From IMG/VR virus record IMGVR_UViG_3300044712_001454, positions 1 through 34,143 of that record: a stretch of 34,143 bases of DNA. One strand, written 5' to 3'. This document shows, piece after piece, positions 1 to 34,143 of this stretch. The notes beneath the pieces are model-generated. The model searched no databases. It was not told the DNA's origin and saw nothing but the letters and a program-made list of their open reading frames with translations. This DNA comes from a virus. Position 1 is the first letter of the stretch. Every line of letters begins with the position of its first letter. The position numbers and the translations under genes are program-made.

Positions 1-34
1 AACGGCCTCGATGCACACGAGACCGCCTCCGCTT

Positions 35-183
35 TGTCTCAGGCGATCCTGGCACAGGGCGAAGGAGCCTGAAAGAGCCTGAAAGTCAGGGGATTCAGGG
101 GCATTTCTGTGCCAGCGCGGCACTGTGAGGCGATTCTGGCAATCCGAGGCCTGAAACAGGCCAGTTCTCACCGGTTCTAGCAC
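35..183. repeat. Left phage end with transposase-site-like repeats
   Basis: A cluster of short repeats fills this stretch. GCGATYCTGGCA occurs at 43-54 and 130-141, and GAGCCTGAAA is a perfect tandem pair at 65-84. A palindrome (GGCCTG, aaa, CAGGCC) sits at 148-162. The 22-base site at 162-183 matches the reverse complement of 34073-34094 at 19 of 22 positions. Mu ends carry several MuA-binding sites and begin with TG. Two possible left termini are TGTCTC at 35 and TGTGAG at 124; the first is preferred because the TYCTGGCACAG that follows also occurs at the right end. No matching 5-bp target duplication was found, so the exact terminus is open. Confidence 0.6.
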
Positions 184-204
184 TACTTCCACAACGTCGA
201 ACGG

Positions 205-238
205 CCGTTGCAGGGGGGTAGAACACCCCCAGCAACGG
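205..238. terminator. Hairpin closing the leftward early operon
   Basis: CCGTTGC at 205-211 pairs with GCAACGG at 232-238. After one A-A mismatch a second stem of five G-C pairs follows, with a loop of about 8 bases. It lies 45 bp downstream of the methyltransferase stop codon on the minus strand. There is no clear T-run on either side, so it may act as an end-of-operon stabiliser or need a factor to terminate. A second short GC palindrome lies at about 248-260. Confidence 0.45.
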
Positions 239-282
239 CTCTGCAGGCGCCCCTGGGGCGACGTGGGCGCTCGTCGTGGCGA

Positions 283-1068
283 TTACCGCGTGCCCAGGTT
301 GTCGATGATGACCTCGGCCCGGCCCTGGGCACGGCCGCCACCACGGACGCGGCCGTTGGCGGCGCTGTAGGACGTGCTGACAGACCTGATCCGGAAGCCG
401 GCAAACAGCTTGCGGACCTCGGGGTGATCGTTCAGGGACAGCAGGAATCGCCCCTGGACCTTGTCGAGGGCCTTGCGGAGCCGGATGAAGTCGGCCTCTC
501 CCCACTTGATGGCGTAGCCGGCCGTCGACCAGTACGGGGGATCGACGTAGAACAGGGTGGTCGGGCGGTCATAGCGCTGGATGCAGTCGACCGCGTCCAG
601 GTGCTCGATCGTGACCTTCTCCAGTCGCCAGTGAACCTCCAGGAGGCGGTCCTGGATGGTGGCCAGGCCGAGGTGAGAAGGCTCGGTCGCCGAGTACCCG
701 AACGTCCTCTTGAACGTCTTCCCGCCGAACCCGAGCTTCTGCAGGTAGAAGTAGCGGACCGCCCGCTGGATGTCCGTAAGCGTGGAGGGGTCCTTTCGAC
801 CTTCCAGCGTGAAAATGGTCCGGGAGATCACGGCCCACTTGTAGTACCGCAGGAACTCGTCCAGGTGGTTCTGGACCACACGCCAGAAGACAACCAACTC
901 GCCGTCAGCATCGTTGATGACCTCCACCTTCGACTCCTTCTTGCTGAACAGCACCCACGCGGCGCCGCAGAACGGCTCGCAGTAGCAGAGGTGATCCTCG
1001 GGGATCAGTTTGACGATGCGTTCGGCGAGACGAGACTTTCCACCGAGGTAGTTGAGGGGACTTTTCAC
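283..1068 (-). CDS. dam: D12-class DNA adenine N6-methyltransferase
   Basis: Predicted to transfer a methyl group from S-adenosylmethionine to adenine N6 in DNA. The 261 residues contain the class's motifs: YLGGKSRL near residue 7 (motif X), EPFCGA at 31-36 (motif I, cofactor binding) and DPPYW at 176-180 (catalytic motif IV). Length and motif order are those of the Dam/D12 family. A GTG start is supported by GGAAGGAG about 7 bases upstream. It is the last gene of the leftward early operon, next to the phage end, where Mu keeps its DNA-modification gene mom at the opposite end. A role in protecting phage DNA from host restriction is an inference; the target sequence is unknown, and a role in regulating phage promoters or transposition is also possible. 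Confidence 0.9.
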   Translation of the reverse strand: MKSPLNYLGGKSRLAERIVKLIPEDHLCYCEPFCGAAWVLFSKKESKVEVINDADGELVVFWRVVQNHLDEFLRYYKWAVISRTIFTLEGRKDPSTLTDIQRAVRYFYLQKLGFGGKTFKRTFGYSATEPSHLGLATIQDRLLEVHWRLEKVTIEHLDAVDCIQRYDRPTTLFYVDPPYWSTAGYAIKWGEADFIRLRKALDKVQGRFLLSLNDHPEVRKLFAGFRIRSVSTSYSAANGRVRGGGRAQGRAEVIIDNLGTR

Positions 1069-1164
1069 TGCGTGCTCCTTCCGATAATCTGCCGGGCAGC
1101 TGAGTTACGCCATGTCGGCGAGCAGCCTTGGCAGGGTGATGGACGTTGGCGCGTCTATCGGTTG

Positions 1165-1214
1165 GAGCGGCTGACACCGCTCTGATCTGTTCGCCGGCGC
1201 TACCCAGCGCCGGC
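1165..1214. repeat. Two adjacent hairpins between polX-like gene and methyltransferase
   Basis: A perfect 9-bp inverted repeat (GCCGGCGCT at 1193-1201, loop ACCC, AGCGCCGGC at 1206-1214) overlaps the stop codon of the polX-like gene. Just beside it is a 6-bp hairpin (GAGCGG at 1165-1170, CCGCTC at 1177-1182). No T-run follows either. They sit in the 131-bp gap at 1069-1199, the largest in the early operon, and could weaken read-through into, or stabilise message upstream of, the methyltransferase. Confidence 0.45.
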
Positions 1215-1724
1215 CCGTACACTCGTGATCTCGCGGTCCTCCGGTTTGATCCAGGCCAGGCCCAGGGCCTTGAAGACGGCCTCCTCGGTGGCGCTGGCGA
1301 TGACACTGCCGTGCTCAACGACGCCACGATAGGGATTCCAATGGAGGCCTCTGCCTTTGGCGCGCGCGGCGAGGGAGATGTTGAAGTCTTTGGAGCCGGT
1401 GCGGCAAATGAGGAGCGTGCCGAAGTTGCTGGGCTCAGCGAAGAGATCCTTGCCTGGCTCATCGGCGAAGAAAATGTCGATCTGGACGCCCTTGACCTCG
1501 AACAACAGGTTGACCTGGCCATCCTCCAGGAGGCGCGGCGCCCAGGAGAGACACCGGTCGCGGATGTAGCGGCGCTTGCCAGGCAGCGGCTCGATGACCA
1601 GGTCGATGTCGCCAACCTCCGGCCGGCGCCGCCGGATGCTCCCGGCGATCTCGATCTTCCCGCAGAAGACACGCAAAGACTCAACGACCTTCACGGCCTT
1701 TTGCTCTGCTGATGCGAGGTCCAT
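1200..1724 (-). CDS. Stand-alone DNA polymerase X-type nucleotidyltransferase
   Basis: About 174 residues resembling only the palm and thumb of family-X DNA polymerases. Numbered from the upstream ATG at 1730, the signature is AGS at 29-31, GDID with metal ligands D41 and D43, and the third ligand D85 in the strand QIDIFF. The C terminus has the RAKGRGL and SATEEAVFKALGL segments seen in the Pol X thumb. The 8-kDa lyase domain, fingers and the PHP exonuclease of bacterial PolX are all absent. GGAGG lies only 1 base before the first ATG but 7 bases before a second ATG two codons on, so 1724 is the likelier start. A gap-filling or terminal nucleotide-adding role is inferred; the fold assignment is firm. 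Confidence 0.8.
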   Translation of the reverse strand: MDLASAEQKAVKVVESLRVFCGKIEIAGSIRRRRPEVGDIDLVIEPLPGKRRYIRDRCLSWAPRLLEDGQVNLLFEVKGVQIDIFFADEPGKDLFAEPSNFGTLLICRTGSKDFNISLAARAKGRGLHWNPYRGVVEHGSVIASATEEAVFKALGLAWIKPEDREITSVRAGAG

Positions 1725-1726
1725 CG

Positions 1727-2413
1727 TCATGCCTCCAGTTGTGCCACGGCGGCGGGAGCCGGGACGGATGGGTTGATCTTGACCTTCTTACCTTCGATGT
1801 ACCCGTGGCCGAGCCAGGTGCGTTCGCGGCGCTTGGGTTGCGGAAGAGGCACGGAGACAGTCTCGGGGATGAGCTCGCGCTGACGGCGATCCCGGCGCTC
1901 CTTCGCCTCCACGAGCACGAGGGCCAGCCGACTCTCCTCCAGGAGGATACGATCCTTGCCTTTGTCCAGGCCTTCGTTGATCGCGTAGAAGTAGCCGGCC
2001 AGGAAGTTGCGGCGACGATTCTCGGTGAATCGCCGGCCGTACTCGCGCCGAACCTGAGCCACCGAGCGAGCGCTCTGATCGGCCAAGTACGCGAAGACGT
2101 GCTGTGCGATCGCGATATCCGCCGCCGTCCCGATGAGTTTGACCACGGGGTATGCGACGACGGCATTGACGTTGAAGAAGCGGACGACGACCGTGAGAGC
2201 GAGCCGCTTGTAGAGACTGAGGCGGTATCCGACCTGGCAGGCCTCGGTCACGATCGCGTTCAGGTCCTCACCCAGGTCCAGAGTCTGGACGTCGATCTGA
2301 TGCTTCGCCGCGATCTCGAAGGCGCGGTCCAGGGCGAGCTGGGCCTCGTGTATGTTCGGCGATTTCGAGAGCCGCAGCAGCTTCTTGATCCGGTCGACGA
2401 TGACGGACTCCAT
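1727..2413 (-). CDS. DUF2786-domain protein
   Basis: A 228-residue protein whose N terminus (about residues 8-38) has the DUF2786 pattern: an IKKLLRL helix, then SPNIHEAQLA and a basic helix. The middle is hydrophobic with a basic stretch at about 115-145, and the C terminus is Pro/Lys rich. DUF2786 proteins are common in phages and actinobacteria, but their biochemical role is not established. Start and stop fit the operon: AGGAGGAGG overlaps the stop of the upstream gene, 2 bp away, and the stop overlaps the first ATG of the polX-like gene. It sits among accessory early genes, so a replication or counter-defence role is possible but unsupported. Confidence 0.75.
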   Translation of the reverse strand: MESVIVDRIKKLLRLSKSPNIHEAQLALDRAFEIAAKHQIDVQTLDLGEDLNAIVTEACQVGYRLSLYKRLALTVVVRFFNVNAVVAYPVVKLIGTAADIAIAQHVFAYLADQSARSVAQVRREYGRRFTENRRRNFLAGYFYAINEGLDKGKDRILLEESRLALVLVEAKERRDRRQRELIPETVSVPLPQPKRRERTWLGHGYIEGKKVKINPSVPAPAAVAQLEA

Positions 2414-2415
2414 GA

Positions 2416-2685
2416 CTATGCCTCCTCCTCTTGAAGAGCCAGCAGCAGCTCGGGCTGGTCAACACGCTCGGCACGCACCAGGCCTTCCGCGATGCAGTGC
2501 TCGTAGTCCTCTGGAAATCTGTGTTTGCTCAGCCATGCGTCTGTCGCCTGTTTGGAGCTCGCGAACTGCTTTGCCTCTGAGCGGTTGAACGTCGTTCCCC
2601 AGTGCCCGTCGGGTGTCTCGTGGTAGTAGACGGTCTTGGAGCCGTCTCCGTATGTCCACGCACAGACAAAGAGCCCATTGGCCAC
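2416..2685 (-). CDS. Small early protein of unknown function
   Basis: About 89 residues, acidic at the C terminus (LLLALQEEEA), with an aromatic N-terminal half (GDGSKTVYYHETPDGHWG) that looks like a small beta-rich domain, followed by helical SEAKQFASSKQATDAWLSKH. I do not recognise a family. The reading frame is open to an ATG at 2721, but GGGAGGAT precedes a GTG at 2685 with good spacing; that start also removes a 34-bp overlap with the gene upstream, so it is preferred. It is co-transcribed with its neighbours. Confidence 0.65.
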   Translation of the reverse strand: MANGLFVCAWTYGDGSKTVYYHETPDGHWGTTFNRSEAKQFASSKQATDAWLSKHRFPEDYEHCIAEGLVRAERVDQPELLLALQEEEA

Positions 2686-2687
2686 GG

Positions 2688-2975
2688 CTACATCCTCCCG
2701 ATGCCAAAGGCTGTGATCCATGCTTCCTCAGTGAATGGTTCGACTTTGACGATGGACCTGGCGAGGGTCTTGAGCATGCCGTTCCGACGAGCGCCGACTT
2801 CCGTCACACCCCGGTAGTGGAACTGCTTCTGGCTCCCATCATGGAACTCCACAGTGACCTCCCAGCCGAAAGCCTTGAACTTTCGGGCTGGCTCGTAGTC
2901 ACCACAGCCTGCTCGGCATATCCTGCCATGCTTCTCGCACAGGGAGATGCTGTCCCCAAGGTGTTTACATTTCAT
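2688..2975 (-). CDS. Small protein with N-terminal cysteine cluster
   Basis: Ninety-five residues. The first 24 hold four cysteines (C3, C13, C20, C24) and two histidines, suggesting a small zinc site. The rest (EVTVEFHDGSQKQFHYRGV and a following helix) resembles a compact beta-alpha domain. No family is recognised. The start ATG overlaps the stop of the ASCH gene as ATGA, indicating translational coupling. It belongs to a run of small Cys-containing early proteins (2688-3836), a pattern common among phage takeover or counter-defence proteins, but no specific activity can be claimed. Confidence 0.7.
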   Translation of the reverse strand: MKCKHLGDSISLCEKHGRICRAGCGDYEPARKFKAFGWEVTVEFHDGSQKQFHYRGVTEVGARRNGMLKTLARSIVKVEPFTEEAWITAFGIGRM

Positions 2976-3364
2976 GCTTCCGCCTTAGAGCTGAAGATGT
3001 TGTCGGGGACTGTGAAGAAGCCGAGCGAGCCCTTGCAGGGGGTGAATGGAATGGGCTGGGCCTCGTCCAGGACGAAGCCGAACGGCCCGCAGAACCATTC
3101 GCGATCGTGCTGCCGCACGCAGTCCAGCAGCACGGCCTCGCCGACGATGCCACCGCGATCGAAGTCGTGGAACGGCGGCAAGTCGATCGTGGTGAACCCT
3201 GCCATGAACAGCCTGCAGGCGTCGTACTCTGAGCGCGTCATTCCCTTGCTGGCGTGGATGAGGAAACGGCCACGGACGCGCGTCGGCCATTCGCGGTTCT
3301 CGATGTTCTTCCACCCGTTCGCGATCAGCCAGGCCCACGGCTGTCTGATGCTCAACGCTCTCAC
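2972..3364 (-). CDS. ASCH-domain protein
   Basis: A 130-residue protein that is essentially one ASCH domain (PUA-like fold). It opens with LSIRQPWAWLI, followed by the typical K..ENREWPT strand and RGRFLIHASKG loop (residues 4-41). ASCH domains bind RNA and some members hydrolyse modified nucleosides such as N4-acetylcytidine; many phages carry one. Which activity applies here is unknown. It starts with GTG overlapping the stop of the zinc protein upstream (GTGA). An RNA-binding or nucleoside-processing role in takeover of the host is an inference. Confidence 0.85.
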   Translation of the reverse strand: MRALSIRQPWAWLIANGWKNIENREWPTRVRGRFLIHASKGMTRSEYDACRLFMAGFTTIDLPPFHDFDRGGIVGEAVLLDCVRQHDREWFCGPFGFVLDEAQPIPFTPCKGSLGFFTVPDNIFSSKAEA

Positions 3365-3648
3365 CGCCCGCCTCCCTTCCGCCGCTCGATGAACGCGGCG
3401 AGGTTCTTGTTCGGCCTATGCGGCCATGTTGGAAGCAGCTTGAGGGCGTGTAGTTGGTAACATTGCTCGCAGGCGTCAAACCCAGCCCAGTCTCCCGGCC
3501 AGTCGTCTGGTACAGCGCAACCCTCGTACATCGCAATGGCCGTTCGGCAACCAACTAGTGGCTTGCCGCAGATGCAGCACTCGGACTCATGCGGCCATAG
3601 CTCCAGCACGAGCACCGCAGGCATGGAGCCTTCAGCAAGAGCATTCAC
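3361..3648 (-). CDS. Small CxxC zinc-binding protein
   Basis: Ninety-five residues with two CxxC pairs (C24/C27 and C60/C63) and His67, consistent with one structural zinc site of the HNH-like or zinc-ribbon kind, but without the catalytic HNH residues. Trp-rich centre (DDWPGDWAGFDAC) and basic C terminus (ERRKGGGR). No named family is recognised. It starts with a GTG that overlaps the previous stop as GTGA. Its tail is nearly identical in style to that of its upstream neighbour (KEGGGR versus RKGGGR), because both genes end on GGCGGGCGG-type sequence. Confidence 0.7.
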   Translation of the reverse strand: MNALAEGSMPAVLVLELWPHESECCICGKPLVGCRTAIAMYEGCAVPDDWPGDWAGFDACEQCYQLHALKLLPTWPHRPNKNLAAFIERRKGGGR

Positions 3649-3836
3649 CGCCCGCCCCCTTCCTTACCCGCCGCGCGACGCTGCTCTAGGCACCGATTGC
3701 ACAGGCTGTGGCAGTCCCGCTGCCAGTGGACGATGATGTCGGTGGCGCGGGCCTGGGCATCGGCTGTCAGCTCGACGTCCTTGCCGCACCCGTTACACTG
3801 GAACACCGCTCGGAATGGTACCCTCTCACGGGTCAT
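3645..3836 (-). CDS. 63-residue zinc-ribbon protein
   Basis: A very small protein with CNGC (C14, C17) and CNRC (C46, C49, plus C42), a clear treble-clef or ribbon-type zinc site. The frame remains open far upstream to 4250, but GGAGG followed 5 bases later by ATG at 3836, and the ATGA overlap with the stop of the preceding gene, set the start. It probably binds nucleic acid or a host protein; no partner can be named. Confidence 0.7.
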   Translation of the reverse strand: MTRERVPFRAVFQCNGCGKDVELTADAQARATDIIVHWQRDCHSLCNRCLEQRRAAGKEGGGR

Positions 3837-4237
3837 GAAAGCCTCCTTGGGAGATCCAGGCCGGGAATGAGTCCCTGGCCTGTGTCCCGCTCGAACTCGA
3901 TGTGTTGGACGATCCTCGTCACGTTGAAGCGCGCCTTGTCCAGGGCGCTGACCCTCATCAACTCCTTGATCGCGTGCTTGCGAGTACGGCTCTTGAACAG
4001 GCACCACTGCTTGATGGTGGCGTTCCGCACGTGGATGTACCCGCCGCCGTTGTCCGTGCGCGACAGGGCAAACCGTGAGCACAGGCCCGGCGTGTTGCCG
4101 TCGTCGCGCAGCTTGCGCTCGCCTACGTTGAATACCCGGCACAGCTCCTCCGTGGGGACCCAGTCGGCCCGATCGAGCAGGTACTGCTCGATGCGGGCCT
4201 CCAGGATCTCGCGGGGGATCTGTGTGGTGGCGTCCAT
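3833..4237 (-). CDS. Winged-helix-like early protein
   Basis: A 134-residue protein. Its first half (residues 10-60) reads like a winged helix: helix ARIEQYLLDR, helix PTEELCRVF, recognition-like helix VGERKLRDD, then a Gly-rich wing (SRTDNGGGYIHV). The second half is basic and helical (KSRTRKHAIKELMRV). This suggests a DNA-binding regulator or replication-associated protein. There is no obvious Shine-Dalgarno motif; the ATG lies 3 bases after the upstream stop, so translation is probably coupled. No named family recognised. Confidence 0.65.
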   Translation of the reverse strand: MDATTQIPREILEARIEQYLLDRADWVPTEELCRVFNVGERKLRDDGNTPGLCSRFALSRTDNGGGYIHVRNATIKQWCLFKSRTRKHAIKELMRVSALDKARFNVTRIVQHIEFERDTGQGLIPGLDLPRRLS

Positions 4238-4240
4238 GGG

Positions 4241-4747
4241 CTATGCGCATCTACGGTGGACCGCCGCCTTGCGGGCCTCCTCCAGGCGCCGCACGTGCGT
4301 GTCGAGGGCCTGGAAGAGGGTGTGCAGGATTTCCGCCGGCGCCTCATCCGGCGTGAGCGGGAGGTTCATGTGCGCCCACATCGCGCGGACGTACTTCCAG
4401 TCGGCCGTGAAGTGCTCCAGCTCGGAGATCCGCTCCAGGCTCTTCCGGATGAGGTACAGCATCCGCCTCTCCTCGCAGCGCGACCAGTAGTCGATCTCCT
4501 GCTCGTCGCCGGAGATCTGCGCGAAGGCCTGGAAGAGCTCGTCGACCTGCTTGACGTTTGCCGGGTCGATGGCCTTGGTGGAGTCGAAGCCGAACCGATC
4601 CATCAGGACCGATCGATACCACCGCGCCTCGGCCTCGACGTCCATCGGATCGAGCGCCGCGTCACGCTCGCAGTGTGCGAGCCAGGCCTTGAGCACCAGC
4701 GGCCTGAAGAGGCCCTGCAGCCTAGGCGTGAGACCGAGCCGCGACAT
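4241..4747 (-). CDS. Helical early protein of unknown function
   Basis: About 168 residues, almost entirely alpha-helical and charged (DEQEIDYWSRCEERRMLYLIRK, residues about 78-100). It has no membrane segment or recognised catalytic motif. The frame opens at 4807, but GGGAGGAG sits 5 bases before the ATG at 4747, so the shorter protein is preferred; it overlaps the membrane-protein gene upstream by 26 bp. The position downstream of B is where Mu-like phages keep small semi-essential early genes such as gemA, but the GemA signature is not seen. Confidence 0.65.
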   Translation of the reverse strand: MSRLGLTPRLQGLFRPLVLKAWLAHCERDAALDPMDVEAEARWYRSVLMDRFGFDSTKAIDPANVKQVDELFQAFAQISGDEQEIDYWSRCEERRMLYLIRKSLERISELEHFTADWKYVRAMWAHMNLPLTPDEAPAEILHTLFQALDTHVRRLEEARKAAVHRRCA

Positions 4748-4964
4748 GGCGCTCCTCCCATTCCTCGTGACGCTCGCGATCCAGCCTCTCCTGCAGCTTC
4801 CCCGCATTGAAGCTGCTGCGGCCGACCTCCTCCAGTTCGGCCTCCACGTCGCGCTCCATGAGCCAGCGGCCCAGGACCATGCCTCCCATGAGGCCGATCA
4901 CCAGGGCCAGGCCCACGAATGCGAGCAGCGCCCCCCCGCTGATCACCTCCGCCTCCAGGTTCAC
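4722..4964 (-). CDS. Small single-pass membrane protein
   Basis: Eighty residues with one long hydrophobic segment at about 10-33 (ALLAFVGLALVIGLMGGMVLG), followed by a highly charged cytoplasmic-type tail (ELEEVGRSS, RLDRERHEEWEERH) that probably forms a coiled coil. Starts with GTG overlapping the upstream stop. Possible roles are superinfection exclusion or membrane tethering of early proteins; neither is supported beyond topology. Confidence 0.65.
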   Translation of the reverse strand: MNLEAEVISGGALLAFVGLALVIGLMGGMVLGRWLMERDVEAELEEVGRSSFNAGKLQERLDRERHEEWEERHVAARSHA

Positions 4965-5200
4965 GCCGCACCCGCCTTCCCGCCGCCGGCCGCCGCCGGC
5001 CTCTGAATGCCCTTGCTGTTCCCGGCGATCCCGAGCGGGCGCAGATCAGCCAGCTCCAACACCTGGGCAATCTTCTTCATGATCGCCACGCGGAAGTTCT
5101 GCTCCTGCTCGCTCGGGTACTCGATCTTCACGTTCGCCTCGTGAATGCGCACCAGCGCCGTGAACGTCTTCCCCATCTCGCTATCCGGTTTGTCCGCCAT
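4961..5200 (-). CDS. Small early protein of unknown function
   Basis: Seventy-nine residues: a charged helical core (SEMGKTFTALVRIHEANVKIEYPSE at 7-31, then FRVAIMKKIAQVLELADL) and an Ala/Gly-rich tail. AAGGAGGGG lies about 6 bases before the ATG. No family recognised; its place between B and the membrane protein suggests an accessory transposition or takeover gene. Confidence 0.6.
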   Translation of the reverse strand: MADKPDSEMGKTFTALVRIHEANVKIEYPSEQEQNFRVAIMKKIAQVLELADLRPLGIAGNSKGIQRPAAAGGGKAGAA

Positions 5201-5203
5201 ACC

Positions 5204-5386
5204 TCACCCCTCCTTCTTCATGCTGTCCAACAACACGCGAGCGACGATCCATTGATTCGCCTCAGTCACATGGCGCAGGGCCGTGTGGATGGCAGCCGGC
5301 GCCAGCTCCGGAACTGCCAGGCATAGCTCCAGCGCCTTGACGGCCGCGTGGATTTCGGTGCGGGCCTTCATAGGGATCTTCTTCAT
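5204..5386 (-). CDS. 60-residue helical protein of unknown function
   Basis: A short, basic, all-helical protein with a strong GGAGGAGGAG ribosome binding site and neighbours only 3 and 12 bp away, which is why it is accepted despite its length. It contains no Cys cluster or membrane segment. Function unknown. Confidence 0.6.
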   Translation of the reverse strand: MKKIPMKARTEIHAAVKALELCLAVPELAPAAIHTALRHVTEANQWIVARVLLDSMKKEG

Positions 5387-5398
5387 GACTCCTCCTCC

Positions 5399-6514
5399 CT
5401 ACCGCGCGCCAGGCATCGACCGCATCTTCTCGACGTAGGCGACCGCCTTTTCGAAGTGATGCCAGGTGACCTTCGTGCTCGCCTTCGTGGCCATCTCGAC
5501 CGCGTCGTCGAGCCGGGTGAAGTAGACGGCCAGGCCGTTGTTCTTCACGATGTGCAGCATCGTTTCCTCGGCCGTTCCCTCCGCAGGACTCAGGCCGTAG
5601 TGCTTGGCGATCAGATCCAGGTCCGACCGGGGCGGCATGTCCGGGATCTGGATCTCGTAGAGACCGCGCCGGCGGAGCTGCTTGAGGTACTGCCAGAAGG
5701 CCCCCTCCGCCAATTCATCCCGGAACACGTTCGTGCCGCAGAGCACCATGCCGCACTTCGTCTGGTCATGGATGTAGCGCAGCACGTCCAGGCAGCGCAT
5801 CACCGACCCGCGTTGGTACGTGGTGAACACGCGATGGATCTCGTCCACCAGGAGCAGCTTCGAATCGTCCAGGGCCGCGATCACGTCGTCGATCAGCTTC
5901 TCGTAGCAGGTCCCGCTCGACACGTGGAGCGCCTTGGCGATCGTCCGCGTCATCAGCTGCACGCCCGCCGAGGGCGGCATCTCGACATAGGTCGTCGCGC
6001 CGTGGTTGTTCAGCCGCTGCACGCGCTTGAGGCACTCGCTCTTGCCGCAGTGACTCTCGCCGTAGATGAAGCCCAGCTTCCGGCGCACGCGCACCTTCTG
6101 GCAGATCCAGTCGATCCGGGACCACACCGAGGTCTCGACGAACAGGTCGTCCGTCATGTGCGCCCGCGCTTCGAAGAGCGCCTTCCATTTCTCAACCTTC
6201 TTGCACACCCCATCCAGCTCGACGCGCTCCTGCGTCTTGGGGTTGATATACTTGTCGTGCCAGACCCGGTACCACGTGCTCTGCGAGACCCCGCTCATCC
6301 TCTCCAGCTCGGCCCAGGACATCTGCTTGTCCCGCGCCACCTGGAACGCCCACCGGATCAGCGTCTTCTGCTTCTCGGGCAGATGCTCGGTCGACTTGGT
6401 GACCGTGTTCCCCCCGATGTTGATCTGGTTGGTGCCGGCGCATTCCCGCGCCACATCCTCCAGCCGCTCCTCGCCCGCCGCATCCTCTGCCACGCTCACG
6501 CCTTCATCCGCCAT
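5399..6514 (-). CDS. B: MuB-type transposition target ATPase
   Basis: A 371-residue AAA+ ATPase expected to coat target DNA and activate the transposase. An N-terminal helix-turn-helix (about 46-90, MSWAELERMSGVSQSTWYRV) precedes the ATPase domain with Walker A GESHCGKS at 152-159 and Walker B LLLVDEIH at 220-227. The segment VLCGTNVF follows, where AAA_22 proteins have sensor 1. MuB has the same HTH-then-ATPase plan but is shorter (312 aa); the extra residues are at the N terminus. Strong AAGGAGG site 5-6 bases before ATG. It follows transposase by 18 bp, as in Mu-type A-B pairs. Confidence 0.92.
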   Translation of the reverse strand: MADEGVSVAEDAAGEERLEDVARECAGTNQINIGGNTVTKSTEHLPEKQKTLIRWAFQVARDKQMSWAELERMSGVSQSTWYRVWHDKYINPKTQERVELDGVCKKVEKWKALFEARAHMTDDLFVETSVWSRIDWICQKVRVRRKLGFIYGESHCGKSECLKRVQRLNNHGATTYVEMPPSAGVQLMTRTIAKALHVSSGTCYEKLIDDVIAALDDSKLLLVDEIHRVFTTYQRGSVMRCLDVLRYIHDQTKCGMVLCGTNVFRDELAEGAFWQYLKQLRRRGLYEIQIPDMPPRSDLDLIAKHYGLSPAEGTAEETMLHIVKNNGLAVYFTRLDDAVEMATKASTKVTWHHFEKAVAYVEKMRSMPGAR

Positions 6515-6532
6515 GTCACGCCTCCTTCTTCT

Positions 6533-8548
6533 TTACAGTTCGCTCAGTTCCTCCATCGAGATTGCATAGGACGCCTCGCGCGCCGGCTTTGGCTCCAGCC
6601 GCGCCGGAGCCTGGGCGCCTGCCAGCGCCTCCTTCGGATCGCCCTTCGCCAGCTTCCGCATCCGCCGCTCAAAGGAGATCTCCTCGGGTAGCACCGGCGC
6701 GCCAGAGATGACCGTGTCGTTCCAGGCCTCATCCTCGACACGCTGCGCCACGGCGGCGGCGTGCCGCGCCCGGAACTCTGCCGTGCGGATCTTCTCCGTG
6801 TGCGCCGCCTCGCCCATCGCGGGGTACAGCTCGTCGGGCTTCGCCTTGCTCGCCGGCACCACGCGGTGGCTCACGCCGATGTACCCCCCGCGCGCGTCGC
6901 ACACGATCATCCGGGACGGATCGAACGGGTTCAGGAACGTCTGGTACCTCTCCTTGTCCCGCAGCACCACCGTGTGCCCGTCCCGGTTCTCCACCCGGCC
7001 CACGAAGAGGAGCGGCTCCGCCGAAAGATCCTCGTCTTCAAACTGGAACGACCCTGCCTCGTTCACCGTGCGCTCCACGGCCAGGTCTTCGCCCAGGATC
7101 GCCGGCAGGCTCCACACCGGCAGCTTCACTAGGTTCTTCCGCCCCGCCTCCCACACCTCGATCGGGGCCAGCTTCCGGCAGCGTGTCAGGCCAGGACGCT
7201 GGATCAGCGTCGCCACCGCGTCGCGCTTCTCGGGGGCCAGCATGTCCAGGGATTCCGCCGGCAGCCACCGCTTGTCGCGCTGGTCAAGCCGGTACTCCTG
7301 TGTGATCAGCCCGGCCGCCTCGAACCCCTCCAGGTCGTGATCCGTCCGCGCGTTGATCAGCCGGTAGATCGAGTCCAGGATCTCGTGGAACTGGTGGAAG
7401 TGGATGAACGGGAACCTGAGCAGCGCCACCTTCTCTGGCGGCAGCCTCTGCGCCGCCTTGAGCAGCAGCTTGTTCACGCGCTGCCGGCCATGCAACTCCT
7501 CGGGCGAGTGATCGCGGTTGAGCCCCATCTGTCCAGGCAGCGCCGCCGTCACGTTGTGCACCAGCGAGTGGTGCGATTCGTATGCCGCCTTCAGCCGGAA
7601 GTTGCCTTTGCCACGCCCCTCGTACCACCCGTGCAATGCTGGTGCACCCTCGATGCCGCTGCGCTCCACCGTGATCGCGCCGGCCGTCATGTCGAACAGC
7701 AGCTTCTCGATCGCCTCGGAGATCGCTGCCGTTCCCCACTCGACAACCAACGTTGTCCCGGCATGGCGATACCCGAACTGGGTCAGCACATACGCCAGCA
7801 GAAACCGCATGTCGCGCGCGCGCAGCATCTGCTTCGCGCCATCGTCGCCATCCAGGATCGGCTTGAGGCCATAGGCGAACTTGCAGCCCGAGAAGAGATC
7901 GAACGCCCCCAGCTCCCACGGCCGACGCGCCTCCTTGTTCACCCCCACCAGGTTCGTCAAGAGGTCGTGCGCGAGATCGTCGAACAGGCAATACTGCATC
8001 ACCTCCAGCCCGACCCGAGTCGTCAGCACCTTCTGGCGGTACGTTGCCGCCGCCGATCGCCCGATCCTCGCGGCCGTCAACTCAAACCGGCTCGGCACGT
8101 ACCGCATCAGGTTCCCATAGCTCCAGCCGTCGGGGACGCCATTGACGCTGGCCGGCGGCGGCGTCTTGTAGCCGGGGATCTGGGCATCCGTGAAGTGCCA
8201 CGAGTTGATCAGCTTCGCGTGAGCCTGTTTGCAGTTGCGCTGATTCTCCTCGCAGAGCCCCTTCCAGTGCGCGATGAACGCGGCGGGCAGCTTGTCCTTC
8301 GCGCCAACCTTCGCCCAGTTCACCGCGCCGCGCCAGCCGTGCTTCCGGATCGCCACCACCTTGTTGCGCACCGTCGCCATTGACACGCCGAACTGCTCGC
8401 GCAGCGCCCGGTAGGCCGCCATCTTCCCGCCCTGCACCGTGCCGGCCAGGATCGGCTCAACCGCCGTGATCCACTGGTACGCCTCGCTCCGCACCTTGTC
8501 CGGGAGCACTGCGAATGCCGCATCACTGTTGCAGGCCAGGGTTTCCAT
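6533..8548 (-). CDS. A: MuA-type DDE transposase
   Basis: A 671-residue transposase predicted to bind the phage ends and carry out DNA cleavage and strand transfer for replication and integration. It has an N-terminal HTH region (about 23-80), an RNase H-like core (about 180-330) and a Mu-transposase C-terminal beta-barrel (about 465-560), close to MuA's 663 aa. Candidate catalytic residues are D190 or D191 in LFDDLAHD, E270 in LVVEWGTAAI at the place of MuA D336, and E323 in KAAYESHH at the place of MuA E392. An Asp-to-Glu change at the second position is notable. GGAGG lies 5 bases before ATG, inside the end of the upstream ORF. The last 40 residues are short helices likely to contact B. 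Confidence 0.93.
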   Translation of the reverse strand: METLACNSDAAFAVLPDKVRSEAYQWITAVEPILAGTVQGGKMAAYRALREQFGVSMATVRNKVVAIRKHGWRGAVNWAKVGAKDKLPAAFIAHWKGLCEENQRNCKQAHAKLINSWHFTDAQIPGYKTPPPASVNGVPDGWSYGNLMRYVPSRFELTAARIGRSAAATYRQKVLTTRVGLEVMQYCLFDDLAHDLLTNLVGVNKEARRPWELGAFDLFSGCKFAYGLKPILDGDDGAKQMLRARDMRFLLAYVLTQFGYRHAGTTLVVEWGTAAISEAIEKLLFDMTAGAITVERSGIEGAPALHGWYEGRGKGNFRLKAAYESHHSLVHNVTAALPGQMGLNRDHSPEELHGRQRVNKLLLKAAQRLPPEKVALLRFPFIHFHQFHEILDSIYRLINARTDHDLEGFEAAGLITQEYRLDQRDKRWLPAESLDMLAPEKRDAVATLIQRPGLTRCRKLAPIEVWEAGRKNLVKLPVWSLPAILGEDLAVERTVNEAGSFQFEDEDLSAEPLLFVGRVENRDGHTVVLRDKERYQTFLNPFDPSRMIVCDARGGYIGVSHRVVPASKAKPDELYPAMGEAAHTEKIRTAEFRARHAAAVAQRVEDEAWNDTVISGAPVLPEEISFERRMRKLAKGDPKEALAGAQAPARLEPKPAREASYAISMEELSEL

Positions 8549-8550
8549 CT

Positions 8551-9060
8551 TTACCTCCGCAGGGAGCGCTTGGTAGGTTTGACATCGTATGCGTGCGACG
8601 ACCCCATGGGCCGCGTGTGCGCGAGCGCTCGATCCAGTTCTCGCAGCGCTTCACGCAGCACGGCCTTTGCATACTGGTGGGCTGCCGGTGGCGCGCTGGG
8701 TCGCCGAGATACCCTTCCGGGAACTGAAAGAGTGCGACGACATATGCCGACTGACCTGTCTAGGGCCTGTACCGCTGCGAGGACTGCACTCCTCAGGTCT
8801 GCTGGAAGAACAGACAGACGCCCGTCAAGAAGCTCAAGTCGCACGATGGGCAATCCAGATCGGTCTTCGGATTCAATTCGTTTCCGATGCCGCTCGTCTA
8901 AGTAAGCAGTGGCGATCCTCGGTGCCATGGACAGGCTCGCTTCGGGAAGACCTTGAGGAGATGCTCGTCCAGCAGTGGCACATGAACGGCTACGCCTGGT
9001 CACTCTGGCGCTTCTCTCATCCGCCAATTCGCTGACCTCCCGCCCGCCCCCCCGCTTCAC
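8551..9060 (-). CDS. Poorly defined early ORF, function unknown
   Basis: An open frame of 169 codons filling the gap between the DUF3102-like gene and transposase. In its favour: it starts with GTG overlapping the previous stop (GTGA), and its stop lies 2 bp before transposase A. Against: codon third positions are less GC rich than in neighbours, and the first 45 residues are Arg/Ser/Ala-rich and low in complexity. An internal ATG at about residue 45 (MAPRIATAYLDERHRK) may be the true start. The C-terminal part has a helix (YAKAVLREALRELDRAL). A plus-strand ORF (8589-9035) covers the same DNA and cannot be excluded. The base composition suggests more recent acquisition. Confidence 0.45.
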   Translation of the reverse strand: MKRGGGREVSELADERSARVTRRSRSCATAGRASPQGLPEASLSMAPRIATAYLDERHRKRIESEDRSGLPIVRLELLDGRLSVLPADLRSAVLAAVQALDRSVGICRRTLSVPGRVSRRPSAPPAAHQYAKAVLREALRELDRALAHTRPMGSSHAYDVKPTKRSLRR

Positions 9061-9815
9061 GCCTTGCCTCCCGGCCGCTTGAGCTCGCGGATCACCGGCG
9101 TCATCTCGTCCAGCACCAGCTTCAGGATGCCGTGCGCCTGGATCATTTCCTCGTGCGGGAGATGCTGCCAGTCCTTGCGCGTGATCCCGTGGTCGTAGAG
9201 ACTCTTCAGCAGTGGCTTCCAGTCCGTCTGCGCTTCAAGCATCGGGTTGCGCGGCGGCATCAGCTCAGGCTTCCCCGTGGGAGTCCCCTCTTGCGGCTTC
9301 TGGACGATGCCCCAGTCGAAGTAGAGCTGACGCAGCGAGAGGCCTTCGGTCACCTTGCCAATCAGATCCACCAGGCGCTGGACTTGGATGTCTTTCGCCT
9401 TGAATGGATCAAGCCTGGAGAGGCCCTCCAGGATCGCCTCGTCCGGATCGCGCTTGGAAACCGCTTCTGGCAAAAACGAACCGGCCGGTTCGTTTTTGGG
9501 GAGCCCCTTGATCCGCTCTGTCATCTCCAGCGCCAGGCGCATATACTTCTGACACGTGCGCGCCGTCAGCCCCATGCAGTCCTCGGCTCCGAATTGCTCC
9601 AGCCATTCCCCGAACTCGCCGTGGAGCATCTCGCGCTTCCGCATCAGCATCGTTGCCCCGGCCGCCGCCGCGCAGTAGACCGCGAGCGCCGCAAACCGCT
9701 TCGCCTCCGTGTGCAGCGCGATCACGCGACACGCCAACGTGTCCCGTTCGACGCTCTTCTGGATCGCTCCCTTCTTCGGCACCACCTCAACCGCCGTCAC
9801 GCTCTTCTTCTTCAC
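9057..9815 (-). CDS. DUF3102-like DNA-associated protein
   Basis: A 252-residue protein. Residues about 58-95 (MRKREMLHGEFGEWLEQFG, then LTARTCQKYMRLA) match the DUF3102 pattern, in which a Gly-Glu-Trp helix is followed by a helix-turn-helix-like 'RTxQxYMRLA'. Such proteins occur in phages and plasmids and are thought to bind DNA. The C-terminal third is helical (HEEMIQAHGILKLVLDEM). GTG start with GAGGAGG just upstream, 12 bp after the HTH gene. In Mu this position near the transposase is used by ner and other transposition regulators; a similar role is an inference. Confidence 0.7.
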   Translation of the reverse strand: MKKKSVTAVEVVPKKGAIQKSVERDTLACRVIALHTEAKRFAALAVYCAAAAGATMLMRKREMLHGEFGEWLEQFGAEDCMGLTARTCQKYMRLALEMTERIKGLPKNEPAGSFLPEAVSKRDPDEAILEGLSRLDPFKAKDIQVQRLVDLIGKVTEGLSLRQLYFDWGIVQKPQEGTPTGKPELMPPRNPMLEAQTDWKPLLKSLYDHGITRKDWQHLPHEEMIQAHGILKLVLDEMTPVIRELKRPGGKA

Positions 9816-9827
9816 GTCGCCTCCTCG

Positions 9828-10157
9828 TTAGACACGCCTCGTCCGATCGTTCAACAGCCGCACAACACTCTCCCGCGTCACGCGCTTGCAGATCTTCTTT
9901 GGGGGATTCGCCGGGTCGATCGAGCTGGCGATCGCGCGGGCCTCCAGGACGCCCTCGTCGATCCAGTTGCGCACCTGGGAGTTGCTCACCGCGAAGATCG
10001 TGGCGCACTCATCCAACCTGAACCACTGCTTCAGGTCCGGGAGCTTTCCTAGTTCCACAGCCGAGACCTTCGGGGGATTCACCGCTAACTCAAGTTGCAC
10101 GGCCTTGCGGATGACTTCAGCGGGAGGTGTTACGGAGGAGAGTCTTGTGGCTTTCAT
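9828..10157 (-). CDS. Helix-turn-helix (MerR/excisionase-like) protein
   Basis: A 109-residue protein with a MerR/Xis-type HTH at about 45-75: LKQWFRLDECATIF, then VSNSQVRNWIDEGVLEA, a pattern of one helix, a turn and a recognition helix followed by a wing with KKICKRVTRESVVRLL. It overlaps the stop of the RHH gene by ATGA, so the two are translated together. It could serve as the Ner-like early regulator, controlling the divergent promoters or assisting transposase; that is an inference from place and fold. Confidence 0.75.
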   Translation of the reverse strand: MKATRLSSVTPPAEVIRKAVQLELAVNPPKVSAVELGKLPDLKQWFRLDECATIFAVSNSQVRNWIDEGVLEARAIASSIDPANPPKKICKRVTRESVVRLLNDRTRRV

Positions 10158-10351
10158 GATGGGACCACCGTTTCAGCGCGCGCCCGTATCTTGATGTACC
10201 CGGATTCGATCTCGGCCAGCTGGTTGATGAGCGCCAGTTTGATAACGTCTGAACGGTGAATCCCCAGCCGCTTGGCTGCGACGATGATCCGATTGCGGGT
10301 CTCAGCATCGAGTCGAATCGGAAGTGGATTCGAAGCGGCTCCAATCTTCAT
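10154..10351 (-). CDS. Ribbon-helix-helix regulator, leftward
   Basis: A 65-residue RHH (Arc/CopG-like) protein: beta strand NPLPIRLD, helix AETRNRIIVAAKRLG, turn and second helix RSDVIKLALINQLAEIE. It heads the early operon. It is paralogous to the divergent gene at 10444 (PLPIRLD/PIPVRLT, AAKRLGIHRSDVIKLAL/AAQRMGLPNRTAVIKLCL). Only a weak AGG precedes the ATG, and the predicted -10 box ends about 7 bases before it, so the message may be leaderless. RHH dimers bind short palindromes, and one lies directly upstream. It probably represses its own promoter. Confidence 0.82.
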   Translation of the reverse strand: MKIGAASNPLPIRLDAETRNRIIVAAKRLGIHRSDVIKLALINQLAEIESGYIKIRARAETVVPS

Positions 10352-10358
10352 GCCTACG

Positions 10359-10387
10359 TGTATACCAAACGGTATACGCTAGCGCAA
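10359..10387 (-). promoter_or_regulatory. Candidate leftward early promoter
   Basis: On the minus strand TTGCGC (10382-10387) and TATACA (10359-10364) are separated by 17 bp, a fair sigma-70 match. The predicted start point falls close to the ATG of the leftward RHH gene. The perfect palindrome 10360-10377 covers the -10 box and spacer, so bound repressor would block polymerase. Confidence 0.5.
10360..10377. promoter_or_regulatory. Palindromic operator between divergent RHH genes
   Basis: GTATACC at 10360-10366 and GGTATAC at 10371-10377 form a perfect inverted repeat around AAAC. A possible half-site, TTATAC, recurs at 10429-10434, overlapping a possible -10 (TATACG, with an upstream TG) for the rightward gene. 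RHH proteins such as Arc, Mnt and CopG bind sites of this size. It is the only strong palindrome in the 92-bp divergent region. Confidence 0.65.
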
Positions 10388-10443
10388 CAACAAAACGCCA
10401 TTTTGTGGTTTCGTCGGGCGGGCTCTTGTTATACGATAGGGGC

Positions 10444-10740
10444 GTGTCTGAAACGAAACCGATACCTGTTAGGCTCACTCCGGCAATGCTGAGGCGCCTG
10501 GAAGTAGCAGCCCAACGAATGGGGCTTCCAAATCGAACAGCCGTCATCAAGCTCTGCCTGTTGTTGTACCTCGATCTGCTGGAAGGCAACGACTACCACA
10601 TTGCTGGGGTTACCTCAGAGCGCATTTCAGCACTTCTCCATCATGAGGATCAGCGGACCTACCGCTATACAGAGGCAAAGAGAACGAACGGCACCCGCTG
10701 TGCCAATGGGACCCGTAACGGAAGGAAGAAGAGCCCATGA
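10444..10740 (+). CDS. Ribbon-helix-helix regulator, rightward
   Basis: A 98-residue RHH protein: strand PIPVRLT, helix PAMLRRLEVAAQRMG, then RTAVIKLCLLLYLDLLEG, matching the leftward RHH protein across the whole domain. A basic C-terminal tail (RTNGTRCANGTRNGRKKSP) is extra. The frame is open to an ATG at 10324, but that would overlap the leftward gene and contain the operator; GTG at 10444 gives the correct RHH start. There is no well-spaced Shine-Dalgarno site, so translation may be leaderless. The pair of divergent RHH paralogues recalls Arc/Mnt of P22 in design. One is likely the maintenance repressor. Confidence 0.7.
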   Translation: MSETKPIPVRLTPAMLRRLEVAAQRMGLPNRTAVIKLCLLLYLDLLEGNDYHIAGVTSERISALLHHEDQRTYRYTEAKRTNGTRCANGTRNGRKKSP

Positions 10741-11066
10741 GCGTGATCCACTTCAACTGCAGTTCCTGTCAGCATCCGCTCGAAGCCGATAAGGCGATGG
10801 TAGGGTCGCTCGTTGACTGTCCGAGTTGCGGCATCCCGCTCGAAGTCCCCAGTGCTGCACAGGTCGTCGCGCGCAAGAGTCTTGAGACCAAAGTGGCCTA
10901 TGATGCTTCCACCAAATGCACGAACGATCTTCTGCGAACCCTGAACAGCGAGATGGTGGACGTGAAGCGGATGATCAGGTTGTTCTACGTCGTCTTCGCG
11001 ACGCAGCTCATCGTGTCATTCGTTCTCTTTGCCATCGGCGTTGCCATGTGGATCTTGCGCTCGTAG
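10737..11066 (+). CDS. Zinc-ribbon membrane protein
   Basis: A 109-residue protein with an N-terminal zinc ribbon (C8/C11 and C28/C31, CSSC...CPSC), a linker helix (about 50-80) and one C-terminal membrane segment (about 82-106, LFYVVFATQLIVSFVLFAIGV). ATGA overlap with the RHH gene ties the two together, so it would be made whenever that regulator is. If the regulator is the prophage repressor, this may be a lysogenic-conversion or superinfection-exclusion protein. No named family. Confidence 0.7.
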   Translation: MSVIHFNCSSCQHPLEADKAMVGSLVDCPSCGIPLEVPSAAQVVARKSLETKVAYDASTKCTNDLLRTLNSEMVDVKRMIRLFYVVFATQLIVSFVLFAIGVAMWILRS

Positions 11067-11124
11067 TCGATCAATCTCGCGCATAATCCGCACAGCTCGC
11101 ACCACGCGGTAACGCTTCCGTTCG

Positions 11125-11149
11125 GCATGGGATCATACTGATCCCATGC
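11125..11149. promoter_or_regulatory. Perfect 11-bp palindrome, candidate late operator or activator site
   Basis: GCATGGGATCA at 11125-11135 and TGATCCCATGC at 11139-11149 are perfect inverted copies around TAC. There is no T-run after it. It lies about 260 bp before the first late gene and just after the lysogeny-type cassette. Mu's late activator C binds dyad sites at late promoters; a similar use here is possible. Confidence 0.5.
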
Positions 11150-11263
11150 TTACGCCGCACAAGGCCAACGCAACAGGGAGGCACGCATGTAGTTCTATCG
11201 TCACACGTTCACGCCTCAGTACCGGGGGCGGCGCCGCGTCACGCCCGGCCCGCCCCCACATTT

Positions 11264-11286
11264 CTCTTGCGCCCATGGCGCAAGAG
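11264..11286. repeat. Perfect 10-bp palindrome upstream of late genes
   Basis: CTCTTGCGCC at 11264-11273 and GGCGCAAGAG at 11277-11286 around CAT. It could be a protein-binding dyad or an RNA hairpin (terminator-like stem without a T-run). Its sequence is unrelated to the palindromes at 10360 and 11125. Confidence 0.45.
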
Positions 11287-11408
11287 CCGCGCCGTAGCGT
11301 CAGCGCGAAGGCGGGCCGCTTCCTCTCCACGCACCGCTCTGTACCGTGGCTCTCGTCCGGACCTGGTCTTCCTCACGCCCTCCAGCCCATTCCCCCAGGA
11401 GTCTCTCT

Positions 11409-11792
11409 GTGACGCCCCAGGACATCGGCATCTTCATCCTCGTCTTCGTCGCCCTCATCCCAGCCGTGGAAGCGATCCGCAAGTGGTTCGGCAAGGGCGA
11501 AGCACGACAGATCACGCCTCAGCCTTTGGAGGTGCGCGCCTCACCCGAATACATGACGGCCGAGAACTGCACCGCCAAGCACCGCGAACACGAGCAGCAT
11601 CTCGACCAGCGCTTCAAGGCCATGTCCGCCGAGTTTCGCGCCATCCTCCAAGAGGAGCTCCGGCGTGTCGAAGACACGCACACCACCCGCACCGAGAATC
11701 TCCGCAAGGAGATCGGGGATAAGATCGGGGGCGTGCACCGCCGCGTCGATCAGATCCTCCGTTACGCCAGCCAGGGAGTGCATGAAGAATGA
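11409..11792 (+). CDS. Membrane-anchored coiled-coil protein
   Basis: About 127 residues from a GTG start preceded by AGGAG. One N-terminal membrane segment (about 6-24, IGIFILVFVALIPAVEAI) is followed by a long charged coiled coil (about 45-115, KHREHEQHLDQRFKAMSAEF and onwards). It is the first gene of the late operon, where Mu-like phages place lysis-associated membrane proteins. The topology fits an inner-membrane spanin-like (Rz) protein or an accessory holin, but no lipoprotein partner overlaps it, so this is tentative. Confidence 0.65.
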   Translation: MTPQDIGIFILVFVALIPAVEAIRKWFGKGEARQITPQPLEVRASPEYMTAENCTAKHREHEQHLDQRFKAMSAEFRAILQEELRRVEDTHTTRTENLRKEIGDKIGGVHRRVDQILRYASQGVHEE

Positions 11793-12046
11793 CAACCGAA
11801 GAACAGGTCCAGCTCGCTAACCGCTCAATTCTCCAGTCTCTCTCTGACTGCCGGGGCTACATGCTGCCGGAGCCCGTTCTGTTCGCCCAGACCAACATGA
11901 TGGTCGTGCCGCCGCTGACCAAGAGCGAGTTCGACGAGCGCCTCAAGTGGCTGGAGGCCGAGGGACTCATCGCCGGCGTCAACCCCAAGCTCCAGGGACC
12001 GCGCAAGTGGATCATCACCGACCAGGGGAGAGCGTCGCTCGCATGA
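11789..12046 (+). CDS. Small winged-helix-like protein upstream of terminase
   Basis: An 85-residue protein. The order is helix NRSILQSLSDC, then FDERLKWLEAEGLI and beta wing RKWIITDQGRASLA, the layout of a small winged helix ('...L...GLI......WxITxxGR'). It is joined by ATGA overlaps to genes on both sides. Mu-like phages often have a protein of this kind between the lysis region and the small terminase. A DNA-binding packaging or regulatory role is inferred. Confidence 0.65.
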   Translation: MTTEEQVQLANRSILQSLSDCRGYMLPEPVLFAQTNMMVVPPLTKSEFDERLKWLEAEGLIAGVNPKLQGPRKWIITDQGRASLA

Positions 12047-12600
12047 AGCCGCGCGGAGACTCCAAACTCAAGACGCTGCCGAAACCCGACCAGGCCAAGA
12101 TCATCGGCTGGCTGGAGACCGGCACGCAGAGGGCGACCCTGCAGAAGATCGCCAAGGATCTCGGGATCACCACATCGCCGGCCGCCCTCAGCGACTTCTA
12201 CGGCTGGTACTACGTCACCAGCCAGCTCGAAGAAGCCGCATCCCTGGCTGACCAGGTCAAGGCCGAGCTCAAAGATCTGCCTGGCTTCGCGATGGACCAG
12301 GACAAGGTCAACAAGGCCGCCCAGACCGTGTTCGAGATCCAGGCCCTCAAGAACCGCGACGCCAAGCTCCACATCGCGCTCCGCCGTCAGCGTTCCAGGG
12401 AAGAGACCGTTCGCCTCGCCCGCGACCAGTTCGAGGTCGCCGCCGCCGAGAACATCCTCGACCGGTTCGACCAGGACCGCCTGCGCCAGATCGCCGAGAG
12501 CACCGCGCCGCGCGCGGAAAAGATCGCGGCGATCCGGGCCGAGTTCTTCCGCGACGTGGACGAGCTGGAGAAATCCGGAAAGGTTGCGTTGCCCAAGTGA
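12043..12600 (+). CDS. DUF3486 protein, Mu gp27-like small terminase
   Basis: A 185-residue protein matching the DUF3486/Mu gp27 pattern: basic start (SKLKTLPKPDQAKIIGWL), a helix-turn-helix (about 30-55) and a long helical body ending in the AEKIAAIRAEFF segment. In Mu this protein lies immediately before the large terminase and acts as the DNA-recognition subunit of the packaging motor. The ATG at 12043 overlaps the upstream stop; the frame upstream of it is open but out of context. Confidence 0.85.
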   Translation: MKPRGDSKLKTLPKPDQAKIIGWLETGTQRATLQKIAKDLGITTSPAALSDFYGWYYVTSQLEEAASLADQVKAELKDLPGFAMDQDKVNKAAQTVFEIQALKNRDAKLHIALRRQRSREETVRLARDQFEVAAAENILDRFDQDRLRQIAESTAPRAEKIAAIRAEFFRDVDELEKSGKVALPK

Positions 12601-14264
12601 CTGCCCCGATCAAACAGTGGAAGCGCCGAGAGTACGAGAAGCACGCCATGGTGGCCGCCCGCCAGACGCGCATCATGTACTTATTCTGGACCCGGCGCGG
12701 CCGCAAGAGCACGACGCTTGGCTCGATGGCCTTCGACGCGATGTCCTCCGCTCCTGGGCAATCGGTCATCGCCGCATCGGCCTCGCTCCTCGTCGGCTCC
12801 GAGCTGGTGAGCATGACGCTCTCGGCCACCGAGCAGGCCATCAAGATCCAGCAGGAGGCCGCCGCGCTCAAGATGGCGCTGGAGAACTCCGCCCAGGGGA
12901 GCGACGTGAACCTGGTGGCCGCCAACTCCGAGACCGGCAAATCCTACCGCTCCCTCACCGACGACGACTACGCCGACCTCTACAAGTCGAAGCGCCTGGA
13001 GTTCCGCCTCTACTTCGACAAGACCCGATATTCGAGACTGCTCGTCATCGCCCCGAATCCGGCAACGGCTCGCGGGTGGGGCGGCTGGGTGTTCCGCGAC
13101 GAGCAGCAATTCACACACCCCGAGCTGGAGCGCGAGCTCCAGCTCGCCACCGATCCCATCATCGACACCGACCCGACCTTCCGCCTCATCTACGCCAGCA
13201 ACCTCTGCGGCGACGATCGCCACCCCGGCTACGAGATGACGCTCCCCAAGGACGTCACCACCTTCACGCCGGACCCCAAGGGCCACTTCTACATCTCGCA
13301 GACCGGCATCCTCGTTCACCGCGTGGATCTCGCCGACGCCTACGCCGCCGGCCACACGCTCTTCGACAAGAAGACCGGCGAGCCCATGCCCCTGGAGAAG
13401 GCCCTGGCCGGCATGAGCCCGAACGCCCGCAAGTGGAACTACATGCTCGTGCACGAGGCGGGCGGCACGGCGGCAGTCGACGCCCTCGCGCTCCACTCCG
13501 CCCAGCAGCGCGGCGTGGGCAAGTGCGCCGCCATCTACTGCGAGACCGACCGCGACTTCCTGCGCGCCTGCACCTGGCTTGCCGAGCACCTGCAGCCGGG
13601 CCAGCAGACGGGCATGGGCTTCGATGTCGCCACCACCAGCGGCGGCAAGAGCAATCCATCCAGCGTCACGATCACACAGCGCGCGGGCCTGGAGTACGTC
13701 AGCCCCCTCAACGTCCTCTGGAAGACGCGAGATCCCAAGCTCGCCCGCGAACGGCTCACCTTCCTTCTGCGCACCTGCAAGGACTCCAAGGCGCCCGTCC
13801 GGCGCCTTGCCATCGATGCCAGCAGCGAGCGCTACTTCGCCGAGGAGACCCGCCAGGAACTGGCGGGCATCGTCCCTGTCGAACTGGTCATCAACGGCAG
13901 CACGGTTGACCCCCTTCCGGCGGGCTATGAGGGTGCGGTCAACTACAAGACGTACCTCGGCGACCTCTACGTGGCGCAGATCAACGACAACCGGTGCATC
14001 CTCCCGCCGGAGCCGTACTTCAAGAAGGATCACCGCAGCGTCGTCAAGGATCGCGGCTCCTACGACTGCGAGGTCGACGCCGATGGCGGCCACGGCGACA
14101 CCTTCGACAGCGGCAAGCTCTCCTTCTACGCCCTGGACTCGAACGCCGCGTGCGCCGTCTCGAAACGTAAATGGGGTGGCGGCGGCGATCTCAACCACCC
14201 GGAAGTCCACGCCCCGTCGCGAGGCCGGACCGTTCCGCAGCGTGCCAGGAGGATGTGCGCATGA
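12597..14264 (+). CDS. Large terminase subunit, Mu gp28-like
   Basis: A 555-residue packaging ATPase/nuclease. Walker A-like RRGRKSTT lies at 33-40 and Walker B-like VFRDE at 165-169. The C-terminal nuclease has candidate metal ligands D343 (GFDVATT), D407 (LAIDASS) and D501 (GHGDTFDS). The N-terminal W-T-R-R-G-R-K-S form is typical of Mu-type large terminases and differs from the classical GxxxxGK(S/T). GTG start overlapping the small terminase stop. It would cut and pump phage DNA, with host flanks, into the prohead through the portal encoded next. Confidence 0.9.
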   Translation: MTAPIKQWKRREYEKHAMVAARQTRIMYLFWTRRGRKSTTLGSMAFDAMSSAPGQSVIAASASLLVGSELVSMTLSATEQAIKIQQEAAALKMALENSAQGSDVNLVAANSETGKSYRSLTDDDYADLYKSKRLEFRLYFDKTRYSRLLVIAPNPATARGWGGWVFRDEQQFTHPELERELQLATDPIIDTDPTFRLIYASNLCGDDRHPGYEMTLPKDVTTFTPDPKGHFYISQTGILVHRVDLADAYAAGHTLFDKKTGEPMPLEKALAGMSPNARKWNYMLVHEAGGTAAVDALALHSAQQRGVGKCAAIYCETDRDFLRACTWLAEHLQPGQQTGMGFDVATTSGGKSNPSSVTITQRAGLEYVSPLNVLWKTRDPKLARERLTFLLRTCKDSKAPVRRLAIDASSERYFAEETRQELAGIVPVELVINGSTVDPLPAGYEGAVNYKTYLGDLYVAQINDNRCILPPEPYFKKDHRSVVKDRGSYDCEVDADGGHGDTFDSGKLSFYALDSNAACAVSKRKWGGGGDLNHPEVHAPSRGRTVPQRARRMCA

Positions 14265-15847
14265 GCCGGCCTCGCAAGACAAAGCCAACGGCCTCGGGTG
14301 TCAGCCGCGTTGCCGACGCGATTCGCTTCGCGCCGAATCCCCTGCCGCAGCTCACCCCTGAGAACCTTGCCGCCTACCTCGACAGCTTCTCGCGCGGCTA
14401 CCTGCGCGACACGGCCATCCTGTGGCACCATATCCAGTGGCGCGACGATCGTGTTGGCGCCGACTGCAACAAGCGCCACAAGGCGGTTCCGCGTTACGGC
14501 TACAGGCTCGTCGCCGCACCAGGACGCAAGGCGGACGATCCGGCCGTGCGGCGGCACATGGAGGCGATCGGGTTCGCCCTGGACAACCTCAGCGCGTCGG
14601 ACGCTCTCGATCCCTCTTCGACGGGTGGCATCACCACGCTCACGCGGCAAATGATGCGCGCCATCGGGTTCCAGTGGCAGGTCCACGAGATCGTCTGGCA
14701 GCCCAGGCCCGATGGGCTCACGCTCCAGACGATCGCCATGCCGCTGTGGTGGTTCGAGCGCACCACAGGGAGTCTGCGCTATCTGCCGCAGGACCTCATG
14801 ATCGAAGGCGTCCCGCTGGAAGAGGACGGCTGGCTCATCACGAAGGGCGACGGCCTCATGGCGCCCACGTCGCTGCTCTACCTCCTCAAGCGCATGGCCC
14901 TCACGGATTGGGCTCTCTACAACGGCCGCGTGGGTCCCGGCATCCATGGCACCACGAAGGCCGCTCCGGACAGCGACGAGTGGCGCACGCTCGAAGATGC
15001 CGTCGACAATTTCAGCTTCGACCTCAAGATGGTCACGCAAGACGGCGTCAGCATCAACCCGATCGAGATGGCGCTCAAGGGCACGCTCCCCTGGCCGCAG
15101 ATGTACGAGGCCATGGTCAAGGCCATCACCGTACTCTGGCGCGGCGGCAACCTCATGAGCGACTCCGGCGGCGGCCCGAACCAGAGTGGGGTCACTGTTC
15201 AGAGCACCGAGGCCATCATCCTGGAACAGGACGATGCCACGATGATCTCCGAGGCGCTGAACGAGTACATCATCACGCCGCTCATCCGCTACCGTTTCGG
15301 AGAGGAGCCGCTGGCGTGGGTCGAGTGGAAGACGGGCATCAAGGCCGACGTCAAGGCCGAGATGGAGAAGGACCGTTTCCTCGCCGAGCGCGGCTGGCAG
15401 TTCACGCTCGAAGACCTCGCCCAGCGTTACGAGCGCACGCCGCCCCAACCTGGGCAAAGGGTTCTCACGCCGCCGGCAGCCGCCGTGCCTTCAGTCATGC
15501 CGGCCGCGAACGCTCTCATCACGAGCCAGCACCTCGCTTCCGCAGGTCAGGCCGCGCGCGTGGAGGCTGTCCGCAGCGATCTCGTCGAGGAGGCCATCAC
15601 CGAGACCCTGAAGGGGCGTGCGCAGATGTTCGAGAAGTGGCTCTCGAACTTGGAAGCGTCGTTGCCTGAACGAGCCACGCAGTCGGAGTACATCGCCCTT
15701 GTGGAAGCCGCCATCAAGGAGATGCCTGCCGAACTGCTCACCCAGGAGAACATCGACCGCCTCGCCCAGATCGGCGAAGGCCTCCTCGGCGCCTGCGTCG
15801 TCAACGCGCTGGAACAGAACGCCGGCAAGCTCCAGGAGGCAACGTGA
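14261..15847 (+). CDS. DUF935 portal protein, Mu gp29-like
   Basis: A 528-residue portal expected to form the dodecameric ring at the head vertex. Family features: NPLPQLTPENLAAYLDSFSRG near the N terminus, the RDTAILWHHIQWRDDRVGAD segment (about 48-67), the GFQWQVHEIVW strand (about 136-146) and the WRGGNLMSD/STEAIILEQDD region (about 294-328). AGGAGG lies 8 bases before the ATG, which overlaps the terminase stop. Typical length for DUF935 portals. Confidence 0.92.
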   Translation: MSRPRKTKPTASGVSRVADAIRFAPNPLPQLTPENLAAYLDSFSRGYLRDTAILWHHIQWRDDRVGADCNKRHKAVPRYGYRLVAAPGRKADDPAVRRHMEAIGFALDNLSASDALDPSSTGGITTLTRQMMRAIGFQWQVHEIVWQPRPDGLTLQTIAMPLWWFERTTGSLRYLPQDLMIEGVPLEEDGWLITKGDGLMAPTSLLYLLKRMALTDWALYNGRVGPGIHGTTKAAPDSDEWRTLEDAVDNFSFDLKMVTQDGVSINPIEMALKGTLPWPQMYEAMVKAITVLWRGGNLMSDSGGGPNQSGVTVQSTEAIILEQDDATMISEALNEYIITPLIRYRFGEEPLAWVEWKTGIKADVKAEMEKDRFLAERGWQFTLEDLAQRYERTPPQPGQRVLTPPAAAVPSVMPAANALITSQHLASAGQAARVEAVRSDLVEEAITETLKGRAQMFEKWLSNLEASLPERATQSEYIALVEAAIKEMPAELLTQENIDRLAQIGEGLLGACVVNALEQNAGKLQEAT

Positions 15848-16365
15848 GAACCTTCCTGCTCTTCACTAGGGGAGAAGGACTGCTCTCGCGCGCGATCGCG
15901 CGCATCACCGACGGCCATTGGTCGCACGTCGCCCTGGGCTTCGTCCGCGATGACAACTCCCGCTGCTACTTCGAGTCCCTGATCAGCGAGGGCTTCATCG
16001 GGCCGAAGGACTACATGGATGTGATCGACTGGGCCGACGAGGACGAGCGCCGCGACTTCACCACCATCTACCTCCCGCTTGGGCCGGCATCGTCGGCCAG
16101 GGTCTACCAGCGCGCCGAAGTCTGCGACGAGCGGATCGGCTACAGCGTCCTCCAGCTCGTAGCCATCTGGGCACTCATCCGCTTCGGGATACCCGTCCCC
16201 AGGAGCCCGCGCCGGTGGATCTGCTCCGAGGCGGTTGCGACTCTGCTGTACCCGGAGCTCGACCTGCGCGGGTGTGGCCGCGACACATTCGACTCTGTCG
16301 ATCCCAACTCCATCTACCGCCGCACCGTCCAGATCCTCACCTCCTGCCGGGAAGGAGTCCTGTGA
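15844..16365 (+). CDS. Permuted NlpC/P60 (YiiX-like) papain-fold enzyme
   Basis: A 173-residue protein with the circularly permuted papain-like arrangement. An early His (H25 or H28 in GHWSHVALGF) is followed, about 100 residues later, by the Cys in RWICSEAV (C127). Members of this superfamily (YiiX/DUF830, LRAT-like) act on peptidoglycan, lipids or amide bonds. The GTG overlaps the portal stop. Mu places F and G here, so this gene and the two after it are an insertion or replacement. It may be part of the lysis system, as no other endolysin is obvious, or be carried in the virion. Confidence 0.78.
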   Translation: MRTFLLFTRGEGLLSRAIARITDGHWSHVALGFVRDDNSRCYFESLISEGFIGPKDYMDVIDWADEDERRDFTTIYLPLGPASSARVYQRAEVCDERIGYSVLQLVAIWALIRFGIPVPRSPRRWICSEAVATLLYPELDLRGCGRDTFDSVDPNSIYRRTVQILTSCREGVL

Positions 16366-16718
16366 TGTACGAGACGGCCATCAACTGTCTGGTCGAGCGC
16401 GTCCACCTGCGTGAGATCCAGGAGAAGGAGCACGTCCAGGAGGGACACCACTTCGACGCCCAGGAGTGCCGCCGCCAGATCCAGGACCTCCAGGCCGCGA
16501 TCCAGGCCTTGCAGACTCCCCCGTCTGCTTCCGAAACCCAGAACCCGGAACCCGAAACCGCCGCCGGCCCGTCCGGCGGCCCAGGATGCCCCACAACGGG
16601 CCGGCCGGAAACGCGCCCGAATGCCCGACCGGATACTCCCCAATCGATTTGCAAGGGCTTACCGGCCCGTTGCAAGGGCAAATCTCGCAAGCACCACAAT
16701 GGAGGCCAGGAATCATGA
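16365..16718 (+). CDS. Coiled-coil protein with Pro-rich basic tail
   Basis: About 117 residues. The first 50 form a charged helix (CLVERVHLREIQEKEHVQEG and a QIQDLQAAIQALQ heptad-like stretch). The rest is a disordered tail rich in Pro, Gly and Arg, ending in a Lys/His-rich segment. Overlaps both neighbours by a few bases. No family recognised; it could be a chaperone or partner of the flanking peptidase-fold proteins. Confidence 0.6.
   Translation: MYETAINCLVERVHLREIQEKEHVQEGHHFDAQECRRQIQDLQAAIQALQTPPSASETQNPEPETAAGPSGGPGCPTTGRPETRPNARPDTPQSICKGLPARCKGKSRKHHNGGQES
16646..16684. repeat. Nested direct and inverted repeat
   Basis: TTGCAAGGG occurs at 16649-16657 and 16670-16678; GATTTGC at 16646-16652 is inverted as GCAAATC at 16678-16684. 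The element lies within the variable C-terminal tail of the coiled-coil gene, so it may be a small insertion that extended the reading frame, or simple slippage. Confidence 0.4.
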
Positions 16719-17491
16719 CCAGACGCTACGGCTGGGTGCCCGATCTGCCCGATCACCGCGACCTCTACTACCGGTACGTCCCGAAGGGATTTCAACCCCT
16801 GCAACTGCCCCCCAAGGTGGATCTCCGGGCGCAGTGTCCGCCCGTCTATGACCAGGGCGATCTCGGGAGCTGCACCGCCAACGCCATCGGCGCGGCGCAT
16901 CAGTTCGAGCAGATCCGCCAGAAGCAGACGCGCGGATCGTTCGTGCCCTCCCGGCTCTTCATCTACTACAACGAGCGTGTTGTCCTGGGCACGGTCGACG
17001 AGGACTCCGGCGCCATGCTCCGCGACGGCATCAAGAGCGTCGTGCGTCAGGGCGTGTGCCCGGAGCCGGAGTGGCCCTATGTCATCTCCCGGTTCACCAG
17101 CAAGCCCTCGATCAAGGCATACCGCCACGCGCTCGACCACCAGGTGCTCAAGTACCAGCGGCTTCGCCAGACCGTCGGCGACTTCGAAACCTGCATCGCG
17201 GCTGGGCATCCCTTCGTCTTCGGGTTCAGCGTCTACGAGAGCTTCGAGACGCCGTCGGTCGCAAAGGCCGCCGTCGTTCCGATGCCGGGGCCAGGTGAGC
17301 GCCTCCTGGGCGGCCACGCCGTGCTCGCCGTGGGCTACGACCGCCCGGCCCGTCAGATCATCGTCCGGAACTCCTGGGGCGAGGCCTGGGGCGAGAAGGG
17401 CCACTGCTACATGCCCTACGACTACCTTGCCAACTCCGATCTCGCCGCCGATTTCTGGACCATCACGTTGGTCGAGGAGGATGCGGCATGA
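16715..17491 (+). CDS. Papain-like (C1A) cysteine peptidase
   Basis: A 258-residue papain-family enzyme without a signal peptide or long propeptide. The catalytic set is complete: oxyanion-helper Q47 in YDQGDLGSC, nucleophile C53, His201 in GGHAVLAVGYD, and Asn219 in VRNSWGEAWGEKG. The N terminus (RRYGWVPDLPDHRDLYY) is typical of bacterial and viral C1A members that begin just before the mature domain. ATGA overlap with the upstream gene and a close link to the protease/scaffold gene downstream. Peptidoglycan cross-link cleavage at lysis, virion protein maturation and host-protein degradation are all possible. It is rare in Mu-like phages to my knowledge. Confidence 0.88.
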   Translation: MTRRYGWVPDLPDHRDLYYRYVPKGFQPLQLPPKVDLRAQCPPVYDQGDLGSCTANAIGAAHQFEQIRQKQTRGSFVPSRLFIYYNERVVLGTVDEDSGAMLRDGIKSVVRQGVCPEPEWPYVISRFTSKPSIKAYRHALDHQVLKYQRLRQTVGDFETCIAAGHPFVFGFSVYESFETPSVAKAAVVPMPGPGERLLGGHAVLAVGYDRPARQIIVRNSWGEAWGEKGHCYMPYDYLANSDLAADFWTITLVEEDAA

Positions 17492-18702
17492 GCATCTCGA
17501 AACCTAAACGCCGAAAGGAAGACAGCATGAAGCGCATCGTACTCATCGCCGCCTGCAACTCCGCCGCCAGCGTCCCCGATTTCACGGCCGTTGCCGCCTC
17601 CGTGGCGGCGAACTCCCGCGTCGTCGAGGGGAAGATGACCATCCCCTACGGGCTCTGGCCCGTCACGATCCGCAACGCCGATGGCAAGGAGGAGCAGGTC
17701 GTGCAGCGCCTCGACAAGGCCGTTGCCGGCCGCCTCGTCGCCGCGTTCAACTCGGTGCGCGGTCGCTTGAGCCGCCTTGTATCCGGCTCGCCCATCTATC
17801 TGGGGCATCCCGACTATGCCGAGAACCCATCCACGAAGGCGTGGCGTCGGCTCGGGAAGTGCCTGGCCATGGAGGCTGGAGATGAAGCCCTCACGGTCAC
17901 CGGCGAGTTCACTGCGGACGGCAAGGCCATCGTCGCCGCGAACGAGGCGCTTGCGCCCTCACCGCACTGGGGCCTGGCCAGGACCGGCGAGAAGAAGGAC
18001 AACCTCGACGTCTGCGATCCGGTGGCGTTCTATTCCATGGGCCTCACGGTTCGGCCGAACATTTCCGGCGCGGCCATCAATGAGGACGCCATGCCGGCGA
18101 TGGATGCCGCCGCGATGGCGGCGATGATGGACGTCTCGGTGGCCTCGCAGGAGCTCGCCAAGTGCTGCGCAGAGATCGTTCAGCTCCGCGACGAACTCGC
18201 CGCCGCCGTCACCGCGCGCGACTCAGCCAACCAGCAGCTCACCGCGCTGGCGAAGATGGTCGCAGACAAGGAAGCCCAGTGCCAGAGCGAGAAGGCGTGG
18301 AACGCGAACCTCCGCGCGGAAGTGGATGCCCTGCGCGCGGCGCTGCAGCAGGAGAAGGCGAACGCGATCGCCGCCGGTGTGAACTCGATTCTCGACGGCG
18401 CGGTCGCTGTCGGCCGTATCGTGGCCGCTGACCGCGATCACTGGCGCGACAAGATCACCAAGACGCCCGCCGCCGCCAACGAGCTCTTCACGCCGGATCT
18501 CAAGACCAGCTCCACTGTGCCCACCGACCGGGCCGCAGCCGCGAACGATGCCCTGGGCTCCCGGCCCGCGTCCGATCGGTTCGTCGAGCTGGTGCATCAG
18601 CACATGGCGGCCACGAAGCTCCCCTGGGAGCAGGCCTGGAACGAGTGCAAGTCGAAGCACAACGAACTCTTCAAGCTCATGCCCAACGGGGGCCGGGCGT
18701 AA
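17488..18702 (+). CDS. Mu gpI-like prohead protease/scaffold protein
   Basis: A 404-residue protein matching the Mu I-protein plan: an N-terminal protease domain (to about residue 210, with PIYLGHPDY near 109-117 and VAFYSMGLTVRP near 185), then a long coiled-coil scaffold (about 225-305) and a C-terminal tail. In Mu the same gene makes the protease and, from an internal start, the scaffold Z; internal Met residues near 195-215 (MPAMDAAAMAAMM) would allow this. The ATG at 17488 follows GAGGAGG and overlaps the upstream stop; a second candidate start is 17527. Confidence 0.82.
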   Translation: MSISKPKRRKEDSMKRIVLIAACNSAASVPDFTAVAASVAANSRVVEGKMTIPYGLWPVTIRNADGKEEQVVQRLDKAVAGRLVAAFNSVRGRLSRLVSGSPIYLGHPDYAENPSTKAWRRLGKCLAMEAGDEALTVTGEFTADGKAIVAANEALAPSPHWGLARTGEKKDNLDVCDPVAFYSMGLTVRPNISGAAINEDAMPAMDAAAMAAMMDVSVASQELAKCCAEIVQLRDELAAAVTARDSANQQLTALAKMVADKEAQCQSEKAWNANLRAEVDALRAALQQEKANAIAAGVNSILDGAVAVGRIVAADRDHWRDKITKTPAAANELFTPDLKTSSTVPTDRAAAANDALGSRPASDRFVELVHQHMAATKLPWEQAWNECKSKHNELFKLMPNGGRA

Positions 18703-18731
18703 CGATTTCGGGCGGATGCCCGCAACCCGCA

Positions 18732-18769
18732 GAGGCCGGGGATCAGGCCTCGACACCGCCTGAAGGCGG
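18732..18769. terminator. Two small hairpins before the decoration gene
   Basis: GAGGCC (18732-18737) pairs with GGCCTC (18746-18751), and CCGCC (18756-18760) with GGCGG (18765-18769) around TGAA. No T-run. They occupy the 82-bp gap between protease and decoration genes and may act as a processing or attenuation site that lets capsid genes be expressed at a different level. Confidence 0.35.
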
Positions 18770-18784
18770 AGAAAGGAAGCAGCA

Positions 18785-19255
18785 ATGCACAAGCTGCGCG
18801 CACTGCGTGCCCGTCTGGCGATCGTCCTCGCCTCCGGGCGGAAGCACCTCGTGGCCGCGATCAACGCGGTCACCAACGTCGGAACCCACCAGGGAGGCCG
18901 CTTCACGGCGACCGCCTCGGGAACCGTGACCGAGAAGAAGCTGGTGAAGCTCTCGGCCGCCGGCACCGTCGCCGCGAACGACGGCGTACCGATCGGCGTG
19001 GCGATGGCCACGGAGGGCGATGGGTTCGAAGTCGGGGTCCAGGCCCTGGGCGGTGCCGATCGCACCGTCGTTGTCGTCGCGTCGGCCGCCGTGGCGGTCA
19101 ACGCCATCCTGATCGCGGATGGCGAGAAGGTGAAAACCCTGCCCGTGGCGGGTGGGACGTACTACATCGTCGGGACGGCCATCACCGCCGCCTCCGCCGA
19201 TAACGACGAGCTGGAGATGGCTCCGTGCTCGCCGGTCAAGATCGTCGTGACCTGA
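18785..19255 (+). CDS. DUF2190-like capsid decoration protein
   Basis: A 156-residue protein. After a basic N terminus its body is the all-beta DUF2190 pattern: RFTATASGTVTEKKLVKLS, then GVPIGVAMATEGDGFEVGV and a final G.YYIVGTAITAAS region. DUF2190 proteins are head cement or decoration proteins located just before the major capsid gene, as here. GGAAGCAGCA precedes the ATG. It is expected on the capsid surface. Confidence 0.8.
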   Translation: MHKLRALRARLAIVLASGRKHLVAAINAVTNVGTHQGGRFTATASGTVTEKKLVKLSAAGTVAANDGVPIGVAMATEGDGFEVGVQALGGADRTVVVVASAAVAVNAILIADGEKVKTLPVAGGTYYIVGTAITAASADNDELEMAPCSPVKIVVT

Positions 19256-19325
19256 TCGAACACACGAAAGGGACGTTCGGAAGGGATCGCAGCAGCAACA
19301 CCAACCCCCAAGAGGGAACATCACT

Positions 19326-20330
19326 ATGCAGATCGACAGCAGATTCATCGCCGCCGCGAACGCGGCCGGCCATCAGGTTCTCGAACTCGCCCCGATCCTG
19401 TACGGGGCAGCCCCCAGCAAGGGCATCATCTGCGCCGCGAACGAGCAGTCGTTCAACAACTCGTTCATGAGCCAGCCGCTCACGGCGTTCATCACCGGCA
19501 TGACGGATGCGGACAAGATCCAGGAAGCCCTGGACTTCATCGCCGCCCCCGTCCCGGCCGGCCGCCGGTTCGAGTTCCGCAAGTTCGGCAACGTGCAGCA
19601 GTTCCTGAGCGAGACCGACGATGCTCGGGCGGCGGGCACGAACTTCAAGATCGTCGATTTCAAGGGCGAGCTTGAGACGGGCCGCACCATCAACAAGGGG
19701 CTCGCCTTCATCGGCGACCTCGACGTGGTCGGCGAGATCCCGAACTGGGAACAGCTCTATGCGGGCTGGCTCCGCGTGCGGATCATGCGGAACGACCTGC
19801 GCCGCGCGGTGACGGCCCTGCTCGCGCTCCACGCGGGCTCGGGCGTCAAGTGGGTCACGGCCCCGGTGACCGATCCGGAGACGGACCTCCTGGACCTCGT
19901 CGAGGCCCTGGGGACGACGACCGGGCTCAACGCCAACGCGCTGGCGATCGGTGCGACGGCCTGGAGCTACCGCGTGCAGAATCTGCGCTCGACCGACAAG
20001 GCCGGCGGGTTCGCGAGCTCGATGTGGACGCCGCAGCAGCTGGGCGAGTGGCTCGGGCTCGACCAGGGCCTGCGGAAGTACAGCGAGCGGTACGGGACCG
20101 GCAGCGGCGACAAGACGCGCATGCTCGGCGCCTACGCCGTCGCGTTCCACCGCACGTCGAGCCCTGTCATGGAGGATCCCTCCTCCCTGAAGCGGTTCAT
20201 CACCACGGCCGGAGCCGGCCAGTTCCAGGTCTACCGGCGCGAGCTCAGCGCGAAGCTGGTCGAGATCAGCGTCGCGCACTACTCCAACATCGTCAGCACG
20301 GGCAGCGCCCGCCGGCTCAACATCACCTAG
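19326..20330 (+). CDS. Major capsid protein
   Basis: A 334-residue protein in the position and size range of Mu-like major capsid proteins with the HK97 fold. It has an N-terminal helix, a beta-rich middle (RRFEFRKFGNVQQFLSE), a long helix (WLRVRIMRNDLRRAVTALLAL, about 144-165) and a C-terminal P-domain-like region with VEISVAHYSNIVST. Separated from its neighbours by 70 bp upstream and a strong terminator downstream, as expected of a highly expressed capsid gene. The spacer ends in AGAGGGAACATCACT before the ATG. No obvious propeptide. Confidence 0.85.
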   Translation: MQIDSRFIAAANAAGHQVLELAPILYGAAPSKGIICAANEQSFNNSFMSQPLTAFITGMTDADKIQEALDFIAAPVPAGRRFEFRKFGNVQQFLSETDDARAAGTNFKIVDFKGELETGRTINKGLAFIGDLDVVGEIPNWEQLYAGWLRVRIMRNDLRRAVTALLALHAGSGVKWVTAPVTDPETDLLDLVEALGTTTGLNANALAIGATAWSYRVQNLRSTDKAGGFASSMWTPQQLGEWLGLDQGLRKYSERYGTGSGDKTRMLGAYAVAFHRTSSPVMEDPSSLKRFITTAGAGQFQVYRRELSAKLVEISVAHYSNIVSTGSARRLNIT

Positions 20331-20341
20331 TCAGTCCACCG

Positions 20342-20378
20342 GGCGGGGGGCCGGGAAAGCCCCCCGCCTCGTTCTCTG
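20342..20378 (+). terminator. Terminator after the capsid gene
   Basis: A perfect 10-bp stem (GGCGGGGGGC at 20342-20351, GCCCCCCGCC at 20359-20368) with a 7-base loop is followed by TCGTTCTCTG. It lies 11 bases after the capsid stop. It is the best intrinsic-terminator candidate of the late operon. Confidence 0.75.
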
Positions 20379-20426
20379 TCTGTCATCGCAACTCGATTCA
20401 AGGACTCACGAAGAAGGAGAAACGGT

Positions 20427-20819
20427 ATGTTCCGAAAACTCATCAGCGCCACGCTCGCCGTTGTGATCGTGGCCAGTGTCAACATCGCCCCGAAAGCCAA
20501 GGCCGACGAGTACCAGAGGGTGATTCTCTCCGGCACCACGTCCGCCGCGTACACCAACAGCGCCTCGTTCTACAACGCGAAGATCCTCGCGGTCCGCGCG
20601 CAGAACCTGGCGGGTGCCGCCTGCACCAACGCCATCGTCTTCAGCCAGGTCGACTCGACCGGCGTGCTGACGAACACGCTCACCACCATCACGACGGCGA
20701 CCTCCGGGGCGACGGACCTGTCGACGAACGGGTACGTGCAGCTCAAGGGAGATGTGTTCCGGATCTCCGCCACGAGCAACTTCCTGGCCGAGATCGTCTT
20801 CGACAACCGCAGCCGCTAG
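20427..20819 (+). CDS. Secreted protein between capsid and connector genes
   Basis: A 130-residue protein with a classical Sec signal peptide: basic MFRK, hydrophobic LAVVIVASV, then AKA at 24-26 as signal peptidase site. The mature part is about 104 residues, Thr/Ser/Asn-rich and beta-like (VILSGTTSAAYTNSASFYNA), ending in LAEIVFDNRSR. It resembles a small adhesin or decoration domain. It has its own spacer and strong AAGAAGGAGA site, and terminator-like hairpins lie on both sides, so it is a separate transcription unit inside the structural region. A phage moron with a cell-envelope role, or an exported capsid-decoration protein, are the alternatives. Confidence 0.75.
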   Translation: MFRKLISATLAVVIVASVNIAPKAKADEYQRVILSGTTSAAYTNSASFYNAKILAVRAQNLAGAACTNAIVFSQVDSTGVLTNTLTTITTATSGATDLSTNGYVQLKGDVFRISATSNFLAEIVFDNRSR

Positions 20820-20828
20820 TCAGGGGAA

Positions 20829-20867
20829 AGGGCTGGCCGGCTGCAAACCTCCCAGCCGGCTGGCCCT
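20829..20867 (+). terminator. Long stem-loop after the secreted-protein gene
   Basis: A 15-bp stem with two G-U pairs in RNA (20829-20843 with 20853-20867) and a 9-base loop, 10 bases after the stop codon. Little T-run follows. It isolates the secreted-protein gene from the connector genes. Confidence 0.6.
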
Positions 20868-20885
20868 CGTCCCGAGGACTCAACC

Positions 20886-21341
20886 ATGAGCGCATGGATC
20901 GTCATAGGCGTTGCGGATCTCAACCGCTACCAGGTTGCCGCCCTTGTTGAAGCAGCCTCCACGGCCGCCCTCGCGGATGGCCAGGCAAACCCGTTTGACG
21001 AGACCATGCACGACCGCTGTAACTACATCCGCAACCGGATCTCGAAGCGCATACAGATCTCGCTCACGCCCTACGCCGTCCCTCCCGAACTCGTTAGCTG
21101 CGCCGCGCTCCTTACCCTCGAAGCCCTGCAGACCAGAATTCCGGGGCTCAGTCTCTCCGAGGATCACAAGACACAGATCGCGCGCGCCTACAAGGATCTC
21201 GACATCGCCGGAACGGAAGACTTCCCCGTATCGACCCCGGATGACCCGGAAACGCCCGCCGTGCAGAGCGGCGCCGGCAAGATCACCATCGTCCGTAAAC
21301 CCACGCGCGTGATGACCCGTGACTCGATGAACGCCCTCTAA
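20886..21341 (+). CDS. Head-tail connector protein, gp36-like
   Basis: A 151-residue, largely helical protein whose place after the capsid gene and size fit the DUF1320/gp36-type head completion proteins of Mu-like phages. There is a helical N-terminal half (DLNRYQVAALVEAASTAAL and NPFDETMHDRCNYIRNRI), the VPPELVSCAALLTLEAL helix (about 65-81), and an acidic, Pro-rich linker before a basic tail (ITIVRKPTRVMTRD). No strong Shine-Dalgarno motif; GAGGACTCAACC precedes the ATG. Assignment rests mainly on context. Confidence 0.65.
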   Translation: MSAWIVIGVADLNRYQVAALVEAASTAALADGQANPFDETMHDRCNYIRNRISKRIQISLTPYAVPPELVSCAALLTLEALQTRIPGLSLSEDHKTQIARAYKDLDIAGTEDFPVSTPDDPETPAVQSGAGKITIVRKPTRVMTRDSMNAL

Positions 21342-21344
21342 CCC

Positions 21345-22223
21345 ATGAAGCTCCTCACCACAGCCGTGCCGTTGCAGGATGCGATCACGAAGCTCGACGC
21401 GAAGAGCGTCGTCGCCTCCACGCTCCGCACCGCCGACTGGGCACAGGTCCGCCTGGCCCTCCGGGATCGCGCCTTCTTCAGCGCGGCGGTAGAGGATGCC
21501 CAGTTCCTGGAGACCGCGAAGTCGAAGCTGCTCATGGCCGTTGCGCTTCAGAAGGAGCAGGTCGTCAATCCCCAGGGCGACGTGGCCTCCGCCTATGTCG
21601 ACCGCTCCAGCTTCATCGGCGACATGCGCAAGCGCGCCCTCGATGCGGGCCTCTCGGATGGTTCCGGCGGCCTCACCGACCTGGCCTCCAGGACTCGCCT
21701 CAAGCTCATCTACGACATCCAGACACAGCACGTCACCAACTACACCCGCCGCAAGACGGATATGCAGCCCGCGATCCTGGACGCCTACCCGGCCTACGAG
21801 CTGGTGCGCATGGAGGAGCGGAAGGACAAGCGCGACTGGATCGGGATCTGGACTGGCCGCGTACCGAAGTCCAATGGCGAAGTGGTCGCCCGGCCCGGCA
21901 GGCTCGTAGCTGGAGACCGCATGATCGCTCTCAAGACCGACCCCATCTGGGTTGCGATCAGCGTGTTCGGAACGCCGTGGCCCCCGTTCGATTTCGGCAG
22001 CGGCATGGGGCTCGACGACGTCTCCCGCCGCGATGCCGAGGACTTCGGGCTTCTCCAGCCCGGCGAGGAGATCCAGCCAGTGGACGCCGACTTCAACGAA
22101 GCGCTCCTGGCCTCGACCCAGGACATCGGCCCGGATCTCCTGCAGAGCCTCGTCGATCTCTTCGGCGATCGCGTCAGCGTCGAGGGCGACACCATCTCCT
22201 GGACAGGAGGCCGCAATGCTTGA
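21345..22223 (+). CDS. Mu gpF-like head morphogenesis protein
   Basis: A 292-residue protein with an F/SPP1 gp7-like plan: helical N terminus (QDAITKLDAKSVVASTL), a middle in which YDIQTQHVTNYTRRK matches the family's ADTI-type helix, the YPAYELVRMEERKDKRDW segment, and a short motif DPIWVAISVFGTPWPPFDFG in place of the usual 'PP.GWNCRC'. In Mu, F follows the portal; here it lies after the capsid, so the head module is rearranged. Expected to help DNA entry or minor head assembly. Confidence 0.75.
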   Translation: MKLLTTAVPLQDAITKLDAKSVVASTLRTADWAQVRLALRDRAFFSAAVEDAQFLETAKSKLLMAVALQKEQVVNPQGDVASAYVDRSSFIGDMRKRALDAGLSDGSGGLTDLASRTRLKLIYDIQTQHVTNYTRRKTDMQPAILDAYPAYELVRMEERKDKRDWIGIWTGRVPKSNGEVVARPGRLVAGDRMIALKTDPIWVAISVFGTPWPPFDFGSGMGLDDVSRRDAEDFGLLQPGEEIQPVDADFNEALLASTQDIGPDLLQSLVDLFGDRVSVEGDTISWTGGRNA

Positions 22224-22893
22224 CATCGAGATCACCCGCGACACCGCCACGCCGATGCTGCAGACGCTGCAGGATATCGTCGACCGCCCGGAACAGATCC
22301 TGCAGGTCGCCGGCAAGCGCGTCGAAAAGGAGCTGCGCGACCACTTCGCCATGCGCAACACCGAGGGCAACAAGATGGGCTGGCCCGAGCAGGGCTTCTG
22401 GGCGCGCATCCGCAAGTCGACCGCCTTGGCCTCCGTCGATTCCCAGCAGGCGACGATCGCCATCACCGATCCCGCCATCAACCAGAAGGTCTACGGCGGA
22501 CCGATCGAGCCCAAGCGCGTCGCCCACCTCGCCATCCCCGCGACGGCCGCCGCTTACGCCGCCGGCTCCCCCCGCGAGGGCGCCACGCCCGCCCTCAAGT
22601 TCGCCATGGTGTTCGATCCCAAGCTCTGGGTCACCCGGCCGGCCCTCGTGGCGGCCTACAACTATCAGCGCACGGTCCAGAAGGGTAAGAAGAAGGGCCT
22701 GCGGGTGAAAGCTCGCGCCGCCAAAGCCACCGAAGGCATCGGCACCGTCTGGTACTGGCTCGTGAAGCGCATCAAGAATCAGCCTGCCGATCCCCGCGCG
22801 CTCCCCGATCCCCAGACCATCGACGACGCCATCCACGACGAGCTCTCGCAGATGCTCGCCCGCATCGAAGCCAGGAACCGGAGGACAGCGTGA
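22216..22893 (+). CDS. Virion morphogenesis protein, gpG/gpS-like
   Basis: A 225-residue protein of the phage virion morphogenesis type: N-terminal helix (TPMLQTLQDIVDRPEQILQV), LRDHFA (about 39-44), then KVYGGPIEPKR (the usual 'VyA.iHq.GG' equivalent) and basic C-terminal helices. AGGAGGCCGCA precedes the ATG, which overlaps the F-like stop. Mu gpG acts in tail/head completion; a function in tail completion is inferred from similarity of pattern and order. Confidence 0.78.
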   Translation: MLDIEITRDTATPMLQTLQDIVDRPEQILQVAGKRVEKELRDHFAMRNTEGNKMGWPEQGFWARIRKSTALASVDSQQATIAITDPAINQKVYGGPIEPKRVAHLAIPATAAAYAAGSPREGATPALKFAMVFDPKLWVTRPALVAAYNYQRTVQKGKKKGLRVKARAAKATEGIGTVWYWLVKRIKNQPADPRALPDPQTIDDAIHDELSQMLARIEARNRRTA

Positions 22894-23324
22894 GCCAGGA
22901 CCCCCTCAAGGACATCCAGGAGGCGATCAGCAAGACCCTGACGAACGACCCCTTCTTTGCCAACGTCCCCGTCATCACCGAAGCCAAGGGCGACGTGCTG
23001 AACTTCATCGAGCAGCAAGTTGCCAAGATCGGGATCTGCGTGGTTGTCGAGACCATGACCGGCAAGCCCGAGACGCTCGGCGTCGGCGCCTACACCCTGG
23101 ATCTCAAGGTAGGCATTACCGTCTTCGAGCGCGTCGTCACCAACCAAGGCAACACCGGCAGCAAGAAGCCGGCGTCGCAGGTGTTGGCCATGATCCTCTG
23201 CTTGCTCAACCCGGCACGCGCGGTGCCGGCCTATGCGGAAAGTTTCGTGCTCGTGAACGACTCCGGCGGCGCCCTGATCTATCTGATCAACTGCAAGGCA
23301 GCCGCCGGCTTCAAACTGGAATAG
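22890..23324 (+). CDS. Tail terminator-like protein (gp37-type)
   Basis: A 144-residue protein with the alpha/beta layout of tail terminator/gp37 proteins: helix DPLKDIQEAISKTL, strands around ICVVVETMTGK and LDLKVGITVFERVV, then a helix (ASQVLAMILCLLN). GTG start overlapping the upstream stop. Position between the morphogenesis and tail-tube-like genes supports the role; no sequence signature is decisive. Confidence 0.6.
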   Translation: MSQDPLKDIQEAISKTLTNDPFFANVPVITEAKGDVLNFIEQQVAKIGICVVVETMTGKPETLGVGAYTLDLKVGITVFERVVTNQGNTGSKKPASQVLAMILCLLNPARAVPAYAESFVLVNDSGGALIYLINCKAAAGFKLE

Positions 23325-23333
23325 GAGACGCAC

Positions 23334-24299
23334 ATGATCAGCAGAACAGATGCAAGAATCCTTCGCGGCCCCGCCATCGTGACCTTCAACGGCGTCACGT
23401 TCTGGGTCAAGGACGAGATCAAGATCAACACCCGGTACGATCTGTTCGAGATCGTCGTCTCCGGGCTCGGCACGCTGGATAAGCGCGTCCAGCAGATCGT
23501 GACGGAGATCACCTTCACCCCTGCAGGGGAGATCGAAGGCACAACGCCGGCCAGCGTCTTCGAGGTTCTCTACCCGCACACGGCCTGCAGGCCCGGTGCC
23601 TCCGCCATGCCCAGCACCGACAAGAGCGTCGTGGTCTGGCCCATCAACGGCAAGGAGAAGCTCACGTACTCCAGCGGCTTCGTCTCGAAGATGCCGGATC
23701 TGCTCCTCTCAGCGGTCAAGACCGTGATGGGCCAGGTCACCCTCACCTGCATCGGCACCGACAACCAGGCCTGGAGCAACGCGGCGCATCTCTTCTCGCT
23801 TGCCGACGCCGCCTTCACCGACACCTCCCTGACCCTGGCCAGCATCCTCACGGTGCCCTACAGCGCCGCCCTGGGCGCGCTCAGCGACCCGTGGGCATCC
23901 ATCCAGACCAAGGACGGCTGGACGCTGAGCTTCGACGTGGGGATAGAGCCGGAGGGCGTCGACGACACCGGGCTTTTCGACTGGCTCTACAACGGCAACG
24001 CCTCCGTCTCCGTCAAGTGCAAGCCTATCGGCATCAAGGTCGCGGATCTGCACGGCCTGATGAAGCTCCAGGGCGCGGGGGTGGCTCGCGGCATGTCCAT
24101 CCTGGACAAGGCGCAGACGCTCGTCATCACCGGCGGCGCCAGCAACCCGAAGGCGACCATTTACGGCTGCACCCTGCAGACTGCTCAACACGCCTACGCG
24201 ATCGGGGACCGGGTTCCCGACCTGGAGTTCCGGACGCTGCGGACTCTGAACGCTGGCGCCCTGGTGGATCTCTTCAAGCTCGAAGTCAACGCGGCATGA
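23334..24299 (+). CDS. Probable tail tube protein
   Basis: A 321-residue beta-rich protein preceded by AGGAGACGCAC. Its N-terminal strands (GPAIVTFNGVTFWVKDEIKI) and repeating 'T.TSFDVGIEPEG' style segments resemble siphovirus tail tube or minor tail proteins (KIEINTRYDLFEIVVSGLG region, then a second similar beta domain from about 190). It lies where the tube gene is expected. No sheath gene follows, which argues for a non-contractile tail. The assignment is inferential. Confidence 0.6.
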   Translation: MISRTDARILRGPAIVTFNGVTFWVKDEIKINTRYDLFEIVVSGLGTLDKRVQQIVTEITFTPAGEIEGTTPASVFEVLYPHTACRPGASAMPSTDKSVVVWPINGKEKLTYSSGFVSKMPDLLLSAVKTVMGQVTLTCIGTDNQAWSNAAHLFSLADAAFTDTSLTLASILTVPYSAALGALSDPWASIQTKDGWTLSFDVGIEPEGVDDTGLFDWLYNGNASVSVKCKPIGIKVADLHGLMKLQGAGVARGMSILDKAQTLVITGGASNPKATIYGCTLQTAQHAYAIGDRVPDLEFRTLRTLNAGALVDLFKLEVNAA

Positions 24300-24694
24300 T
24301 CATCAAGGTCGACAACACCGTTCTGGCGGGGGAAGGCAGGGATGGGCCGATCGGCATCCGGATCAGCCGGGGCATCGTCATCCAGGAGGCTCCCTATCTG
24401 CGCGCCGCTTCTCAAGGCCAGTTCGATCGCAAGAACGCCCGCACGCTCGTCACGTTCACGCGGTCCTTCCTCTTCGACGATCTGGCCGATGCCGAGGTCT
24501 TCTACCTGGAGAACGCGAACGACACGTTGATGATGGGTCTGGTGACCCTGATCGCGAAGAGCTCCTCGAAGGAGGTCGAACGCTACCTGCAGAACGCCGT
24601 CGTTCACACCTTCAACGGCCGCCAGATCGGCGTCACCGTCATGGTCGACTACGAGATCGTGGGCGGGAAGATCCTCACGGAGAGACCATCATGA
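24296..24694 (+). CDS. Small virion-operon protein, function unknown
   Basis: A 132-residue beta-rich protein (IIKVDNTVLAGEGRDGPIGI, FTRSFLFDDLADAEVFYLEN). Its ATG overlaps the upstream stop; the frame is open far upstream only because of GC content. By position it may be a second tail-tube or tail-completion subunit. No family recognised. Confidence 0.6.
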   Translation: MIIKVDNTVLAGEGRDGPIGIRISRGIVIQEAPYLRAASQGQFDRKNARTLVTFTRSFLFDDLADAEVFYLENANDTLMMGLVTLIAKSSSKEVERYLQNAVVHTFNGRQIGVTVMVDYEIVGGKILTERPS

Positions 24695-25374
24695 CCACCC
24701 TGGGACGCAGACGCATCCGCATCCTGGCCGACGCCGCCGTTGCCCCCGGCACGGCCCTCAAGGACATCTTCACCGGCGGGACCCCTGCCGCGTGGCGCGG
24801 CAACGACCTCCAGTTCGAGATCGCCATCGGCGTTTCGAATGCCGTTGTCACCGACATCTCCAACATCGCCTCGCTCACCGTCACGATCCTCGACGGCCCC
24901 ACCGCCGCCGCCAGCGTCCTGGTGGCGAAGACCGTCCTTGCGGCGGACCTCAACGGCGCGCTCACCCAGGAGCAGTGGAACGCGAAGACGCACCAGCACG
25001 CGCTGGTGTCATTCACCAACGCCGAAACGAGTCCCTCTCTCGGGGCCGACACCAACAAGCAGTTCTGGGTGGCCATCTCCTACGTCACGAACGATTCCCC
25101 TGGGCGAGACGTGACTCCAGGCTGCACCACGCTCCAGATCTATGAGGACGGTGTTGGCGCGGCCCCCTCCACGACCCCCCAGGGCCAGACGATCTACACC
25201 CAGCAGGAAGCCGATGCCCGGTATGTCCAGAAGCACGAAGACCTGGCGTGGGCGCGCTGGCACAACGGCCGGTGGTACCACTACATCCAGTCCACCGATC
25301 GCTGGTACCCGGAGATCGCCGCGATCCAGGACGGCGTCGCCGTCCTAACCCTCGGCCCAGGGGAGGAACTATGA
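24691..25374 (+). CDS. Fibre- or tip-type virion protein
   Basis: A 227-residue protein. Residues 1-160 form a beta-rich domain (FEIAIGVSNAVVTDISNIASL). A short segment, YTQQEADARYVQ (about 170-181), is the repeat unit typical of phage tail-fibre stalks, and the end is Trp/Tyr rich (ARWHNGRWYHYIQSTDRWYP). It therefore probably forms part of a tail fibre or its anchor. ATGA overlaps with both neighbours place it in the same operon as the exported proteins downstream. Confidence 0.65.
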   Translation: MTTLGRRRIRILADAAVAPGTALKDIFTGGTPAAWRGNDLQFEIAIGVSNAVVTDISNIASLTVTILDGPTAAASVLVAKTVLAADLNGALTQEQWNAKTHQHALVSFTNAETSPSLGADTNKQFWVAISYVTNDSPGRDVTPGCTTLQIYEDGVGAAPSTTPQGQTIYTQQEADARYVQKHEDLAWARWHNGRWYHYIQSTDRWYPEIAAIQDGVAVLTLGPGEEL

Positions 25375-26339
25375 AGCCGTCTGTGTCTCTGCTCTTGAGC
25401 CTGGCTCTCTGCGCTATGCTCTCTGCTCCATGCGCATCCACCGCTCTGCAGGTGGATGCCTCCGCCGCCACCGGCATCACGCGCACGGCCGCCTGGATGT
25501 GTGGAAACGTTGTCTCCACCAACGGCAGCACGAACACCACCTACCTGCGGCTCTACTATGGCACGAGCGATGGCGGCAGCAACGCCGCCTCCTGGAGCGT
25601 GACGAACGGCCTCATCTCCGGAGTTGCCACCGGCGCCGTCTCCACCAACATTACCGGCCTCACAGCCTCCCAGGTCTACTACTACCGCTGGCATCTCTCA
25701 GAGGGCACCAACGCCGCCTGGGCCGCCGCCACGACGTCCTTCTGGACGCTCGCCGGCGCCCCGACCGGATCGCCGGCGACCGCCACCTCCTGGCCGATGA
25801 TGGCAGACAGCAACGGCGTCGTCGTGAGCCCGACGAACTTCGCCGCGCGTAACGGCCTCTCCACCACCAACGCCGACGCCGCCCTCTCGAACGCGCTCGT
25901 GCAGCTCTACCAGGCCGCCGACATCGCGCTCTCCAACGCCGTCGTCGCGCTCTACCAGGCAGCGGACAGCAATCTCTCGAATACGGTCTGGAACACCTTC
26001 GAGAAGACCGGCCTCACGAACACGCTTTGCTTCACGGACCCGGCTCCTCAGACCAACGCCCAGAACATGGTGTGGTTCTACTTCGCCCGCGCGGGCACGC
26101 TGCGGGCCTTCCGGGGCCTCACCGAGGCCGGCAGCGTTGTGGCCGACATCGGCCTTCGCCACAGCACGAACGCGGCCCGCTCCTACACCACCGCGTACAC
26201 CGGCATGGTCACCACGACAGTCGCCACCAACGTCGATCTCTCGATCTCCGTCCCGGCCGGGTACTGGGCCGGCCTCATCACCACCAACACCAGCGCCGCC
26301 ACCAACTGGAGCCCGGCCATTGACTACACGCAGCCATAG
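25371..26339 (+). CDS. Exported FN3-like repeat protein
   Basis: A 322-residue protein with a Sec signal peptide (MKPSVSLLLSLALCAMLSAP, cleavage near residue 25). The mature part starts with a fibronectin-III-like domain (about 26-125: VDASAATGITRTAAWM, LRLYYGTSDGG, ITGLTASQVYYYRWHLSEG). Heptad-like repeats follow (ALSNALVQLYQAADIALSNA, then a near copy VVALYQAADSNLSN, about 165-205), which could trimerise, and then a C-terminal beta domain. The overall plan is that of a tail fibre or adhesin, but the signal peptide is unexpected for an assembled fibre. AGGAGGA-type site (GGGGAGGAACT) before the ATG. Confidence 0.72.
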   Translation: MKPSVSLLLSLALCAMLSAPCASTALQVDASAATGITRTAAWMCGNVVSTNGSTNTTYLRLYYGTSDGGSNAASWSVTNGLISGVATGAVSTNITGLTASQVYYYRWHLSEGTNAAWAAATTSFWTLAGAPTGSPATATSWPMMADSNGVVVSPTNFAARNGLSTTNADAALSNALVQLYQAADIALSNAVVALYQAADSNLSNTVWNTFEKTGLTNTLCFTDPAPQTNAQNMVWFYFARAGTLRAFRGLTEAGSVVADIGLRHSTNAARSYTTAYTGMVTTTVATNVDLSISVPAGYWAGLITTNTSAATNWSPAIDYTQP

Positions 26340-26994
26340 CCTCCTGCTCGTCATGCTCCTCTGCGCAGCGGCGTCCGCCGCGATCGCCGCCATCACCTCC
26401 CAGGGCCTGGTGATCCGAGTCCAGAGCGCCACCACCACCACGACACAGCCCTACGAGGCCTACGTGATCAGCGGAGTCTCGTCGCCAACGAACGTCAACG
26501 GGGAGTACCGGGTCTCGGCCACGAATAGCGACAGCGTGGTGTTCACCAATGGCCCGTACATCCTCGGGTTCTCGTACAGCGCGTGGGAGCTACACGATGC
26601 CGGCTACTCGGCATTCTGGGCCTCGACCACCCACAAGTGGCCGCACGGCCCCACCTGGTCAACCTTCGCAGGCTCCGGGTCTGTCACGTGCACGCCATCC
26701 CATGCCTACTACGTCACCGCCAACAAGAGCACCGTCGTCACGGGGCTCTATTGCCACGCCGACACCGGGAACATCAACCTCGGCTGGACCAACGTCGCGA
26801 ACTCCTCCTACTACCTGGAAATCGATTCTGGAGCCGGTCCCTATGTGTCCATCATGGGGGGCACCTATGAGCTGTACCACGAGGGCTACTACCCGGCGAA
26901 CTACCGGTCGGTCCTGGATGCGAAGGGCATCTACTGGGAGGAGTTCGGAGATCCAAGCCTCACCTGCACCGTCACCGTCGTGGCCCAGCCATAG
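26320..26994 (+). CDS. Exported beta-rich protein
   Basis: A 224-residue protein starting at TTG (26320), which gives an ideal signal peptide (TTRSHSLLLVMLLCAAASAA, cleavage near AIA); an ATG at 26353 would shorten it. The first part (VIRVQSATTTTTQPYEAYVI, YRVSATNSDSVVFTNGPYI) and the aromatic end (YELYHEGYYPANYRSVLDAKG) suggest a carbohydrate- or receptor-binding beta domain. It overlaps the upstream gene by 20 bp. No named family. Confidence 0.65.
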   Translation: MTTRSHSLLLVMLLCAAASAAIAAITSQGLVIRVQSATTTTTQPYEAYVISGVSSPTNVNGEYRVSATNSDSVVFTNGPYILGFSYSAWELHDAGYSAFWASTTHKWPHGPTWSTFAGSGSVTCTPSHAYYVTANKSTVVTGLYCHADTGNINLGWTNVANSSYYLEIDSGAGPYVSIMGGTYELYHEGYYPANYRSVLDAKGIYWEEFGDPSLTCTVTVVAQP

Positions 26995-27003
26995 GAGGTT
27001 GAT

Positions 27004-28296
27004 GTGAAACCCGTTTCGTCCGTTCCGCAAGCCCGACGTAGCCTTGGCGAAGTCGGGTCCGTTCTGGCCCTCTTCGCCCTCCTCCTCATCAGCCATCCGC
27101 CATCCGCCATCTCTTCCGACATCGCTCCCACCCTCCGCTGGTATGTGGACACGGAGAAGCTCGCGAAGCAAGACCTGCTGATCCGGCGGGGAGAGACGGT
27201 GGACCTGCAACCCACCTACCGCAACTATGGCGATCCGATCGATCTCACGCCGGCGCACCTGGTCATCTTCCGGTACCGGCCCACGACCAGCACCAATCTC
27301 TCCTCCTACTACGTCATCACGGGCCAGGTCGCCGTTGCCACGGGTGGCGTCGTCAACGTGCGATGGAACACCGCCAACGAGGCGACGAACAGCTCCTACG
27401 TCTACGAGATCGCCGTGCAGTCCACGGACGCCATGCTCGTTCGGAGCTACGGCAACCTGCTCCTGCAGCAGGGCATCGCCAACGTCGGCGCCACCAGCAC
27501 CGTGCCGGCCGCCGTCCTCTCGATCGACTGGGCCACCGTCGACCACAGCAACATCGGCGCGGCCCCCTTCCTTTCCACGTTCTCGATCGCGGACCTTGAG
27601 GCCTTCGATGCCACGCTCACCAATGGCGCCGCCCAGCTGCACGTTCACAGCATCACCTCCGACGTTCCCTACTACGGATCGGCGACGAACCTGTACGACT
27701 TCCCCTCGTACCTCGCCCGCGTCGGGGACCTGACGCCCAACTCCGTCACGAGCGTCGTCAAGGGCGTGGACGAAGCCGTCGGCCGCCTGGAGCGGGTGGA
27801 CGAACACACCGTCTCGGTTCACTTCCCGATCGTGGGCGAGGGCGAGATCCAGACGACGAACCGCCTGTACTGGGTGGTGGACGGCGTTGCGGTCGGCTAC
27901 GTGAGCACCAACGGCATCACGATGCTCCATGGGTCCCTGCAGCTGTACGAGGATGACCTCAACTGCAACGTGCGCGCCTATGATGGAGCGGCGGCGGCGC
28001 CCTCGATGACGTTCTACTCCGCACCCCTGGATGGCTGGTACCGCAAGTCGATCGCTGGCGGGTCCGGATGGGCCTATGCCCACAACAGCAACACGGTCGC
28101 CGTGATCTACGACGATGGCTGGCTGCTGTACGGCTCTCGGAAGTTCACCGGCTACGGAGCCGAGCTGTCGTACTGCAACGTTACGGCCGCGTACCAGGTC
28201 AACGGCACGAACGGGCTCACGACCAACATCAACGTCATCGTGGCGGGCGGGGCCACGCAGACGCTCCACTTCGTGGGGGGGCTCCTGCTGCCATGA
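27004..28296 (+). CDS. Exported fibre-like protein with repeat-derived leader
   Basis: A 430-residue protein with GTG start after AGGAGGTTGAT. Its leader (hydrophobic VLALFALLLIS, cleavage near residue 36) is unusual: residues 9-18 come from a palindromic element. The mature part begins with a beta domain (YVDTEKLAKQDLLIRRGETV) typical of 'BppU-like' N-terminal fibre domains. Then comes a helical connector (VTSVVKGVDEAVGRLERVDE, about 243-262) and a C-terminal beta domain (TNRLYWVVDGVAVGYVSTNG). This plan suits a receptor-binding or fibre protein. As with its neighbours, the signal peptide argues for export. Confidence 0.68.
   Translation: MKPVSSVPQARRSLGEVGSVLALFALLLISHPPSAISSDIAPTLRWYVDTEKLAKQDLLIRRGETVDLQPTYRNYGDPIDLTPAHLVIFRYRPTTSTNLSSYYVITGQVAVATGGVVNVRWNTANEATNSSYVYEIAVQSTDAMLVRSYGNLLLQQGIANVGATSTVPAAVLSIDWATVDHSNIGAAPFLSTFSIADLEAFDATLTNGAAQLHVHSITSDVPYYGSATNLYDFPSYLARVGDLTPNSVTSVVKGVDEAVGRLERVDEHTVSVHFPIVGEGEIQTTNRLYWVVDGVAVGYVSTNGITMLHGSLQLYEDDLNCNVRAYDGAAAAPSMTFYSAPLDGWYRKSIAGGSGWAYAHNSNTVAVIYDDGWLLYGSRKFTGYGAELSYCNVTAAYQVNGTNGLTTNINVIVAGGATQTLHFVGGLLLP
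27032..27057. repeat. Palindromic element inside a signal-peptide coding region
   Basis: CCCGAC at 27032-27037 pairs with GTCGGG at 27052-27057, with an inner GCC/GGC pair around TT. It is read as part of the signal peptide. Shortly downstream, CATCCGC-type units repeat (27093-27113). Both motifs look like intergenic repeats of PVC-group genomes rather than phage coding sequence; that comparison is from memory. Confidence 0.5.
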
Positions 28297-29012
28297 GACT
28301 CTATATCCTCTCCCTCTGCGCCATGCTCTCTGCGCTCTGCCTTCTCTGCGGATGCCATACCCCTGCAAAGCCGGTGCAGCCTCCGCTCCACGTTGCTGTG
28401 AAGCCGCGCCCCATGCTCACCACGTCGGCCCCGCCCGGGAACGAGTACGAGGTGACGGTGGCGGCGCTTACCAACCGCACCGACTGGCCCACGTGCGAGT
28501 ACGCGCCGATCCCCAGGAGGGTTCACCTGCAGCTATCGGTGGACGGTGGCTCGAACTACACCCGATACATCGCCTACGGTCTGCCCGTTACCAACTACGC
28601 CGCATCGTGCACCTACTCGCTCCCCTGGTGGGACGAGACCATCATCACCGAGCGGGCCGTCGTCCGCGTCACCGACCTGGAGGGCGAGCAGATGGGGCGA
28701 TCCCTGGAGCCCTTCACGATCGCCGGGATCTTCTTTCACACGCCCGTCGCCGGCGAGACGATCACGCACGGCTCCTACATCGACCTGGAGTGGGTCCAGG
28801 CCGGCGCGGGCGACGCGGTCCAGATCGGGTACATGACACCCACCGTCGGGTTCACCGCCGTTGCGACGTTCACGAATCGCGTCGTTGGCACCAACTCCCT
28901 GACGTGGCAGGTCACGGGACTGCCGTACCCGGAGGAGCAGCTCCGTCTTGTCCTGCGCTCTGTTTCCGATCCGCTTGTCTGGGGCGCATCCGGGGTCATC
29001 GAAACGCAATGA
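28293..29012 (+). CDS. Lipoprotein with FN3-like domains
   Basis: A 239-residue protein with a lipoprotein leader (MRLYILSLCAMLSALCLLCG) and acceptor Cys21 followed by HTPAKPVQPP. The mature part contains a beta domain (RRVHLQLSVDGGSNYTRYIA) and a second Ig/FN3-like domain (FHTPVAGETITHGSYIDLEWV to LTWQVTGLPYPEEQLRLVLR). Predicted to be anchored to a membrane, so a surface or exclusion role is more likely than a virion role. ATG overlaps the upstream stop. Its leader DNA shares a 20-base stretch (one mismatch) with the exported FN3-like protein at 25371. Confidence 0.72.
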   Translation: MRLYILSLCAMLSALCLLCGCHTPAKPVQPPLHVAVKPRPMLTTSAPPGNEYEVTVAALTNRTDWPTCEYAPIPRRVHLQLSVDGGSNYTRYIAYGLPVTNYAASCTYSLPWWDETIITERAVVRVTDLEGEQMGRSLEPFTIAGIFFHTPVAGETITHGSYIDLEWVQAGAGDAVQIGYMTPTVGFTAVATFTNRVVGTNSLTWQVTGLPYPEEQLRLVLRSVSDPLVWGASGVIETQ

Positions 29013-29284
29013 ACAGCGCGCTCATACTCGATTCGCTCACGCCGGCTACGGATTTTGACGAGTTGCCCGACATGGTCCACATCGTCGACGTCTGGCGCCG
29101 CGAGCGTCGCGCCCAGGAGGATGCCAGTCTGCGCCCCTACTCCGAGGTGGCCGCCATGATGTACCTCACTGGCGTCACGCCCGATGTCCCCTCCGTACAG
29201 CAGGTGGCCGATATCGAGCGCCGCGCTCTCCGGAAGCTCCGAAACCATCCCCGAATGAGGGCCTTGCTGCGTGACCTCCGCTAA
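29009..29284 (+). CDS. Sigma-70 region-4-like small protein
   Basis: Ninety-one residues. The C-terminal half (residues 43-88) resembles sigma-70 region 4: RPYSEVAAMMYLTG, then SVQQVADIERRALRKLRNHP and RMRALL, where sigma factors have '..RQIEaKALRKLRhPsR..L'. The N-terminal half is acidic and helical (DELPDMVHIVDVWRRERRAQ). It could be a late regulator that contacts RNA polymerase or DNA. By position, just upstream of the tape measure and overlapping a second ORF in the -2/+1 frame, it could instead be a tail assembly chaperone. The two ideas are not mutually tested here. Its ATG overlaps the lipoprotein stop. Confidence 0.6.
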   Translation: MNSALILDSLTPATDFDELPDMVHIVDVWRRERRAQEDASLRPYSEVAAMMYLTGVTPDVPSVQQVADIERRALRKLRNHPRMRALLRDLR

Positions 29285-29462
29285 GCTCCAGAAGTGGCAC
29301 GATCAGTTGAGCCACAGCCTGTGGCCAGACGATTTGCCCAAGCCGAAACTGGCCGTGCGACCCGGCGCGCCGGGCGTCACGTCACCAGCCAGTGCGATCG
29401 CCGGAGCCTTGGCGGTCGTTAGAGCTCTTCTCAGCCTCCAAACAGAAAGGAAGCGCACATGA
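29271..29462 (+). CDS. Short ORF overlapping the sigma-4-like gene
   Basis: A 63-codon ORF from GTG, overlapping its upstream neighbour by 14 bp in the -2/+1 frame and its downstream neighbour by ATGA. Its sequence is Trp/Pro-rich at first (KWHDQLSHSLWPDDLPKPKL), then Ala-rich. It may be translated on its own or as a frameshift extension of the gene before it, as in the tail-assembly chaperone pairs of siphoviruses and Mu. The frame upstream is closed by TGA at 29256, so a shift would have to occur within 29259-29284. Confidence 0.5.
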   Translation: MTSAKLQKWHDQLSHSLWPDDLPKPKLAVRPGAPGVTSPASAIAGALAVVRALLSLQTERKRT

Positions 29463-29890
29463 AAGTCATCGGCCGCATCGTCTGCATCATTGGTGCCCTG
29501 GCCATGGTAGGGGCCTTCATCCTCTGTGTCTGCACCGGCTGCGCCTCGGTCTATACCGTCCAGCGCCACGACCGCGCCGTCGTGGAGCGCCACGCCCTCC
29601 AGGCCCAGGCCCAGCCAGGCGGCCAGGGCATCAACTTCGGCGTCGACGTGCTCGGGCTCACCGGCTACTGGCGGGCCTGGCAGGATGCTCCAGGCGCCAT
29701 GGCGATCGCCACCGTCGCCGATCTCGCCACCGCCATCGGCGTGGCCGCCGCCGGCAATGCCGTGCTGGACGACGACCAGGACACGCCAAAGCCCGTCCTC
29801 CCCGGCAGTATGGGTGACGACAACACCATCATTGTCGGCCCCGTCAACGGCCCCCTGACGATCGATCAGAGCACCACCGGTAAAGAGTAG
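29459..29890 (+). CDS. Lipoprotein upstream of the tape measure
   Basis: A 143-residue protein with a lipoprotein-type leader: hydrophobic residues 8-24 and acceptor Cys28 in CVCTGCAS. After cleavage a short mature region (VYTVQRHDRAVVERHALQAQ) is followed by a hydrophobic Ala-rich segment (about 82-103, MAIATVADLATAIGVAAAGNAV) and an Asp-rich region. Good AAAGGAAGC site before the ATG. It could be an outer spanin-like or exclusion protein; the length is longer than most Rz1. No family recognised. Confidence 0.65.
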   Translation: MKVIGRIVCIIGALAMVGAFILCVCTGCASVYTVQRHDRAVVERHALQAQAQPGGQGINFGVDVLGLTGYWRAWQDAPGAMAIATVADLATAIGVAAAGNAVLDDDQDTPKPVLPGSMGDDNTIIVGPVNGPLTIDQSTTGKE

Positions 29891-29896
29891 CTCCCC

Positions 29897-31201
29897 ATGC
29901 CCGAGTTCGAGATCAACGTAAAACAGACCCAGTCCGGCAGCTCCATCAAGGACGCCGGCAACGACCTGCGCGATCTCAAGACCATCACGGCCGACACGAA
30001 AAGGGCCGGCGTCGATGTCGGCGAATCCTTTGAGCAGACAGGCCGGAAGATCTCCGCCACCACGGGCGTGATGAGCGGCGCCATGCGTCTCCTCAAGGGA
30101 GACATGACGGGCATCGTGCAGATCGGTCAGAGTATCCGGGGCCTCTTCGCCGGCATCGGCCCTCTCATCGCCGTCATCGGGTCGGGTCTCGCCGGCTGGA
30201 AGCTCGGGGCCATCGTGCGGGAGTGGCTGGAGCTGAAGACGACCACCTTCGACACCGCCGAGGCCGTTACGAAGACCAAGGAGGAGTTCGAGAAGGTCAA
30301 CAAGGTCAAACTCGACGCCCTGGCCAAGGAGATCGCGACCATCAAGCAAGGGCTCAAGGATACCCTCGGCGATCTTGATAAGGTCTACGCGATGCGCAGG
30401 CAGGAGGCCAATGCCGCCATCGAGCGCGATCTCGCGAAGACGCGCGCGGAGCCACAGTCCCCCGATCGTGACCGCCGCATCGCCGACCTGGAGAAGGCCA
30501 AGGCGCAGAAGGGCCTCAGTTTCGACGTCGAGCAGAACGTGATGAACCTTCAGGAACTGGAGCCGGCGCGGAAGAAGATTCAAGACCAGATCGCCGCGCT
30601 CGAAGCCGATCTCGCCGGGCTTGAGGCCAAGCGGCAGGCCGGGCTCGAACGCATCAAGGGCGCAACTCCCGGCGACAAGGGCGCGATGGCGAAGCAGCTG
30701 AACGCGGAACTGTGGGGGACAGAGAGCGCCAGCAAGGATGCCCTGGAGAAGGCCCGCAAGGAGCTCAAGGACATTGATCAGCAGATCGCCCAGGAGCGCA
30801 GCAATCGGCGCGTCCAGAATGCCCAGAGGGACACGATCGTCTACGAGCGCCAAGCCAAAGAGGCTCCGATCGTGGAGCAGGAACAGAAGCTGGCCAAGCA
30901 GTCGGCAGAGGATGCGGAGCGGGCCAAGGCAGCAGACGCAGCGGAAGCCTTCAGTGACTCCATGGATAGGCTTCCCGAGGCCAAAGCGAACATGACGGCC
31001 GCGCAGCGGCGTCTTGCCGCAGCCAAGGAGCATGGCGGAACCACGTTCATGAACACCGCGCAGAAGGCCGAGTTGGCGGCAGCGCAGAAGGCAGTTCAGG
31101 ATCAGGCCGCTTCGCTGCAGCAGATCGTCGCTCTAATTGAGCAGCAGGCGGCAAACTTGAAGGAGCTTCGAGACCAGATCAAGAACTCCGGGAGAGACTG
31201 A
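29897..31201 (+). CDS. Tape measure protein (short)
   Basis: A 434-residue protein: N-terminal beta/coil (EFEINVKQTQSGSSIKDAGND), an amphipathic helix region, then one hydrophobic stretch (about 70-105, IRGLFAGIGPLIAVIGSGLA) and a long charged coiled coil to the end. This is the usual tape-measure plan at the expected place, just before the hub gene. At about 1.5 angstrom per residue, it predicts a tail of roughly 60-65 nm. No lysozyme or peptidase domain is visible. Weak ribosome binding site. Confidence 0.75.
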   Translation: MPEFEINVKQTQSGSSIKDAGNDLRDLKTITADTKRAGVDVGESFEQTGRKISATTGVMSGAMRLLKGDMTGIVQIGQSIRGLFAGIGPLIAVIGSGLAGWKLGAIVREWLELKTTTFDTAEAVTKTKEEFEKVNKVKLDALAKEIATIKQGLKDTLGDLDKVYAMRRQEANAAIERDLAKTRAEPQSPDRDRRIADLEKAKAQKGLSFDVEQNVMNLQELEPARKKIQDQIAALEADLAGLEAKRQAGLERIKGATPGDKGAMAKQLNAELWGTESASKDALEKARKELKDIDQQIAQERSNRRVQNAQRDTIVYERQAKEAPIVEQEQKLAKQSAEDAERAKAADAAEAFSDSMDRLPEAKANMTAAQRRLAAAKEHGGTTFMNTAQKAELAAAQKAVQDQAASLQQIVALIEQQAANLKELRDQIKNSGRD

Positions 31202-33228
31202 TGAGCGTCGTGTGGTCGATTCGCTATGATGGCCAGACGAAGACCCTGGCGGCATGGGGGCTCGGATCGCTCACCCGGCTGCGCCGCAGCCAGGAACAGG
31301 ACATCGTCACCTGCCTCGCCGATGGCGCGCTGTTCGATGGCGCTCCGCTCTTCGCTTATGGCGCCACCGTGGAGATCCTTAAAGGCACCACGCCATGGTT
31401 CGTCGGCCGCGTCATCCAGGTTCCGCGCGAGGGCACGCCCAAGGCCGAGTCCATCCTCTACAAGTTCGCCGGCCCCTGGTGGCACCTCGACAACCTCATC
31501 TATCAGCAGCAGTGGATGCTCTGGGATGCTGGCGAAGAGGAAGCCACGCCCCAGTACAAGGGCAGGGTCATCCTCGGGCAGTCCGTGCTCGGAACTCGGC
31601 TCACGGCCGCCCAGCAGCTGCAGGAGGTGCTCCAGTTCGCTCAGGCGGCTGGTGCTCCGCTGGCGATCGGCACGATCGAGCCCTCCATCCAGTTCCCGTG
31701 GGATGAGGCCGTTGACATCACGTGTGGCGAGGCCATTCGCCGCGTGCTCCGTTGGTGCCCCGACGCCATCACGTGGTTCGACTACAGCACCAATCCCCCG
31801 ACGTTCAACTGTGCCAGGCGTTCCAGCCTCACGCCCGTCTCTACCAGCGTCAATGCCGGCGCCCCGAACGAGCGCATCGCGATCACGAGCCGGGAGGATC
31901 TCCGCATCCCGGCCGTCATCCTGAAGTACGAGCAGACGCACCAGGTCAACGACCTTTCCTACCAGTCCGTTACCCTGGACCGCTTCCCCGTCGACGCCAC
32001 GGGCCGCGAGTTCGGAGCGGTCGTCATGACCATCCAGCTCGCCGGCAGTCGCATCATGCAGGAAAGCCAGGAGATCAAGGTGGAGGCTATTCCCCTGGAC
32101 CTGGAGGACGCCGCCGCGATCCCCTGGTGGAAGCGGAAGCTCGTCTGGCTCAATGACCCATCCATTGACCCGGACACGATTGTCGTCACGGCGGCCGGCC
32201 GATCGGCAACGGAGGGCATGCACGACTACCCGAATGAGTTGATCGAGGGGACCGTCCATTCCTGGATGCCGGGCGGCGCCGAGAAGGACACCATCTGGGC
32301 CTACATCTCGTACACGCTCACGCAGAAGGATGAGACAGGGAACGAGGTCTGCCAGGTCGTAAATCGGTACGTCGTCTACAACTGCGTCACCACGGAGCTG
32401 AACCCGACAGATGACACGCCCGATCCCAACGTGAAGAAGGGAACCTATAAGCACACGGTCGAGTCCTCTTCGGGGGAGGCGATCCCTGTTGGCCTCGCGC
32501 AGGCACTCTACAACTCGGTCAACCCCCTCCAGTTCGATGGGCAGTTCGTGACGGTAGCCGAGGACGTCTACGGCAAGCCGGACATGGGCAACCTGCTCAA
32601 CCTCACCGATGGCCGGCCAGAGTGGGCCAACATGCGCGCCCTCGTGGTCAGCATCGAGGAGAACGTCGACACCGGCCGCAGCACGGCGACGTTTGGCCCC
32701 CCCAGGTACCTTGGCCCGGCGGATCTGATTGAGCTCCTGCGCGCCAATCGAGGCAGGGCCACCTCCATGCGGTGGAAGGCGCGCGAGACAGGCGACTCCC
32801 TCGATGCTGAATCGACCTTGGAGGAGGATGGCATCATCCCCGACACCAGCGTTGCAGATGGGGAGCGGGAGCCGCTGACGCAGATCTACCGCAAGGTCAA
32901 CGTCAGTGAGGGTAGCAACTTCATCGCCGGCATCAAGCTCGACCCCGCCGACATCTCGAAAACAGACGCCGCTGTGGAGATCAAGGCTCGCGAGCTGTTC
33001 ATGCTGGACTCCGCTGCCTCCTCCCTGAAGAAGCGCCAAGTCCTGGCGTCTGACTCCTACGGAGATGAGAAGCTGACCCAAATCACCGTCGTCACCGACG
33101 TCCAGTACGACACCAGCTCCCACAAACTCCAGAAGAAGACCCGGACCATCCGCGCCATTGACGTGGGAACCGAGTCTGGCTGGACCGACATCACTGGCGG
33201 CCAGGCCGCCGCCTGCCCGTCTACGTGA
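31201..33228 (+). CDS. Tail hub/tip protein
   Basis: A 675-residue protein, the largest tail protein. Residues 1-100 (ATVEILKGTTPWFVGRVIQV, GPWWHLDNLIYQ) match the beta domain of baseplate hub proteins of the gp27/gpD superfamily, and the segment PNELIEGTVHSW with following strands fits the second hub domain. The C terminus from about 560 is charged and probably flexible. The start overlaps the tape-measure stop as TGATG. It is expected to form the trimeric tail tip. Unlike Mu gpP/gp44, no sheath or spike partner is seen nearby. Confidence 0.75.
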   Translation: MSVVWSIRYDGQTKTLAAWGLGSLTRLRRSQEQDIVTCLADGALFDGAPLFAYGATVEILKGTTPWFVGRVIQVPREGTPKAESILYKFAGPWWHLDNLIYQQQWMLWDAGEEEATPQYKGRVILGQSVLGTRLTAAQQLQEVLQFAQAAGAPLAIGTIEPSIQFPWDEAVDITCGEAIRRVLRWCPDAITWFDYSTNPPTFNCARRSSLTPVSTSVNAGAPNERIAITSREDLRIPAVILKYEQTHQVNDLSYQSVTLDRFPVDATGREFGAVVMTIQLAGSRIMQESQEIKVEAIPLDLEDAAAIPWWKRKLVWLNDPSIDPDTIVVTAAGRSATEGMHDYPNELIEGTVHSWMPGGAEKDTIWAYISYTLTQKDETGNEVCQVVNRYVVYNCVTTELNPTDDTPDPNVKKGTYKHTVESSSGEAIPVGLAQALYNSVNPLQFDGQFVTVAEDVYGKPDMGNLLNLTDGRPEWANMRALVVSIEENVDTGRSTATFGPPRYLGPADLIELLRANRGRATSMRWKARETGDSLDAESTLEEDGIIPDTSVADGEREPLTQIYRKVNVSEGSNFIAGIKLDPADISKTDAAVEIKARELFMLDSAASSLKKRQVLASDSYGDEKLTQITVVTDVQYDTSSHKLQKKTRTIRAIDVGTESGWTDITGGQAAACPST

Positions 33229-33234
33229 TGAGCT

Positions 33235-33675
33235 ATGACCTTGCAGTACAGATCGGACACCGGCGCGCTGATTTACCATCGCTATGGCGCCCATGCGAAC
33301 GCGCTCATGGCTGAATGCTGCTGCCCGGAAGAGGAGCCAGAGAACAACTGCAACGGCTGCGACCCCAAGCTGAGCGATACGTACACGGCCACCGTCTCGG
33401 GGCTCACGGGGTATTTCGCCTCCTACAATGGCGCCTATTCGATGGTCAACACACTGGGGTACTGCCAGTGGTCGCACGATGCAGGGAACCTGACGTGGAC
33501 GTGGTTCATGGATGGGAATAAGTGGGTCCTGGAGTTCTACTTCGGCGGCGAACAGGTCGTGTTCGTAGGCTCGACAGATCCTTGCAGCCCGGCGGGGACC
33601 TACACCTACTATGAGTCATCCCCTCCTACGGCTCACGAGGCTGACAAGGTCGGGGGCAGCGCGGTGGTGTCATGA
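33235..33675 (+). CDS. Cys-cluster protein after the hub gene
   Basis: A 146-residue protein with a striking cluster of five cysteines (C28-C30, C39, C42) amid acidic residues, followed by an aromatic beta domain (YFASYNGAYSMV, LTWTWFMDGNKWVLEFYFGG). The plan (short anchor, metal or disulfide knot, then a beta domain of about 95 residues) suits a tail-tip receptor-binding domain. There is no signal peptide. No named family. Weak ribosome binding site, 6 bp after the hub stop. Confidence 0.65.
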   Translation: MTLQYRSDTGALIYHRYGAHANALMAECCCPEEEPENNCNGCDPKLSDTYTATVSGLTGYFASYNGAYSMVNTLGYCQWSHDAGNLTWTWFMDGNKWVLEFYFGGEQVVFVGSTDPCSPAGTYTYYESSPPTAHEADKVGGSAVVS

Positions 33676-34079
33676 GGTTCTACGAATCAAGTCACTGTCG
33701 TTCGAAAGTCCACTGCGCCCTTTGCCGCGACCTGGTTGCCGGCAAGCCCTTCCGGGAGCAGTTGGTCGCCGCCTTCAGGGACCTGCAGCTCCCTGACTTC
33801 ATCTGCCCCGATGGGGAGCCTTGGCGTTCTAAGGCCCCAGGCAGCGCCTACGAGACCACCAGGCAGGCGATCCTGTCCAGCCCGCCCGGCGAGCCATGGG
33901 ATGGCCTGCGCGAGGAACTGAGGCTCACGGAGGCGTTTCTGGCCCTCCATTCGCGTCGATCGGCCTGTTGGAAGGCCCATCAGCGCCGCCGGCTGGTTGG
34001 TTTCTACCAGGCTGCAAAGGCCAAGATCCCCCGCTGCAGCCCCCCCGCATTCCCGCCGCCCGGAACCCCCGACTGCTAA
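33672..34079 (+). CDS. Cys-containing protein at the right end
   Basis: A 135-residue basic protein with cysteines at 9, 15, 18 and 45 (HCALCRD and FICPDGEP) that could bind one zinc ion. The C-terminal half is helical (WDGLREELRLTEAFLALHSRR) with a Pro-rich tail. It overlaps the Cys-cluster gene by ATGA. It is the last gene of the late operon, ending inside the right-end site. No family recognised; a small accessory gene or virion cargo is possible. Confidence 0.6.
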   Translation: MRFYESSHCRSKVHCALCRDLVAGKPFREQLVAAFRDLQLPDFICPDGEPWRSKAPGSAYETTRQAILSSPPGEPWDGLREELRLTEAFLALHSRRSACWKAHQRRRLVGFYQAAKAKIPRCSPPAFPPPGTPDC

Positions 34080-34119
34080 AACCGGCGAGAACTGTGCCAG
34101 AACCGTTTGCGAGAATACA
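34073..34119. repeat. Right phage end with transposase-site-like repeats
   Basis: Two tandem end-type sites face inward: 34073-34094 (19 of 22 matching 162-183 inverted) and 34096-34116, which shares TTCTCGC and GGTTCTGGCA with the first. Read inward, the outermost candidate end is TGTATTCTCGC, from 34119, which begins with the TG expected of Mu-like ends. The last codons of the final gene overlap the inner site. Bases 34120-34143 may be host DNA. Confidence 0.65.
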
Positions 34120-34143
34120 CTGGCTCACCGACTCCAACTGGAG

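Follow-up and report, generated by a model that had tools for sequence, protein, structure and literature searches.

A ribbon-helix-helix paralogue pair as the probable c/ner-type immunity switch of a Mu-like transposable phage

In the lysis/lysogeny switches of textbooks, both partners are HTH proteins, and the ribbon-helix-helix (RHH) fold is unusual in this role. Mu-like and B3-like transposable phages have the c/ner or repc/ner arrangement with back-to-back promoters (PMC9936078), and the operators of CI/MOR in TP901-1 lie between the divergent regulator genes (PMC7250872). In P22, Arc and Mnt of immI control antirepressor synthesis, and C2 is a repressor apart from them (PMC6550527, PMC2629481). 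A search of the open-access literature, with subscription journals outside its scope, found neither a main switch made of two RHH proteins nor an RHH-S24 repressor.

The stretch of DNA analysed here, referred to as the window, is a 34,143-bp IMG/VR virus record, and homology-based gene assignment identifies the virus as a transposable, Mu-like phage. From about 10351 its early genes are read leftward, its packaging, head and tail genes being read rightward, and two genes designated E and R sit where both arms diverge. The features of this region and of the two arms are as follows.

5399..6514, minus strand: MuB-like transposition ATPase
6533..8548, minus strand: MuA-like transposase (phrog_310 match)
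9828..10157, minus strand: HTH_17/excisionase-like early gene, 73% identical in the relative L003
10154..10351, minus strand: E, small RHH protein of 65 aa with ATG start, heading the early (transposition) operon (ORF list, E/R alignment, AlphaFold)
10352-10443: intergenic gap between E and R, 92 bp
10444..10740, plus strand: R, RHH protein of 98 aa with GTG start and basic C-terminal tail, positional homologue of the HTH/S24 repressors of sister phages and of the L034 RHH-S24 fusion
10737..11066, plus strand: zinc ribbon (LysW-like, 1.6e-6) with C-terminal membrane segment, overlapping the stop of R
14171-15847, plus strand: Mu-type portal protein

As in Mu c/ner and B3-like repc/ner, a putative repressor gene thus diverges from a small regulator gene heading an early operon that leads to MuA and MuB; the stop of E and the start of the early gene after it overlap. 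The preliminary description had called the locus unlike the c/ner of Mu, but the locus shares its position, divergent orientation and operon order with c/ner and CI/Cro and differs in fold. From the sequence comparisons below, we propose with a probability of roughly 0.77 that E and R serve this Mu-like transposable phage as an immunity switch of the c/ner (CI/Cro) type, rebuilt from RHH paralogues.

The HTH_17/excisionase-like gene is placed between E and MuA, and many relatives have similar small HTH genes before MuA; its product might provide the DNA-binding part that is seemingly missing from the N-terminus of the window MuA. The gene at 10737..11066 is probably the second gene of the R operon and a candidate lysogeny-operon gene, e.g., for superinfection exclusion. 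Zinc-ribbon/membrane genes downstream of the repressor were also seen in L003, L009, L017, L042 and L047, irrespective of repressor class. Elsewhere, the window carries a D12 adenine methyltransferase (283-1068), a DNA polymerase beta thumb (9.8e-16) with a partial palm domain (1200-1730, minus strand), which is odd in a Mu-like phage, an ASCH-domain protein in the early arm (2972-3364, minus strand; 4e-6) and a papain-family (C1) peptidase amid the head genes (16466-17491, plus strand; 8.1e-13).

Both open reading frames and the 92-bp control region between them, claimed in the preliminary description together with a full-domain alignment of the divergent pair, were confirmed. E and R are identical in 18 of 44 residues (41%) across the whole beta-alpha-alpha domain (z = 12.4 against shuffles), and a search within the window's own record matched them at E = 1.2e-5. 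Against Pfam RHH_1, R reached E = 0.0015 and 18.9 bits, below the curated cut-off of 20.5, which is diagnostic and not a structural definition and which several relatives pass; E matched no RHH model in Pfam. A profile built from E/R relatives matched RHH proteins in the PDB, with PutA as the best match (4e-5) and CopG at 0.03. AlphaFold monomers of E and R revealed strand-helix-helix cores with pLDDT values of 92-97, and the E model superposed on the structures of CopG, ORF56, Rv0298 and Arc. Since the R model alone gave weak structure matches, it is kinship in sequence, together with the predicted core, that supports the fold of R. By alignment and modelling, E and R are assigned to the ribbon-helix-helix superfamily (MetJ/Arc/CopG).

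The C-terminal tail of R is basic, with a net charge of +7 in the last 20 residues, and the S24 autocleavage domain is absent from this 98-aa protein. Neither E nor R gave anything above cut-off against HTH families, so that homology to the Mu c or Ner families is absent. That no other repressor of the CI or c type is visible held true for the 30 window proteins scanned, among which there was no HTH_3/S24 protein, bar an HTH at the N-terminus of MuB.

As single queries, E and R found no viral contigs. A tblastn search of 50,697 phage records gave zero matches for MuA, E, R, the R of L011 and TerL, MuB gave just 23-24% matches, to BalMu-1 and a Vibrio phage, and two scans of genome contigs found neither a prophage nor a host. 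The relatives compared are 34 MuA-phage contigs from IMG/VR, of which L003 was obtained first and then, via conserved MuA motifs, nine and a further 24; L003 is the closest, its MuA being 78% identical. In each, the slot was defined as the gene or genes divergent from the E..MuA-MuB operon, and the RHH model was searched against all ORFs; in L034, the model found the E partner and R was then read directly. A divergent RHH pair occupies the slot in 10 of the 34 relatives (L003, L011, L012, L020, L025, L026, L027, L032, L034 and L046). At least 15 of the 34 have a divergent gene of the HTH_3 type and/or with S24 (CI/LexA-type) there instead (L009, L010, L013, L015, L017, L021, L024, L035, L036, L039, L042, L043, L047, L048 and L049), and none of these 15 has an RHH E-gene. 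The counts leave out L028, L029, L033, L040, L041 and L044; L014 and L022 are fragments.

The folds of the two partners thus match (10 and 0 versus 0 and 15), the phages being related and not independent events. Placing the RHH label on the MuA tree requires four changes, of which three are forced by supported branches. Given the slot contents across the relatives and these changes on the tree, RHH pairs and CI-type pairs are seen, at the level of sequence, to substitute for one another in one functional slot. The earlier proposal that an RHH pair occupies the lysis/lysogeny slot gains support from the sister phages with HTH/S24 repressors there.

Comparison with L003 delimited one further feature.

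10142..10734: exchanged cassette, bounded on both sides by DNA homologous to L003

Homology between the window and L003 flanks both sides and is missing exactly across the two RHH genes and the gap; the next early gene is 73% identical and the gene downstream of R 47%. L003 has an RHH pair in the same place, whose sequence likeness to the window pair is no more than the fold gives, and which is kin to the pair of L046, a phage with a MuA only 37% identical. As an alignment pattern, this homology break is that of an exchanged immunity cassette. Comparison of ten pairs gave three unrelated cassette types: the window alone, L003 with L046, and the remainder.

The assignment of roles draws on one relative.

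L034:5868-6506, minus strand: R of L034, fusion of RHH (RHH_1 E = 0.005, below cut-off) and Peptidase_S24 (2.8e-12)

Over residues 100-200 this protein matches LexA structures in an alignment that spans the VAAGEP cleavage sequence, which looks intact, as well as the VKR lysine, and a GRSM serine motif is visible in its sequence. Its RHH part is kin to the R of L032 (z about 22-25), and a linker, (A/S)PxRxGKGG, is common to R of L034, L020 and L032 and poorer in L026. L034 R thus shares the S24 domain with LexA/S24 CI-type repressors, including the VAAGEP, Ser and Lys motifs, but the N-terminal HTH is replaced by RHH, and the R of the window is without S24. Because of this fusion and of gene position, the best reading is that R is the repressor, i.e., the counterpart of c/CI, and E that of Ner/Cro.

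Within the control region, the following elements were predicted.

10359..10387, minus strand: early promoter TTGCGC-17-TATACA (-35 at 10382-10387, -10 at 10359-10364), weak, with 7 of 12 consensus matches and left unreported by a stricter scan
10360..10377: palindrome GTATACC-AAAC-GGTATAC (GTATACCAAACGGTATAC), predicted operator at the early promoter (inverted-repeat scan)
10386..10410: second inverted repeat AACAACAAAA-CGCCA-TTTTGTGGTT, 9 of 10 positions paired, potentially another site
10430..10439: R-proximal partial third copy TATACGATAG (compare TATACGCTAG at 10373-10382), P = 0.11 for the window by itself, reaching significance over 10 phages

The perfect 7-bp inverted repeat that had been reported inside the leftward promoter was recovered over a predicted promoter of weak consensus; the second inverted repeat and the R-proximal copy were not in that report. 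The palindrome lies 8 nt from the ATG of E and overlaps the -10 and spacer of the predicted leftward promoter, and relatives have TTGACT-16/17-TATACA/TATGAT at the equivalent position. Dinucleotide shuffles of the 92 bp gave P = 0.04-0.085 for its best inverted repeat, and the expectation for this genome is 0.16 perfect 7-bp repeats with a loop of at most 8 per 92 bp. Taken singly, the window palindrome is weak evidence, near chance frequency (P about 0.04-0.15), and as the sole evidence for a switch it was rejected. GTATAC occurs just twice in the 34 kb, both times within the palindrome. TATACG within the R-proximal copy may also be the -10 of R. As the predicted -10 elements sit 7-8 nt from the start codons of both E and R, motif position suggests that both mRNAs may be leaderless.

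Whether the partners read the same DNA was approached by comparison within and between phages. E/R likeness within a phage exceeds that of random E/R pairings (P = 0.00025); for the window, the z of E against R is 11-12, and that of either against the RHH proteins of other phages about -1 to 6. At the base-facing strand residues, assigned by hand from the alignment, 12 of 30 within-phage comparisons matched versus 3.8 expected (P = 0.00025), the window E and R having an identical P-P-R, whereas buried strand residues matched in 7 of 30 versus 5.3 expected (P = 0.26). The base-facing signal gave P = 0.003 without the window and P = 0.0007 without L012; without the window, L003 and L046, i.e., for the third cassette type alone, it was P = 0.10.

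In most phages, a phage-specific motif also recurs close to E and to R, namely ATGGGTGTATA in L011, TGGTGTATAG in L012, ACTCAGTTTA in L026, TGGGTATAAT in L046 and GACTTTAA in L020. Sharing of a motif between R-proximal and E-proximal DNA gave a Fisher P of 1.8e-7 with a 30-bp split, which is partly post hoc: the test was first run with a half-split (P = 4e-4) that mis-cut the second site of L046, and was then re-run. Without L012 the value was 5e-6, and -10 elements in common may explain some of the signal. Early-promoter palindromes are significant in L003, L011 and L020 (13+13 bp) and marginal in the window; combined over 11 phages, Fisher P was 0.001, a significant palindrome being absent in 7 of the 11. 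Of the earlier claim that the pair competes for one operator, the shared target is supported, base-facing residues matching within phages as such competition would need, and the single operator is too simple a picture, most relatives having a site near each gene. A contest of the two regulators for common DNA sites is the probable means of deciding between dormancy and growth.

RHH proteins such as Arc, CopG and MetJ are obligate dimers via the strand and helices, and with 41% identity over the domain, E and R might form inactive or altered heterodimers, which would make E an anti-repressor by protein-protein antagonism and not an operator competitor. The greater likeness of within-phage pairs also permits this, but within phages it is the base-facing residues that match and the buried ones that stay at chance, which points to shared DNA reading, and sites repeated beside each gene are compatible with competition in which heterodimers play no part; we consider antagonism of this kind unlikely, though credible. 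It is decidedly improbable that the likeness of E and R reflects mere superfamily membership and that the palindrome arose by chance from an AT-rich promoter sequence. Similar residues do arise by convergence in short domains, and the window palindrome has a P of just 0.04-0.15; however, E/R likeness stands far above that to RHH proteins of other phages, palindromes lie at the same position in L003, L011 and L020, and GTATAC is restricted to the two palindrome arms.

RHH_1 proteins frequently serve as antitoxins or plasmid regulators, and the HTH_17 gene is conserved beside E. The pair might accordingly be accessory autoregulators (antitoxin-, CopG- or relaxosome-like), with lysogeny kept by another protein such as the product of 9828-10157. 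This appears very improbable: no toxin gene adjoins the pair, sister phages hold CI/LexA-type repressors in the slot alongside small HTH_17-like genes, L034 R carries an S24 domain, and the window scan found no other HTH_3/S24 repressor. An immI module of the P22 Arc/Mnt kind was likewise considered and rejected, the antirepressor not being adjacent and the neighbours being HTH_17, zinc-ribbon and transposition genes.

For the preferred c/ner-type switch of E and R, we infer DNA binding, the direction of repression, bistability and lysogeny as follows. R would bind RHH sites over the early -10 and spacer and repress the leftward operon of E, HTH_17, further genes, MuA and MuB, keeping the prophage silent. 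E, the first gene product of the early operon and a paralogue that shares the base-reading strand of R, would bind the sites of R once early transcription is on, shut off R and damp its own operon, like Ner and Cro.

Such a circuit resembles lambda CI/Cro and TP901-1 CI/MOR in its two small DNA-binding regulators from divergent genes, the window operators being predicted; unlike in those HTH pairs, the fold is RHH and the sites are probably short and nested within the -10 region. It likewise differs from the HTH-type Mu c and Ner, both window partners being RHH paralogues and non-homologous to c/Ner. The parallel with Arc/Mnt drawn in the preliminary description is apt for the fold, two RHH repressors lying in one phage immunity region, but not for the role: Arc and Mnt govern the antirepressor beside C2, whereas the window pair fills the principal c/ner slot, without a further repressor being seen.

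A wider and tentative proposal, at a little under even odds, is that bistable phage switches made of RHH pairs recur as a class apart. Repeated intraphage duplication or gene conversion would then keep the partners DNA-matched, cassettes would be swapped with HTH switches among transposable phages, and one lineage would be SOS-controlled via the S24 fusion. In the phages compared, circuit position is conserved and the fold replaced, RHH paralogues appearing repeatedly interchangeable with HTH pairs, which offers a natural series for studying how a two-repressor switch keeps its partners matched to one operator. If functional, L034 R would be an SOS-inducible RHH repressor, and such an RHH-S24 protein would link an Arc-like domain to SOS induction. 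For annotation, the 'missing' repressor in such phages may be an RHH gene of 65-100 aa, often below Pfam cut-offs.
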